Below, one piece after another: positions 1 through 64,000 of a stretch of 64,000 nt of DNA; the first letter of the stretch is position 1; each line of letters starts with the position of its first letter. The position numbers and the translations under genes were made by a program. This stretch comes from Planctomycetaceae bacterium (GTDB lineage Bacteria > Planctomycetota > Planctomycetia > Pirellulales > UBA1268): assembly GCA_011523305.1 (NCBI GenBank), contig WTHB01000147.1, positions 1 to 64,000 on the forward strand, in the 5' to 3' direction. The notes beneath the pieces are model-generated. The model ran no database searches. It worked only from the letters and a program-made list of their open reading frames with translations, and was not told the origin of the DNA.

Positions 1-62
1 CCCCAGAGTCGCTCTTGGCTGAACCGTGGACGGTGCGGGATACTGCCGAGGAATCAATAACG

Positions 63-959
63 ATGCGTGGTAGCACCCGCCACAGGAACGCGATGCAAGC
101 AGAACCCAGCCTTCTCTGGATCGGTGACAGCGAACAGGCAGACGAATTACGTCTGACCGTAGCAAGCCTGCAGCCAGTCATCACGACGTCCTGTCTGCCA
201 ACCGCCGCCGCTGCGTTCGGTGCTGCGGGGTACCAACTCAAGCCACCGACCGTCATCTGCCTGGCCGAACGGAGGCCAGGGCAATACACCGCTGCCGAGG
301 CGATCGCCCTATCTCGCCAATGGCCCTTGGCCCGGCTAATCGTGGTGGCGACCTGCCTGGCCGACGGCCGCAGACGCAGCGGACCGCCGCTGCCGGGGGT
401 CACCGATGTTTCCTGGCACGACCTCCCGTCGCGGGTCCGCTTCTGGGTAACCGAACTTACGGCCGGCCGTTCCGGCAGCCTGGGCACGCCGCTGACAGCC
501 CGCCGCGATGAACGCTGGCTCGAGACACCACCGCTCGGTTATCCGGCTCAGCCGAGTGATTCCGCAAATTCAGAGGCAGTCGTTCCTCAGCCCCGCGTCA
601 GCGTCACCGCAGCCTCTGATACGGCGGCAGAAGCCGTTGCTGATCTGGTGGCAACCGCCGGTGGCCGAGTCGTTCAGCAGCAGACGGGACGGCCACCACT
701 GATCGATGAAGCCGAACTCATTGTCTGGGATACGGCAGACACCCCCACTCCCCACCTCAATTGGCTCCGCCTGCTGACCAGTCAACGGCCCGAGCGGGCA
801 GTCGTGCTGCTCACCTCGTTCCCGCGAGGCGATGCCGTGGTGGACGCCCTTGAGGCTGGCGCGCTGGCCGTGTTGGGCCGGCCCGTTGACCGTGAGGCCC
901 TCAGCGGCGTGCTCCGCCAGCGGCAAACCGCCCTGTCGGCCACCGCAGGCGTCCGCTAA
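63..959 (+). CDS. Response-regulator receiver-like protein (possibly tandem degenerate REC)
   Basis: ORF 15..959 (TTG start at 15; ATG candidates at 63 and 93). C-terminal half has a REC-like pattern: LIVWDTAD...VVLLTSFPRGDAVVDALEAGALAVLGRPVDREAL. Confidence 0.5.
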   Translation: MRGSTRHRNAMQAEPSLLWIGDSEQADELRLTVASLQPVITTSCLPTAAAAFGAAGYQLKPPTVICLAERRPGQYTAAEAIALSRQWPLARLIVVATCLADGRRRSGPPLPGVTDVSWHDLPSRVRFWVTELTAGRSGSLGTPLTARRDERWLETPPLGYPAQPSDSANSEAVVPQPRVSVTAASDTAAEAVADLVATAGGRVVQQQTGRPPLIDEAELIVWDTADTPTPHLNWLRLLTSQRPERAVVLLTSFPRGDAVVDALEAGALAVLGRPVDREALSGVLRQRQTALSATAGVR

Positions 960-1918
960 TGTTCGGCCGGTCGGTGTACTCCTCCCACTTCATTAGTCGC
1001 ACCATGCGCGTTCCTGCCGGTCTCCGGATGCCGTCGGTCTGTCTGCTGACAACTCTGCTTGCCAGTGCGACTGCCGGCTGCGCCCACACCATGCTTGCTA
1101 ACGGTCGCCCAACGCTCGACGCGTTTGATGACGTTTTCTCGGGCAGCAGGCAATTCACCGACGCTGCCGGCCTGCCGCCGCTCTCCATGGCCAACGACCT
1201 GCCAAAAAAGACTGAGCGTCGAGTGGGCCAACTGCGCATTCATGCCGACTTCCTCCTGGCCGGACAGCATCGGCTGATTCGGGAACTCGATACCCTGCGG
1301 GTGACGCTCAGCCAGGAACTCGACCTGCCGGTTTCAGATGAGCCGATTCATCTGTACCTGTTTGCCGACCTGAGCGATTACCAGACGTTTGTGCAGCGGC
1401 ACTTCCCCGGCTTTCCGGCCCGCCGGGCCTGCTTCATTGAGACCGACACCACGCTCGCGGTCTTCGCACCGTGGCAGGAGCGAATTGCCGAAGATCTCCG
1501 CCACGAGACCACCCATGGCTACCTGCATGCCGTGGTGCCTGGCATTCCGCTCTGGCTTGATGAGGGCCTGGCTGAGTTCTTCGAACTGCCACAGCCAGCC
1601 GACGGCCGACACCAGCCTCATGCCGATCACCTGGCGGGCCGTCTGCTGGAAGGCACCTGGCAGCCGCGGATTGAACGGCTGGAGGCCCTCGAAGATGCCG
1701 CCGCCATGTCGCAGGATCACTATGCGGAGTCCTGGTGCTGGACACACTGGCTGTTGCGAACGACGCCGGCCCGGCGGCGGTTGCTGGAAACCTACCTCAG
1801 CGATCTGCGGCATGACCCGGTCACGCCACCCCTTTCGGCACGGCTCCGTGACATGGAGGGCCCACCGGCCGTCACCACGGCCGCGGTCCGTGACCATGTT
1901 CGCGACTTGGTTGAGTAA
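959..1918 (+). CDS. DUF1570-type putative secreted metallopeptidase-like protein
   Basis: Lipoprotein-like N-terminus (LLASATAGCAH), HETTHGYLH followed by PLWLDEGLAEFFE, as in gluzincin-like DUF1570 proteins. Confidence 0.7.
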   Translation: MFGRSVYSSHFISRTMRVPAGLRMPSVCLLTTLLASATAGCAHTMLANGRPTLDAFDDVFSGSRQFTDAAGLPPLSMANDLPKKTERRVGQLRIHADFLLAGQHRLIRELDTLRVTLSQELDLPVSDEPIHLYLFADLSDYQTFVQRHFPGFPARRACFIETDTTLAVFAPWQERIAEDLRHETTHGYLHAVVPGIPLWLDEGLAEFFELPQPADGRHQPHADHLAGRLLEGTWQPRIERLEALEDAAAMSQDHYAESWCWTHWLLRTTPARRRLLETYLSDLRHDPVTPPLSARLRDMEGPPAVTTAAVRDHVRDLVE

Positions 1919-1947
1919 GCCCGCTGCGGCTCACTCGGCGGGCTTTT
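1917..1947. terminator. Bidirectional intrinsic terminator between convergent genes
   Basis: AGCCCGC...GCGGGCT stem followed by TTTT; the loop holds the stop codon (TCA at 1931-1933) of the minus-strand GNAT gene. Confidence 0.6.
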
Positions 1948-2884
1948 CGAAGATGGTGCCCCGCTCAACCTGGGTGAAGCCGAGCTTTTCAAGCAGCTTC
2001 GCCGCTGGCACGTTGGCATCCGTGGTGTGTCCCTCCACCAGGGCCACGCCCTCTTCGGCGAGATCATGCATCGCCTCAGCCACCAGGTATTGAGCCAGCC
2101 CCTGCCGCCGTCTTGGCCCTTCAATGTCAACATGCAACAGGCCAGCAGCCACCACGCCCCAACTTTGGGACAGCGGCTGCATATCCCAAAACGTTGCGCT
2201 GCCGAGCAGTTCACGTTCCTTGTTCCGCAGTTCATACCGCCGCAGGGCCACGCCCGTCGTGGTGGCAGCCTCCCACCAACTCCGGCGTTCGGGCTCATCA
2301 ATCACGTGCATGACGGTCTTGCGACGAATAGCCATGTGCAACCGATTGACCGGCACCCGAAACCCGTCGAGCGAACGCCGCAACACGGTGACCCGTTCAC
2401 AGTTGCGGTAGCCCGCCCGCAGAAAAACCTGCTGCATCGCCGGCGTCGAGTCGAGAATGCCCGGCAGGTCCGAGCCGCCGTAGAGCCCCAGGTAAAACCC
2501 GCGGAAGTGTCCGTTGCCGCCCCCGATCAGCCGGGTCGCACCACGTTCCTGCAGATAGGACTCGCTCCGCCGCAACAGCTCGTCGCCAATCGCTTGTTCG
2601 GCTGTATGGGGGACTACTACCACCAAGAGTGTCGAGCCAATGCTGGTATCGATCGCCGATCGATCAGCTGTCGGCCCGAAGCCCGCATGGGAAAAGCCGA
2701 CCACGCGGCCCTCATCGACCGCCACAATCACACCCTGGCGATCGAAGTAGGGCTTGGAGAAAACCGCCGCCTCTAAAACCGAGGTCGTCATCGGTTGCAC
2801 CGCAGACTGTCCCAGCGCAGCAGCCCGCCAGGCGTCGGCGAGACGCGGCGGATCCTCGTTGCGAAAGCAGCGGTATTCAATCAC
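1931..2884 (-). CDS. GNAT N-acetyltransferase (two GNAT-like halves)
   Basis: Acetyl-CoA-binding-like segment GPRRRQGLAQYLVAEAM and terminal ANVPAAKLLEKLGF; similar pattern in the N-terminal half. Confidence 0.75.
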   Translation of the reverse strand: MIEYRCFRNEDPPRLADAWRAAALGQSAVQPMTTSVLEAAVFSKPYFDRQGVIVAVDEGRVVGFSHAGFGPTADRSAIDTSIGSTLLVVVVPHTAEQAIGDELLRRSESYLQERGATRLIGGGNGHFRGFYLGLYGGSDLPGILDSTPAMQQVFLRAGYRNCERVTVLRRSLDGFRVPVNRLHMAIRRKTVMHVIDEPERRSWWEAATTTGVALRRYELRNKERELLGSATFWDMQPLSQSWGVVAAGLLHVDIEGPRRRQGLAQYLVAEAMHDLAEEGVALVEGHTTDANVPAAKLLEKLGFTQVERGTIFEKPAE

Positions 2885-3216
2885 ACCTGTGGCTCTCCTG
2901 CACCAGTTGCTGCCTGACGAACCAGGACCCGGCCCGCTTCAACACGAACGTCATACACCTGCTGCCTGACTGTCGCCGAGTAGCGATGCCTCCCCGTGGT
3001 CACGTCAAACTGCCAGCCATGCCAGGGGCAGGTCAGAACTGCTCCGCAGAGCATACCAGTGCCGAGTGGCCCACCCTGGTGAGGACAGAGCCCATCGATG
3101 GCATGCAGTTGCCCCTCGACATTGGCCAGTGCCACCATCCGCTCACCCGCCACCCGTTCGATGCTGGTGCCGGGCGGACAGTCCTCCACTGCTGCGATAT
3201 CAATCCACTCGTCCAT
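2881..3216 (-). CDS. Rieske [2Fe-2S] ferredoxin-like protein
   Basis: CPHQGGPL...CPWHGWQFDVTTG gives CxH...CxxH cluster ligands; 4-bp overlap with the downstream GNAT start. Confidence 0.85.
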   Translation of the reverse strand: MDEWIDIAAVEDCPPGTSIERVAGERMVALANVEGQLHAIDGLCPHQGGPLGTGMLCGAVLTCPWHGWQFDVTTGRHRYSATVRQQVYDVRVEAGRVLVRQAATGAGEPQV

Positions 3217-3356
3217 ACCAGCCAGTCAGTAAAAATCTTCTCAGTCAGCCACACCGGGCAAGGGAACGCTCTAGTCTGCCATGTTTCCCGAGCGCACCAT
3301 GCGTTTTGCGCAACCACCACGAGTCCGCCGGTTTCCACAGGCCCTCCTCGGGGCGT

Positions 3357-4307
3357 TCAGGCGACGGCCCGAGGCGGCTTCTCACCCGGTTTCGGCGGTG
3401 TTTTCTCGAAACACCGCCACCGCCGATGCACCCACCAATACTGGCCCGGTTGCCGGCGGACCGCCTGCTCAAGCAGCGAGGTGTACCACTGAGAAAGAGC
3501 CGCGAGGTTGGCCACCTCGGGCCGATCTTCGCGGGGATCGACCACGCCTTCAACCCGCACATCGATACTGAACAGCCCTGTCCGCCGGGTCGCTGAAAAG
3601 ACGATGACTGGTGCTTCTGACGAGAGCGCAAACACGCCAATTGCCTTGTGGACACTCGCCGGCCGACCGAAGAAATCAACCCGGCAGCCCTTCCGGCCCG
3701 CGGCCTGATCACCAAGCAGGCCAATCGCCCCCTGTTCCTCGAGCACCGCCGTGACATCCGGGGCGCTGCCCCGCTTGGGCAGGATCGTCTGCCCCCGCGA
3801 CTCCCGAAAGTCGGTGACAAACCGGTCAAGCAGCGGATTGTCGAGTTCCCGAGCCACCGAAAAGAGTTTGAAACCGAACACACCGAAGATATAGGCGGCC
3901 AATTCGAAATTGCCGTAGTGCCCAGAGAGCACCACCTTGGGACGATCCTGCCACATCGTTCGCACGCACTGCTCCATGCCGATAATCCGCAGATGCCGCC
4001 GCCAGGTGGTCTTTCGAATCACCCGCGGGGCATGCGCAATTTCAATCACCATCAAGAGCAGGTGCTCCCACATAGCCCGGCCTGCATCGCGGCACTGCGA
4101 TTCGGTCCATTCAGGAAAGGCCTGCCGCAGATTGTCACGGACGACCGTGCGGCGGATCTTCACCCGATTGGCCAGGAAATCACTCCAGGCGTGAGCCTGC
4201 CGCTCGAGGAACGGCCGCGGCAACGCCTGCACGATGCAGATTGCAACCCGCACTGCGATATAGACAAGGCGATCGGTCAGGGCCGTGACCAGCGTGCGTT
4301 TTGCCAT
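3357..4307 (-). CDS. Lysophospholipid/lipid A acyltransferase (LpxL/HtrB family)
   Basis: MAKRTLVTALTDRL start; RRTVVRDNLRQAFPEW, LSGHYGNFELAAY, GLLGDQAAGRKGCRVDFFGRPASVHKA. Confidence 0.8.
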   Translation of the reverse strand: MAKRTLVTALTDRLVYIAVRVAICIVQALPRPFLERQAHAWSDFLANRVKIRRTVVRDNLRQAFPEWTESQCRDAGRAMWEHLLLMVIEIAHAPRVIRKTTWRRHLRIIGMEQCVRTMWQDRPKVVLSGHYGNFELAAYIFGVFGFKLFSVARELDNPLLDRFVTDFRESRGQTILPKRGSAPDVTAVLEEQGAIGLLGDQAAGRKGCRVDFFGRPASVHKAIGVFALSSEAPVIVFSATRRTGLFSIDVRVEGVVDPREDRPEVANLAALSQWYTSLLEQAVRRQPGQYWWVHRRWRCFEKTPPKPGEKPPRAVA

Positions 4308-4357
4308 CGGGGTGTCTCTCTCCGCCTTGGAAGTGCCGCCGTGCGGCAAGCCGGCAT

Positions 4358-5236
4358 TTATGGTGTCGAATTCGCCGACACTTTCACCAGATCGGTTTTT
4401 TCGTCGACATCGTTCAGCCGCCCCCCCGGGGTGGATGGTGGCGGGAGCAGCAACAGGGCGACGCTGACGGCATTGAAGAGCGCATGGACGACAATACCCG
4501 GCAGAATCGTGCCCCGCCGCCGAGCCAGGTAGCCCGTCGCCAGCCCAAACCCAATCAGCGGAATCCAGCCCAGCCCGTGGCCAAGGTGCGCCAGCCCAAA
4601 GCAAACGGCCGAGACAACGATGGCCTGCTCCCCAAGCCGAGTTTCGAGCCAGCCCTGCAGCACCCGGCGGAAGAAAAACTCCTCAGCAATCGGCGCCGCC
4701 ACGACGGCTGTCAGCACCACAAGCCCAACCGCCGGCAGGCTGCGGTCGGCCCGCAAGAAATCGACCACCGGATGGCTGTAGGAGACAACAAAGCGATCGA
4801 GGAACGCCGCCACCGCCAGCAGCGGCGGCACGATAATCACCCAGGTGCCGACAGCCAACCGCAGGCCCGCCGCCGGCTGCGGATCACGAAACCCGAGGCT
4901 GCCGGCAGGGGCACCACGGAGCCGCAACACGACCATGCCGAGCAGGGTAAAGACAAGCATCGCCACGGCACTGGCCGCCAGCCCGGCATTGGTCACGACC
5001 GGCGTGGCCCCAGCCGTGGTTGGCGTCACCAGACTCACCAGTACCCCAACGCCTACCTGGCAGGCCATGAACAGGACAAACAGGGCCGCGACATCGAGCC
5101 CGTCCCAAGGGACAGGGTTCGCAGGTAGTGCCGGAACAAGCGGCTCACCCCGGCGGAGCCGACCGACCAGCCGGCTGATGCCCACCCCACTGGCCAGGCA
5201 GGCCACCACCGCAATCGGCCCCAGCAGTGCCGTCAT
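4358..5236 (-). CDS. CPBP family intramembrane glutamic endopeptidase
   Basis: APIAEEFFFRRVLQGWL (EExxxR) and FGLAHLGHG; multiple hydrophobic segments. Confidence 0.85.
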   Translation of the reverse strand: MTALLGPIAVVACLASGVGISRLVGRLRRGEPLVPALPANPVPWDGLDVAALFVLFMACQVGVGVLVSLVTPTTAGATPVVTNAGLAASAVAMLVFTLLGMVVLRLRGAPAGSLGFRDPQPAAGLRLAVGTWVIIVPPLLAVAAFLDRFVVSYSHPVVDFLRADRSLPAVGLVVLTAVVAAPIAEEFFFRRVLQGWLETRLGEQAIVVSAVCFGLAHLGHGLGWIPLIGFGLATGYLARRRGTILPGIVVHALFNAVSVALLLLPPPSTPGGRLNDVDEKTDLVKVSANSTP

Positions 5237-5826
5237 GTATCGACCCTCAACAGCGGCCGAGCAGCGACAATATAGTCCACGCCGGACGAGATCGTGGTGA
5301 CCACTGCTAGCCAGGCAACTCCGACGGCGGCTAGATGGATGGTGACCCCAGACACTGCCAGCTCCGGCCAGGTGCGACTGCCCAATTCCAGGGCGATGGC
5401 AACACACTGAAACACCATCTTGAGTTTTCCCATCAAGCCAGCAGAGAAGTCGCGACCAGCCCGTTCCATTTCAGCCCGAATGGCAGTCACCACCAGTTCG
5501 CGGACCACGATCACCACCGCCATCCAGGGCAGCAACGCCGACCCCGTTCGATCGGCCAACAGCACGAAGGTGCCACAGACAATCACCTTGTCGACCAATG
5601 GATCAAAAATCCGGCCCAGCCGACTCACTTGACCGTACCGGCGGGCATACCAGCCATCGACCCAATCGGTGGCCGCCGCCACCACAAAAAGAATGAGTGC
5701 GGCCAACGGCAGTTCGCCCCCAACGCCCTCAATCACGGCGAACAGGATGATCGCCAGCACCAGCCGGGCCAGCGAGATGACGTTCGGGACCGTCCAGATA
5801 CGATCGAGTGCGGCTGGCTGTGTCAT
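5233..5826 (-). CDS. pgsA: CDP-diacylglycerol--glycerol-3-phosphate 3-phosphatidyltransferase
   Basis: CDP-alcohol phosphotransferase motif DWVDGWYARRYGQVSRLGRIFDPLVDK (DGx2ARx8Gx3Dx3D); overlaps the next gene by 4 bp. Confidence 0.88.
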   Translation of the reverse strand: MTQPAALDRIWTVPNVISLARLVLAIILFAVIEGVGGELPLAALILFVVAAATDWVDGWYARRYGQVSRLGRIFDPLVDKVIVCGTFVLLADRTGSALLPWMAVVIVVRELVVTAIRAEMERAGRDFSAGLMGKLKMVFQCVAIALELGSRTWPELAVSGVTIHLAAVGVAWLAVVTTISSGVDYIVAARPLLRVDT

Positions 5827-6004
5827 CAGCAGTGGCCCCTGAGGGGAATCCGAACAGAAAGATTCACGCAGGAACAACCATACCGCAGTCGGCATCTGAC
5901 TGGCTATCCGGCTCCACAGACAGGCTCCCGGTGACGGCGACCGGTCGAGGCTGCCCGACGCTCCAGGCGTCGTCACTGAGAACCGACAGCGCCAGCCACC
6001 TGGC

Positions 6005-8722
6005 TCAGGCTGCAGGCAGGTCGGCCACGATGATCGCGCCCCAGACAAGGGGGTCGGTCTCGCTCTGATAGAAAAGTTCAGCTGGCGCATCGGCCGCAAT
6101 CTCCCAGACGATCGTGCCAGCCTCCGCACCTCCGCCGCTGACGCCGATGGTGTAGGCAGCCGCGGCGTCATAGCCGCCGGAGGTCGTCTGCAAATGCAAC
6201 GGCTGCCCGGGGGCATCGACTGCAAAGGTGAAGGTGGTGCCTCGGTAGACCGTCAGTGTCGGGTTGAGGCTTCCGAGAATGGCGTAGTCACCAGACTCCA
6301 CCGTCACTGCAACGGCATGGTGACTACCCCGACCGAGACGATCGAGCGCACCTGAACTGGGCCCCGACAGCGAGTCAAAACTGAGCGCCCGCAGCGAGTG
6401 AAACAGGCTGGTGATCGCCCATGTTTCATCCGCAAGGACGCGGGCCTCACTGCCTCGCCTGACCCGCAGATAGTTTCCCTGGGCTGTTGCTTCCGCACCC
6501 ACGGCCTGCCAGCCGGCAAGGCTCACCTCTGCGTGCTCACCATTCAAACGCACAGGTGTCATCTCCACATAGAGCCGACCAGCGGCATCCTTGGCCAGCG
6601 GCGACTCACCCTGGTCAGGCAGCACCTGCAACACCGTCACCGCAAAGGCCTCGGTGGCAACGCTGTTGTCCTCTGGTGTGGTGAGATCACCATCGAGCCC
6701 TCCGCTGGTCAGGGTGACTGAAATCACAGCCGTGCCCGGCTGCGTGGCACCGGGCGTGAAGGTCAGGCTGCCCGTCTCACCCGATGCGGTGTAACTCACC
6801 GCCGGCGTGGGCACCACTGCTGTGTCGCTACTGACGGCGGTCACTTGAACAGCCTGCACTCCGCCGCCCACGGGCGGACTTCCGGCCAGAATGCCCGTCA
6901 GCGCGACCACCTGTTCCGTCCCGTCCCCGAGCACCAGCAGGTCAGCGATCGGGTCAACCGCAGGTGGTTCGTAGGTTTCCGAGATGACCAGCCGCAGCGT
7001 TTCATCCGGAAATTCCTGGAAATACCCTGGGGTTCGCGACTCGCGGGCGGTCACCTCGAGCCACTCCTCCCCCTCGACCCGGTCGTCACCGACAATCGTG
7101 ATGTCGACGTAGGCAGTAACTTGGTCAACTGCAAAGACCACCTGCGCTGGGTACGGATCGCTGAGCAGGACATCCTGGTACCAAGCGGGACTTTCTGACT
7201 GATAGCCCCAGTACAAGTCAGTCGCGAACTCCCAGTCGAGAAAGACCGTCGCCTCGCTTCCGACAAAGCCGTCATACCGGGTGAGGGCAAGCCGCTTGAC
7301 CACGGTGCCCGTCTGCGGCTCAGCCACCACGTTCCCATCTTCAAAAGCCATCCGCAGCGACGGGGTCTTCCAGGTCTGTTCGGTATCGAACGGCCCCATG
7401 TCGAGCACCAGTTGGCCCTCGGCCGGCGCTGCCGTCGCCCCAGTTTCTGCCCCATGAATATGAATGGCTGCCTGCTCATCAAGCCAGGTAAACCCAGGGT
7501 CACCATCGGCATCGACTACCTGCACGTAGGACATCACCGTTGTGTTGGTATCGATGTCGGCGTTCACGTCGCCGTCGTCTGGTTCATGCGAGTGCTCAAA
7601 TCCGATCGCATGGCCGAGTTCGTGGTAGGCAACCGACTTCCAGCCCGCCTCGTCTGAATCTCCAAAGCGAATCGAATGGCTTGTGGCACTCAGGGCCAAG
7701 TCCAGTCGGGCTTCGGACGTCCGTTCGACCCGGCCGTCGTCCCAGATGGTGGCGGAGGGCCCGATGTAAACGCCCGCTGACCCAGACGAGGTCGACTGGG
7801 TCGACAGTTGATAGATCGTCAGTTGCGAGAGGCTGCTGCTGGCTGGCACGACTGCAAACTCAGGTTCGATAATCGCATCCACGTCAGCCAGCACCTCAAG
7901 CCACCACTGCTCCAACGTCGGCGTAATCGAGGAGTCAAAGGAGACGTAGATCACCCCACCGTCGCTGTGGAGAAAGCCAGCCCTGAGTTGGGTCTCGGTG
8001 AGGGCTGACCCTTCGGCCACAATCACATCCCGCATGCTCACCAGACTGGCGATCGTGTCAGTCGCGCCGCTCACAACGGTTTCGGTGCTGCCCTGCCCAT
8101 CGGTGTGGGCCGCTGCAACCGTGACTGCCGTGCCGACCTCTGCCGCTGTCAGGGCGTAGGTCTCGCTGGTTGCAGACTCAATCGGTACGCCGCCAGCAAA
8201 CCACTGCCAGTTGACGCCCCCGAAGCCGTCAAGGTCGACCAGCGTGTGTGATGCTGTCAGCGTCGCCCCCTCGATCGGCACGCCAGTGATGCCCACACTG
8301 CCGACGGGGGCAGCGTTGCGAACCTCAATCGTAAACGCCATCTCCACCGCCGCGCCAGCGGCGTCAGTCGACTGCACGCGAATCTGGCGACTCCCCTGAC
8401 CCTCATGATCAAAGGAAACCGCTGTCTGCAACTGGCTGCCTTCGAGGACGAAAGCCGCGTTATCGGCATCGCCCTCTCCTGCCACGAGCGCGTAGCTGAA
8501 TACATCACCCGCATCGGGATCGACGGTACTGAACTCGCCCACCACCGTGCCGGCGGGCTCGTGTTCGCTGACGAACGCAGCCGACAGAACAACGTCCGTC
8601 GGCGCTGCATTGAAGGCGAGCCGCGGTTCCAACTGCTCAAGCCAAAGCGAGCGGGAAGACCGAACCGTTCGTCGAGAGCGTGGGCCACGCATCATTCCAT
8701 TCCTTGCGGCAGAACGCCTCAT
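6005..8722 (-). CDS. Large secreted planctomycete LEPR-type surface protein with cadherin-like, M10 metzincin, Calx-beta-like and C-terminal cupredoxin-like regions
   Basis: N-terminal LEQLEPRLAFNA motif; HELGHAIGFEHS (HExxHxxGxxH) and Met-turn VMSY; Calx-beta-like VDITIVGDDRVEGEEWLEV. Confidence 0.8.
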   Translation of the reverse strand: MRRSAARNGMMRGPRSRRTVRSSRSLWLEQLEPRLAFNAAPTDVVLSAAFVSEHEPAGTVVGEFSTVDPDAGDVFSYALVAGEGDADNAAFVLEGSQLQTAVSFDHEGQGSRQIRVQSTDAAGAAVEMAFTIEVRNAAPVGSVGITGVPIEGATLTASHTLVDLDGFGGVNWQWFAGGVPIESATSETYALTAAEVGTAVTVAAAHTDGQGSTETVVSGATDTIASLVSMRDVIVAEGSALTETQLRAGFLHSDGGVIYVSFDSSITPTLEQWWLEVLADVDAIIEPEFAVVPASSSLSQLTIYQLSTQSTSSGSAGVYIGPSATIWDDGRVERTSEARLDLALSATSHSIRFGDSDEAGWKSVAYHELGHAIGFEHSHEPDDGDVNADIDTNTTVMSYVQVVDADGDPGFTWLDEQAAIHIHGAETGATAAPAEGQLVLDMGPFDTEQTWKTPSLRMAFEDGNVVAEPQTGTVVKRLALTRYDGFVGSEATVFLDWEFATDLYWGYQSESPAWYQDVLLSDPYPAQVVFAVDQVTAYVDITIVGDDRVEGEEWLEVTARESRTPGYFQEFPDETLRLVISETYEPPAVDPIADLLVLGDGTEQVVALTGILAGSPPVGGGVQAVQVTAVSSDTAVVPTPAVSYTASGETGSLTFTPGATQPGTAVISVTLTSGGLDGDLTTPEDNSVATEAFAVTVLQVLPDQGESPLAKDAAGRLYVEMTPVRLNGEHAEVSLAGWQAVGAEATAQGNYLRVRRGSEARVLADETWAITSLFHSLRALSFDSLSGPSSGALDRLGRGSHHAVAVTVESGDYAILGSLNPTLTVYRGTTFTFAVDAPGQPLHLQTTSGGYDAAAAYTIGVSGGGAEAGTIVWEIAADAPAELFYQSETDPLVWGAIIVADLPAA

Positions 8723-8942
8723 CCGTCAGGCGACCGGCGTGCCCACACAGCAGCGTCGCTTGCTGCGTCCACGGCCTCCTGACAACAGTGAATCTCCTGA
8801 AAGCCTTTCAAATTGCTCTCGTTTGGTCAACAAACGAATACTGGCTTCTGAAAGTGACCGGAAAAAAGCCCAGTCGAATCGATCTCCCTCAGACAGTTGG
8901 TCCGTTCACCCGTTACCTTGCCTTGTTGCGATGAAAGGCCGG

Positions 8943-10403
8943 TCAGCCCGTCATCACCCCTGCCAGGTCATACCCAGCAGCGGCCACCATCTGGACGGGC
9001 ACAATCTGGCCGGCCAGCGGAGTCTGCGGCGTAGTCTCCGGCGCGGTGACATAGACAGCACAGTCGATGTCGGGTGCGTCGGCTGCCGTGCGGCCAATCC
9101 AGACGTCGTCCCGCTGGCCACTGTGGCTGTCGATGATGCACGGCAGCGTCTTGCCGACCTGCCGCTGGGTGTGTTCGTGGGCGATTGCCTGCTGCACCTG
9201 CATCAGTTCATCCCGCCGGGCGAGCTTGACCTCTTCCGGCAGGTGGCCATCGAGCCGCGCCGCCGGGGTGTCGGGCTCCAGGGAATAAGGAAACACACCG
9301 AGCCGCTCAAACCGCCACCGCTGGACGAACTCGACCATCTCGGCGAACTGCTCATCGGTCTCGCCGGGAAAGCCGGTGATCATCGTGGTCCGCAGGACGA
9401 CGTCCGGAATCCGGTCGCGGAGTTTGGTCAGCAGTTCTTCCGTCGGCCCGCGAGCCACCCGCCGCTGCATCCGCTTGAGCACCGGGTCGCTCGCATGCTG
9501 CAGTGGCATGTCGAGATATGGCAGAATTTTTCCACTACCGGAAATCGTGTCGATCAGCCGGTCACTGAAGTACATTGGATAGAGGTACATCAGCCGAATC
9601 CACTCGATGCCGTCAATCTGCTCCAGGGCCTCAAGCAACTCAACCAGCCGGGGCTCGCCGTAGAGATCGCGACCGTAATAGGTCGTGTCCTGGGCGACGA
9701 TAACCAACTCTTTGAGGCCGTCGGCTGCCAGTTCGGTCGCCTCGGCCACGACCTGCTCCAGCGGCTTGGTGGCATGCTTCCCCCGCATTTTCGGAATCGC
9801 ACAGAAGGTGCAGGTCCGGTCGCAGCCCTCCGAGATTTTGAGATAGGCCATATGCCGCGGCGTCACCCGCATGCGGTTGCCGTCGTGCAGGGCCGTCGCC
9901 GGAGCGGGCTGAAAGACGCTCCGCTGCTCCCCGAGGCTACCGATCAGTCGGTCAGCCGCCCGGGCCACCTCGTCCCGTGAAAAAACGCCGATCACGGCAT
10001 CAACGCCCGGCCGCTCTTCCAGCAGGGTCTCCTTCTGCCGCTCGGCCAGACAGCCGGCCACGATCACCCCGCGGGTGCCGCCGGCAGCCTTGAGTCCGAC
10101 CATTTCGTCGATCACGCCGTACGACTCAGCCCGCGAGGAATCAATGAAGGCGCAAGTGTTGATGATGACCAGATCCGACCCTTCCGGCTCGGGCACAAAC
10201 TGCCAGCCATCGTCCCGCAACAACCCGAGCATCCGCTCGCTGTCGACGAGGTTCTTGGGGCAGCCGAGGCTGACCAGCGAAAAGGTGCCCCGGCAGTTCG
10301 CCGGGTCGATCGCGGCAACCTCAAGGCCCGCCCCCAGGCCGACGGTCACGCCACCACTGCTACAGCCGTCGGCGGGCTCCCCAACAATCGGAAGCTGCTG
10401 CAT
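8943..10403 (-). CDS. rimO: Ribosomal protein uS12 methylthiotransferase
   Basis: SLGCPKNLVDSERMLG, CDRTCTFCAIPKMRGKHATKP radical SAM motif, TRAM-like C-terminus. Confidence 0.93.
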   Translation of the reverse strand: MQQLPIVGEPADGCSSGGVTVGLGAGLEVAAIDPANCRGTFSLVSLGCPKNLVDSERMLGLLRDDGWQFVPEPEGSDLVIINTCAFIDSSRAESYGVIDEMVGLKAAGGTRGVIVAGCLAERQKETLLEERPGVDAVIGVFSRDEVARAADRLIGSLGEQRSVFQPAPATALHDGNRMRVTPRHMAYLKISEGCDRTCTFCAIPKMRGKHATKPLEQVVAEATELAADGLKELVIVAQDTTYYGRDLYGEPRLVELLEALEQIDGIEWIRLMYLYPMYFSDRLIDTISGSGKILPYLDMPLQHASDPVLKRMQRRVARGPTEELLTKLRDRIPDVVLRTTMITGFPGETDEQFAEMVEFVQRWRFERLGVFPYSLEPDTPAARLDGHLPEEVKLARRDELMQVQQAIAHEHTQRQVGKTLPCIIDSHSGQRDDVWIGRTAADAPDIDCAVYVTAPETTPQTPLAGQIVPVQMVAAAGYDLAGVMTG

Positions 10404-10406
10404 GGT

Positions 10407-11570
10407 TCAGGCTCCCGCCGGCGTACTGGCCGGGCCACGCTGGGCAATCAACTGATCAAGCTCTTCCCGCAGCCGCGGCAAAATGGCGTCATAGGCAAAC
10501 GCCCCGAGCGGCTCGCTCCCCTTTTTCAGGTTCACGTGGGTCGGCCCACACCAGAGGCCCAAGTCGGCATCGTCGGTCTCGCCCGGGCCGTTCACCCGGC
10601 AGCCCATCACGGCGATGGTGATCGCATGGTCCTTGGCGTAGGCGGTCATCCGTTTGACCTCCTCGGCCAATTCGATGAAGGCCTCATTTTCGACCCGCGA
10701 GCAGCTCGGGCAACTGATAATATTGAGCGACTCCATCCCAAAGTCGACCACACTCCGCACCCGGCCGGCTGCGATGTCGGCCAGGATGCTGTTCGCTGCC
10801 TCAATCTCCTCGGGCTTCCGGTCGTTGGACACCGTCAGGGACACCCGCACGGTGTCGCCAATACCCCGGCTGACCAACTGCTCAAAGGCGATCCGGGTCT
10901 TGATGATGCCATCGGGTGGCATGCCCGCCTCGGTCACGCCGAGATGCAGGGGCACATCGGGCCGCTGCTCGGCAAACCGGCGATTGACCTCGATCACCTT
11001 CTGAGGATCTGAGTCTTTCAGTGAGACCACGTACCGGGTGAAGCCAATTGTGTCGAGCAGCTCGCAGTGTTCCAGGGCGCTGGCCAGCATCGGGCCGATC
11101 GAGTCGTCGTCGGCAAACTGTTCCTTCTTCGCCGGATCAACACTGCCACAGTTCACGCCCACCCGCAGGGCACAGTCGTTGTCACCCGCCACACCGGCAA
11201 TGAATTTGACCTTCTCCTGCCAAGGTTTTTCGGTCTCGTGGTGGTAGAGATGGCCCGGGTTGTAGCGGAGTTTGTCGACGTACGCGGCCACCTCAGCCGC
11301 CAGCCGGTAGTTCTCCTGAAGATCGATCGCCAGGTTGGCCTGGGTACCCGCCCGGATGGCCGGCAGGGCGGCGGCGTCCTTCTTGCTGTCGACGGCAATC
11401 CGCACCACGCCGGCGCCAGCGGCATGAAGGGCGTTGACCTGCCCAAGCGTCGCCTCCACATCCTGAGTGTGGGTGGCGGTCATGCTCTGCGGGGCGATCG
11501 GGTTTCCGGCCCCGACCGTGATGCTGCCGATGCTGACGGCCCGCGTGGGGTTTCGTTCGATGCTGACCAC
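10407..11570 (-). CDS. ispG: 4-hydroxy-3-methylbut-2-en-1-yl diphosphate synthase
   Basis: [54 protein letters not shown]. Confidence 0.93.
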
Positions 11571-11677
11571 TGGATCTCCTGCTACCTTGCGGGCTGTTGC
11601 CCCTGCGACACGGGCCGCTTTTCACCGCGGCAATTTCCTTCAAAATAGCAGGAAACCCTTCCCCCGGCGATCCACCT

Positions 11678-12160
11678 ATGCGGTACGAGCCCTGCCTCCA
11701 CATCGTCCTCTACGAGCCCGAAATTCCACCCAATGCCGGGAACATCGGTCGGACCTGCGTCGGCATCGGTGCAAAAATGTGGCTGGTTGAGCCGCTCGGC
11801 TTCACGATCAACGACTATTACCTGCGGCGGGCGGGCCTCGATTACTGGGATGAATTGGAGTGGGACGTGGTGCCCAACTGGGACACCCTGGTCAGCCGCG
11901 TAACGGCCGAAGGGGGAAATCTGGGCTGGTTCTTTTCCGCTCATGCCACCCGCTCCTACACCGACGTCTCCTACCAGCGGGGCGACGTGCTCGTCTTCGG
12001 CAGTGAATCGAGTGGGCTGCCGCAGTCGATCAAGCAGCCCCACAGCGATCGACTGCTGACGATTCCGTCACGGCCGCAGATCCGCAGCCTCAATCTGTCC
12101 AACACCGCAGCTGTCGTCGCCTTTGAGGCGATCCGCCAGTGGGGCGGACTGCCGGGTTAG
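11678..12160 (+). CDS. trmL: tRNA (cytidine(34)-2'-O)-methyltransferase
   Basis: SPOUT motifs: YEPEIPPNAGNIGRTC, LVFGSESSGLP, IPSRPQIRSLNLSNTAAVVAFEAIRQ. Confidence 0.92.
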   Translation: MRYEPCLHIVLYEPEIPPNAGNIGRTCVGIGAKMWLVEPLGFTINDYYLRRAGLDYWDELEWDVVPNWDTLVSRVTAEGGNLGWFFSAHATRSYTDVSYQRGDVLVFGSESSGLPQSIKQPHSDRLLTIPSRPQIRSLNLSNTAAVVAFEAIRQWGGLPG

Positions 12161-14118
12161 TCGCCTGCCTTGTCTGCAAACAGTGGCAGGTGCCGGTAGT
12201 AGGTTTCAAGCATGCAGGCCGACAGGGCCGTGGTGAAAAGCCGCCCGCCCTTCACCCCAAACAGGTCGCGGACCGGCGACCAGCTCCCCTTGTCGGGGCC
12301 ACGCTGCTCCTGATGGGCAGGCAACAGTTCCCGCATGCTGGCATTCCACTCCCGCCAGGGCTGCCCGCCGAGATGGTGGCAGACCTGTGTGATGTAGTAC
12401 CAGGCATAGACGTTCTGGTCGTGCCGGACCAACGATCGCCGCGGCATGTCGACCAGGTTCACCATCGTGCCCCCACCGCCTGGCGGCCCGGCGAAGGCAA
12501 TCGGTGAGTCCGTCAGCAGCCGGCCGACGACTGCCACAACATGCGGATCGTCCGGGGACGTTCCCAGGAAGAGCCGCCCCAGAATCGCCTCGGCAGAAAT
12601 GGCCGGCTGAAATTTTCGCAAGCCGCCATAGGGATTGAACTGATAGTCATAGCCCCACACGGTATCGGCGAGGGCTTCAGCCTGCGGTTGCTCTCCCACG
12701 CCCGCCACCGCAGCCGGTTTCTTGATCAGCTCCGGCCTGATCTGGAGCTGATCAAGGAATGCCTCAACCCGCCTGTAAGCCTGCTCAACTGCGGGACCAG
12801 AAAGGCCTGCCATCTCAGCCGTCTTGAGAGCCAGGATGAACCAGCCGGTCACTGACAGGTCGCCTTGGTTCTTCCAGCTTACGCGCAGCCCGTCCACATT
12901 GGCATCGGGCAGGTGATACCGCCAGCCCCCGTCGGGCAGCTGGGCGTCGAGACAATACTGCACTGCCCGCTGTGCGGCCTGCTCCAGCCGCGGCTCACGC
13001 GTCATGCCATAGGCCTCGCAGAGGGCCATGGTGGCCTGCCCATGGGCGTACATCCGGCCGGCTGCCGAGGTGTGGTCGTCCGAAGAGATGAAAAACCGGC
13101 CTGCTGGCGTCTGGGTTTTCAGCAGGGCCTGCCAGGCGTTGGCGACCGCCGCGGCATGCTCCCCTGCGACTGTCGTGTTCCCAGCACCCTGCAAGGCAAG
13201 CAGCGCCATCGCGGTGGCTGCCACTCGATTCTCTTCGGACCCGCCATCAGGGTACGGTCCTTCCAGGCTCCAGAGCCCAGCGTGCGGCCCTCGCTTTTCT
13301 TGTTGCTGAACGAGCCAGCGAAGCGCCAACTCAACTGCACGCTCGGTCTGGTCTGAGCCTCCCCCTACCGCCACCAGCCGGCGACGGCTTCCCTCCTGCC
13401 GTCCCGTCAACAGGGTTCCCACAGCCATCCGCCGGCGTGGCGCCGCCTGCTGCTCAGCCGCGGGCGTGAGTTGCTCATGCGCCGGTGACGACGCCGGGTC
13501 ATCCACCGCCGGCTTGTCGCTGATCGCGACTTCGTTGGCTGTCGCCTCAGGGTCAGCAGCATCTGGAGGAGCAAGCAGCAGCGCTACCGTTGGTGGCCCG
13601 GGGGGACCCGGCTGCTGTGCAAACTCGAGGGTCAGGGCAAGCCGACCGGTATCGACAACTCGCGCCGACATCAGCACCAGCACAAGAATGATGACGACAT
13701 GCACCATCAGGCTGACACTCCAGACGGGGCCCGAACGAACCATGGCAGCGACGGTCTGCCGCAGCGGAATGCGGCGGAGCAGGTCGAGTGGTCCAACCGC
13801 CGCAGTCTCATCGAACAACCCCCCCGATCGCTGCCGCCGTGGCCGTTCGGCCTCAGGGGTGACCACCACCGCTCGCTCACCCGGCGACTGACCCGTAGCT
13901 GCCTCAGACGCCTGCTGCTGCCACGGCAGCCCCCCGACCAGTTGCTTCGACCCTACCGTTGCCCGGCGCCTGGCCCCAGGCAACGAGCCACCGCCAGCAG
14001 AGGCTGGCTGCTCTGGCATCCACGGTGGCGGGTCTGGTCTGGTCATCAGGCGAAGAACATTTTGTGTAAAGGCGGTCCTGGCAAACGGCTCCGGATGTCC
14101 GTCACCACCACCACTCAA
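12157..14118 (-). CDS. Prenyltransferase/squalene-cyclase-repeat protein with N-terminal TM segment
   Basis: Alpha/alpha-toroid-like repeats: VQYCLDAQLPDGGWRYH, NPYGGLRKFQPAISAEAIL; TM VSLMVHVVIILVLVLMSA. Confidence 0.65.
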   Translation of the reverse strand: MSGGGDGHPEPFARTAFTQNVLRLMTRPDPPPWMPEQPASAGGGSLPGARRRATVGSKQLVGGLPWQQQASEAATGQSPGERAVVVTPEAERPRRQRSGGLFDETAAVGPLDLLRRIPLRQTVAAMVRSGPVWSVSLMVHVVIILVLVLMSARVVDTGRLALTLEFAQQPGPPGPPTVALLLAPPDAADPEATANEVAISDKPAVDDPASSPAHEQLTPAAEQQAAPRRRMAVGTLLTGRQEGSRRRLVAVGGGSDQTERAVELALRWLVQQQEKRGPHAGLWSLEGPYPDGGSEENRVAATAMALLALQGAGNTTVAGEHAAAVANAWQALLKTQTPAGRFFISSDDHTSAAGRMYAHGQATMALCEAYGMTREPRLEQAAQRAVQYCLDAQLPDGGWRYHLPDANVDGLRVSWKNQGDLSVTGWFILALKTAEMAGLSGPAVEQAYRRVEAFLDQLQIRPELIKKPAAVAGVGEQPQAEALADTVWGYDYQFNPYGGLRKFQPAISAEAILGRLFLGTSPDDPHVVAVVGRLLTDSPIAFAGPPGGGGTMVNLVDMPRRSLVRHDQNVYAWYYITQVCHHLGGQPWREWNASMRELLPAHQEQRGPDKGSWSPVRDLFGVKGGRLFTTALSACMLETYYRHLPLFADKAGD

Positions 14119-14356
14119 TCGAACCCAGAACCCCGCATAACCGCCACAGGGCTTTTTTTCGGTCTCGGCTCAGGTTATGCTTTCAGTGGTCCGAAGATAG
14201 TTGTCGGCGGTTCGCCGTTGGCATCGCGACCGGAAGGCCGATCAGAGCGGTTCAACCGGTTACGCGACGGAAAAACTTCGTGCTGGCAGCACACTGCGTG
14301 TTCTCCGGCTCGATGGGATGTCGGCAGGCCATCTTCGGACGCCCAAAACACCATGT

Positions 14357-14430
<74 letters not shown>

Positions 14431-14440
14431 CTTTCTTTAC

Positions 14441-14480
14441 GCCCGCAGGGCCATCCTGGCCCCTGCGGGCTTGTTTTTTC
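14441..14480 (+). terminator. Intrinsic terminator downstream of tRNA-fMet
   Basis: GCCCGCAGGGCCATCCTGGCCCCTGCGGGC hairpin followed by TTGTTTTTTC. Confidence 0.85.
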
Positions 14481-14625
14481 GGCGTCCTCCTGCCGCCGTG
14501 GCGTCAACCGTGCAGCCGGAGGCAGGGCCATCCTGGCCCCTGCGGGCTTATTTTTTCGGCGGCCTCCTGCCGCCGTGGCGTCAACCGTGCAGCCGGGGGC
14601 AGGGCCATCCTGGCCCCTGCGGGCT
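14441..14625. repeat. Tandem 77-bp repeat, about 2.5 copies, each with a terminator hairpin
   Basis: GCAGGGCCATCCTGGCCCCTGCGGGCTT recurs with its GCAGGG at 14445, 14522 and 14599 (exact 77-bp spacing); spacer CCTCCTGCCGCCGTGGCGTCAACCGTGCAGCCGG repeats between copies 1-2 and 2-3. Confidence 0.9.
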
Positions 14626-14700
14626 TGTCTTGCAGCGACCTCAGCCGTCGTGGAGAAAATCGTACTGCAATGGCACGGTCACTGCTGCCAGCACAAACGA

Positions 14701-16047
14701 CTATCGAAGCCAGGCGTCAACAATCCCTGTGCTGTCAGCGAACTGGTTTGCGGGCAAACCGAGCAGTTGTCCTTGCGTAAGCCACAGGTTTGCCAACGGC
14801 GTCCCTTCGGGCATGTTGATGTGCAATCCAGTCTGAACCCGCTGGCCTCCACCAGCAACAATAATCGGCAGATCGTTGTATTGATGGGTTGACCCATCGC
14901 CAAGACCTGAACCATATGTAAGCAACGTATTGTCAAGGAGCGTCTTGCCATCTGCCTCCTCAATTGCATCCATTCGCTCAACAAGAAATGCGAATTGTTC
15001 CATATGGAACCGATCCAGCTTGAGCAGATCATCAATGGCTTCGGTCTGATTGTGTGACATTTGGTGGTGACTCCGAGGCTTATCAAACACGCTCTCATAG
15101 AGGAAGGGCGTATCCCACCGCTCTGGGCCGACCATGAATGTCGCGACATTTGTCAGTCCGGCCTGCAACGCAACCACCATCAAATCGCCCATCAACCGAA
15201 TGTACTCGCCACGGGGCAGGTAGGCGTCGGGCGGCTCCTCGAGCGATACGGCAGCGAGCTCCGCCTTCATCTTCTCAAGCCGCTCGGTTTTTCGCTCGAT
15301 GGACCGAATCGCCTCAAGATACTCGCCGAGCTTATGCCGGTCACCTGCAGCAAGCTGACGATTCAGGTCGCGCGCATCTTCGAGGACTAGGCTCGTGACC
15401 TCACGGTACCGGTCTGACTCAGAACGAGAAAAGAGCCGACGATACATTGCCCGAGGATCGCGGATCGAGGGTGCCACATGACCGGTTCCATACCAGGAAA
15501 TATTATCGAAGTAGATCGACTCCCGATTGTCTTTGTGACTATTACAGCTGAACTCAAGTGTCGGAAAAGGTGTCGTTTTTCCAATCTCATCGGCAACCAA
15601 ATGGTCAAGCGTCCGATCGAGAGGCCAAGCAGTCCCTTCAATCGTGTACGGCTTCGCGCTACTCAAATAGCACGAGGCACACTGCGCATGGACGTCAGTT
15701 CCCTGCTGAAAGGTGCGGTCCATACCTGTAATCAGAGTCACTTTTGCTTTGCTTGCCTCAAGGGGCTGCATTGTCGGCGTGAGATTTGCAAGCGGGCGAA
15801 CTGAAAAATCCGGGTCCTGCCGGCCGAGCGACCTCATCTTGTTGCCCAAGTTTCCCTTGGGAATAACATGATCCGCTTCCCCCGGAAAAAAGCCTCGTCG
15901 CACCACGCCGATCGGAACATAGAAATGCGCCATACGGAGTGGACCGGCACGGTTTGGGGCGGCAGCAACGAGGCTCTCTAACCACGGCAATGCCAGACTT
16001 GAGCCAGCGATACCACGCAAGAACCCCCGCCGTGTTGATAACTGCAT
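14701..16047 (-). CDS. DUF1552 family protein with Tat-like signal
   Basis: MQLSTRRGFLRGIAGSSLALPWLE; long planctomycete-type DUF1552 body (RMAHFYVPIGVV, LLTYGSGLGDGSTHQYNDLPIIVAGGG). Confidence 0.85.
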   Translation of the reverse strand: MQLSTRRGFLRGIAGSSLALPWLESLVAAAPNRAGPLRMAHFYVPIGVVRRGFFPGEADHVIPKGNLGNKMRSLGRQDPDFSVRPLANLTPTMQPLEASKAKVTLITGMDRTFQQGTDVHAQCASCYLSSAKPYTIEGTAWPLDRTLDHLVADEIGKTTPFPTLEFSCNSHKDNRESIYFDNISWYGTGHVAPSIRDPRAMYRRLFSRSESDRYREVTSLVLEDARDLNRQLAAGDRHKLGEYLEAIRSIERKTERLEKMKAELAAVSLEEPPDAYLPRGEYIRLMGDLMVVALQAGLTNVATFMVGPERWDTPFLYESVFDKPRSHHQMSHNQTEAIDDLLKLDRFHMEQFAFLVERMDAIEEADGKTLLDNTLLTYGSGLGDGSTHQYNDLPIIVAGGGQRVQTGLHINMPEGTPLANLWLTQGQLLGLPANQFADSTGIVDAWLR

Positions 16048-16092
16048 CAGAGCGTGTCCTTTGCCTATGAAACGAAGACCGAAAATATTCCT

Positions 16093-18150
16093 TTAGCGAT
16101 CTCCTGCCGTCTGAAATGGCTCACTTGCAAGCACCTCACGAACCAAGGTCTGCATGCGGTCACCATCGGCCGCCGTTCGCCGTGCAATAGTGCGAATGGC
16201 CTCCCTATCAGCGACGGTCAACTCCCGCGCGACCGCGAAGGCCAACAAGTGCCCCGCGAGGGCCTCAATAAAACGCCGTTTCTCTGCAAGCACAGCGTCC
16301 TTGAACTCCACCGGAGTGCGGAACAGCCGGAATCGAAAAAGCTCTCCGGCAGCATCAACGACCCGACCATTTGTATAGACATCTCGCCACGCCCCAACCG
16401 CATCGTAGTTTTCGAGTGCGAAACCAAGCGGGTCAATGCGTTCATGGCACCCTCGGCAATCAGCTCGCTGACGGTGCATCGCGATCCGCTCGCGGAGGGT
16501 ACGTTCCGCCTCAGCACCGATCGGGTGTTCAGCAAGAGGTGCAACGTCCGCAGGAGGTGGAGGAGGAGGTGCATTGAAGATCACACTGGCCACCCAAGCC
16601 CCACGCGAAATCGGCTTCGTTTGTTCAGAACCAGATGTCATCGTCATGACAGCGGCATTCGTAATCAGCCCACCTGTACGCCTGTCGGTGACTGGCACCC
16701 GGTAAAACGTGAGCTGTGTGACCTGATTTGCCTTGCCTCGCGGACGCAGGTCCCGAGGGGTTGCCAACTCGCCATATGCCCGCTCGAGATGTTCCGAACG
16801 ATAGGTGAAGTCCGGGTCAATGAGCTGGGTAATCGGCCTGTTCTCCACGAAGATCGTCTCGAACAGAAGCAGTGGCTCAAGCATCATGTGCATGCTGGCA
16901 CGATACTTGGAGAAGTAAAATCCTGGGAACTTCTCGCGGTTTGGCACCGATGAGATAAGCCGTTCAAGCTGCAGCCACTGTCTCGGAAAACTGTCGAGGA
17001 ATCGCTTTATCTTTCGATCGGACAGCATCCTCGTGATTTCAGCATCAAAAACGTGCTTATCCCGCAACTGTTCCTTTGACGCCAGGCTGAGCAGCCGCTC
17101 GTCAGGCAAACTGCCCCAAAGAAAAAAAGAAAGACGTGAGGCGAGCGCAAAGTCTCCACCTGTCGAGTCATCGTGCAAATAGAGAAACCGGGGAGAGGCC
17201 AGAATTGCCGCCGCCACTGACTTCATTACATCCGTAAATCCGGCACCTTCGGAAAGCTTTGCGTGAGCAAATGCTGTGTACCGCTCAAGCGTTGCAGCAT
17301 CGACTGGCTGCCGAAAGGCCTTTGCAAGAAATGGTTCAAGTCGCGGCTTGATAACGTCATGATAATCTCCTGGCTGTGCTGGGGGCTTGAAGAAGGTATC
17401 CCACACACCAACGTTTTTGCGCGTAAAATCTGGACTCGTCGTGATCGACTGCCCGAGATTGAGCAAGGACTCAAGTAACAGCGGGGAAAGTGAGAGATGG
17501 TCCGCCCGGTTGTCATAGCCATGCTCCGCGCGGAGGTCTTGCGGAAATGCCGCCACACCCGCAAGTCGCGGCTCGATCAACTGCGACTTTCCCAGCGGAC
17601 GATTGCCGACATGCACGGTGTCAGGCATGGCACCGGACTCGGGCTGAAAAGAGTCTCGGTAGTACCGCAAAATCTGCTCAGGAAGCGTGAAGACGGCACA
17701 CCGCAGGCCAAACAAGTCGGTGACGGCATTGCTGTATTGAAATCGGTTCATACGACGGATTGGTGTCGTAGCCCGCTTGATGTGCGAGACGGCATCTCGC
17801 TCGATCTCATACAGGCTTTCAAGCACTTCGACGCGGAGCTCCTCAGGCAAAGGTTCCATATCCTGTGGTGGCATCTCACGACGATCGAGCACCCCGACAA
17901 TGCGGGTCAACAACTCCGTGTCTGTTCGCAACGCTGTCTCTTTGAATGCGGCAAACGACACACCCAGTACGTCTTCACCACCTTCTTCATGACAGTCAAT
18001 GCAGTGGTGCTGAATGGCTCTTTCCAGAACTAATTCGGCATACGTGGGCGTTGCAACCAACCCCACGAACAGCACATGCACATACCGCATGAAGCCCCAC
18101 CAGGAGCCCCCATCGCGTCGCATGTTCGTAGCCGAAATCTGAGAAGCCAT
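16093..18150 (-). CDS. DUF1587/1592/1588/1585 family c-type heme protein
   Basis: CIDCHEEGGED, RRMNRFQYSNAVTDLFGL, LASRLSFFLWGSLPDERLL, CRGCHERIDPLGFALENYDAVGAWR. Start taken at MASQIS; ORF extends to 18336. Confidence 0.85.
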   Translation of the reverse strand: MASQISATNMRRDGGSWWGFMRYVHVLFVGLVATPTYAELVLERAIQHHCIDCHEEGGEDVLGVSFAAFKETALRTDTELLTRIVGVLDRREMPPQDMEPLPEELRVEVLESLYEIERDAVSHIKRATTPIRRMNRFQYSNAVTDLFGLRCAVFTLPEQILRYYRDSFQPESGAMPDTVHVGNRPLGKSQLIEPRLAGVAAFPQDLRAEHGYDNRADHLSLSPLLLESLLNLGQSITTSPDFTRKNVGVWDTFFKPPAQPGDYHDVIKPRLEPFLAKAFRQPVDAATLERYTAFAHAKLSEGAGFTDVMKSVAAAILASPRFLYLHDDSTGGDFALASRLSFFLWGSLPDERLLSLASKEQLRDKHVFDAEITRMLSDRKIKRFLDSFPRQWLQLERLISSVPNREKFPGFYFSKYRASMHMMLEPLLLFETIFVENRPITQLIDPDFTYRSEHLERAYGELATPRDLRPRGKANQVTQLTFYRVPVTDRRTGGLITNAAVMTMTSGSEQTKPISRGAWVASVIFNAPPPPPPADVAPLAEHPIGAEAERTLRERIAMHRQRADCRGCHERIDPLGFALENYDAVGAWRDVYTNGRVVDAAGELFRFRLFRTPVEFKDAVLAEKRRFIEALAGHLLAFAVARELTVADREAIRTIARRTAADGDRMQTLVREVLASEPFQTAGDR

Positions 18151-18382
18151 TCTGCTCCTTCTTCTTTTAATTCTGCCCGACGCATATGGAGCGAGAAACC
18201 CCGGCTCCAGCACTCCTCCGTCGCGATGTTGTACTGCGTCGTTGGTGACGAGAAAACGAACTGTCCTTGACGTCCGCTCAAGCAACAAATGCTGGGGAAC
18301 GATCTTGCCCCGCCACCCCAGCCGCCACCATATCAATTAGCCCTAAAGAACGCGGCTCCCGGACGGACAACAGTTCTTCCAC

Positions 18383-19825
18383 TTAACGCTGCCGAAAGGC
18401 GAACACTCCGCGCTTATTCGCCACCACGATGTCTCGCTTACCGTCACTGTCCAGATCGGCCACGGTGACTTGGGTCCCCACACCGCTATCATCATCGACG
18501 AGATGCGGCTCAAAACTGGCCTTGCCCGTGGCGTCGTCGCGGACCAGTTGAAACCAGTAGAGCACTGGCGCTGCATTGGGCTCCGGGTCTTTCATCGGCC
18601 CATGCGCCCACCGGCGTTTCCCGGTCACGAAGTCGGTCAGCCCGTCGCCGTTTATGTCGGCAGCCGCCAGCGCATGCGGCTGCGTGAAGCAGATTCCCTG
18701 TGGATGCTCATCCGCCGAGGTGCCGAGGATCTGATGCTCACGAAACCGGCCGTCAGCATCCTGCCGGAACCAGCCGATGCCATACCCATGAGCGTCGTAG
18801 CTCGTCACCACGTCGTTTCGCCCATCCCCATCGACATCGAACACAAGCATCTGTGCACCCCCGCGGGCATCAGCCGGCCCAAAGGGCCCTGGATGGAATG
18901 GCCAGATTGCATTCTGATCGATGTTTGCCGGCTGCTCGAACCAACCGTCCTTTGAAAGGATGTCGACCCTGCCGTCACTGTTGACGTCACCAGCGCCCGC
19001 GCCGTGTGTATAGCGAAAATACTTCTTGTCGTTCTCGGGACTGCGGGGGGTGATGGGCCTGAATCTGGCCGGGGCAAAGGGGGTAGCCCAATCGATTTCG
19101 GCAAAGCCAAGCCGGCCGCCGAGTTCCGGTCCGCTCGACTGGCAAAAAAGTTCCGGCCTCCCGTCGCCGTTGATATCGACGAGCCCCGGTGATTCCCCGT
19201 CGGCAACATCGAACACAGCGTGCCTCTGCCACTCCCCGCCGCCCGCACCGGGATTGACAAAGACCGCTGCTGGCTCACCCGGCAGGTCATAGACGAGGAT
19301 GTCCGGCCGCTCATCCGCATTGAAGTCATGGGCAAACATCAGAAAGTAGTTGGAGTAACCACGGGCTGGGTCGTAGGGGGTCTTGGCAGGCCCCTTGGCG
19401 TTCTCTCGCGGCGGGGTGTACTCCGTGCGGCGTGAAAACCCGGGGCCGTGCCAGATCAAGTTACCCGCCGCTATGTCGACGTGGCCATCTCCGTCAAAAT
19501 CGGCCACGGCGCAGCCCTCAGCTACGAACCGCTCTGTAATCACGTGCTTGTCAAAGGTGACGTCGGCCGCCTCCAGCGTTGCCGCCGCACCACCAAGACA
19601 GATGGCAAGCGTCCCTGTTACCACGGCTTTGAACCGGCAGCGTTCCTGGGACCAAACCTCTCGGCCACTCACACGACGCTGCTCACCCCGCTCTCCTGCA
19701 TGCACGGAGGCACCGTTGACTCGCTGAAGCGTCTCCCTCCTCCCATGCTGGAACGGAGTGGTTCGCTGCGTGGCCAACTGGCAGACCGCCTGATCGGTGC
19801 TGCGGACAGGGTTTACACGCGTCAT
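18383..19825 (-). CDS. FG-GAP/VCBS repeat beta-propeller protein
   Basis: Repeated DFDGDGHVDIAAGN, DINGDGRPELF, DVNSDGRVDIL, DINGDGLTDFVTG, DLDSDGKRDIVVAN. Confidence 0.85.
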   Translation of the reverse strand: MTRVNPVRSTDQAVCQLATQRTTPFQHGRRETLQRVNGASVHAGERGEQRRVSGREVWSQERCRFKAVVTGTLAICLGGAAATLEAADVTFDKHVITERFVAEGCAVADFDGDGHVDIAAGNLIWHGPGFSRRTEYTPPRENAKGPAKTPYDPARGYSNYFLMFAHDFNADERPDILVYDLPGEPAAVFVNPGAGGGEWQRHAVFDVADGESPGLVDINGDGRPELFCQSSGPELGGRLGFAEIDWATPFAPARFRPITPRSPENDKKYFRYTHGAGAGDVNSDGRVDILSKDGWFEQPANIDQNAIWPFHPGPFGPADARGGAQMLVFDVDGDGRNDVVTSYDAHGYGIGWFRQDADGRFREHQILGTSADEHPQGICFTQPHALAAADINGDGLTDFVTGKRRWAHGPMKDPEPNAAPVLYWFQLVRDDATGKASFEPHLVDDDSGVGTQVTVADLDSDGKRDIVVANKRGVFAFRQR

Positions 19826-19835
19826 CGAAAAACCC

Positions 19836-21752
19836 TCATCCCGGTTTCTTCACTGGCTGAATCTTGTTTTTGATTTTGTTCACCGTCTTGTTGGCAGCGG
19901 CCTCCAATCCAGGAGTTTTGGCCGCTTCTTCAGCCACCGCAAGCGTTGCCGGGCTCGGATATCGCACAAGGATCTCAAGCACTGCCTTACGGTCCTCTTG
20001 TGCGGTAGCCGCAGCGAGTGCCTCGCGGCACATGGCCGCACGCTCTTCGTCGGAAAGGACAAACTGCCGGGCAATCCGCAGATACCCTCGCAAGGCCCGG
20101 GTTTTGAAGGTTCCACCGGGCTCAGCGGTCGCAATCTCCAAGAGCACAGGCGCGGCATCCGCCGTCATCCACTTGCCCAACAAGCGGGTGGCGGCGTCCT
20201 CAAGAAACTGCTCGCCGGAGCTGCCAGCTTTGGCCATCGTCTCTACCGCCTTTGTCCCGCCAACCTCAGCGAGCACCTCGAGCAACATCACCTTCATTCC
20301 GGTTGGCGTTGCAGCCAGAGCAGCGGCGAGTTTGGCCGCACAGCCCTCGCGATCCGGCATCCGCACACTCGCTTCTCGTAGCGCCGTCCGGGCGGCTTCC
20401 CCCTCGGTGTCGCTCTTCGGTGTCGTCGCCGCCCCAATCAGGAGGTCGAGATGCTCAAGGTCAATGATCGAACCCAACGCCAGGATGGAAGCGGTACGCA
20501 CGTTTGCATCGGGATGGTCGACCAGCGGCAGCAGGTCGGTGATGGCGTCGATCCGGCGGCGGCCGATCAGTTCCACAATTGCAGGCAGGGTGTCCGCGTC
20601 CGCTTTGCTCAGTTGCTGGGTGATCACGAGATCGACTGCCTCACCGGGAAGCACAGCAACCGCCGACCGCGCTGCCTCAGCGATCTCGTGATCGTCATCG
20701 GTCATCACCGCCAGGAGGGTTCTGGTCACGGCAGCATCACCCATCTGCCCAAGCCCCCTGATTGCGGCGAGCCGAACCGGCTTCTCGCCCGTTCCGGCTG
20801 CCTTGGTCAGCGGTGCGAGCACAGACTCTCTTGCGTGTCCCGCACTTCGCTCGACGAGCACGTCGATCAGAATTGTCGCCCGGTCCATGGCCCCTTCGGC
20901 CGTGGACCGCTCAAACTGCTTCACAAGTGCTGCGTCGACCGCGGCGGCCAACGCCTCGTCTCGTGCATCACTGCGGCCAAGGTCGCGGGCCGTGAACACC
21001 GCCATGTTGGCAAGCCGCCGATTGGGCGACTGAAGTGCTTCAACCAGCAGCGGGATCCCAGCAATCCCCTTGGCAATAACCATGCCACGGATCGCCTCGG
21101 CCCGACGCTGATCAGACACCGCTGCCGACTGGATACGGTCAAAGAGCGCGAGTGCCTCATCGGTCCTTCCCGCCGACTGGAGATTGGCCGCGCAGAGCAC
21201 CGCAGCTCGCGCTAGGCTATCGAGCCGCTCTGCTGATGACGCCTTTCCAATGGCCCCAGCCAACGCGGCCGCCGCTTTCTCACTGGCAATCTGTCCAAGT
21301 GACCAGGCCGCCGCCCCGGCTATTTCAGCGTCGTCTGCAGCCAGTTTGTCGGCCAGCAGCGGCACGGCCGCGGCATCCCGACGGACGCCGAGCGACGTCA
21401 GCACCCCCACCAGCAGCCGTCCGTCAAGGTTGCCCGCAGCCTCACGCAGTGCTGCTGATGCCTCATCACCAGGAATTGCCTCCAGGGCAATCCGAGCCCA
21501 AGAGGCGAGCCGTGGATTCGCGAGGAGTTCGGCCAGGTCATCCACCGCTGCGGCTGAGCCGTTCACGGCCAGAAACTTGCAGGTAATCGCCTTGTCGGCC
21601 TCAGGAGCATCGCTCCGTAAAACCGCCAGCTGTTCCGCCTCGGTTGCCTGCGGCCCTGGAGCAGCAACCGCAGGCACCGCCACCAGCACCACGAAGGCCG
21701 CTACCAGCCCCGGCACGATCATCGACGTCAGGAATCTTCCTGTGTGTTTCAT
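19836..21752 (-). CDS. HEAT-repeat secreted protein
   Basis: Signal-like N-terminus (MKHTGRFLTSMIVPGLVAAFVVLVAVPAVAA) and many alpha-helical HEAT-like repeats. Confidence 0.75.
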   Translation of the reverse strand: MKHTGRFLTSMIVPGLVAAFVVLVAVPAVAAPGPQATEAEQLAVLRSDAPEADKAITCKFLAVNGSAAAVDDLAELLANPRLASWARIALEAIPGDEASAALREAAGNLDGRLLVGVLTSLGVRRDAAAVPLLADKLAADDAEIAGAAAWSLGQIASEKAAAALAGAIGKASSAERLDSLARAAVLCAANLQSAGRTDEALALFDRIQSAAVSDQRRAEAIRGMVIAKGIAGIPLLVEALQSPNRRLANMAVFTARDLGRSDARDEALAAAVDAALVKQFERSTAEGAMDRATILIDVLVERSAGHARESVLAPLTKAAGTGEKPVRLAAIRGLGQMGDAAVTRTLLAVMTDDDHEIAEAARSAVAVLPGEAVDLVITQQLSKADADTLPAIVELIGRRRIDAITDLLPLVDHPDANVRTASILALGSIIDLEHLDLLIGAATTPKSDTEGEAARTALREASVRMPDREGCAAKLAAALAATPTGMKVMLLEVLAEVGGTKAVETMAKAGSSGEQFLEDAATRLLGKWMTADAAPVLLEIATAEPGGTFKTRALRGYLRIARQFVLSDEERAAMCREALAAATAQEDRKAVLEILVRYPSPATLAVAEEAAKTPGLEAAANKTVNKIKNKIQPVKKPG

Positions 21753-21766
21753 TCTTGTGTTCCCAT

Positions 21767-23053
21767 TCATGCCTGCCACGGCTCCCGCCGCGCCTCCGAG
21801 CGCAACCGGTTGGCGGCCTCATCATCGATGAACCGGTAGGTCTCCAGGTCGAGCTTCACCGGTCGTCCAAGATAAATCGCGATATTGGCAGCGTGACAGG
21901 CGAGATGAGCATTGCAGGCTGCCACAGCATTGCCCTTGGGCTTGCCGCGTGTCTTGACACAATCCAGAAAGTCACGGACGTGGAACGTGGCCGGGTACCC
22001 ACCGATCTCCTCGACCTTGCGGCCGGCGAGTAGTTCCGGGGAGGACAGCACCATCTGGCCGCTATCACCGGCCTCAACCCAGCCTTCAGTTCCCTCGAAC
22101 CGCACGGGGCAGGAGCCCAGCGGTATCCAGCCCTTCTCGCGAAACACGAGTTCCACCCCATCGGCATAGCGACAGACAAGCTCGTCTTTCTTCGGTGGTG
22201 CATAGTCCACCGGTGGTGGGCAGTCGTTGACCGCCCACTGGCAGAGATCCACACAGTGCGAGCCCCACTCGAGCACCCCGCCCCCCACTAGGCCGCCACC
22301 CTTCTCAAAGTTAAACCCATCCGCAAACGTGCGGGCGTTGAACGGCCGCCAGGCAGCGGGACCAAGATACATGTCCCAGTCGTCGACCGATGCATCGGGC
22401 ATGGGCTGGGCCGGCAGCCAGCCGCTGGTCTTTGCCGTCATGCCTCGGGGATGGGCGTAGACGCGAGTCAGCTTGCCGAGCCGGCCGGTCCGGGCCAGTT
22501 CACAGGCAAACGCAAAGTGAGGCAGGTTCCGCCGCTGGGTGCCCGCCTGAAACACCGTGCCACAGCGGTGCATCGTGTCGCGGTGGGCAAGCGTCTCAAC
22601 AATGTTTTTTGTACAAGGCTTTTCGCAATAGATATCCTTGCCCGCAAGCGCCGCCTCCATCGCCATCAGGGCATGCCAGTTGGGACCGGTGGCGATCAGG
22701 ACCGCGTCGATATCGTCGCGATCGAGCAGGTCCCGAAAGTCGCGGTAGGTTGTGCAGGCCGTTGTGCCATGGTGCGCGTCGACCTTGGCCTTAAGATGGC
22801 TGCGGCGGCCTTCCTTGACGTCGCAGATCGCAGTGAACTGCACGTCGGGCTGTTCGAGAAAGCAACCGAGGTCATACTCGCCACGACGACCAATGCCGAT
22901 TCCACCGACGACAATCCGCTCACTCGGCGGCACGGCACCGTCGAGCCCGAGAGCCGTAGCAGGGATAATCGTGGGGGCAGCGATGGCTACTCCACTTGCC
23001 AGGCTTCCGCGAATAAAGTCGCGGCGGCTCGGTGGATGTGATGCAGGCTGCAT
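21767..23053 (-). CDS. Gfo/Idh/MocA family oxidoreductase, Tat-exported
   Basis: SRRDFIRGSLASG Tat motif; VVGGIGIGRRG, DIDAVLIATGPNWHALMAMEAALAGKDIYCEKPCTKNI. Confidence 0.9.
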   Translation of the reverse strand: MQPASHPPSRRDFIRGSLASGVAIAAPTIIPATALGLDGAVPPSERIVVGGIGIGRRGEYDLGCFLEQPDVQFTAICDVKEGRRSHLKAKVDAHHGTTACTTYRDFRDLLDRDDIDAVLIATGPNWHALMAMEAALAGKDIYCEKPCTKNIVETLAHRDTMHRCGTVFQAGTQRRNLPHFAFACELARTGRLGKLTRVYAHPRGMTAKTSGWLPAQPMPDASVDDWDMYLGPAAWRPFNARTFADGFNFEKGGGLVGGGVLEWGSHCVDLCQWAVNDCPPPVDYAPPKKDELVCRYADGVELVFREKGWIPLGSCPVRFEGTEGWVEAGDSGQMVLSSPELLAGRKVEEIGGYPATFHVRDFLDCVKTRGKPKGNAVAACNAHLACHAANIAIYLGRPVKLDLETYRFIDDEAANRLRSEARREPWQA

Positions 23054-23255
23054 CGGAATGGACTCCTTCTGATTGGAGGCTGGTTTCCTGGACATCACCT
23101 CTCTTATGTCCTCCCCCTGGCGACCTTACGAGCAACCCACGTGGCCACGCTCTTCAAAAGCGAAGCCGGTGGGGCGTACCCAGAGGACGAGTACCGTAAC
23201 CCCGGGTTGACGCAGCGGTCAAACCAGCGAGCCAGCCTGCGTTCCGGCGTGCCTC

Positions 23256-24875
23256 TTAGGGTTCAATCAAGCCCTGCTCACGTCGCTCGGCATTCAGTTC
23301 TCTGACGATTTCTGTGATCTTCGTAGCCTTGCTTGGATCAGGCTTGGACACCCATTCACCAGAACCTTTCCAGTCAGGGCGAGACCATGCACGAACATAG
23401 TCGATGCGATAGGTTGCGGGAAATTCCTGGTCCTTTGGAAACGGCAGCCAGCCCATGAATTCCATATCAAAGATCATGCGTTCCGGAACGTGCCATGCGA
23501 CGTTCCGCGTGGTCCGAATACAGTGGCCGTCAACGAAGGAGCGAATCCATTCCGGGGACCAGACGAAGTTGATCGTGTGGTAGCCCTCGTGCCAGACGAA
23601 GGGAGCCTCCCAATTCGCCCAGTTCGCCCAATGGCGATCGGTCTCGGGCTCCTTGCTCACGTGCATGTTCATACCAAACCGTTTTTCATGACCAGGGCAG
23701 CCGGCTGGGAGCTCAAACACATCCAGTTCATTCCCTCGAACAATCGGCTTGCCACCTGATTCTGACTCTTTCTGCGCACTGCCGATGAACCACCATGAAC
23801 TGGTGCAGGTGGTGTTTGCCACCTTGACGCGAACCTCGAAGCATCCGTAGGTCACCGCTGTCTTGGATACAACACTCGACGCCGAATAATCTTCATATCG
23901 GCGAGTTTGTCCCTCATAGAACGTCACGCTGGGAAGCGTGGGATCCTTTTTCACCATCAACTGCAATTCACCATCACGAACGCGAACGTTTTCTGGGAGA
24001 AATCGGCCCGGAATGCGGCCATGCCAAAGCGGATTGTGGTCCCACCATTTCACCGCATCGAGGGCATCGCCAGCAAACTCATCCGTCATCGCATCGTACA
24101 CCTGCCAATTGCCGACGTTGGCCTGATCGATGAGCGGCAACGCAGGATTGTTGTGCGAGGGCGTGGCCGGAACTGGTCCTCGATGCGTCCAGCCTCCAAC
24201 GTCACGGGCGGCATCGACGCTCCATTTGCGAACCAGATAGTCCTGCACCGCCTCAAAATCAGCAGGATTTCGAAACGCGTGATCATAGATTAGCAACTCG
24301 GCAACATCGGCCTGCATGCCCACGGATTTGTTCTCGCTGGCCAAACCACCAATCACAACAGGCAGTCCGGCGACGTCCATTTTTGACGTGGAATAGATGG
24401 CGAACTCGAATGCTTCCGCACTGCCGCGTGGTGGCATCGACATTGCCAGTCCGTTGCCTTCATTGTCATTTTTGCCGCTCTCTGCCGCGCTGATGAGTCG
24501 CTGCCACTTCTTCTCGGACGCCTGCTCAGCAGTGCGTCGGGCAACAACGAACACCGTAACTGGTCCAGTCGCATCTCTCAGTTTCGGTGTCCGCAGCAGT
24601 GTCGGCTTGCCGTCGAGAGCAAAGCGGACCATTGGTGGCTGTTCGTTCAAAAGCGTGGGACCAATTCCTTCCGCTTCTGCGTGATGTCCCTTCGGCGACT
24701 TGTCCCGCCACTGCGAAATCCGGCTCACCCCATCCTTTCTCATTGACTCCGCATCCGCAGCATCCAGCCAGAGCACCAGCCTCTCCTGCGGCGGAGCTTC
24801 AGCCCGCACTGGCGTGCTTCCACACCAGACACACAAGAACAGCAGCACCCAGTGTCGTGCCAGCAGTTTCGTCAT
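23256..24875 (-). CDS. Glycoside hydrolase family 16 enzyme with N-terminal LamG/ConA-like domain
   Basis: GH16 catalytic motif NELDVFE (ExDxxE), WWFIGS, WHEGYHTINFVWSPEWIRSFVDG; start MTKLLARHWVLLF. Confidence 0.85.
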   Translation of the reverse strand: MTKLLARHWVLLFLCVWCGSTPVRAEAPPQERLVLWLDAADAESMRKDGVSRISQWRDKSPKGHHAEAEGIGPTLLNEQPPMVRFALDGKPTLLRTPKLRDATGPVTVFVVARRTAEQASEKKWQRLISAAESGKNDNEGNGLAMSMPPRGSAEAFEFAIYSTSKMDVAGLPVVIGGLASENKSVGMQADVAELLIYDHAFRNPADFEAVQDYLVRKWSVDAARDVGGWTHRGPVPATPSHNNPALPLIDQANVGNWQVYDAMTDEFAGDALDAVKWWDHNPLWHGRIPGRFLPENVRVRDGELQLMVKKDPTLPSVTFYEGQTRRYEDYSASSVVSKTAVTYGCFEVRVKVANTTCTSSWWFIGSAQKESESGGKPIVRGNELDVFELPAGCPGHEKRFGMNMHVSKEPETDRHWANWANWEAPFVWHEGYHTINFVWSPEWIRSFVDGHCIRTTRNVAWHVPERMIFDMEFMGWLPFPKDQEFPATYRIDYVRAWSRPDWKGSGEWVSKPDPSKATKITEIVRELNAERREQGLIEP

Positions 24876-25395
24876 CGGATTGTTTCTCGCAGTTGATTCA
24901 CCATGACAGCCCGTCCACGAGGATGAGCCTTCTTCAATGGAGACCCTGCCCTCGACACCTGACCCGTTCGCTTCAAGGAGACCATATCGAAAGCAAGAAT
25001 CCAGGTGGGGCTGCAAACCATGGGGAGGCAACGGTGCTACCACGGGGCACGGGAGGTAAAGGGTTTTTTAGTGACACGACCCACCCACGGAGGTGACACT
25101 CAGCTCCTCTGCCGTCAAGCAGACATGCGTGGGGGCTGGCAATCTCTTGGTCCGCTCTGGGCGATTTGCTCGACCCGTTCGGCTGGGTGTGAGCGAAAAC
25201 GTCGAGTTCGCATCGCTCGGTCTCGATGCTGACGGGCACCCAATCGGGGTTGTCGTCACTCCTCCGCGCTCGCAGGCTCGCGAGGCTCCTCGCTTCTGAT
25301 GTAGTCTGGCTGGAAAACATCCCTGTTCAAAAGGCGAGGCGTGCCTCACTGTTGCGTCGTGCCGACGGCTGTGCCTTGCGAAGGAAATTTCGGTT

Positions 25396-26346
25396 ATGAG
25401 CAAGAAACCAAGACAGATGCGTATCGTCGCTGGCCTGCTGCTGGCTGTTTGGTTGACACAGGCACCTCCTCTGCACGCACACTCTCAAGACGCCAGCCTG
25501 AAGGTCATGTCATACAACATTTTCCGCGGCGGTACGCAGCGTGGGCAGCCACTCTCGCAGACTGCCAAGGTGATTCAGCACGCGAAGGCCGACGTGGTCG
25601 GCGTCCAGGAAACGCGTTCCCCGCGTGGCGATAACGCGGAACAATTGGCGGAGTTGTTGGGCTGGAATCACAGCGTGGGCAACAAGGTCACGATCTTGAC
25701 TCACTATGAGATTGTCGAGCAGCTTCGCAGTGGCATCAAAGTCAAACTGCCTACCGGCAAGGAGGCCTACGTCTTCAACCTGCACCTGCCGTCGAACCCT
25801 TACCAGCCCTACCAACTTCTAGGCATTCAGCCGAAGTGGCACAAACACAAAAACACTCCTTTCATCACAACAGAGGCGGAGGCAATCGCCGCCGCCAGCG
25901 CGGCCCGTGGGAAAGAGATCACAACCCTGCTTCAGGAGATCCGTTCACTGCCCGACCAACAGGCACCCGTGTTTGTCGTCGGCGATTTCAACGAACCATC
26001 CCACCTCGATTGGACCGAAAACGCGGCGAAGGCCGGTCGCCACCCACTTTCAGTGGCCTATCCCACTTCCCGGAAGATGGCCAGCGCCGGCTTTGCCGAT
26101 GCCTGGCGAGCAGTGCATGCCGACGAGATGACCCGACCGGGCTTCACCTGGTCCCCGCTCACAGCAGCCGATGACCCAAAGGATCACCATGACCGCATCG
26201 ACTTTGTCTACTTCAAAGGCGAAGGAGTTGATGTGACGGAGGCGAAGATTGTCGGTGAAAACGAGGCCCATGCAGACATCGTGGTCTTACCCTACCCATC
26301 TGACCATCGGTCCGTGGTGGCGACTTTTGTATTTCGCAGTCCATGA
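25396..26346 (+). CDS. Endonuclease/exonuclease/phosphatase family secreted protein
   Basis: VMSYNIFRGG, VVGVQETR, FVVGDFNEPSHLDW, IDFVYF, YPSDHRSVVATF. Confidence 0.88.
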   Translation: MSKKPRQMRIVAGLLLAVWLTQAPPLHAHSQDASLKVMSYNIFRGGTQRGQPLSQTAKVIQHAKADVVGVQETRSPRGDNAEQLAELLGWNHSVGNKVTILTHYEIVEQLRSGIKVKLPTGKEAYVFNLHLPSNPYQPYQLLGIQPKWHKHKNTPFITTEAEAIAAASAARGKEITTLLQEIRSLPDQQAPVFVVGDFNEPSHLDWTENAAKAGRHPLSVAYPTSRKMASAGFADAWRAVHADEMTRPGFTWSPLTAADDPKDHHDRIDFVYFKGEGVDVTEAKIVGENEAHADIVVLPYPSDHRSVVATFVFRSP

Positions 26347-26387
26347 ACCATGGCAACGTCGAACTGACCGACCGTGCTCGGCATGGT

Positions 26388-27848
26388 TCACTGAGCCAAC
26401 GCGGCCCCTGCCAGCCGATGCCTCCAGCCCACCGGCTGGGTCCAGGCCTCGGCTCGCTGCTCCGGCCACACCGGATCCCGCGGAGGCTGACTTGAGGTCA
26501 CCACCGCCCGCACATACAGCTCTTCCCCGGTCAGCTGATACTCCGCCGCCAGTCCTTCAACTCGCCCCACCTCAATTCCAATACGGGGTGCCTCAGCGTC
26601 ACCCTTGGGGAAGGAGGCGATAAATCGCGTCGTGAAGGTGGCGTCATCATCGGGCTCAATCGTGAGGCTAAGCCTCTGGCTTTCCAGATCATAGTCACAC
26701 CGGGTCAGCGTAATGCCGGTCGATGCATAGAAGGAACCAGCCTTCATCGCTCGCAAAATTTTTTCTGGGGTCAGGTAAGTTGCCTGAACCATCACCCACC
26801 CCCGCCCCGGCCGTGAAAAGTTTCCTTCCTGCTCGGCGGCGTGATAGTTGTGGCAGTCGTCCGTGGCCACGCCAAACAATGGTGGTGTTTGCAGGTCATC
26901 AAGCCGAATGGTGTTCGCGATATCCCAGAGCGTTTCAACAGACGGGTGATCCTTGTCACCCCGCTGATTGACCCCCGGATGCCCGTTGAACACCTCCACA
27001 TGGCGTTCCAGGGTTGCCTGGGCGAGGTCAGCAGCGGTCACCCCCCACCCGAAGTTGGGATGGTTGAGATGGGCAAGGATCTCCCGGCCTGACCGCTCCG
27101 CCTGATCCTGCACCGCCCGAAGATTGGCCTGGATCGCCTCGGCCACGGTTTCTCCACCAACCGGCTGAATCGCCTCCTCAATATTACTGGCGTTGATGTG
27201 CAACGGCTTGCCCGCCACGCGATCGCTGATCTCCTCCCCAGGAATCATCAAAAAACGTCCCCGCTCCTCTACCAGACAGCGAAACTCATCGAACGGCTTG
27301 AGTCGAATCTCGGCTGTCTCATTTCGCGTCCGCCGCTCAACCCAGGCAGGCCCAAAACGCTCGAGATAGGTTTCAATCACCTGGTCTCCGCCCCGCTTGA
27401 TGACTTTTTTCTCGGCGATCCAGCGTTTGCCTGACGCGAAGATGTTGTGATCCGACAGTGCCAGGAAGTGGTATTCATGATCGCGGTACCAGGCGGCCAC
27501 CATCTCCGGAAAATCATCCCCGTCACTCCAGAGCGTGTGGGTATGCAGATTACCCTTCCACCACTTTGGTGCTGCGTTGGCCAGCTCCGGATCAGCAGCA
27601 CCCGCCACCCGCAGGGCCGCGACCACCAGGGCGAGCCCGAAGCATGCCGCCCGTAGACCGCCCCGCACCGCCAGTGACGCATGGTCTCCAGATTGTCGCG
27701 GGGACCGCGATGGTTCGTATTTTCTCAAAACCCGCATCGACTCTACCCGCATCGACTGAAGTTGAACCGGTGTCACAGTGGGCCCCTCGTTGCTTGCGTC
27801 ATACCGTGTTGCCTCTGCCGTCGCGGACCATGACCGCCGGGCGAACAC
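26388..27848 (-). CDS. PHP-domain metal-dependent phosphoesterase-like secreted protein
   Basis: KGNLHTHTLWSDGDDFPEMVAAWYRDHEYHFLALSDHN; start uncertain (27752 or 27737 possible). Confidence 0.75.
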   Translation of the reverse strand: MFARRSWSATAEATRYDASNEGPTVTPVQLQSMRVESMRVLRKYEPSRSPRQSGDHASLAVRGGLRAACFGLALVVAALRVAGAADPELANAAPKWWKGNLHTHTLWSDGDDFPEMVAAWYRDHEYHFLALSDHNIFASGKRWIAEKKVIKRGGDQVIETYLERFGPAWVERRTRNETAEIRLKPFDEFRCLVEERGRFLMIPGEEISDRVAGKPLHINASNIEEAIQPVGGETVAEAIQANLRAVQDQAERSGREILAHLNHPNFGWGVTAADLAQATLERHVEVFNGHPGVNQRGDKDHPSVETLWDIANTIRLDDLQTPPLFGVATDDCHNYHAAEQEGNFSRPGRGWVMVQATYLTPEKILRAMKAGSFYASTGITLTRCDYDLESQRLSLTIEPDDDATFTTRFIASFPKGDAEAPRIGIEVGRVEGLAAEYQLTGEELYVRAVVTSSQPPRDPVWPEQRAEAWTQPVGWRHRLAGAALAQ

Positions 27849-27899
27849 AGGCGTACCCTACCGTTGCACCCAGCGGCGGGCAACCAAACCGCTCACCCG

Positions 27900-28811
27900 T
27901 CACAGCCCCGGCGGCTTCTCACCGAGAAGCCGCACACGGCCGGGCAGCACACGAATGTCCAGCGGCAGTTCCCCACCCGGGTCACCATCAAGCTGATACG
28001 GCACCGAGGCCTCTGACTCAAACCGCAGCCAGGTCGCCCGTTCAATGTGCGTGTCGTCCCAGGCGTGATGCCCACCCCAGACCACACCATAGAGATATCG
28101 CAGGCCGTTCCACCAGTGCCCTCGGCGGAAGCAGCAGACATCGAGCAGCCCGTCAGCCGGATCACCTGCTTTCACAAATTGTAGTCCGAGGGCATACCGG
28201 GGAAGATTGAAGACGTACGCCCAGCGGGCCACCACCGGTGGCCCGCCTTCCGACGATGCCATCCGAATCACTGGATACCGATACCGGGCAACAGCCTCGA
28301 CAATCGGGCCCAACCATGTGCTGTGCCGAATGTGACCAGTGCGACGGGCGTCAACCAACCGAACCACCTCAGCATCGAAGCCAAGCGAAGCGACTGACAG
28401 AAAGAGGCGGCCATTCGCTTCACCCGCGTCGATCGTGAAGTTCTTCCCTTTATCAATCCGTTCACAGAGGCGGTCAATGTCACGATCGAAGCCAAGCTGC
28501 CGTGCCAGCAGGTTCTCGGTCCCCAAGGGCAACACCGCAATTGGAAGCGAACGGTCCGCCCAGTTCGCAACCATGCCGACCGTGCCATCACCACCAGCGC
28601 AGACCACACACGTCAACTCGGCAGACTGCTGGTCTACCTGATTCGGCATTGTCTGGAGGCACCGCCTGATCGTCTCCGGATCACACTCCCGACTTACCCG
28701 GAAGCCACGCTCCGCAAGACCTCGCACTAATTGGTCGAGCAGCCGACCTGCATCAGCCGCCCCGGCCCGCGGATTCTCCGCAATCAGTACGGTCCGTTCG
28801 CTGCTCGCCAT
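27900..28811 (-). CDS. Diacylglycerol kinase family lipid kinase
   Basis: NPRAGAADAGRLLDQL, CVVCAGGDGTVGMVANW, IAVLPLGTENLLARQLGF. Confidence 0.88.
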   Translation of the reverse strand: MASSERTVLIAENPRAGAADAGRLLDQLVRGLAERGFRVSRECDPETIRRCLQTMPNQVDQQSAELTCVVCAGGDGTVGMVANWADRSLPIAVLPLGTENLLARQLGFDRDIDRLCERIDKGKNFTIDAGEANGRLFLSVASLGFDAEVVRLVDARRTGHIRHSTWLGPIVEAVARYRYPVIRMASSEGGPPVVARWAYVFNLPRYALGLQFVKAGDPADGLLDVCCFRRGHWWNGLRYLYGVVWGGHHAWDDTHIERATWLRFESEASVPYQLDGDPGGELPLDIRVLPGRVRLLGEKPPGL

Positions 28812-29052
28812 CCGTTCTCACCCAACCAACGAGTCCCAAGAGCCATCTGCTGCGGCCTCCTAGCCGCCATTGTGCCACGCCACGTGAAAACGGTGCCATC
28901 TGACCACCACCGACCCAACCAGTCCGCGAAACCCTGTGGCCTGGGTGATGCCACCCGGTTCGCACGATTCGCCACATTCGCCGCGAAGATTTTTTCATTT
29001 TCCGGCCACTCGCTTCGAAACCAGCGAGCCGAGTAGTGCGTATGTTTGAAGC

Positions 29053-30003
29053 ATGACCACACCTCTCCAGGCCAGCCGACTGATCCGCAATCACATAAGC
29101 CTCAGCCTGCTCTGGCTCGTGCTCATGAGCGGCATCAGCCCTGCAGCCAGCCCGGCAGGCGTTGTTGACGACACTGCGCTGGCTCGCCGCTTCGTCGAGG
29201 GTCTTGCGGCCGTCGTCGCGGCGGGTGACAACTTCACGCTCACCTCTGAACAGGCTGCCCGACAACTTGCCACCGCTGCAGGCAACCAGGCTCCCCTGCC
29301 ACTCACAGAAACCCTCTGTACCCTCCAGGCCGACCGATCACTCTACAAGGCGGTGACGCCGGCGATCGTGGTTGTCGGCTCAATCTACAAATGCGGCAAC
29401 TGCGCCGACTGGCATCTGGGAGGGATGGCCAGTGGCTGGATCCTCTCCGCAGATGGTCTGGTGGTGACCAATCATCACGTTCTGGGCGAGTCTGCCTCGC
29501 ATCGGTTTGGAGTGATGACTGCCGACGGCACGGTCTACCCGATCTCCAGGGTCGTCGCGGCTGACGAAGCCGGGGATGCGGTCATCGTTCGCATCGACAC
29601 CGGAGGGAGCCGGCTGCCGTCCCTGATGCTGGGCACACCTGCCGACTGCGGTGACGACGTCACCGTCATCAGCCATCCGGCCGGCCGCTTCTACAGCCTG
29701 ACCACTGGCGTTGTGTCGAGATACCACCGCCAGCCACCGGAGCCGACGAAATTTACTCCCGACCAGCCAGCGGGGCAGACCATTCGCCCCGTCTGGATGA
29801 GCATCACCGCCGACTATGCCGTCGGCAGCAGTGGCGGTCCGGTCTTTGACGAGGCTGGTCGCGTCGTCGGCATGGTCTCTCGGACCTATTCCAGTCAGGC
29901 AGGCCGCAACCACCGCCGGCAGAGCACCCTTGGCGAACAGATGGTCTTCAAAGATTGCGTCTCACTCGACACGCTGCAGAGACTCATCCGTCCCGCACCC
30001 TAA
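29053..30003 (+). CDS. Trypsin-like serine protease (S1C type), secreted
   Basis: VVTNHHVLG, DAVIVRID, VGSSGGPVFDEAGRVVGMV. Confidence 0.85.
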   Translation: MTTPLQASRLIRNHISLSLLWLVLMSGISPAASPAGVVDDTALARRFVEGLAAVVAAGDNFTLTSEQAARQLATAAGNQAPLPLTETLCTLQADRSLYKAVTPAIVVVGSIYKCGNCADWHLGGMASGWILSADGLVVTNHHVLGESASHRFGVMTADGTVYPISRVVAADEAGDAVIVRIDTGGSRLPSLMLGTPADCGDDVTVISHPAGRFYSLTTGVVSRYHRQPPEPTKFTPDQPAGQTIRPVWMSITADYAVGSSGGPVFDEAGRVVGMVSRTYSSQAGRNHRRQSTLGEQMVFKDCVSLDTLQRLIRPAP

Positions 30004-30035
30004 CGGCATTCTGTGGAGTGCTCGCTGCCCCCTGC

Positions 30036-30749
30036 TTACTCCCCCAGCCCCAGGTCCATTCTCCGTTTTTCAAGCTGCTCGGTGCCCCCCTCGACCACAT
30101 AGCCCGCTGATTCAAGCGCAATTCGCAGGTCAGCCTCGGCCATGAGGGCATCCTCCTGACAGAAAAACGTCTGCGTGAACTCCTCGGGCACGAGGTCAAA
30201 GCGGGGACGAACGAACCGCCGATGGCAGGTCTGGCTGTGGAGCCGCTGGCCACGAACCGTGCGATGCCCTTCCCGGTGCTGGCGGATGCGGTCCTCAAGC
30301 AGCTGGCTCGTCTGGCCCACGTAGAGGTGGCCAACCACGGACAAGGACGAGACACCCTCAGAGGGCGGACTCAGTTCAATCACGTAGAGGTGCCAGACTG
30401 ACAAATCGCCATTCACCGTGTATCCGTCACAGCGGAGTCGCTGCCGCAATCGCTTTTCGGCTGCCTTGATCGTGTCCCGTTGACTGGGACTGAGAAATGG
30501 CTGATCCCGTCCGCCTGGCTGACCCGCCGCTGGCATCGCCTCATAAACCACATTGACCACCCGCATCCGTTTCGCCCGCCGCGAGGTCTTCACCCAGCGG
30601 TCCAGATCGAGGCCCGGACGGGTTGGCAACGACTTGACCACCACCCGCGGTCGCTCAGGATGCCGCCGGGGCCCCACTAGGTCACAGGTCTTCAGGACAC
30701 AGAGCCAGACCCGCCGGCTCTCAGTTGGCAGAGATCGTTGTCGAGCCAT
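30036..30749 (-). CDS. GIY-YIG nuclease-like protein
   Basis: WHLYVIEL...GHLYVGQTSQLLEDRIRQHREGHR pattern; start MARQRSLPTESR. Confidence 0.6.
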   Translation of the reverse strand: MARQRSLPTESRRVWLCVLKTCDLVGPRRHPERPRVVVKSLPTRPGLDLDRWVKTSRRAKRMRVVNVVYEAMPAAGQPGGRDQPFLSPSQRDTIKAAEKRLRQRLRCDGYTVNGDLSVWHLYVIELSPPSEGVSSLSVVGHLYVGQTSQLLEDRIRQHREGHRTVRGQRLHSQTCHRRFVRPRFDLVPEEFTQTFFCQEDALMAEADLRIALESAGYVVEGGTEQLEKRRMDLGLGE

Positions 30750-30830
30750 CAGGTACCATTTCCAGAGTGCTGTCCCCCGTGACACGCCCCACCGCTGCGG
30801 TGGTCCGGCCCTCGCAAAACAGTCGGTCCC

Positions 30831-31604
30831 ATGTCGTATCTCATCATCTGTATCGTTTCCCTCGCAGCCTCAGGCCTGACTTTTTTCTCGGGGTTTGGCC
30901 TGGGGACCCTCCTCCTGCCCGCCTTTGCCCTGTTTGTACCGGTCGAGCAGGCAATCGCCCTGACCGCCATCGTTCACTTTCTCAACAGTCTTTATAAGGT
31001 GCTGCTCGTCGGCCGGCTCGTCGACCGACGGGTGCTGCTTTGGTTCGGTCTTCCGGCGATCGCCGCTGCGGTATTCGGTGCCTGGGTGCTGGGGCAACTG
31101 GCGGCTGTACCCCCACTTGCCGAATACACGCTCTGGGGAAGACACTGCGTCGTCACGCCGGTGAACCTGGCGATTGGCCTGCTTCTGTGTGTCTTTGCGC
31201 TGCTCGAAATCGTCCCCGCCACCAGTAGCCTCAGCTTTGCCCCCCGGTGGATGACACTTGGTGGCGTGGCCAGTGGTTTTTTCGGAGGCCTCTCCGGCAT
31301 GCAGGGCGCCCTGCGGTCAGCCTTCCTCATTCGGGCTGGGCTCTCGAAAGAAGCATTCGTGGCCACGGGGGCCGCAATCGCCTGCCTGGTCGACCTGTCT
31401 CGGCTGAGCATCTATGCCACCCGGCTCTCCGCAGTCGCCGACAGCCTCGATCTCCCACTGCTTGCCTGCGCTGTCGGTGCAGCCTTCGTCGGTGCGACTC
31501 TTGGCCGCCTGGTTCTTGCCAAGGTGAAACTGGTAGCCGTGCAGCGCATCGTCGCCGCCATGATGCTCGTGGTTGCCGTCTATCTCATCGTCGGGCTCCG
31601 CTGA
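30831..31604 (+). CDS. TauE/SafE family sulfite exporter-like membrane protein
   Basis: Multi-TM; LASGLTFFSGFGLGTLLLPAFALF, GVASGFFGGLSGMQGALRSAFL. Confidence 0.85.
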   Translation: MSYLIICIVSLAASGLTFFSGFGLGTLLLPAFALFVPVEQAIALTAIVHFLNSLYKVLLVGRLVDRRVLLWFGLPAIAAAVFGAWVLGQLAAVPPLAEYTLWGRHCVVTPVNLAIGLLLCVFALLEIVPATSSLSFAPRWMTLGGVASGFFGGLSGMQGALRSAFLIRAGLSKEAFVATGAAIACLVDLSRLSIYATRLSAVADSLDLPLLACAVGAAFVGATLGRLVLAKVKLVAVQRIVAAMMLVVAVYLIVGLR

Positions 31605-31764
31605 CACGGGACTGCTGCCGGAGGCACCGCCCTACGACACCACCCGGCTTGGTTGCCTGGCTTCAATCTCCTCACCTACCTTGCACCGATCACCAGCCAT
31701 ATCAGGGACCAGCCCGCTACTGATCCCATTCCTTCAATCTTTTTTCTCTCATCGGATTCCCCTC

Positions 31765-32199
31765 ATGCTCTGCCGCCTTATTTACCGCAGCACGGTTGTT
31801 CCACCGTTTGACTTTGACGACCTCCGGTCGATCCTGGCTGCGAGCGAACGCAATAACCCTCCGCAGGGCATCACCGGCGTCCTGATGACGGCTTCCATGC
31901 AATTTTTGCAGGTCATGGAGGGCCCCAGCGACAACATCAACGAACTCTACCGGACCCTCCAACGGGACACCGGGCATGAACACCTCCGTCTGGTCGAATT
32001 CACTGCCATCCAGCAGCGGCTATTTGATGGCTGGGCCATGCGTGGCGTTCACCGGCGGCTGATGAGTGATGAGCTGACCACTTTCCTTACCAAGAAGTAC
32101 GGCTCCGATGAATCGGGACACCTTACCCTTCCCAGCACTGCCTTCCTGGCAACGAGCCTCCTTTTTGATGTTGCCAACACCGACATCATCGGCACCTAA
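31765..32199 (+). CDS. Short BLUF-domain blue-light photoreceptor (PixD-like)
   Basis: LIYRS, ILAASERNNPPQGITGVLM, FLQVMEG, LFDGWAM; flavin-site residues Y7, N31, Q49, W90, M92 preserved. Confidence 0.92.
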   Translation: MLCRLIYRSTVVPPFDFDDLRSILAASERNNPPQGITGVLMTASMQFLQVMEGPSDNINELYRTLQRDTGHEHLRLVEFTAIQQRLFDGWAMRGVHRRLMSDELTTFLTKKYGSDESGHLTLPSTAFLATSLLFDVANTDIIGT

Positions 32200-32221
32200 A
32201 GGCTTCGCCTGATGCCTCCAG

Positions 32222-33001
32222 TTAGGTTGGCTGCTCGGTCGGACGCATTAGAATGTCGTGGACCTGCACATGCGGCGGGCATGACAGCATGTAGACGACT
32301 GCCTCGGCTACGTCAGCAGCCTCCAGCACCTTGAAGCGGGAGTAAATCTCCTGTGCCTGGTCCTCTGATTTCATGTAGTGGGCAGCAAAGCCGGTCTCAA
32401 CAAACCCCGGGCAGATTTCTCCCACACGAATCGGGTCGCTGGCCTCGCGGAGTTCCATCCGCAGTGATTCAGTCAGTGCCCGCACCGCATGCTTTGTCGC
32501 CGCATACAGTCCTGCCCCCGCCGGCACCCGCTGCCCCGCCATTGAGCCGATGTGAATGATCTGCCCTCGCCCCCCTCGGGCCCGCATGTCAGCCAGCGCC
32601 TCCCGCGTACAGATACAAAGCCCGAGCACGTTGACCTCAAGCATTTCCTGCCACTCGGCCACCGTGCCCTCGGCGAGTAACGCAGCATGGCCGAGGCCCG
32701 CGTTGTTGATCAGAACATCGACCCCACCAAACCGCTCCCGAGCCGCCGCAAACGCAGCCTGCACAGATTCTTCATCGCGGACATCACACCGAACCGCCAG
32801 TGACTGCTCGCCAAGTGGATCACTCGCAGCCAGCACCTCAGTCACCCGGTCCCGCCGGCGGGCACAGGCCACCACCCGCATGCCCTCGGCGAGTAAGCGA
32901 CTGACAATCGCAGCCCCGATGCCACTGCTGGCACCGGTGACCAGAGCCGTCTGTCCGCTCCACTGCTGCACTCCATGGTCCGTCGAGGAAACTGTCGTCA
33001 T
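32222..33001 (-). CDS. Classical SDR family oxidoreductase
   Basis: TGASSGIG, NNAGLG, IGSMAGQRVPAGAGLYAATKHAV (YxxxK), ICPGFVET. Confidence 0.93.
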   Translation of the reverse strand: MTTVSSTDHGVQQWSGQTALVTGASSGIGAAIVSRLLAEGMRVVACARRRDRVTEVLAASDPLGEQSLAVRCDVRDEESVQAAFAAARERFGGVDVLINNAGLGHAALLAEGTVAEWQEMLEVNVLGLCICTREALADMRARGGRGQIIHIGSMAGQRVPAGAGLYAATKHAVRALTESLRMELREASDPIRVGEICPGFVETGFAAHYMKSEDQAQEIYSRFKVLEAADVAEAVVYMLSCPPHVQVHDILMRPTEQPT

Positions 33002-33036
33002 GCCTGCTCTTCTTCCTGTGTGCTATCGTGTCCTCA

Positions 33037-33050
33037 TGCGCAGCTGCGCA
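33037..33050. promoter_or_regulatory. Perfect 14-bp palindrome in divergent intergenic region
   Basis: TGCGCAGCTGCGCA lies between the divergent SDR (start 33001) and fusion gene (start 33112). Confidence 0.35.
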
Positions 33051-33111
33051 CCGCCCTCCCACCTTACCATGGTGCTACCCAGTCCAGTCACCGTCCCAGG
33101 GCCTGACCTTT

Positions 33112-35784
33112 ATGCATTCACCAGCAGCTTCCTCGTCACCCGAGAGCGAGCAGACCATTTTTGTGACCGGGGCCACCGGCTACGTCGGCGGCCGGCTTGT
33201 CCCCGCCCTGCTTGAAGCAGGCTTCCGTGTTCGCTGCCTCGTCCGGGAACCCCGCAAACTCGACGCCCGGCCGTGGCGGCAGCACCCCCACCTGGAAGTC
33301 GTGGCAGCCGACCTCGAGGATCGTGAAGCAGTCACCAGAGGGCTCACTGGCTGCGCTGCGGCCTACTATTTGGTTCACTCCATGGTGGCCACTGGCGGAA
33401 CCTATGCCGACCGTGACCGCGAACTCGCCCGGAGTTTCGCGAATGCTGCCCGGGCTGCCAGCCTGCCCCGCATCATCTACCTCGGCGGCCTCGGTGAGAT
33501 GGGGGCTGATTTGAGTGAACATCTCCGGTCCCGTCGCCAGGTTGAAGAAGAACTGGCCTCATCCGGGGTGCCGGTGACGACCTTTCGCGCGGCGATGATC
33601 ATCGGCTCAGGCTCGGCCTCCTTCGAGATTCTCCGCTACCTCGTCGAGCGTCTGCCGATCATGGTGACTCCCAAATGGGTTGCCACCGAATGCCAGCCGG
33701 TCGCGATCGCCGACGTGCTCCACTGGCTGGTCCGCTGCCTGAGCGTGCCGGAGACGACTGGGAAGACGCTCGAAATTGGTGGGGCCGACGCCCTGGTCTA
33801 TCGCGACCTGATGCAGGTGATGGCTGAAGAACTCGGCCTCCGGCAACGCATCATCATGCCGGTACCGGTCCTGACACCCCGGTTGAGTTCCCTTTGGATT
33901 AATCTCGTTACGCCCGTCTCGTACCGAATTGCCCGCCCCCTCGCAGAAGGCCTAAAAAATCGAGTCGTGGTTACCGACGGCACCACCCAGAAGCTCATGC
34001 CACACCAACCACTCGGAGCACGTGAAGCAATTCATCGCGCGCTTACCAAGATCGAACAGCATGCCGTTGAGACGCGGTGGAGCGTGGCTGGCCCCGTACC
34101 AGGCGATCCTTCATGGGCCGGTGGGACGGTCTTCAAGGACCAACGGACGGTCGACATCGAAGCGAGTCCAGCGAATGTTTATGCCGCAGTCTGCCGCATC
34201 GGTGGTGGCAATGGCTGGTACGCCGGTGATGTTCTCTGGCGGCTCCGAGGATGGCTTGACACGCTTGCCGGCGGCCCTGGATTGCGTCGCGGCAGACGCC
34301 ATCCGGAACAGGTCGAATTTGGCGAGACGCTCGATTTCTGGCGGGTGGTCGGAATTGACCGTGATCGTGCCCTTTCTCTTCGAGCCGAGATGAAGTTGCC
34401 GGGCGAGGCACAGCTTGATTTCCAAATTGAACCGATTGCCACCGAACGAAAGCCACCACTCACGCGGCTCGTGATGACCGCCCGTTTTCGTCCCCGTGGA
34501 CTTGCTGGGCTTCTCTACTGGTATGCCGTCGTGCCTCTTCATGAGGTGGTTTTTGGGGGCATGCTGCGGGGCATTCGCAAAACAGCTGAGATTCTTCATC
34601 GCGCAGGGGCAGTCACCCCCGGACCATCCTCTGCTGAAAAAGAACTTCCCGGCTACGGACGAGCTCGGCTCTGGCTTGGCATCAGTGGCGTTGGCAGTCT
34701 CGTCACCCTCTCAACAGCAGGTCTCATCCTCCAGCTCCCGCAGCGACTTCTTCCCGCCACGGAAAACACGCTCGGGCAGGAGGCCATGATCCTCGCCAGC
34801 TTCTTCGCCGCCTACGCCCTCTTCCACGTGCCGTTTGACTACTTTGGTGGCTATCTTTTGCCGCGTCTTTATCGCCGCCAACACCCTTCACGAACAGCGT
34901 TTTTCCTCAGCATGGCTCGTGGCGCAGGCATCCACGCCGCTCTCCTGTGGGGCATAGGCATCTGTCTGCTCGCAGCGGCTCGGACTGCTGGCGTTGTCGG
35001 CGTCATTGCAGCAACGGCCGGGATCACCCTCATGCTGCTCCGCACGAGAATCACTCTGGCCCGAGCAATCGCTCATCTGGAACTCACTCCGAGTTCACCT
35101 ATTCTTCAAGAAAGCCCCGACCTACCGAACCTCCCGACGTACATAGCAGAGACAAAGGACGAAGGCTTCACGGGGGCAGTGTCTGGCGTCCTCTCTCCAC
35201 GAATTCAAATAATTCCCATTCGCTGGCAGGAGATCCTCGACAACACTGCTCTTTCGGTGGCGGTGCAACGAAGACAGATGGCCATTCAAACTGGCAGCTG
35301 GTGGCGAGGCCGCGTTCTCGCCATATTGTTTTCGTTGACGGGAACTGCTTGTGTCGCAAATCTCATCGGAGCCACTCGGCTCGCAACCGCTGAGGGCATT
35401 ATTACCCTCAGTCTCGGCTTCACGATCTGGTCATTCCTGGGTCTCTTGACCCTCCCAACGGTAAGCCGCCGTGGGGTCGCCGAGGTTGATCAAGCGCTTC
35501 TGAAAACCGGCTGCGGCCGTGAAACCCTGGAACGCACGATCGAATCGCTCGACCTCTTACAAGACCGCGAACGACAACGGCTGCCGGTGATCGAAACAAT
35601 CTTCCACCCGATACCAAGCGTTGAGTCGCGTCTGCGGGGTCCTCATGCGACTGGCATCAAGGGCACCTGGGACGCTGCCCGAACAACCGTATTCCTCAGC
35701 GCTGCCGGCCTCAGCCTGCTCGGAAGGGCCGTCCACTGCAATTGCGGAAGACCGGCGTTGTGGGTTTTTCTTCCGATTGACTGA
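33112..35784 (+). CDS. Fusion: NmrA/YbjT-like NAD(P)-binding domain + DUF2867 + C-terminal membrane region resembling a degenerate M48 peptidase
   Basis: IFVTGATGYVGGRLVPALLEAGFRVRCLVR; DUF2867-like VDIEASPANVYAAVCRIGGGNGWYAGDVLWRLRGWLD; C-terminal multi-TM region ending SRRGVAEVDQALLKTG...FHPIPSVESRLR. Confidence 0.8.
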   Translation: MHSPAASSSPESEQTIFVTGATGYVGGRLVPALLEAGFRVRCLVREPRKLDARPWRQHPHLEVVAADLEDREAVTRGLTGCAAAYYLVHSMVATGGTYADRDRELARSFANAARAASLPRIIYLGGLGEMGADLSEHLRSRRQVEEELASSGVPVTTFRAAMIIGSGSASFEILRYLVERLPIMVTPKWVATECQPVAIADVLHWLVRCLSVPETTGKTLEIGGADALVYRDLMQVMAEELGLRQRIIMPVPVLTPRLSSLWINLVTPVSYRIARPLAEGLKNRVVVTDGTTQKLMPHQPLGAREAIHRALTKIEQHAVETRWSVAGPVPGDPSWAGGTVFKDQRTVDIEASPANVYAAVCRIGGGNGWYAGDVLWRLRGWLDTLAGGPGLRRGRRHPEQVEFGETLDFWRVVGIDRDRALSLRAEMKLPGEAQLDFQIEPIATERKPPLTRLVMTARFRPRGLAGLLYWYAVVPLHEVVFGGMLRGIRKTAEILHRAGAVTPGPSSAEKELPGYGRARLWLGISGVGSLVTLSTAGLILQLPQRLLPATENTLGQEAMILASFFAAYALFHVPFDYFGGYLLPRLYRRQHPSRTAFFLSMARGAGIHAALLWGIGICLLAAARTAGVVGVIAATAGITLMLLRTRITLARAIAHLELTPSSPILQESPDLPNLPTYIAETKDEGFTGAVSGVLSPRIQIIPIRWQEILDNTALSVAVQRRQMAIQTGSWWRGRVLAILFSLTGTACVANLIGATRLATAEGIITLSLGFTIWSFLGLLTLPTVSRRGVAEVDQALLKTGCGRETLERTIESLDLLQDRERQRLPVIETIFHPIPSVESRLRGPHATGIKGTWDAARTTVFLSAAGLSLLGRAVHCNCGRPALWVFLPID

Positions 35785-35795
35785 TCAACCAGCGG

Positions 35796-36569
35796 CTAGT
35801 CACGGCTGTTGAGTTTGGCGAGCAGCCGGAGAATCTCGAGGTAGAGCCAGACCAGTGTCACCATCAGGGCGAAGGCCCCGTACCACTCCAGATACTTCGG
35901 GGCACCCCGCTCCGCAGCGTTCTCGATGAAGTCAAAGTCGAGCACCAGATTGAGCGCGGCGATGACCACCACCACCAGACTGAAGCCGATGCCGATCGGA
36001 CCGGCACCATGGATGAAGGGAATCTGGAACCCGAAGAAGCTGCCGAGCATCGACACCAGATAGACCAGGCAGATCCCGCCTGTAGCGGCCACAATCCCGA
36101 GTTTGAAGTTCTCTGTCGCCCGGATCAGGCCTGACTGATAGGCCAGCAACAGCGCCGCCAGCGTCCCAAAGGTGCCACCCACTGCCTGAATGACGATGCC
36201 CGGGTACTGCGCCTCGAAACTGGCTGAGACGCCCCCGAGAAACAAGCCCTCGGCCAAGGCGTAAACGGGTGCGAGCATTGGCGCCCAGGTCTGCTTGAAA
36301 CAGATCACCAGCGCTGTGATGGCCCCGACAATCAAGCCGCCGAACACCCAGGGCATCGCTGCGGCAGCATCACCCTCCATCGCGGAGGCTGTTCGCGACC
36401 AGGTGAAGCAGGCCGAGCAGAAGGCAAGCCCCAGCAGGAACATCGTCTTGGTCGCCGTGCCGTTCACCGTCATCGTGGTGACTGGCGCATCCTCGGCTGC
36501 CAGATCGCGGCGCTGGAGGCCAAAGGTTTCAAAGGTGCGGGCGTTGAGAACCGGGTTGCCACTCCGCAT
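35796..36569 (-). CDS. Bax inhibitor-1/YccA family membrane protein
   Basis: MRSGNPVLNARTFE N-terminus and about 7 TM segments; VLDFDFIENAAERGAPKYLEWYGAFALMVTLVWLYLEILRLL. Confidence 0.88.
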   Translation of the reverse strand: MRSGNPVLNARTFETFGLQRRDLAAEDAPVTTMTVNGTATKTMFLLGLAFCSACFTWSRTASAMEGDAAAAMPWVFGGLIVGAITALVICFKQTWAPMLAPVYALAEGLFLGGVSASFEAQYPGIVIQAVGGTFGTLAALLLAYQSGLIRATENFKLGIVAATGGICLVYLVSMLGSFFGFQIPFIHGAGPIGIGFSLVVVVIAALNLVLDFDFIENAAERGAPKYLEWYGAFALMVTLVWLYLEILRLLAKLNSRD

Positions 36570-36724
36570 GAGTGCGTTGCCTTTCTTCGCGAGCGAAACA
36601 TTTCAAGATGCGATACGCATCGACTGGGGAAGCACTGGGACTCACCCCAACCGCCTCACAAGCGGGTCCCCATCATCATAGACAGCCAAGCGGAGCCCCG
36701 TCGGCGCCAATTCCACGGGCCCGG

Positions 36725-37837
36725 CTAGGATTCGCGGCGAACCTCGGTGCGAGCCTCGGACCAGTTCCGACCAGCGGCCGCGTCGGCGATGCAGAGCAGG
36801 TGCAGGATCACACCAGGAATCACAAACCGATAGCCGGCCGCGACCACACAGAACCAAATAACACCGGCGAGATACTGCTTTTTGTACACCTGGCCAAGCC
36901 CCGGGCAGACGCTGAGGGCACCGGCAGCCGGACGGCTCCAGAGTTTGATGGAAGGCTCGCGGATCACAACCATCCCTCGCAGCGAGTCATGCTCGTAGCG
37001 GGTCACGGTGCCGGCCTGCAGCGGGCCAGCCGGTTGTGTCTCCGTCGCATCTGCCTCCGTTTCCGAACCGCGACCCTGCCGCCTCAACGCAGCCTCTCGC
37101 AGGGCCACATCCTGCTGAGCTTGCGACCGCTGCCGAGCGGCCCGAAAAAGGTCAACACCCTGGAGCAGGCCGTGGCCCACCGCCATGCCCAGTAACCGTC
37201 CGAGCCGGCCGATTTCTGGCGCGAGACAGACGAAGAGCAGCGGACCACCAAACGCCAACAAGGCGGTCGCCAGCGGCGTCGGCCGCACCAGCATGAAGAT
37301 GCCGCCAAGCGCAGCCAAGAGAAGCCCGCCGAGGGCAAACAGATAGCGTGGCGGAAGCGTCTCCAGGCTCAACTGCACTTCAGCCGACTCACCTGGCACC
37401 GGCTCCTCGGCTGTCACCACCCGCTCTTCCGCGCCAGTCGCTGCAACGTGGTCAACCGATAACTCTGGATCTGTGAGCGTCTGAGCAAGTGTCGGGAATC
37501 GCCCTCCTTCGGCCTGCTCAATCTGGCCTCCCTGCTGGTGAACTTGCGCTCGACGCCGGCGGATGCCGGCCAGCCCAACCAACGCCTGATCCACCTTGCG
37601 AACAACCCTCCGCAGGCGACTGCCAGCAAACAACTCCGGGCCATCACCAGCCGGGATCCAGCCTGGCAAGTCGTGATGCCAGATGAGGTCGTCCGTGGCC
37701 AGCCAGCCTTTCTGTGCCAACTTCCGCAGCCGGTCCAATGAGACCGGTCCTTGTCGGCCCCCTTGGTGGCCAGTCCGAGCATAGAACCAGCCATCTCGGG
37801 GAACTGCCGCACCGGTCTTGCTCATAAGCCGCCCCAT
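36725..37837 (-). CDS. GYF_2/DUF4339-domain membrane protein
   Basis: DGWFYARTGHQGGRQGPVSLDRLRKLAQKGWLATDDLIWHHDLPGWIPA, then TM segments. Confidence 0.75.
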   Translation of the reverse strand: MGRLMSKTGAAVPRDGWFYARTGHQGGRQGPVSLDRLRKLAQKGWLATDDLIWHHDLPGWIPAGDGPELFAGSRLRRVVRKVDQALVGLAGIRRRRAQVHQQGGQIEQAEGGRFPTLAQTLTDPELSVDHVAATGAEERVVTAEEPVPGESAEVQLSLETLPPRYLFALGGLLLAALGGIFMLVRPTPLATALLAFGGPLLFVCLAPEIGRLGRLLGMAVGHGLLQGVDLFRAARQRSQAQQDVALREAALRRQGRGSETEADATETQPAGPLQAGTVTRYEHDSLRGMVVIREPSIKLWSRPAAGALSVCPGLGQVYKKQYLAGVIWFCVVAAGYRFVIPGVILHLLCIADAAAGRNWSEARTEVRRES

Positions 37838-38030
37838 GAGAGTTGCTCCTCACCAGCCGTATCGCCTGCGTGTGGGCCTGCTTCCACTGGAGCGGCCGAG
37901 CCGCCATTGCCGCTGACGGCAGCAGGAAACGGGCGGCTTTCCCAGGACGCGAATGATAGAATAGCAATGGCCGGGCTTTTCCGGAGCGCGCTAGCCAAGG
38001 CAGTTCAGCGGCTTTCTCAGAGGATCACCG

Positions 38031-38333
38031 ATGCCCACTTACGTCTACGAAGTGATCGAGCCTGACGGCAGTGGCGGGGAGCGGTTTGAAGTGGTCCAGC
38101 CGATGTCGGCCGACCCCCTCGACGCGCACCCGCTCACCGGCAAGCCAATTCGGCGGGTGATCACTGGCTTCAATGTCGCCGGCAAGTGGTCCGACGTCGG
38201 CATGCAGGGCAAACTGTCCGACAAACATCTCGACCGGATCGGGTTCACCAAATACGTCCGCGCCGGAGACGGCCACTACGAGAAAACGGCCGGGAGCGGC
38301 CCCGACCTGATCTCGGGGAACGGCCCCGACTGA
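38031..38333 (+). CDS. FmdB-like small protein lacking zinc-ribbon cysteines
   Basis: MPTYVYEV...ERFEVVQPMSADPL...GKPIRRVITG matches the FmdB layout with no Cys. Confidence 0.65.
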   Translation: MPTYVYEVIEPDGSGGERFEVVQPMSADPLDAHPLTGKPIRRVITGFNVAGKWSDVGMQGKLSDKHLDRIGFTKYVRAGDGHYEKTAGSGPDLISGNGPD

Positions 38334-38353
38334 CCGAAGCGCTGGGCACCCAC

Positions 38354-38815
38354 CTAGGTCAGTTCAAAAATTGCCTCAATCTCAACGGCCACTCCGGCCG
38401 GCAGGGACGCCACTCCAAAGGCGCTGCGGGTGCCGACACCGCGATCGGTTCCCCAGACCTCAGCGTAGAGTTCACTGCAGCCATTGATTACCGCGGGCTG
38501 CTGCGTGAAGTCGGCTGGGGCGTTGACCATGCCGAGCAGTTTGATCACGCGGCCGATGCGGTCAAGGCTGCCAAGTTCATTGGCGAGGGTGACCAGGCTG
38601 GCAAGTCCAGCCCGTCGAGCAGCCGCCTTGCCCTCTTCAACGCTGAGGTCATCTCCGACTCTACCGGTCACCAGACTGCCGTCGGGAAGCAGGGGCAGAT
38701 GCCCCGAGATGAAGACCTGACTCCCCACAATTAGACAGGGCTTATAGAGCCCAGCCGGTTTGGCCACTGGAGGCAGCTCATCGGCGAGTGATTCAAAGGT
38801 GCGTTGGGCAGACAT
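38354..38815 (-). CDS. RidA/YjgF family protein
   Basis: VFISGHLPLLPDGSLVTGRVGDDLSVEEGKAAAR...AFGVASLPAGVAVEIEAIFEL. Confidence 0.88.
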   Translation of the reverse strand: MSAQRTFESLADELPPVAKPAGLYKPCLIVGSQVFISGHLPLLPDGSLVTGRVGDDLSVEEGKAAARRAGLASLVTLANELGSLDRIGRVIKLLGMVNAPADFTQQPAVINGCSELYAEVWGTDRGVGTRSAFGVASLPAGVAVEIEAIFELT

Positions 38816-39036
38816 GGAGGCTTTCCCTCGGGACGAGAAACATTTCCGACGTGCAGACTGGATCAACCTGAGATCATACCCGGTGCTGTCAGGTTTTCAC
38901 CATCACGGGAGACCGCGGTGCAGAACCAGCGGCGGTGGATGGGTTGATGGTATGCTCAACGCGTTCGGGTCGTGCCACGGGAGTTGGCACAACCAGTCGA
39001 CTCGTCCATCGTGTCCAGCCAGCCTCGGAATGCTTC

Positions 39037-39606
39037 ATGAACAACTCCACCCTGACCGGCCGCCCGCACCTCCCGACGACCACCAAACTGCTCGGGCTTA
39101 CCCGCTGGTTCAGCATTGTCACGGTCATCTCCTCACTGGTCGGCGCCTTGCTGATGTTTGTCATCGGTGCCGCCAATACCGCCGAGGCCGTCTATCGATA
39201 TTTCGCGGTTCAGATCGATCCCGTTTCAGGGGTCGCGGCCAACCCGCGGCCAGCGGCCAACCTGCTGCTGCTGGAGTCTCTCGACAACGGGCTGACCGGG
39301 CTCACCTTCTTGTACTTCGCCTACGGCATCTATGCCCTGTTTCTGACCAGTTCCCAGACCATGGCCGAGGCCCCCCGCTGGCTCAAGGTTGACAACATCG
39401 CCACCCTGAAAAAGACCCTGCTGGAAGTGGTGGCGGTGCTGCTGGCCGTGATGTTCGTGCGTACCCTGGCTGAAAAAATGCTGACGGCTGGACCCCGCTG
39501 GGAAATGCTGATCATGCCGGCCGGCGTCGTGGCGATCGCGATTGCCAGCCGGCTGATGTTTGTGCACGGAGCCGCCCCGGCTGCGGCGGACCACGACACC
39601 CCCTAA
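39037..39606 (+). CDS. YqhA family (UPF0114) membrane protein
   Basis: LLLLESLDNGLTGLTFLYFAYGIYALF, PRWLKVDNIATLKKTLLEVVAVLLAVMFV. Confidence 0.75.
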   Translation: MNNSTLTGRPHLPTTTKLLGLTRWFSIVTVISSLVGALLMFVIGAANTAEAVYRYFAVQIDPVSGVAANPRPAANLLLLESLDNGLTGLTFLYFAYGIYALFLTSSQTMAEAPRWLKVDNIATLKKTLLEVVAVLLAVMFVRTLAEKMLTAGPRWEMLIMPAGVVAIAIASRLMFVHGAAPAAADHDTP

Positions 39607-39646
39607 CGCACGGCTGCCGTCCTTCCGGGCAGGCCTTAGAAAAAAG

Positions 39647-39678
39647 AAAGCCCACCCCGGATGCCGGGATGGGCTTTC
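39647..39678 (-). terminator. Strong intrinsic terminator (U-tract on minus strand)
   Basis: AAAGCCCACCCCGGATGCCGGGATGGGCTTT hairpin next to an A-rich tract on the left (AAAAAAGAAAG). Confidence 0.7.
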
Positions 39679-39847
39679 GAGTTCACGCCAGGGCCTGAGT
39701 ACCACCCGCCAGAAGGTTCGACAGGTACGGGCCATTGCCCTACAGCGGCGTGTTGGCACTTCACCAAGAAGACTTTTTCGTCTTCGGCACGCTGGCGGAA
39801 AAAATTCAGTCAGCCAGCACCCACGATGGCACTGAGGAGTTCCGGCC

Positions 39848-40615
39848 TCAGGCGTTCGCAGTCCGCCCGCGATCGCCAGGGAGGTGATGGTCTGGCTCAA
39901 TGCCCTCCTCACCGAGCGCCTCAAGAGCGTTGCTGGCGGCCCCCTGCTCTGCCTCTTTCTTGTTGCGGCCCCACGCCGGTGGATACCGCCGCCTCCCAAT
40001 TTGGGCCCGCACCTGGAATTCCTTGTTGTGATCGGGGCCGACCTCGTCAATCACCTCGTAGGTCGGTGCAACACCGAATGCCCCCTGGGCCAGTTGCTGC
40101 AGCAGCGACTTATGATTGCACCCCTCCTTGCCACTGACGACCTTGGCAATTTCGGGGAACACCCAAGTGGCCAGAAAGGCCCGTGCCGGCTCAATGCCAC
40201 CATCGAGGTAGATCGCGGCCACCAACGACTCAAACATGTCCGAAAGCACCGAGGTCGGCACCGCCCGATCCGTCGACATGCCCTTGCCGACCACCAGAAA
40301 ATCGACCAGCCCCAACTGACTGCTGATCCGGCTACAGGTTTCCCGGCTGACCACCGCTGACTTGATCCGGGTGAGGTCGCCTTCCAGCGAATCTGGGAAC
40401 TCCTGGTAAAGCCGGGCACAGACGACAAAGCCCAGAATGGAGTCACCGAGAAACTCCAGCCGTTCATTGGACGCCAGCCGATGCTGGGCCCCCGAGGCAT
40501 GCGTCACCGCAGCCTGAAGCAGGCTGCGATCGCGGAACCGGTAGCCGATTCGCTCCTCGCAGGCCGCCAGGCCATCGACCGGCGCAGCGGTGTCGAGGGT
40601 CGGCTTTTCGGGCAT
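39848..40615 (-). CDS. rnc: Ribonuclease III
   Basis: NERLEFLGDSILGFVV, DMFESLVAAIYLDGG, C-terminal dsRBD. Confidence 0.95.
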   Translation of the reverse strand: MPEKPTLDTAAPVDGLAACEERIGYRFRDRSLLQAAVTHASGAQHRLASNERLEFLGDSILGFVVCARLYQEFPDSLEGDLTRIKSAVVSRETCSRISSQLGLVDFLVVGKGMSTDRAVPTSVLSDMFESLVAAIYLDGGIEPARAFLATWVFPEIAKVVSGKEGCNHKSLLQQLAQGAFGVAPTYEVIDEVGPDHNKEFQVRAQIGRRRYPPAWGRNKKEAEQGAASNALEALGEEGIEPDHHLPGDRGRTANA

Positions 40616-40931
40616 TTCATGTTCCCAGATGCTTCTGGCAGCCTAAAAACCCGAGGCATCCCCTGTCAAACCAGCGTTCGTCCCGGTCCCGCTCCAGCGG
40701 CCCCCGCAGAAAATTGGTGCCGCCGACTGAACCGCCACCGCCGGGCGTTCGTATTCAATGTCTTGGAGGCAGTCTGCCGGCAGAGCCCAAGTCCTGTTGT
40801 GTGGGATCGTCCGGCTGGCCCGGATCGGCCTATGATGACGGAAACGGCAGCATCCGTATGCCGACTTGTCTCATCTGGCAGGTGCCCTTCAAACTCAGAT
40901 GCTGACCGATTGATCAAAGGAGGAAGACAAC

Positions 40932-42458
40932 GTGTCTACGCATGAAACCCCAGATGGTGCGGTGGCCACCAGCCGCCGCGTTCGCACCCTGTTTTTTCCG
41001 CTCGTGGCGAGCGCCGCCCTGCTGATGACGGTTCCGGCTGAATCGCTGGCTGCCGAGCCGGCCGCAGGCCCTGTCGCCGCAGCCAACGCCCTTTCCCGGG
41101 CGTTCCGTGATGCAGCGGGTAAAGCCACGCCCAGCGTGGTGGTGGTCCGAAGTGAAACCAAGGCTCGCAACGTCACCGCCAATGGTGGCCGCCGCGGCCC
41201 GATGGACAACCCGTTCCGCGGCACGCCGTTTGAAGACTTTTTCCGGGACGGCATGCCGGAGGGGTTCGGTGCCCCCAACGGCCGAACCCCGCCGCGTTCC
41301 GGGATCGGCTCAGGTGTGATTGTCGATGCTACCGGCATCGTGCTGACCAACAACCATGTGGTTGAAGGTGCCGATGAGGTGACGGTCGAACTGACCGACG
41401 GCCGAGAATTCAAGGCGGCCGACATCAAAACCGATCCCGACAGTGACATCGCTGTGATTCGCCTCGCGGATGCCACAGGCCTGCCGACGGCCGCTCTGGG
41501 CAATTCCGATGAGCTCGAGATCGGCGACTGGGTGATCGCCATCGGCAACCCGTTTGAATTGGAGACGACGGTCAGTGCCGGCATCATCTCGGCGAAGGGG
41601 CGTGAACTGGGACGGATTCGCCGGTCCAAGTTCCTCCAGACTGATGCGGCGATCAACCCGGGCAACTCTGGTGGCCCACTCGTCAACCTGGCTGGTGAAG
41701 TGATCGGCATCAACACTGCCATCGCTTCCAACAGCGGTGCCTATCAGGGCATCGGCTTTGCCATTCCGATCAACCAGGCCCGCTGGGTAAGCGATCAGTT
41801 GATAGCCCGGGGAAATGTTGAGCGTGGCTACCTGGGCGTGTCGATTGCTCCGCTCGACACTGACATGGCGGAAAAACTCGGGGCAGCCGGCCGGAAGGGT
41901 GTCCTCGTCACCGAGGTCATGCCTGGCACGCCGGCAGCCGAAGCCGGTCTCCAGGATCTCGACCTGGTGTTGTCATTTGACGGCAAGCCGGTGGACAGCC
42001 CCCGGACGCTTCAAGAAGTGGTCGAACGAGCTTCCATCGGCAACAAGCACACGGTTGTCGTGCTGCGAGACGGCAAGGAAGTGACGGTCAACGTCGAGGT
42101 GAAGACCCTGCCTGATCAGTTCGGCCAGCGGCAACAGGGACGGCGCATCGCCCCCGGCGGTGCAGAGACTTTCTATTCGAAGGCCTTCGGGCTTGAAGTT
42201 CGCGAGAAGGGCTCGATTGCTGAGGATGCCTATGAAGGGTTTGACGGTGTGCTGGTCGACCGCGTTGACCCCGATGGCTTGGCGGCCGAAGTCGGCCTCA
42301 GCCCCGGCGTGCTGATCCGCAAGGTGGGCAAAACGCCCGTCACGTCCATCGATGAGTTTGCAGCGGCCTTGGAGCAGGAGACGCCTGAAGCAGGAGTCGT
42401 ACTGCAAATCCGCACGCCTCGCGGCAACGCGGTCATCCTCTTGAAAAAAGAGGTCTGA
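40932..42458 (+). CDS. Deg/HtrA (Do) family serine protease with two PDZ domains
   Basis: LTNNHVVEGAD, DSDIAVIRL, NPGNSGGPLVNLAGEVIGINTAI, PDZ repeats; AAAGGAGGAAG Shine-Dalgarno before GTG start. Confidence 0.95.
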   Translation: MSTHETPDGAVATSRRVRTLFFPLVASAALLMTVPAESLAAEPAAGPVAAANALSRAFRDAAGKATPSVVVVRSETKARNVTANGGRRGPMDNPFRGTPFEDFFRDGMPEGFGAPNGRTPPRSGIGSGVIVDATGIVLTNNHVVEGADEVTVELTDGREFKAADIKTDPDSDIAVIRLADATGLPTAALGNSDELEIGDWVIAIGNPFELETTVSAGIISAKGRELGRIRRSKFLQTDAAINPGNSGGPLVNLAGEVIGINTAIASNSGAYQGIGFAIPINQARWVSDQLIARGNVERGYLGVSIAPLDTDMAEKLGAAGRKGVLVTEVMPGTPAAEAGLQDLDLVLSFDGKPVDSPRTLQEVVERASIGNKHTVVVLRDGKEVTVNVEVKTLPDQFGQRQQGRRIAPGGAETFYSKAFGLEVREKGSIAEDAYEGFDGVLVDRVDPDGLAAEVGLSPGVLIRKVGKTPVTSIDEFAAALEQETPEAGVVLQIRTPRGNAVILLKKEV

Positions 42459-42484
42459 CCTTCAAGGCTGAGTACAGTGTACGC

Positions 42485-42514
42485 GGTGGCCCCGGTCGTT
42501 CGGCCGGGGCCACC
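42485..42514 (+). promoter_or_regulatory. Strong intercistronic hairpin between the deg gene and pdxJ
   Basis: GGTGGCCCCGG-tcgttcgg-CCGGGGCCACC, 11-bp perfect stem ending 22 nt before the pdxJ ATG; no T-tract. Confidence 0.6.
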
Positions 42515-42536
42515 TGCATATTCCTGGAGACCCGTC

Positions 42537-43253
42537 ATGGCCACGCTTGGCGTCAATATTGATCACGTTGCCACCGTTCGACAGGCCCGCCGCACCATCG
42601 AGCCTGATCCAATCTGGGCTGCAGCCGCCGCCGAACTCGGCGGCGCTGACGCGATCACGGTACATCTGCGTGAAGACCGCCGTCACATTCAGGACCGCGA
42701 CCTCGACCTGCTCAAGCAGACCGTGCAGGTGAAGCTCAATCTTGAGTCAGCAATCACGCCAGCGATGACCGCAATCGCGTGCCGAGTCAAACCTGACCAG
42801 GTCACCCTGGTGCCGGAAAACCGGGCCGAGGTCACAACCGAGGGGGGGCTCGATGTCGTTGGTCAGCGCGAGGCTGTCGCCATCGCCGTTGGGCAGTTGC
42901 AGGATGCCGGCATCACAGTTTCGCTCTTTATCGACCCCGATCCAGACCAGATCGAGGCCTCAGCCGCGCTCAATGTGGCTGCCGTCGAACTCCATACCGG
43001 CAGCTATGCGAATGCCTCTTCCGAGGCTGCCCGCGACCATGAACTGCAAGCCCTCGCCCGAGCCGCCACCCTCATTCGACAGGCCGGACTCACACTCAAT
43101 GCCGGCCACGGCCTCACCTACCGAAACGTCGTGCCGGTCGCCGAGTTGGAGGGCATGCATGAACTTAACATCGGGCACTCCATTGTCGCGCGGGCCATCT
43201 TCACCGGCATGACCACAGCTGTCCGTGAGATGAAGGCCCTTATCAGCGGCTGA
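42537..43253 (+). CDS. pdxJ: Pyridoxine 5'-phosphate synthase
   Basis: [57 protein letters not shown]. Confidence 0.95.
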
Positions 43254-43421
43254 CCAGCAGGTGGCCCCGCAGCGGTGAGCACGGCTGAGACTTCGGGCCA
43301 GTTCGCCATCTGATCGCTGCCGCCAGACGCACCTCGCTTGCCAAAGCGATCTCGGCCCGTATTCTGAAGATGGTACGGCGGACAAACCACTCAAGCCCCC
43401 TTCGAACCGCTTTTTCCGCCA

Positions 43422-46181
43422 ATGGTCAACGACGAACTGCTTCGCCGGGATATCCGCCTCCTCGAGGGTGTGCTTGAAGGGGTCATCGTCGAACTCGCTG
43501 GGCAGGAAACCTTCGACCGCCTGGCGGTGATTCGCCGGCTGGCTCGGGAACGCCGCAGCGGAGAACATGCCGCAGAGCAACCGCTGGCTGAGCGAATTGA
43601 GTCACTCGACACAGCCACCGCCAGTGACATTGTTCAGGCGATGACAATCTATTTCGATCTGGTCAACATCGCCGAAGACCGGCAGCGGGTCCGCGTCCTC
43701 CGGGATCGGGAGCGAGCGAGCTTTCCTGAACCGATTGGCGAGTCGCTCGCTGCGGGGCTGAACGAACTGAAGAGCCTCGGGCTGGGTGCCGCCGAGGTGC
43801 AGCAGGCGCTCGACCGGCTGTCGATCGAACTGGTCTTCACCGCCCACCCCAGCGAGGCCAAACGCCGCAGTATTCGGGCCCGGCTGCGGCGGATGCGAGC
43901 CTGCCTGAAACGGCTCGACACCGCCGACATTCTCCCCCGCGAAAAGGCCGCCCTTGAAAGCGAACTCCGGAGCGAACTGGCGATTCTCTGGCAGTCTGAC
44001 TTCCTGCGGCCAACACGCCCGTCGGTGCTCGATGAAGTCAACCGTGGCCTGTCGATCATGCCCCGACTCTGGACCGCGGTCACCGACGTCTACGCCGCCC
44101 TCCGCCGTGGTCTCGCCGAAGCCTATCCAAACGCCCACTTTACCATCCCCCCTTTTCTCACCTTCGGCTCATGGATGGGTGGTGACCGCGACGGCAATCC
44201 CTTTGTCACGACTGAGATCACTGCTCAGACACTGGTGCGGCTGCGGCAGGCAGCCATCACCACGCACCTCCAGTGGTGTCAGCGGCTTCATGACATGCTA
44301 ACGATCTCCCTGACCTCGGCAGCCGGCGCTCACGAACTGCTCACGCGTTTGACTGATCTGCATCAGCAGTGGCCTGACCTAACGCCAGCAGACAGCGGCA
44401 TTCCTCCCAACGAGGCCTACCGTCAGTGGCTGCGAATGATCCGCTTCCGTCTGGAAGCCTCACAGGCTGCCTCGCTGGATGCCCCTCCGGCTCTGCACGC
44501 CTACACCGACCCTGCTGACTTTGAGGCCGACGTTGCCCTGATCGTCGACTGCCTGGAACGTGACCACGGACTGTCACTCGATGCTCCGGCACGTCGGTGG
44601 CTCGATCTGGTCCGAACCTTTGGGCTCCACATGACCCGACTCGACATCCGCCAGGATGCCCGTCGGTATGAAGAGATTATCGGGGACATTTTTGCAGCCC
44701 TCGGGCACCTGCCGGAGAAGGCTGCCTACGCGGCGCTCCCTGACGCTGACCGGAGTCGACTGCTGATCGAAACGATGGGCACCGCCACCGAACTCCCAGA
44801 AGATGGGCTCGAACCGCTCACCATCGACACGCTCCGGCTCTTTGCCACGCTTCAACAGGCATCGGTTCGATTCGGACATGCCTGCCTGGGCGGCGCAATT
44901 ATCAGCCTCACCCGGACGCCGGCCGATGTGCTGGCGGTTCTCTGGCTCTGGCGGTGGGCCGTCAGCCGAGCCAATGCAGAAGGCAAGCCGATCTCAGCCC
45001 AGACCATCGCCATTGTCCCGCTCTTCGAAAAGATCGGTGACCTGGCCAGGGCCGAGGAAACGCTCGGTGCGATTCTCGATGAACCCGCCTACGCCGAGCA
45101 CCTGGCCCAAAGCGGCAACCGGCAGATTGTGATGGTTGGATACTCCGACAGTACCAAGGACGGTGGTTACCTGGCTGCCTGCTGGGGACTGCAGGATGCC
45201 CAGCGGAAACTCCACGATGCCGCGGAACAGCGGGGAGTCGGCCTCACCTTCTTCCACGGTCGTGGCGGCTCTCTCGGTCGCGGCGGCGGGCCGGCAGCTC
45301 GCGGCATCCTCTCACTACCGGCCAAGAGCCTGGACGGCTCCCTCCGACTGACCGAGCAGGGTGAGGTTCTGGCTGAGCGGTACGACGACGCCGAAATTGC
45401 CAGCCGGCATCTCGAGCAGGTTTCATGGGCAACCCTGGTGGCCTCCAGCGTTCGCCGGGTCGACCCTGCCCCAGAGTGGACCACCTTGGCGGAACGGATG
45501 TCGGACCGCAGCCGCGCGATTTACCGCGACCTGGTCGATCAGCCCGGCTTCATCACCTACTTCTCCCAGACCACACCCATCGAAGACATCGAGAACCTGC
45601 CGATCGCGTCGCGGCCCTCCCGCCGCCGGGGCGAACGCAGCCTCGACGACCTGCGGGCCATTCCCTGGGTCTTCGCCTGGACGCAGAGCCGCTGCATGAT
45701 CCCCGCCTGGTACGGCCTCGGCACCGCGCTCACCGAAATCAAGTACGACGACCGGCAGCACTGGCGGACCGTCTGCGACATGTATCGCAGCTGGCCGTTC
45801 TTCCAGGCAACGATCGACAACGCGACGCTCGCCCTGGCCAAGGCCGACATGGTGATTGCCCAGCGATACTCCGAACTCTGCGGCGATGACGACGTCCGGC
45901 GGCGGATCTGGCAGCGGATCGCCGCCGAACGGGACAAGGCCCGCCAGGCGATTCTCGACATCGTTGGCGGTGGTGAACTGCTGTCGCATACGCCCTGGTT
46001 CCAGCGGTCGATCGAGGCCCGCAACCCGTCGATCGACCCACTCAATCTAATTCAGATCGAGTTCATGCAGCGTCGTGCCGCGGCCCCACCGGCGGATGGT
46101 GGCCAACCCGACCCTGCCGTCGGCGACCTGCTGCGACTCTGCGTGCAGGGCATCGCCGCTGGCATGCGAACCACTGGCTGA
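43422..46181 (+). CDS. ppc: Phosphoenolpyruvate carboxylase
   Basis: VFTAHPSEAKRR, GSWMGGDRDGNPFVT, GYSDSTKDGGYLAACW, FFHGRGGSLGRGGGP. Confidence 0.95.
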   Translation: MVNDELLRRDIRLLEGVLEGVIVELAGQETFDRLAVIRRLARERRSGEHAAEQPLAERIESLDTATASDIVQAMTIYFDLVNIAEDRQRVRVLRDRERASFPEPIGESLAAGLNELKSLGLGAAEVQQALDRLSIELVFTAHPSEAKRRSIRARLRRMRACLKRLDTADILPREKAALESELRSELAILWQSDFLRPTRPSVLDEVNRGLSIMPRLWTAVTDVYAALRRGLAEAYPNAHFTIPPFLTFGSWMGGDRDGNPFVTTEITAQTLVRLRQAAITTHLQWCQRLHDMLTISLTSAAGAHELLTRLTDLHQQWPDLTPADSGIPPNEAYRQWLRMIRFRLEASQAASLDAPPALHAYTDPADFEADVALIVDCLERDHGLSLDAPARRWLDLVRTFGLHMTRLDIRQDARRYEEIIGDIFAALGHLPEKAAYAALPDADRSRLLIETMGTATELPEDGLEPLTIDTLRLFATLQQASVRFGHACLGGAIISLTRTPADVLAVLWLWRWAVSRANAEGKPISAQTIAIVPLFEKIGDLARAEETLGAILDEPAYAEHLAQSGNRQIVMVGYSDSTKDGGYLAACWGLQDAQRKLHDAAEQRGVGLTFFHGRGGSLGRGGGPAARGILSLPAKSLDGSLRLTEQGEVLAERYDDAEIASRHLEQVSWATLVASSVRRVDPAPEWTTLAERMSDRSRAIYRDLVDQPGFITYFSQTTPIEDIENLPIASRPSRRRGERSLDDLRAIPWVFAWTQSRCMIPAWYGLGTALTEIKYDDRQHWRTVCDMYRSWPFFQATIDNATLALAKADMVIAQRYSELCGDDDVRRRIWQRIAAERDKARQAILDIVGGGELLSHTPWFQRSIEARNPSIDPLNLIQIEFMQRRAAAPPADGGQPDPAVGDLLRLCVQGIAAGMRTTG

Positions 46182-46347
46182 AGCCCCACGCAGCTCTTGA
46201 ACCCCTTGCCCGGCATTCCGCTGGGCCGGTTGTGACGGCTGCACCGCCTTCACCCCACAGCAGGATCGACCACTTGGCATTTGCCCATCGGCCGACGTGG
46301 TCAATAGTTGGGATGTGCCGGCCCTCCTCGCACCCCTCTCGATTCCC

Positions 46348-46626
46348 ATGCGCACGCTTTTCTGCCTCGCCCTGCTTGCGGCTTCGGCCGTGGGCACCAC
46401 CGTTTTGGCTGCGAACAATCCTGGCGTCATCGCTTCCGGTGATGAGCGAGCCCGCCTTCAAAGTACACCAATTGAACAGCGGCCCTACCGCCCCCTGCAC
46501 TTTTACGGCAACGCCGTACGAAGGCGGCACTACCGCTCCACAGGGCGGCCAAGTCGTTCATCATCGCAGCAGATCCGAACAACCCGTCAATCAAGCTCAA
46601 CCCGGGTCACGCGAGCAAGGCCGTGA
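46348..46626 (+). CDS. Small secreted basic protein
   Basis: Signal peptide MRTLFCLALLAASAVGTTVLAA then QRPYRPLHFYGNAVRRRHYR; 3' overlap with the convergent SprT-like gene. Confidence 0.5.
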   Translation: MRTLFCLALLAASAVGTTVLAANNPGVIASGDERARLQSTPIEQRPYRPLHFYGNAVRRRHYRSTGRPSRSSSQQIRTTRQSSSTRVTRARP

Positions 46627-47267
46627 ACACGGTACTCAACTCCAGTCGTTGATTCGATACAGCGATAGCGGCTCCGGAGCCGATTGCCTAGCAAGAAACG
46701 TCGTCCACTCTCCGTTTCGAAGAGTGACCCAGGGCATAGTTCTTCCACTCGGCAAAAGCCCCCCCCACCTGCGTCATACCGTGACAGCACCAGTAACAGT
46801 TGCCGATCGCTGCAGGTCGCTGCCCGAGGCCTCAGCGCGGCCCGGTTCAGCGCAGCAACCACATCCTCAGGCAGCAGGCTCTTCTCAATGACTGGTTGCA
46901 AGAGAGAGGCAAACTGCTGCTGCCACTCCCGGCCATGAGGCCGGAGCCGGCGGTGGCGACCGGCGTGCTCAACATGGGTGGTCAGATGGGCAATCTCATG
47001 CAACAGGGTCACGCAGAAAGCCTGCGGGTTGAGGTCGTCATTGAGGGTGATCCGATGCCAGGGAACGGCAGGTGTGGGGGGACGGTAATCGCCCAACTTG
47101 GTCGCCCGCCGCGGCACGATCCGCACCTCGGCTGGATACTGTTGGCAAAGCTCATTGACATAGTTGCTCACCCCCTCAGGGAGACGAGCCATCACCCCAG
47201 CTAGATCGGTGGCCACTGGTGACCTTTGGGAAGACTGCATCCTGGTCAGTGCACTTAGAATGCTCAT
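46587..47267 (-). CDS. SprT-like metallopeptidase domain protein
   Basis: FCVTLLHEIAHLTTHVEHAGRHRRLRPHGREWQQQF (HExxH...H/GREW pattern); start MSILSALTRMQ. Confidence 0.75.
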   Translation of the reverse strand: MSILSALTRMQSSQRSPVATDLAGVMARLPEGVSNYVNELCQQYPAEVRIVPRRATKLGDYRPPTPAVPWHRITLNDDLNPQAFCVTLLHEIAHLTTHVEHAGRHRRLRPHGREWQQQFASLLQPVIEKSLLPEDVVAALNRAALRPRAATCSDRQLLLVLSRYDAGGGGFCRVEELCPGSLFETESGRRFLLGNRLRSRYRCIESTTGVEYRVHGLARVTRVELD

Positions 47268-47409
47268 AACGATGAGGCCACCATGCTTCGCATCAGGCAC
47301 GCTTAGACAGACATAGCAAACTGATATCTGGCGGGATGCCCTCTCTCTAGAGCACGCCGCGTCGCCAATCACACAGGACTGGCGGGGCGTTTGGCCTGCT
47401 CACTTCCTG

Positions 47410-47796
47410 TCAAACATTCGCCTTGGCTGGGCCGGCTGCTGCAGCCTGCGCCTGCCACGGCAATCGTCCTTCGACCTCCATCTGCAGGGCCAGGCTGAGA
47501 AAGGTCCGGATGATCACGATGAGACCCAGCACCAGCACACTCTCAAGCGTTGGCGTCACGGCGACCGTTCGAATGATGTCGGCGGCCACCAGAAACTCCA
47601 AGCCAAGCAGAATGCCCCGCCCCAGATCCTGCCGGAATTGCCGGTATCGGCCCAGCGGTGAGGCTGGCCGCAACAGCACCCGCCAGACCGCCGCAATGAT
47701 ACCCAGCACCACCACGAGCACCCCACCGGCATCAATCGCCAGCCCAACTTGCTCGACCGCTGCTCGAAACGAATCAATGCTCATGCTCTCTCCCAC
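47410..47796 (-). CDS. DUF1622 family membrane protein
   Basis: RFRQDLGRGILLGLEFLVAADIIRTVAVTPTLESVLVLGLIVIIRTFLSLALQMEVEGRLPW. Confidence 0.85.
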   Translation of the reverse strand: MGESMSIDSFRAAVEQVGLAIDAGGVLVVVLGIIAAVWRVLLRPASPLGRYRQFRQDLGRGILLGLEFLVAADIIRTVAVTPTLESVLVLGLIVIIRTFLSLALQMEVEGRLPWQAQAAAAGPAKANV

Positions 47797-47846
47797 TGAA
47801 GTTTCGGAACAGGTCTCGAATGACGGCTCACCAGGTCCTTCATCTC

Positions 47847-48578
47847 TCAGCCACCCCGATCCTCTGACAGGGAAGCAATTCTGGCAATCAGGGTCGCCGG
47901 AAAGAGGAGCCCACAGAGTCCCTCGAGAGAAGCAATTGTCAGCGGAACAGAACCCACCGGCACAAGATCGCTGTAGCCTGCAGTCGTCAGGGTGGCGAAG
48001 GAAAACCAGATGTAATCGACCCAGCGGATTTCCCGTTCCCCTTCAAACTCACTCGGCAGGCCGTACGTGCCAAATTCATGCAAACTGACAAAGGCGTGAA
48101 TTCCAGCGAAGATAACCCCCAGCATGATGAAACTCGCGGCCCCACAATAAATCCGCTGAGTCGCCGGTACATTTGACCGGAACGCCTGCCTGATACAAAT
48201 CGCCACGCAAATCACCTTGACGACCAGGAACATCAAGATCGGCGGAGGACGCACACCTGTCGTGACGGCAAACCCAAACAGAAACCAGCCGCCAGCAATT
48301 GCACTCGTCGCGACTAGAAGAAGGGTTAACCGTTGATACCCCAAAATCCAGACAATGGCGATGGCCAGTGCGAGGCTGAAAAACACATAGTCCGGAGGAG
48401 CTATCACCTGCCCACGGTCAAAAAAAGGCACGGCAGCGATCGACAAAATCTGACTGAGAAAAATCAGCATGCCGTGACGGGCAAGCCTGGCTTTGTGGCC
48501 GTAGACCCGCTCCCCGAAGGAGCCCGCGTCTTGAGATTCATTCTGCTGCGTCAGGGCACGAAAGAACCGAACAATCAT
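47847..48578 (-). CDS. Ion channel family protein (2-TM K+ channel pore-like)
   Basis: YIWFSFATLTTAGYSDLVPVGSVPLTIASLEGLCGLLFPATLIARIASL. Confidence 0.75.
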   Translation of the reverse strand: MIVRFFRALTQQNESQDAGSFGERVYGHKARLARHGMLIFLSQILSIAAVPFFDRGQVIAPPDYVFFSLALAIAIVWILGYQRLTLLLVATSAIAGGWFLFGFAVTTGVRPPPILMFLVVKVICVAICIRQAFRSNVPATQRIYCGAASFIMLGVIFAGIHAFVSLHEFGTYGLPSEFEGEREIRWVDYIWFSFATLTTAGYSDLVPVGSVPLTIASLEGLCGLLFPATLIARIASLSEDRGG

Positions 48579-48734
48579 CTGACTTTACCTCTCTGACCAC
48601 CAGGTGACGACCCGCAGGCCACTTCGGTGCAAATCAATCTTCACCTGGTGTGAATCAAGTCAGTATTCTGCCACGGCTCCCGCTCCTCTGGGGAGGGGAA
48701 AACTCTCCGCACCTACCCTGCCTTAGAAAACCCA

Positions 48735-49643
48735 ATGGCCACCAGCCTCCTGCTCCTCCTTGACGACATCGCTAGCGTCCTTGACGACGTTTCGGTGATG
48801 ACGAAGGTCGCTGCCAAAAAGACTGCGGGTGTTCTCGGGGATGACCTGGCCCTCAATGCCAAGCAGGTCACCGGCCTGACCGCTGACCGAGAACTGCCGG
48901 TGGTCTGGCGGGTGGCCATGGGGTCGCTGTTAAACAAGGTCCTGCTTGTTCCAACAGCTCTCCTCCTCAGCTGGATTTTGCCAGCCGCGATCACCCCCCT
49001 GCTGATGGCTGGCGGGCTCTACCTCTGCTACGAGGGTGCGGAAAAGGTTATCCACACATTCCTGCACCGCTCCCCCGCCAACCAGCATCCCCCGGCACGC
49101 GCAATCGAACCAGACTCGGTCTTACACGATCCCAGCACCCTTGAACGGGCACGTGTTCATGGGGCAATTCGGACTGACTTCATCCTATCGGCTGAAATTA
49201 TCGTGATCACCCTTGGAATTGTGGCTGCGCAATCTTTTGCTGTGCAACTTGGTGTTCTTGTGATGATTTCTTTACTCATGACGATTGGCGTTTATGGACT
49301 CGTCGCCGGTATCGTGAAACTTGACGACCTCGGGATCTGGCTGCTTCGGCAATCGGCGGTCGCGAGTCAGACCATCGGCCGGGGCATCGTGACAGCAGCC
49401 CCTTGGCTGATGCGATTCCTCACTGTCGCGGGCACAACTGCCATGTTTCTCGTTGGGGGAAGCATTGTGCTACACGGAATTCCGGCCGCACATCACGCCG
49501 CAGAGAACCTAGTACACCATGGCCCGGCAGGCCTCGCGCCCCTTGCCCAGATGGTTCTCAATGGGCTCGTTGGACTGCTTACGGGCGGTCTACTGCTGGC
49601 CGTGACACAGGCTGGACGTGCCGCCTTCGGGCGACACGCCTAG
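48735..49643 (+). CDS. DUF808 family membrane protein
   Basis: LLLLLDDIASVLDDVSVMTKVAAKKTAGVLGDDLALNAKQVTG; multi-TM. Confidence 0.9.
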   Translation: MATSLLLLLDDIASVLDDVSVMTKVAAKKTAGVLGDDLALNAKQVTGLTADRELPVVWRVAMGSLLNKVLLVPTALLLSWILPAAITPLLMAGGLYLCYEGAEKVIHTFLHRSPANQHPPARAIEPDSVLHDPSTLERARVHGAIRTDFILSAEIIVITLGIVAAQSFAVQLGVLVMISLLMTIGVYGLVAGIVKLDDLGIWLLRQSAVASQTIGRGIVTAAPWLMRFLTVAGTTAMFLVGGSIVLHGIPAAHHAAENLVHHGPAGLAPLAQMVLNGLVGLLTGGLLLAVTQAGRAAFGRHA

Positions 49644-49664
49644 CCCACGAACACGCCAGATCTA

Positions 49665-51095
49665 TCACGATCCAGCGTTCGGATTGTCGACCCGAACGAG
49701 CAGATACGTCTTGGTCCCCTGATCAGCGAAGTGAACCAACACCTGCGTCTCGTTCATGGTCAGATTCTGAATGCCGGTTTCGACAATTGGTGAAGTTCTG
49801 CCGCTAAAAGTCCAGGCGGCACGCTGTGAATCCTGATCAACCATCCCCTCAACGCCGGCCGTCTCGCCCGTCTTTTTGTTCTGGTATGTCCCCGCAATTA
49901 CGCCATCATTGCGGATCGCCAACTGCAGGAACATCGTCGGCGTAGCGGCTCCCTCACCTTCCTGAGCGACTGCAAAGACACCAAGCGGCAGCCAGTCATC
50001 ACTGGCTGCATCGGATGCTTCTGCATTGTCGTCCGGCACGCTCAACGCCAGGTCTTCCGCCTGCTGGGCATACTCCTCAACCGGAACAGCCTCTCCGTCA
50101 GCCATGACCGACGAACCGTCGTAGTAACTGCCACCGCCAGTGCCATAGTCGTAGTAGCGGCCTTCGCCCCAGTTCCACGGCATCAGCCGAGAGACCGTGC
50201 TAAACCCAACCCAGCTCCAGAAAATCGGGTTCTTATCAAAGTAGTAGTGGCCCGTTTGCAGGCCAGACCAAAAGTCTTGGTGCAGATCGTTGTTGTACGC
50301 GGAATTGAGCTGCGAACGAATGCTGTCAGCCTGGGCGCCCAGGGTCTGCTGACGCGTCGTCCGGCGGTCCGATCGACCCGCCGCCAGATCGGTCCGAACA
50401 TCGCCCCGGTTCTCCACGCGGACAGCCTGCCGATCCCCCCGAGAGGAAACCCGCTGCTGTCGGTTCTCTGAGGCAAACTGCCGATTGTCCCCTCGGCTTC
50501 CTCGGGCGTCGGTTCGCACGTCGGTTCGATTCGAAATTGCATCGGACCGGGCTCCTGCCACATTTTTAGGGGCGGTCGATGCTGCTGCCGCAGCACCTCC
50601 ACTCTTGTTGAGAAAATCTGACACCGCCGTTCCTGATGCGGTCTTTCCAGTTTCAATTCTGCCAGCCGCTTTTCCTGTGGCAGCGCCACCGCCAGAGGCT
50701 TTCAAAAAGTCCTGCACCTGCCCTTGCGTCGGCCGTGCGGCTGCTCGGGTACCGCCGCTCCCAGCAACCTTTCCCGCCCCGGCATTCACCTTCCCAGCAG
50801 CCGCACCTGAAAGATTCTGACCAGCCTTCCCCGAGAGATTCTTTCCGGCATTTCCGCCAGGACTTGGTCGTGAGGCAGCCGAGGGCTTCGCCGCAGGCGC
50901 GGGCCGACTCGGAGCCGGACGACTTGGCGCACTCGGTCGGGCACCACCGCCGGATGGCCGCCCCCCACCACCACTAGGCCGACCACCACCGCCCGGGCGG
51001 GCAAAACTTGTGGCTGGCAGGCAGAGGGCTCCAGCAGCCGCCAGGACACCAACGACACACCAACGCACCAGCATCTGCTTCGGGCGAGTATTCAT
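49665..51095 (-). CDS. Low-complexity planctomycete surface protein (mu-protocadherin-like annotation class)
   Basis: Signal peptide, G/R/P/S-rich region, two VxDFLxxSGG units, then SGLQTGHYYFDKNPIFWSWVGFSTVSRLMPWNWG. Confidence 0.6.
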   Translation of the reverse strand: MNTRPKQMLVRWCVVGVLAAAGALCLPATSFARPGGGGRPSGGGGRPSGGGARPSAPSRPAPSRPAPAAKPSAASRPSPGGNAGKNLSGKAGQNLSGAAAGKVNAGAGKVAGSGGTRAAARPTQGQVQDFLKASGGGAATGKAAGRIETGKTASGTAVSDFLNKSGGAAAAASTAPKNVAGARSDAISNRTDVRTDARGSRGDNRQFASENRQQRVSSRGDRQAVRVENRGDVRTDLAAGRSDRRTTRQQTLGAQADSIRSQLNSAYNNDLHQDFWSGLQTGHYYFDKNPIFWSWVGFSTVSRLMPWNWGEGRYYDYGTGGGSYYDGSSVMADGEAVPVEEYAQQAEDLALSVPDDNAEASDAASDDWLPLGVFAVAQEGEGAATPTMFLQLAIRNDGVIAGTYQNKKTGETAGVEGMVDQDSQRAAWTFSGRTSPIVETGIQNLTMNETQVLVHFADQGTKTYLLVRVDNPNAGS

Positions 51096-51116
51096 GGGTT
51101 TCTCTCTTTTTAAAAT

Positions 51117-52163
51117 TCAGGGTTGTGGGCCAAAAAATGTTTTCCAATCGTCCTGCATATCAACAACCGTCCAGCCATGCTCAGAAGCTGCCTCAAGGGC
51201 GGAGACTAACCTCCCACTCACCAGCGGCTGTTTATCATAGTCATATTCTCGGGTCTCATCCGTATGGCGAACCAAGACGCCGAGTGATCGGTAGTGATTA
51301 CCAATTGTCGTGTATTCCATCATCGACTGATCACCGTCGGAGTTTCCGAAACAGGCAATCGGCCGCCGACCAAGTTGCTGATAGATCCGCACCGACTTTC
51401 CAACCTTATCGTTGACGAAGAATCCGCTTGGCTTCTTGAAGAACTCCGGCCTGCCGTCTCTGATCTCAAAAGCGACGTCTGCACTTGACCCAAGCACCCA
51501 CTCCGGCTCAACACCATACACCCGCTCAGCAAACTGCCTCATGAAGTCGACGCCCCCGCCTGACACGATGGCAACCTTAAATTGCTTCTCTCGCAGCAGC
51601 GCAAGCACCTCCTGCATGGGACGGTAGGTCAATTGTTCGTATGGCACACCGAACCGCGGGTGCCGGGCCTTGGCAAGCCAGGCTTCCACGCGGCGAGCGA
51701 ACTCGTCGCTGGTCATCCCCGCATGGGTAAGCGTAAGAACTTTCACCAAACCGGCGTGTTGCTCGCCTGCAACGAGCCGTTTCAGGTCTCCCTCAATTGC
51801 TGCCTGCACCAGCGGTTCGGCGGCCAAATCGGGATCTTCAGCGGCAAGTCGCCGAACTTCGTCCAACGTAAACGCCAACTCAAACGGCAGTGGACATTCC
51901 GGCCAGAGGGTACCGTCGTTGTCAAAAACAGCGAGCCGCTCTTGGACAGGCACGAAGGTTTCGCTTCCCTCCTGGGTCACAGCAGACACAAACGAGAGGA
52001 TCGCCTCTTTCGAGGCTCCGTCATGCCATGACGCAAGTGGCTCCCCTGCCTGGAGCAGCGGCATACCGGCCGCAAGAACACACACCAGCCCACAGGCAAG
52101 ACGGCAACTGCGCTGCGAACGAACAGCTCTGCAAAATAACCGCACCCAGCCTCTCCCCAACAT
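51117..52163 (-). CDS. HAD superfamily phosphatase, secreted
   Basis: LAVFDNDGTLWPECP, VAIVSGGGVDFMR, CFGNSDGDQSMMEYT; start MLGRGWVRLF adjacent to the upstream sulfatase stop. Confidence 0.85.
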   Translation of the reverse strand: MLGRGWVRLFCRAVRSQRSCRLACGLVCVLAAGMPLLQAGEPLASWHDGASKEAILSFVSAVTQEGSETFVPVQERLAVFDNDGTLWPECPLPFELAFTLDEVRRLAAEDPDLAAEPLVQAAIEGDLKRLVAGEQHAGLVKVLTLTHAGMTSDEFARRVEAWLAKARHPRFGVPYEQLTYRPMQEVLALLREKQFKVAIVSGGGVDFMRQFAERVYGVEPEWVLGSSADVAFEIRDGRPEFFKKPSGFFVNDKVGKSVRIYQQLGRRPIACFGNSDGDQSMMEYTTIGNHYRSLGVLVRHTDETREYDYDKQPLVSGRLVSALEAASEHGWTVVDMQDDWKTFFGPQP

Positions 52164-52164
52164 C

Positions 52165-54663
52165 CTACTGTCTCCCAAACATCGCCCGCACTGCGTCCTC
52201 TGGCCGGACCAGCCGGCCCTTGCCCGCGTCACCCTCGGCGATTGAGAGTTGCACACCCTTGATTTCGCCATTGAAGTGATTGCCAACCGGTCCATAGTCA
52301 GGCGACACCGGAGCACCTGAGTCTTCTCCAACGTCCAGGCCATCGTCAGCTGAATAGATGTTTGAGAGCGTCGCCTTCAACTCCCCCTGGCCGACAGGGT
52401 TCGCGTCGACGCTGAGCGTCACCGTTCCACCCTTGCCAAGACCATCACCCGCATATGCAAAATCCATCTGTACTTGATGTTCTCCGGGTGCAAGTTTTTC
52501 AGCCGAGGTCACAAAGGTGTTGCCAAACCCGCCGTAGTTGTAGCAATACTTCAGGTTGCCCTCATGCATGTAGAGCGACCAGCCACCAATGTTGGCACCC
52601 TGGCAGATGATGACGCCCTCTCCCCCCTGCTCAGGCACAACAATATTTGCCGTCACCGAGTGCGACTTGTTCTTGATACTCAGCACACAGTTTTCAAGCA
52701 GCCGCCCCATCCCCGGAAACAGCAATTGCGTTGTCCCCTGCACCAAGACTGGACGGCCTGCCGTGTCAGGATTCAGCTTTTCAAACACTCGGTCATCAAG
52801 CGGCAACACCTTGTAGCGGGCCGCCTCGATGAGGAACAACTGCTGAAGTTCGTGAAGCTTCTCCGGCATTTCCACAGCCAGGTTCTCCGCCTGCGTCCAG
52901 TCGGTGTCTGCGTACAACTCCCAAACATCATCCTCAAACGCCGGGAGTTTTTGGGTTGGCGGGGCCCACGGCGTGCGATGCTTCGTGACGGCAGTCCAAC
53001 CATTGTGGTAAATCCCGCGATTACAGATGATCTCAAAATACTGGGTCGCATGACGCTCCTTGGCCCGTGGGTCATCAAACGAATACCGCATGCTGACGCC
53101 TTCGATCGGGTCCTGCTGAACCCCGTTGACGAACCGGGGTTCCGGCAGATTAGCAGCATCGAGCACGGTCGGCGCGACGTCAATGACGTGACAAAACTGC
53201 GACCGGACCTCACCCTTGGCCGAAATGCCCTTGGGCCAATGCACCACGGTTCCGTTACGGGTACCGCCCCAATGCGATGCCACCTGCTTTGTCCATTGAT
53301 AGGGCGTGTTCATGGCACAGGCCCAGCCCACCGCATAGTGATTGTACGAGTCCGGGCCTCCTAAGTCGTCCATCCGCTCCGTCAGATACGCTTGCGTTTC
53401 AAGGTCCTGAATGCCATTGAAATAACTCATCTCGTTGAAACAGCCATTCAGTCCGCCCTCGGCTGACGCGCCATTGTCACCAACGATGTAGTAGATGAGC
53501 GTGTTGTCCAGAATCTGGAGTTTGTCCAGGGTATCGACAATCCGGCCGACGTGATGGTCGGCATGTTCAACGAACCCGGCATAGACCTCCATCTCCCGCG
53601 CCAGCACCGGCTTGAATTGCTCGGGAATGTCCTGCCAGCGGGGCACCTCGTCATTCGCCGCGGTCAGCACGCAGTCTTTGGGCACAACACCCAGTTGCTT
53701 TTGCCTAGCAAAAATCTCCTCCCGAATTGCATCATACCCTTCGTCAAACTTTCCAGCGTACTTGTCAGCCCATTCCTTTGGTGCGTGGTGTGGAGCATGG
53801 GCTGCCCCCGGAGCGAAGTACATGAAAAAGGGTTTGTCGGGTGCCAGTGACTTCTGCTGGCCTATCCACTTGATCGCCTTGGAGGCCATGTCTTCCATGA
53901 AGTGGTAGCCCTGCTCCGGTGTCTTCTTGTTTTCGACCGGCGTGGTGCCCTCGTAGAGCGTGGGGTACCACTGGTTGGCCTCGCCACCAATGAATCCATA
54001 GAAATACTCAAAGCCACCGCCCCCTGTTGGCCAGGCGTCAAAAGGCCCCACGGGGCTGGCCTGCCAGACGGGAACCTCATGGCATTTCCCAAACTGGGAT
54101 GTGCAGTAGCCGTTGAGCTTAAGTGTTAGAGCAAGCGGTGCCATCGAGTTTGGCAACACCGAACTGTAACCAGGAGCACCCGTGGCGAGTTCTGTAATCG
54201 CCGCCATGCCCGCTGAGTGATGATTGCGGCCAGTCAGCAACGCCTGTCGTGTCGGTGAGCACAACGCCGTCGTGTGGAATCGATTGTATTTCAACCCTCC
54301 CTGCGCCAGTCGCTCAAGCGTCGGCGTCTGACATGGCCCACCAAAGGCACTTGTTGCTCCAAAGCCAACGTCGTCAAGGAGCACAATCAGCACATTGGGA
54401 GCATCCGCTGGTGGGCGCACCTGCGGAATTGGTGGAAAGGTCGCGTCGGGGCTTTTCGCATCATAGACAACCAGATCCGGCCGCACGGTATTGGGTAGTG
54501 GCAGCACGGAGCGATCCGGACCATCTGTCTCCGCAGCAGTCACACCAGCAACTACAACCGCGAGCAGGAGCCCCCCAATGGCACTGACCGCCACTGTCCG
54601 CCGTCGCCGCACAACGCTTGCCTGCGCACCCGCTCCATGCCTTCCTGAACTCAGTGAAATCAT
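52165..54663 (-). CDS. Arylsulfatase (S1 sulfatase family)
   Basis: NVLIVLLDDVGFGATSAFGGP, formylglycine motif LCSPTRQALLTGRNHHSAGM; start MISLSSGRHG. Confidence 0.92.
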   Translation of the reverse strand: MISLSSGRHGAGAQASVVRRRRTVAVSAIGGLLLAVVVAGVTAAETDGPDRSVLPLPNTVRPDLVVYDAKSPDATFPPIPQVRPPADAPNVLIVLLDDVGFGATSAFGGPCQTPTLERLAQGGLKYNRFHTTALCSPTRQALLTGRNHHSAGMAAITELATGAPGYSSVLPNSMAPLALTLKLNGYCTSQFGKCHEVPVWQASPVGPFDAWPTGGGGFEYFYGFIGGEANQWYPTLYEGTTPVENKKTPEQGYHFMEDMASKAIKWIGQQKSLAPDKPFFMYFAPGAAHAPHHAPKEWADKYAGKFDEGYDAIREEIFARQKQLGVVPKDCVLTAANDEVPRWQDIPEQFKPVLAREMEVYAGFVEHADHHVGRIVDTLDKLQILDNTLIYYIVGDNGASAEGGLNGCFNEMSYFNGIQDLETQAYLTERMDDLGGPDSYNHYAVGWACAMNTPYQWTKQVASHWGGTRNGTVVHWPKGISAKGEVRSQFCHVIDVAPTVLDAANLPEPRFVNGVQQDPIEGVSMRYSFDDPRAKERHATQYFEIICNRGIYHNGWTAVTKHRTPWAPPTQKLPAFEDDVWELYADTDWTQAENLAVEMPEKLHELQQLFLIEAARYKVLPLDDRVFEKLNPDTAGRPVLVQGTTQLLFPGMGRLLENCVLSIKNKSHSVTANIVVPEQGGEGVIICQGANIGGWSLYMHEGNLKYCYNYGGFGNTFVTSAEKLAPGEHQVQMDFAYAGDGLGKGGTVTLSVDANPVGQGELKATLSNIYSADDGLDVGEDSGAPVSPDYGPVGNHFNGEIKGVQLSIAEGDAGKGRLVRPEDAVRAMFGRQ

Positions 54664-54899
54664 TTTTTTCTCCGCGGTCTCTGCTACCAATTGCCACAAC
54701 CAACACCACCGGAACCGGGCCCGACGCACACATCCGGCCAGCATCACTTGACTTAGGTTTAACACGGCAAGAACGGGCCGCCATGCAAATTGCGCAGGCT
54801 ACCCATGAAAAAATCTCGCGAGGGGCGTGCTTAACCTTGCGACCAGCACGCTGCCCCCCAAGGCGGGGCACCACGACCGACCCTGGCAGACATCTCTTT

Positions 54900-56330
54900 T
54901 CACCGTGGCTGGGAAGCTGCCCGGAGGCGGCTGAGCCGAATCACGGGCACCACAAGATCCGCACTGCCCTTCGGCAGGTGGATGCGCAACTTTCCATTGG
55001 CACGCTCACTCATTAGCGACTCCGTTGTGCCGAGCAGAACCGCATCACCCCACTCTTTCGGTGCATCGTCAATAGCGAGAACGCCGTCCTCTGGCCGCTG
55101 AATCACACAGAGATAGCATGCATCGCCGTCCCGGCGTTCGGTCACCCGCCCCCACTCAGGGCTCGGAAGCTGACTCACCGTTGCCCCGTGGATCGCCTCG
55201 CCATTGACCGCCATCCATGCACCGATCGCCTGGAGCCGCTCAACGCTTTCAGCAGGTACTGTCCCATCCCCGGTCGGCCCAATGTTCAGCAGATAGTTCC
55301 CTCCCTTACTGACGATCTCCACCAGTTTGTGAAGAAGCGTCTCGGTCGACTTCCAAGCATCGTCGTGCTCGCTATAGCCCCAGGTCGTGTTCATCGTCAT
55401 GCAGGTTTCCCAGTCGATGCCAGGCATGCCTTCGTCGGGAACATGCTGCTCGGGTGTAATGAAGTCACCGTAGGTCGGGTCGAGTTGCATCGTAAATCCA
55501 TCGGTTCCCATCCCCTTCCAGCCAGCCTCAGCCGAGCGGAATAATCGGTTATTCATGATCACCTGAGGCTGATCCTGCCGGACTTTTTCCATCAATGCGA
55601 ACGCCCGCCAGGCCTCATCACCCTGAAAATCAGTCGCGCTGTAGTCCCACCACAGCACATCGACCGGGCCATAGCCACTCATCAACTCCTTCACCTGATC
55701 ATGCAGGAAGGCAACGTATGTGGCGTGATCACGCTCACCGTTGGGATAGGGCTTCTCCCGCAGCGGGTGCGGAAGAATTTTTGACTTCGCATAGGCATAC
55801 TGGTCATGGTGCCAGTCAATGACTGAGTGATAGAAGCCAACCCGCAGGCCCTCGGCTCGGCAAGCCTCAACAATTTCTTTGACCAGGTCTCTGTCAAGAA
55901 TCGAGCCTGCATCAAAGTCACTGACTGCTGAGTCATGGAGTGCAAACCCGTCGTGGTGCTTGGTCGTGAAGACCAGATACTCGCAGCCAGCCTGCTTCGC
56001 CAGTTTCGCCCAGGCCGTCGCGAAGCCGGCTTTTGGCTTGAACAGCGGAATCGCTCGCTCGGCATAGGTGTCTGTGTCAGCCTTCACACGATTCTGAATC
56101 CACTCCATCCCCCCGCGCTTGGCCACCGGCTTTCCGTCCCAGGTCCCCGCGAGCCCAGAATAAAGCCCCCAGTGCACAAACATGCCGAAACGGGCCTCTC
56201 GCCACCACTGCATCCTTTCTTCCCGTGCCTCCGCACCAGGAGGATCTGCCGCTTGCACAGCTGACCGGGAGAAACCAGGGAAGAGCAAAAGAAAACAGAG
56301 AAAGAACCACGAGCGGTAGCAGATCAACAT
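54900..56330 (-). CDS. Alpha-L-fucosidase (GH29)
   Basis: WWREARFGMFVHWGLYS, YLVFTTKHHDGFALHDS, VDVLWWDYS, NYLLNIGPTGDGTVP. Confidence 0.92.
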   Translation of the reverse strand: MLICYRSWFFLCFLLLFPGFSRSAVQAADPPGAEAREERMQWWREARFGMFVHWGLYSGLAGTWDGKPVAKRGGMEWIQNRVKADTDTYAERAIPLFKPKAGFATAWAKLAKQAGCEYLVFTTKHHDGFALHDSAVSDFDAGSILDRDLVKEIVEACRAEGLRVGFYHSVIDWHHDQYAYAKSKILPHPLREKPYPNGERDHATYVAFLHDQVKELMSGYGPVDVLWWDYSATDFQGDEAWRAFALMEKVRQDQPQVIMNNRLFRSAEAGWKGMGTDGFTMQLDPTYGDFITPEQHVPDEGMPGIDWETCMTMNTTWGYSEHDDAWKSTETLLHKLVEIVSKGGNYLLNIGPTGDGTVPAESVERLQAIGAWMAVNGEAIHGATVSQLPSPEWGRVTERRDGDACYLCVIQRPEDGVLAIDDAPKEWGDAVLLGTTESLMSERANGKLRIHLPKGSADLVVPVIRLSRLRAASQPR

Positions 56331-56455
56331 CGATATCTCCCCAGGCTAATTGAACCACCTCGAACCGATGACACATGACACGAACAAAATCGACTCCGTG
56401 TTTGTGGAAGGAGCATGCGCGAGTCGATGTATCATATACGATGGTCTCACCCCAG

Positions 56456-56472
56456 TGTCCAAAAATTGGACA
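56456..56472. promoter_or_regulatory. Inverted repeat TGTCCAA-AAA-TTGGACA upstream of the GH29 gene
   Basis: Perfect 7-bp arms, 3-bp spacer, about 126 bp upstream of the fucosidase start in the 226-bp intergenic region. Confidence 0.4.
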
Positions 56473-56556
56473 TTGACAACCTCGCACTGGTTCGACGCTC
56501 GACAGCATCTGAGAGCATGGCCCTGGTACATCCCTCCCCGTTCTAGGCTTGTCAGC

Positions 56557-57972
56557 TCAACTCCCAACCCCAGTGCGATACTTCGAAAACACTGGGCCTG
56601 TCGGTTTTGCTGGCAGACTCGCCTGCCAGGCTTGCAGCATCGTCTTCAATGCCGTCACCTGCTCAGGTAGGCGTGAAGCGAGGTTGGTCTTTTCCAAAGG
56701 ATCCTCCTCAAGGTTATACAGCTCCACAAAACTCAGATCCTTATTGGCCACCAGTTTCCAATGATCATCAACCACCGCCCAGGCAGCCCAGTGGAAGGGC
56801 TTGTTCTTGGGAGCTGGCCACGGTGAATCTGCTTTCCAGAACAGTGGTCGCTCTCGCCGTGGCGCGGGTGTCCCCTGCAGGGCACGCACCTGGCTCACAC
56901 CATCAGCGGTATAGCCTTCGGGCAACGCCGCCCCGGCCACCTCACAAAAGGTTGGCAGCAGATCAACTGCCGAGATCAGCGTCGCGTCATCAACACCTCC
57001 GGCAGCCACCTTGCCAGGCCAGCGAACGATAAACGGCACCCCGATGCCCCCTTCAAACAGGGCGGCCTTATAGCCCTTGCGACCGCCGGTAATACCTTTT
57101 GACGCGGCAAGCCCAAAGCCAGCTCCCGTTGCTGTGTCATACGACAGCTCCAGTTTTGCTGGTCCTGCCGCCCGGGCCGGACCATTGTCCGAACTGAAGA
57201 CAACCAGCGTGTTTTCCGTCAGCCCGAGCCGGTCAAGGGTATCGAGCACCTGGCCGATTCGTTCATCGGCGTGGGCCAGTGTCGCCGCATAGATCTCATC
57301 TTCCTCGCTGAGTCCCGAATCGCGGAACCACCAGCGGTACTTGGGAATCACATGAAACGGTGTGTGCGGCTCATGGATCCAGAGATTGACAAAAAAGGGC
57401 TTCCCCGCAGTGACAGCCTGCTCGATAAACGCGATCGTCCGCCCCGCATCGTCATGCACAGGCATCTGCTCACCGGCGCAGTTGAAGGCTCCGCAGTCGT
57501 CATAGCCATAGTCACCCGGCAGCGGCGAATCGGGAATCATGTCGTTGGCCAGATGCCACTTGCCGTAGTGGGCCGTTGCGTAGCCCGCCTGCTGCAGCAT
57601 CCTCGGCAGGGTGGGAGCCCGTAGATCGAGCCAGTCGGGCATATTCCGCTTGGCATTCTGATCAACCCAGGCAAAGTGGCCGTCAATGTTCCAGCGGGCT
57701 GGGAACTGCCCCGTCATCACCGCGGTACGACTGGGCGAACAGACGCCGCTGGCGACCGTGAACCGGTGGAAGTCCGTCCCCTCGCGAGCGAGCCGATCGA
57801 TGTTCGGCGTTCGCACATAGGGATGACCGTGGCAACTGAGGTCTCCCCAGCCCCAATCGTCCGCGAAGATGAACAGAATGTTCGGCTGCTCGGCAGCCAC
57901 GACAGGCCTTGCTCCCACAAGACAGCACAGCACCAAGATTCCCCATACGAACGCCTGCACTCCGCATCGCAT
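56557..57972 (-). CDS. Sulfatase (S1 family)
   Basis: NILFIFADDWGWGDLSCHGHP, CSPSRTAVMTGQFPARWN, VFSSDNGP. Confidence 0.92.
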   Translation of the reverse strand: MRCGVQAFVWGILVLCCLVGARPVVAAEQPNILFIFADDWGWGDLSCHGHPYVRTPNIDRLAREGTDFHRFTVASGVCSPSRTAVMTGQFPARWNIDGHFAWVDQNAKRNMPDWLDLRAPTLPRMLQQAGYATAHYGKWHLANDMIPDSPLPGDYGYDDCGAFNCAGEQMPVHDDAGRTIAFIEQAVTAGKPFFVNLWIHEPHTPFHVIPKYRWWFRDSGLSEEDEIYAATLAHADERIGQVLDTLDRLGLTENTLVVFSSDNGPARAAGPAKLELSYDTATGAGFGLAASKGITGGRKGYKAALFEGGIGVPFIVRWPGKVAAGGVDDATLISAVDLLPTFCEVAGAALPEGYTADGVSQVRALQGTPAPRRERPLFWKADSPWPAPKNKPFHWAAWAVVDDHWKLVANKDLSFVELYNLEEDPLEKTNLASRLPEQVTALKTMLQAWQASLPAKPTGPVFSKYRTGVGS

Positions 57973-58049
57973 CACAGCACCCTCCAAACCATTCTGTTCC
58001 GCCCGCTTCTATCGCGAGCCCAAAGTGGCCACCCCGGCCACCCTTGTGA

Positions 58050-59885
58050 TCAGTCAACAAGCCTGATTGCCTGCACGTACGTCTGGCCTTCTTCCGACCC
58101 CAGGGGCAGCGTTGCTTTGCCCTGCACATCGACGAGGGTCACCTGGAACGTCGCGATCTTGGCCCATTGAAGTGTCTTTCCCTCCGGCCCCTGGAAATCT
58201 TCCCGCCGAATAATTACCTCCTGCGGGCCGTTTCCCGACACCTGCTTCGTCAGGGCAAAGCCTTCCTGACTGTCTGCCGGAGCAAGGAACTTGCTGTCGG
58301 TTCGCAGCCGCAACACCAGCGACTTTCCGTGAGAGTCAATCGTGAAGACCAGCTTGCGGTTATCTCCCCGATCGAGGCTTGGGTCCTGAAATTTATAGGT
58401 CGTCAGGGTACGGCCATCACGGGTGCTCCAGTCGGCTGCTCCATTCGCAAAGTCTTCGAAGAGGTCACTGTCGATCACAAGTTTCGTGAGCGAACTGCGC
58501 CTGACCGTTTCCGGCAGCCAGACCTGCTCAACCGAGTTCAGCACAAACGTTGCTGTCTCGCCCCGCTCAAGCTGCCGAGACTCATCGAGGCGATACCGGC
58601 ACAGTGCGAAGACATAAAGCGGCAGGTCAGCATGAACCGGCAACTCAACAGACCAGGTGCCACCTGCTCGGATTGCATCCGCCCGCTTCCAGAACCGCGT
58701 CCGGGCGTTGGAGTCATAGCTGTAGTAGACCTCGGTCGCCTGCAACCGCTCAGACTGGGCGGGCGTCACTGCAAATGTTGCGTGACGTCCATCAACCGTG
58801 AACGCCGACGGCGGCGTGACTGGAATCTGCTGATTGATCCCCTTCAGGTACTGGTCGAACCAGAGATTGAGCAGCACCCACTGCTCAGGCCCGGGGCCGT
58901 GGTTGTGGTGAATGTTGGTGGTCACCCGCCAGTTACTGTGCGGCAGTAGCGCCATCGAGCGATAAATTCGATCGAACGCAGAATGAAAATCATTGGATGA
59001 ACTGATGAAACAGACCGGGCACTTCACCAGCGGCCAATAGCCAACCGGATCAACCATCGCCTTATACAGCTCAAGTTCCTCGGGCTGAAAATGCACACGG
59101 AGGCTGCTCCGTTCAACCCCAGGAAAGTCGACGTATTTAAAACCTGTGCCACCAACGAACGGCACAACCGCCTTCAGCCGTGAATCGATCGCCGTCAGGG
59201 CCGTGATCATGCCTCCCATCGAAAACCCCGAAAAGCCGATCCGCTCGGCATCCACCTCAGGCTGTTGCTCCAAAAACGTAATGGCCCGTCGCGCGGCGAC
59301 CGTGAGCAAAAACCAGTTGCTGTTGCGGGGGCTGACAACAGGATCGAGCGTATAGGCATCCGGCCGCAGGCCCCGCTTCCAGCCCTTCCGCAAGGCCTTG
59401 GCGTAAAACCGAGGTCCCTGGGTTGGATCGACCTTGCCCCAGTCGGTATTGATCTCAATGCCTTCCTCAAGCGGCCGCCCCAGCCAATTGATATCAACGG
59501 TCGCGTAACCCTGCTTCGCAAAATAGATGCCACGACTCCGCTCGGCCCGCTGCCCTCCCCCATGACTCCAGACAAAGGCGGGCCGTTTCCCACCGGCATC
59601 CGGGAAGGAATAGTATGCCGCGATCCGCGACTCAGCCCCTTTGAAGGTGCCAACGGTAAAGGTGACATAGCGTGTCGTCACGCCGTCAGTCTGCCACTCT
59701 TTGACCACCTTCACATCAAGTGGCTCGCGCCGGGCGTCATAGCCTTCCCATAACTCGGCCACGGACTTCGGCACGTCGCCCGGACCGTAGGGTACAAACG
59801 TGTCAGCCGCAGAGCCGACTGCCTGACTTCCCCACAGGCAGAGTGCAGCAAAAACCGCAACTCCTGCGTCACGATACTTCTTCAT
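58050..59885 (-). CDS. Acetylxylan-esterase-like alpha/beta hydrolase, secreted
   Basis: FVWSHGGGQ, GFSGFSMGGMITALTAID (GxSxGG nucleophile elbow); start MKKYRDAGVAVFAALCLWGSQAVGSAA. Confidence 0.8.
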   Translation of the reverse strand: MKKYRDAGVAVFAALCLWGSQAVGSAADTFVPYGPGDVPKSVAELWEGYDARREPLDVKVVKEWQTDGVTTRYVTFTVGTFKGAESRIAAYYSFPDAGGKRPAFVWSHGGGQRAERSRGIYFAKQGYATVDINWLGRPLEEGIEINTDWGKVDPTQGPRFYAKALRKGWKRGLRPDAYTLDPVVSPRNSNWFLLTVAARRAITFLEQQPEVDAERIGFSGFSMGGMITALTAIDSRLKAVVPFVGGTGFKYVDFPGVERSSLRVHFQPEELELYKAMVDPVGYWPLVKCPVCFISSSNDFHSAFDRIYRSMALLPHSNWRVTTNIHHNHGPGPEQWVLLNLWFDQYLKGINQQIPVTPPSAFTVDGRHATFAVTPAQSERLQATEVYYSYDSNARTRFWKRADAIRAGGTWSVELPVHADLPLYVFALCRYRLDESRQLERGETATFVLNSVEQVWLPETVRRSSLTKLVIDSDLFEDFANGAADWSTRDGRTLTTYKFQDPSLDRGDNRKLVFTIDSHGKSLVLRLRTDSKFLAPADSQEGFALTKQVSGNGPQEVIIRREDFQGPEGKTLQWAKIATFQVTLVDVQGKATLPLGSEEGQTYVQAIRLVD

Positions 59886-59950
59886 GGGCGTTCTCTTCTC
59901 CACACCAAAACCTACCAACGTTTCCGACCAGCGGCATTATGACAGGCAAC

Positions 59951-60919
59951 TTAACTTCCACTAGGCTTCAGGCCCTTCAAGAAGGCGACTAGGGCCTCAA
60001 TCTGCTGCTCATTCAGTGTCTGCGTGATATCCACCATGCGATTGGCGTTTTCGTAGCCTTTGACGATGGCTGCCTGCGGCTTGAGGATCGACTCCCGAAC
60101 ATATGCCTCATCTGCCACCATGCTCTCAAGTTGACCGTTTCGGCTGACAATCCGTGGGGCGGTCCAGAGATCAGCAAAACTTGGCCCAATCCGCTTTCCG
60201 CCATCCAGCGTGTGGCACGACATGCAGTGCACGGCGTAAAGCAGGCGACCATTGGTGGTCGGCTGCTGCCGCACAAATGATTCCTTCGTCGGCTTCAATT
60301 GCAGTCGGATCTGCGCCCAGGATTCTGTGGCAGGAATCCTGACAAACCCTGCCGCCGGTTGCTCGAGCCGGTCACTCAGTTCACACTGCTCAACAGCAGT
60401 CATCTCCATGCAATACAACCGAGGCTGTGTTCCCGGTGTAGGAAAGGCCAACTCAATCGTCACCTGGCCTGGGCCAAATGACAGGACCCGTTGCTCAATC
60501 GGAACGCCATCCACTGCAAAAAGAAATGCAGGGATTCCCGTTGCCGGCTCGATGCGATACCCCGCGAACTCAACCGCTTCAGGGATCCTGTCCTCGGCCC
60601 CAATCCGAATTGGCACCTCGGCAGTTCCCAGGTTTCGCCGCACTCCAAGCGGTACCAGCGGCTGGCCGCCGCGGCCAGTCGCCTCCGGCCGGAAGTCGAG
60701 AAAGTCCCCAAACCACACGCTGACCAGACGGCAGCGGACCGGATCGAACAGATAGTTGAAGCCACCCGGCATGCCCACGGCAATGCTTCGCGGCAGCCCC
60801 TTGGTTACACAACGCTGCACAACCGCGCGGTCGGTCACCTCAATGTCGAACTGCTCGCCCGCAAACGCTGTGGTACTACAACTGATCAGGAGCAGAACGG
60901 CCAACACCTGCCTGTTCAT
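59951..60919 (-). CDS. c-type heme protein, secreted
   Basis: GRLLYAVHCMSCHTLDGGKRIGPSFADLW (CxxCH); signal peptide; ATG overlaps the upstream gene's stop. Confidence 0.8.
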   Translation of the reverse strand: MNRQVLAVLLLISCSTTAFAGEQFDIEVTDRAVVQRCVTKGLPRSIAVGMPGGFNYLFDPVRCRLVSVWFGDFLDFRPEATGRGGQPLVPLGVRRNLGTAEVPIRIGAEDRIPEAVEFAGYRIEPATGIPAFLFAVDGVPIEQRVLSFGPGQVTIELAFPTPGTQPRLYCMEMTAVEQCELSDRLEQPAAGFVRIPATESWAQIRLQLKPTKESFVRQQPTTNGRLLYAVHCMSCHTLDGGKRIGPSFADLWTAPRIVSRNGQLESMVADEAYVRESILKPQAAIVKGYENANRMVDITQTLNEQQIEALVAFLKGLKPSGS

Positions 60920-63540
60920 GGCAGCACCTCGTTGAGCGTATAGAAGGCCACGTTGTTTTCCAGGACTGCCCCCGACTCCGCTTCCACGTAGCCAAGGTCA
61001 AGCTCATAGACCTTGCCGGCCTTCACTGGAAGACGAAGGCTGAGCACCGTGTGATCCTTGGAGAGGTCTGCCTGCTCAACCGGTCGCCCACGCACCTCCT
61101 GGCGGTCTGAGCCATACTCTGCCCAGTACAGATAGTGGAACTCTCGCACGGTCACCGCATCACCACCCACGGCATCAGCCACGGGCTGGGTGAAGTAGAT
61201 GTCGAACCCGTGGGGTGTCAACGCAACTCGCTGCATCTCAAACGGCGTGCTTGTGTTGTCGTAGCTAACCGTCTCGATGATGGGTTCTCCAGTCGTCCAC
61301 CCCCGACCGACTGAACCGACCCACAGCCGGCCATCCGGACCAAAACAGGTGGAATACGACGCACTCGCCAAAGGCCGAATGAACGGGAACACCGCCCCCT
61401 GATAGACCCCGTTTATCCTTTCCAGCGCAACCCGAATGATCGCCCGATGCGAGATGTCAGCGAGAAAAGCCTGCCCGCCAAATGGGCCAAAGCCGCTGGC
61501 GGGAGCAAACGCCGGATTTCCCGGTGAGTTGGCCAGGTCGCCATGAATAAGCCAGACCGCCGGCGGCTTTCGCTCTGCCCGGTAAGACACCTCATCCAGT
61601 GGCGGCACGGTCTCGACGGTCGCTTCGACCGAGCGATAATCCAGTTGCCGGGGCGTCAGCCCGTACTCAGGCCGATCCCAGAGCGTGGCTGGATGGCCGA
61701 GGAAATCGCCCTCCTCAACATGAGCCAGATACGACGAGGCCACCCAGTCGCCTTGGTTATCGGTCACAAAGAGTTCGTCGTCAGCATTTATGCCGATTCC
61801 AGCAGGAGAGCGCAACCCACTGGCAAAGGGCGACAGATTTCCCTGTGGGTCAACCTTCATCACCCAGCCACGGTAGCCAAGCGGTGACGACATCTGGCCG
61901 GTCTTCGATTCCTTCGCCTCGTGGTGACCCGAGGCCGCCAGCCCTGTTGAGAAGAAGAGGTTCCCAGCCGTGTTCCTGACCGGTCCATAGGCGAACTCGT
62001 GGTAATTACCCGTGAATCGAAAGCTGTTGGCAACGGACTGATACAAATCTGCCCGGCCATCACCGTCGGTGTCCTCGAGCAACGTCAGTTCCGGCTTCTG
62101 CATGGTGTAGACGTCACGCCCGTTTGCCGCCACCCGGACCCCCAGCGTCTCATGTAACCCTTCGGCGAATCGTGTCCACACTCCGTTCAACAGTCGCCAA
62201 ATATGGCCGGTCCGGGTTGAGACGAACAACGATCCATCGTCAGCGAAACTGAAGCCGGTCGGCTCAAAGAGGAAAGGTCGGTCTGGCGCAGGTCCTTCAA
62301 CCTGATCCACCCTATAGCCTAAAGGCAGAACCTGCCCCCGCTTGCGGCGGACCAGGTCGATCTCAAACAGCGTCTGCCCCGGCTTGAGAAACTCCAACTG
62401 GTTTCGCTGGGCCTGCTGGCCGTTGGTGCCGACGCTGCGGTAGTTGGTCTGCTGCAGCCAATAGGTCAGCACCTCAGCCGACCCTTTCGGATGGGTGATC
62501 TCGAAGCGAATCCGCTGCCGCAGCGGCGACCGCACTTCAAGCGTCTCGGCGACAACCCACGCTCGCTGCTGCTCTTTGTCTGACATTCGATACCGAACGA
62601 CTACTTCATCGCCAACGACTTCGTACCCCAGCCACATATAGTCAAACTCAACGCGTCCAACATTGTGGCCAACAGCCATCCGCCAAGGCTTTTCCCGAAC
62701 AAAGAAGGACTCCGTGGCAACTTCATTGAGCGTCACCGCACCAGCCGCATCGGCCCATCCCAGCGGCCCCTCCCAGATCGACACCAGGTGACAGGCGTTC
62801 GGGTCAAAGCTGTAGCAAATGCCGTTCGGCAGGGCGATGGCCAGCAGCGGGTGCGATACGCCGGGCTGCGGCACCTCCTTGACGACAATCTTCCCTGTGG
62901 CCGTGATCGGTGTGCCTCTCTTCCCAGCTTTCTGTTCGCTGAGAAACGCGATCAGATCATAGAACTCCTGCTCGCTTGCCAACTGATCGGTGAGCCCTTC
63001 AGGCATAGCCGATGGGGCCGGTTGCATCGCCTCAATATCGACCCGGGGAATCTCCGTTGTCTTGCCAGTTTCTGGGCTGATGAGCACGACGGCCTCAGGA
63101 GATTCCGATACCACGACACCTTTGTGCACCATGCCGGCGTCGGTCAACACGACAAACGCAGCGTAGCCCTTGGCAATGCTGCGATTCGGATACAGCACCG
63201 CTTCAACAAGCTGCTTCGGGGTCAGACGGTCACCGATGGTTGTCTGCTCAGGGCCAATTGACCGCTGCCCTTCGGCCCGGGCCTGTGGGGAGACAACATG
63301 GCACTTCACACAGCCAAGCGTGTCGCGGCGGTAAATGGCCTCACCGCGGCTGGCATCTCCCGACTGGATGGCGGTACCCGCAAGTTCTGCCGTCGCCCTT
63401 GCCCGTAACGCTGTTGTCAACGACGCGGCTGCGTCAGCAGCCCAGACCGCAGGGGAAGAAAGAGCCATGCCGCTCATGGCCCCGAGGAGAGCCAGAACCG
63501 CTGGGTGGAACCGCCGCAACAGACGCAGGGTGTACTTCAT
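60916..63540 (-). CDS. Putative heme-binding-domain / sugar dehydrogenase-like beta-propeller protein
   Basis: GEAIYRRDTLGCVKCHVVSPQARAEGQRSIGPEQTTIGDRLTPKQLVEAVLYPNRSIAKGY; FSFADDGSLFVSTRTGHIWRL, SGLRSPAGIGINADDELFVTDNQGDWV. Confidence 0.8.
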   Translation of the reverse strand: MKYTLRLLRRFHPAVLALLGAMSGMALSSPAVWAADAAASLTTALRARATAELAGTAIQSGDASRGEAIYRRDTLGCVKCHVVSPQARAEGQRSIGPEQTTIGDRLTPKQLVEAVLYPNRSIAKGYAAFVVLTDAGMVHKGVVVSESPEAVVLISPETGKTTEIPRVDIEAMQPAPSAMPEGLTDQLASEQEFYDLIAFLSEQKAGKRGTPITATGKIVVKEVPQPGVSHPLLAIALPNGICYSFDPNACHLVSIWEGPLGWADAAGAVTLNEVATESFFVREKPWRMAVGHNVGRVEFDYMWLGYEVVGDEVVVRYRMSDKEQQRAWVVAETLEVRSPLRQRIRFEITHPKGSAEVLTYWLQQTNYRSVGTNGQQAQRNQLEFLKPGQTLFEIDLVRRKRGQVLPLGYRVDQVEGPAPDRPFLFEPTGFSFADDGSLFVSTRTGHIWRLLNGVWTRFAEGLHETLGVRVAANGRDVYTMQKPELTLLEDTDGDGRADLYQSVANSFRFTGNYHEFAYGPVRNTAGNLFFSTGLAASGHHEAKESKTGQMSSPLGYRGWVMKVDPQGNLSPFASGLRSPAGIGINADDELFVTDNQGDWVASSYLAHVEEGDFLGHPATLWDRPEYGLTPRQLDYRSVEATVETVPPLDEVSYRAERKPPAVWLIHGDLANSPGNPAFAPASGFGPFGGQAFLADISHRAIIRVALERINGVYQGAVFPFIRPLASASYSTCFGPDGRLWVGSVGRGWTTGEPIIETVSYDNTSTPFEMQRVALTPHGFDIYFTQPVADAVGGDAVTVREFHYLYWAEYGSDRQEVRGRPVEQADLSKDHTVLSLRLPVKAGKVYELDLGYVEAESGAVLENNVAFYTLNEVLP

Positions 63541-63704
63541 AGATAGAGCGACCAGTTTATCAGTTCATACCCCATTCATGTCACCCACCGGCAGCCACTT
63601 ACAGGCTGCAATTCCCCGCATTGACTCAGGTGCCATCACCGCTTGCACGCGGAGACCAGTTGAGTGTGGGCTCTTTTGCTTGCCTCCCACCATAGGCTCG
63701 GTTG

Positions 63705-63739
63705 GCCTCCCGCAACCGGCTGTTCCCGGTTGCGTAGGC
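63705..63739. other. Long hairpin in the terminal non-coding region
   Basis: GCCT-cc-CGCAACCGG-ctgttc-CCGGTTGCG-t-AGGC: 9-bp perfect inner stem plus 4-bp outer stem. Confidence 0.5.
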
Positions 63740-64000
63740 TGGTGGGTCATCCGGCTCGGCGAGCAGTGTTTCGGCTGCCTCCATTGCAGCAGACAGTGGC
63801 ACACGGTCAACGCTTGCTCCCCCCGGCTCCGCCGCTGCTCGGCAGCTTGTCGTTCATCGAAAAGCTCTGTCTTATTATTCCTGCCCAGTCGGCCGCAACG
63901 CATAATCAACACCAGTCAGACTAAGCTCGACTGACTGCTTCCATGCATTCAGACATTCGGCCATCGCACGCACTCGTTCTGAGTGCTGCGACGCCACATT

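Follow-up and report, generated by a model that had tools for sequence, protein, structure and literature searches.

A predicted M48 pseudopeptidase with a Ste24-like fold, fused to an NmrA-DUF2867 protein in Planctomycetota

Computational analysis of a fusion gene from a Planctomycetaceae bacterium showed that its C-terminal membrane domain is a diverged homologue of the M48A peptidase Ste24, with a predicted Ste24 fold, which has lost the zinc-binding and catalytic residues of that family, is conserved across bacterial phyla and either is fused to, or mostly occurs in the same genomes as, an NmrA-DUF2867 protein. If this is correct it represents a widespread, conserved M48 pseudopeptidase family, for which a search of the literature on M48 pseudopeptidases found neither such a family nor anything bearing on its function, and for which no NCBIfam family model matches among 70 members. 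It would also mean that the scaffold of an intramembrane protease can find a new use once its metal site is lost, and would give the NmrA-DUF2867 proteins a partner that can be tested, a literature search for DUF2867 having found nothing bearing on the function of these.

The fusion gene and its membrane domain

The window (the whole stretch of DNA analysed, 64,000 nucleotides) carries the fusion gene on its forward strand as a single open frame (33112..35784). A sequence-only reading of the window had described this frame, which is real and intact with no in-frame stops, as encoding 891 amino acids, but it encodes 890 residues and a stop; an in-frame GTG lies upstream of its start, at 33028. 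The NmrA and DUF2867 domains expected at its N-terminus were recovered by Pfam, with an NAD(P)-binding NmrA/NAD_binding_10 domain carrying a GATGYVGG motif at residues 13-163 (33148..33600, forward strand; PF13460, E = 1.3e-16, and PF05368, E = 7.9e-15) and DUF2867 at residues 335-484 (34114..34563, forward strand; PF11066, E = 9.9e-35). PF11066 also matches in E. coli, and the predicted order of strands and helices in DUF2867 may resemble that of a helix-grip/START-like fold. An AlphaFold model of the full-length protein had a pTM of 0.53, too poor for the arrangement of the domains to be read from it, and matched NDUFA9-like and other NAD(P) Rossmann structures (probability 1.00). Complex I NDUFA9-like structures are among the best fold matches of the Rossmann part (33148-34100 of the window) and, separately, CIA30, the domain of a complex I assembly factor, is encoded near family members at two loci (L081 and L086).

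The core of the membrane domain, as delimited by HHalign and Foldseek, covers residues of about 507-845 (34630..35646, forward strand). The M48-like stretches that had been picked out by eye in this region are all present and in the order given, so that the M48 order stood while the extent proposed for the region did not, the domain starting near residue 507-514, being approximately 380 amino acids long and continuing past the end of the M48 match (column 338 of 382 in the profile) into a conserved, family-specific C-terminal extension of approximately 45 residues, which includes GRAVHCN (residues 846-890; 35647..35781, forward strand; LLGRAVHCNCGRP..W.FLPID).

That the region is related to M48 was confirmed by several comparisons. 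HHalign, comparing 81 sequences of the family with 14 of M48A, gave a probability of 98.5 across 336 columns, at P = 2.6e-15 as against 0.2-0.4 for reversed-profile controls. A profile mixing M48 types (HtpX-like and others) gave a much weaker match (P = 0.0012), and the relation is therefore to M48A. Of 23 close homologues, 22 were matched by PF16491 (M48_N) at E ≤ 1, the lowest E being 5.7e-9, and the curated cut-off of this model, 27 bits, was passed by several members (for example L130, at 40.3 bits), while the window protein itself matched below this cut-off (residues 545-642, E = 0.006, 17 bits). The family profile also picked up genuine HExxH-bearing planctomycete M48 proteins, so relatives that bear HExxH do exist (L116-L129). 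Searching PDB sequences directly with a profile returned weak Ste24 matches (E = 0.034), making comparison of structures and profiles necessary. The check that the sequence-only reading had proposed, AlphaFold followed by Foldseek, gave a model of the membrane domain with a pLDDT of 92.5 and a pTM of 0.91, for which the 12 best matches in the PDB were all Ste24/ZMPSTE24 (including 2ypt, 4aw6 and 4il3; probability 1.00, TM about 0.6). No match outside Ste24/ZMPSTE24 exceeded a probability of 0.66, and the likeness to BepA (M48) and BlaR1 (M56) was distant (0.5-0.66) and far weaker than that to Ste24. An unrelated membrane fold resembling M48 through a chance order of patterns, as might be argued from the marginal M48_N match of the window sequence alone and from PF01435 being reached by just 3 of 70 members, is very improbable, because the N- and C-terminal halves each match M48 on their own and in the corresponding order (P = 8.6e-10 and 2e-8, reversed controls giving 0.2-0.3) and Ste24 alone is matched at high confidence by Foldseek.

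Loss of the zinc site

The HExxH motif of M48 falls upon RRQMA (residues 720-724; 35269..35283, forward strand) in HMMER, HHalign and joint MAFFT alignments, the last including HExxH-bearing planctomycete M48 proteins, as the sequence-only reading had supposed. The HE pair is Arg-Arg (R720 and R721) in 81 of 81 homologues, the second histidine is mostly alanine across the same 81 sequences, and HExxH was absent from every family member examined. The counterpart of the M48 "SR..E...D" segment had also been recognised correctly; it is SRRGVAEVD (residues 785-793; 35464..35490, forward strand), in which the glutamate that is the third zinc ligand is replaced by valine in 73 of 81 homologues (V789 here) and retained in none, while D793 is kept in all 81 and the Ser-Arg of the segment, near to the lost ligand, is retained in the family. 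The segment likened to "HP....R" does correspond to it, being FHPIPSVESR (residues 831-840; 35602..35631, forward strand) against FHSHPPI..R of M48, but the invariant H832 aligns with the first histidine of FHSHPP and is not the HP histidine, which aligns with I834. At that position histidine is replaced by valine or isoleucine in 81 of 81 homologues, with the proline kept in 79 and the arginine (R840) in all 81.

As every zinc ligand and the catalytic glutamate have been lost across the 81 homologues, M48-type peptidase activity is very unlikely, and the description of the domain as catalytically dead appears sound: judged from these alignments, the M48-type zinc activity has almost certainly gone and the domain is a predicted pseudopeptidase. 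In common with the CAAX prenyl protease 1 enzymes Ste24p and ZMPSTE24 (M48A), it has the fold over nearly its whole length, the M48_N membrane helices, the SR...D segment and the proline and arginine of HP....R; unlike them, it has RR..A in place of HExxH, valine in place of the zinc-binding glutamate, valine or isoleucine in place of the HP histidine and the GRAVHCN extension, and in planctomycetes it is fused to NmrA-DUF2867.

Many polar residues are invariant in the family (R519, R720, R721, D793, E820, R823, H832, R840, R857, R872, H875, C876 and N877). LGRAVHCN and PGYGRARLW served as search patterns for collecting part of the loci and so the conservation of these two motifs is overstated; R720, R721, D793, H832 and R840 lie outside both patterns.

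The family, its partner and its neighbours

Homologues of the C-terminal 384 residues were found in 26 of the 59 genomes searched (counting that of the window) and about 100 family loci were collected altogether, in which gene calls are simple ORF picks and not annotations. A search for the same three-part architecture, suggested by the earlier reading, found NmrA, DUF2867 and pseudo-M48 together in dozens of genomes or loci, and the membrane domain also as a standalone protein. The standalone form occurs in Cyanobacteriota/Melainabacteria, Deinococcota (Trueperaceae), Actinomycetota, Acidobacteriota, Chloroflexota, Gemmatimonadota, Krumholzibacteriota and some Planctomycetota, whereas the fusion was seen in Planctomycetota only; the inactive domain is thus present in at least seven bacterial phyla, the taxon labels, read from record titles, carrying the usual doubt because most of the records are metagenome-assembled. 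This is apparently a pseudoprotease family conserved across phyla and without a name. In a phylogenetic tree a fully supported branch divides it from active M48 proteins, fused and standalone forms cluster and the fused state requires at least two changes; possibly the fusion arose once in Planctomycetota. Pairs of close relatives gave dN/dS values of 0.11-0.26 for the membrane domain, indicating purifying selection, and it is therefore not a decaying remnant. Among individual loci, the cultivated Lacipirellula limnantheis I41 (L076, NZ_CP036339.1) carries a fused gene, one contig region (L047:1917-4586 and 5920-8589, the same region as in G031) carries two near-identical tandem copies of the entire fusion gene, and in two draft genomes the gene is split or frame-shifted (L024/L030 in G004 and L027/L031 in G033), by assembly error or because it is disabled.

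NmrA-DUF2867 is present as a protein of its own, generally of about 500 amino acids, in 25 of the 27 genomes with a standalone domain (a DUF2867 match being missing in the other 2), compared to a background of 73 of 294 genomes (25%) sampled from the window's phylum (Fisher P of about 1e-12, ignoring kinship and with the phyla partly differing between the two sets). Identity between such copies and the N-terminal half of the fusion is 44-65%, and NmrA/YbjT-type DUF2867 proteins of about 500 amino acids match its N-terminal 500 residues without having a membrane pseudopeptidase. The fusion together with the co-occurrence suggests that NmrA-DUF2867 and the pseudopeptidase work together and, since DUF2867 also occurs without it, the pseudopeptidase looks like an accessory of NmrA-DUF2867. 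One genome has a DUF2867 match in a 944 amino acid frame (G326:C1:1508150-1508593) with no pseudo-M48 detected in that genome, which may be another fusion or merely a long frame. In Melainabacteria (L204:7571-12401 and L205:7692-12492, and also L193 and L203) what appear from their sequences to be molybdenum hydroxylase-like (xanthine dehydrogenase-type) genes come after the separate NmrA-DUF2867 gene.

About 1.1 kb upstream of the fusion gene in the window lies a BLUF blue-light sensor domain (31768..32040, forward strand; PF04940, E = 3.4e-25), the sole BLUF found in the genome, and divergent from the fusion gene is an SDR gene (32222..33001, reverse strand; PF00106, E = 6.9e-56), close homologues of which were found in five related loci (L032, L034, L040, L043 and L053), again upstream of the fusion gene. 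A standalone copy from Phycisphaerales (L067) has BLUF and folE directly upstream, the L069 locus has rhodopsin, beta-carotene dioxygenase and lycopene cyclase genes nearby, and other family loci have photolyase, B12-binding MerR, CIA30, fasciclin, FAD amine oxidase or DUF2071 neighbours. Photolyase (PF03441, with a density of about 0.45 per Mb in the genomes studied) was found in the flanks of three family loci compared to 0.36 expected (P = 0.006), and within about 2 kb of three separate NmrA-DUF2867 genes (in G385, G387 and G374; P of about 1e-5). Separate DUF2867 genes also lie beside B12-MerR and fasciclin genes (L188 and L201, fasciclin being judged from sequence). In most loci (for example those of Thermoleophilia and Trueperaceae) no light gene was recognised at a distance of up to about 6 kb from the pseudopeptidase, and so the link to light is a trend and not a rule. 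Where such neighbours occur, the gene company resembles that of the LitR/CarH (B12-MerR) regulon, in which, as described in part of an account of Pseudomonas, light induces photolyase, ufaM and, more weakly, folE, the clusters concerned containing SDR and FAD oxidoreductase genes as well (PMC9758184). The likeness in our loci (photolyase, SDR, FAD oxidoreductase, folE and B12-MerR) is one of gene company alone and extends to a minority of them and, unlike them, the Pseudomonas regulon has no M48-like gene named in that part of the account (PMC9758184).

Two other types of neighbouring frame were noted. Near to one standalone member (L083:1908-4382), a photolyase-like N-terminal domain and a flavin amine oxidase domain share a frame, and in 17 loci (for example L087:4174-4446 and L063:3954-4229) an ORF of approximately 90 amino acids with the pattern WPDLAIGLYDRLTGRNAEI.Y.F..M.V..P and no Pfam match lies near fused and standalone members. 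The small WPDLAIGLYDRLTGR ORF was considered as an obligatory partner and rejected, there being no convincing match to it in the window's own genome.

Possible function

We tentatively favour a reading in which the pseudopeptidase chamber and NmrA-DUF2867 would form a membrane device for a redox module acting in light or photo-oxidative stress. The old substrate chamber would have been rebuilt around the invariant R720-R721, D793, H832 and R840 and the GRAVHCN extension, and may bind a membrane-borne ligand, for which our guesses are a lipid, quinone, isoprenoid or stressed membrane protein. The NmrA-DUF2867 module might then sense the bound ligand or reduce it with NAD(P)H, the redox chemistry also being a guess, and these steps would serve the response to light or photo-oxidative stress. 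The stronger formulation, that in a cross-phylum family a Ste24 chamber whose zinc site was swapped for an invariant arginine pair became a new ligand-binding or catalytic membrane device, which together with an NAD(P)H module serves bacterial photo-oxidative defence, is doubtful. A dead Ste24 fold can keep a function, as there is the precedent of ZMPSTE24-E336A, in which IFITM3 binding and protection from viral entry are retained (PMC9601121).

That same independence of ZMPSTE24 function from catalysis (PMC9601121) would also fit a pure scaffold or regulator, with client membrane proteins bound by the pseudopeptidase, a further membrane protease or a photoprotective complex under its control, and NmrA as a nicotinamide-cofactor redox sensor. 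Such roles are typical of metallopeptidase pseudoenzymes, according to a review from which M48 is absent (PMC11266112), and yet we consider this somewhat unlikely. One form of it, in which the domain would act as a decoy for a Ste24 paralogue of its own cell, is itself unlikely because the genomes sampled from the window's family yielded no canonical Ste24; PF16491 matches there were weak (40 bits or less) and fell in long fusion-type frames except for two shorter ones (in G004 and G358). Other M48 proteins are present in these genomes.

The number of invariant polar residues is unusually high for a scaffold, which would favour a new enzyme with arginine, aspartate, histidine and cysteine forming a new active site within the Ste24 fold. 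This is unlikely, as we know of no enzyme with the Ste24 fold and such a site, and the invariance of GRAVHCN is due in part to the search patterns. Lastly, the C-terminal position of the membrane domain and its multiple helices would suit a mere anchor holding NmrA-DUF2867 at the membrane, but this fits badly and is quite improbable because the inner motifs, needless for an anchor, stay invariant across phyla even in the standalone protein.
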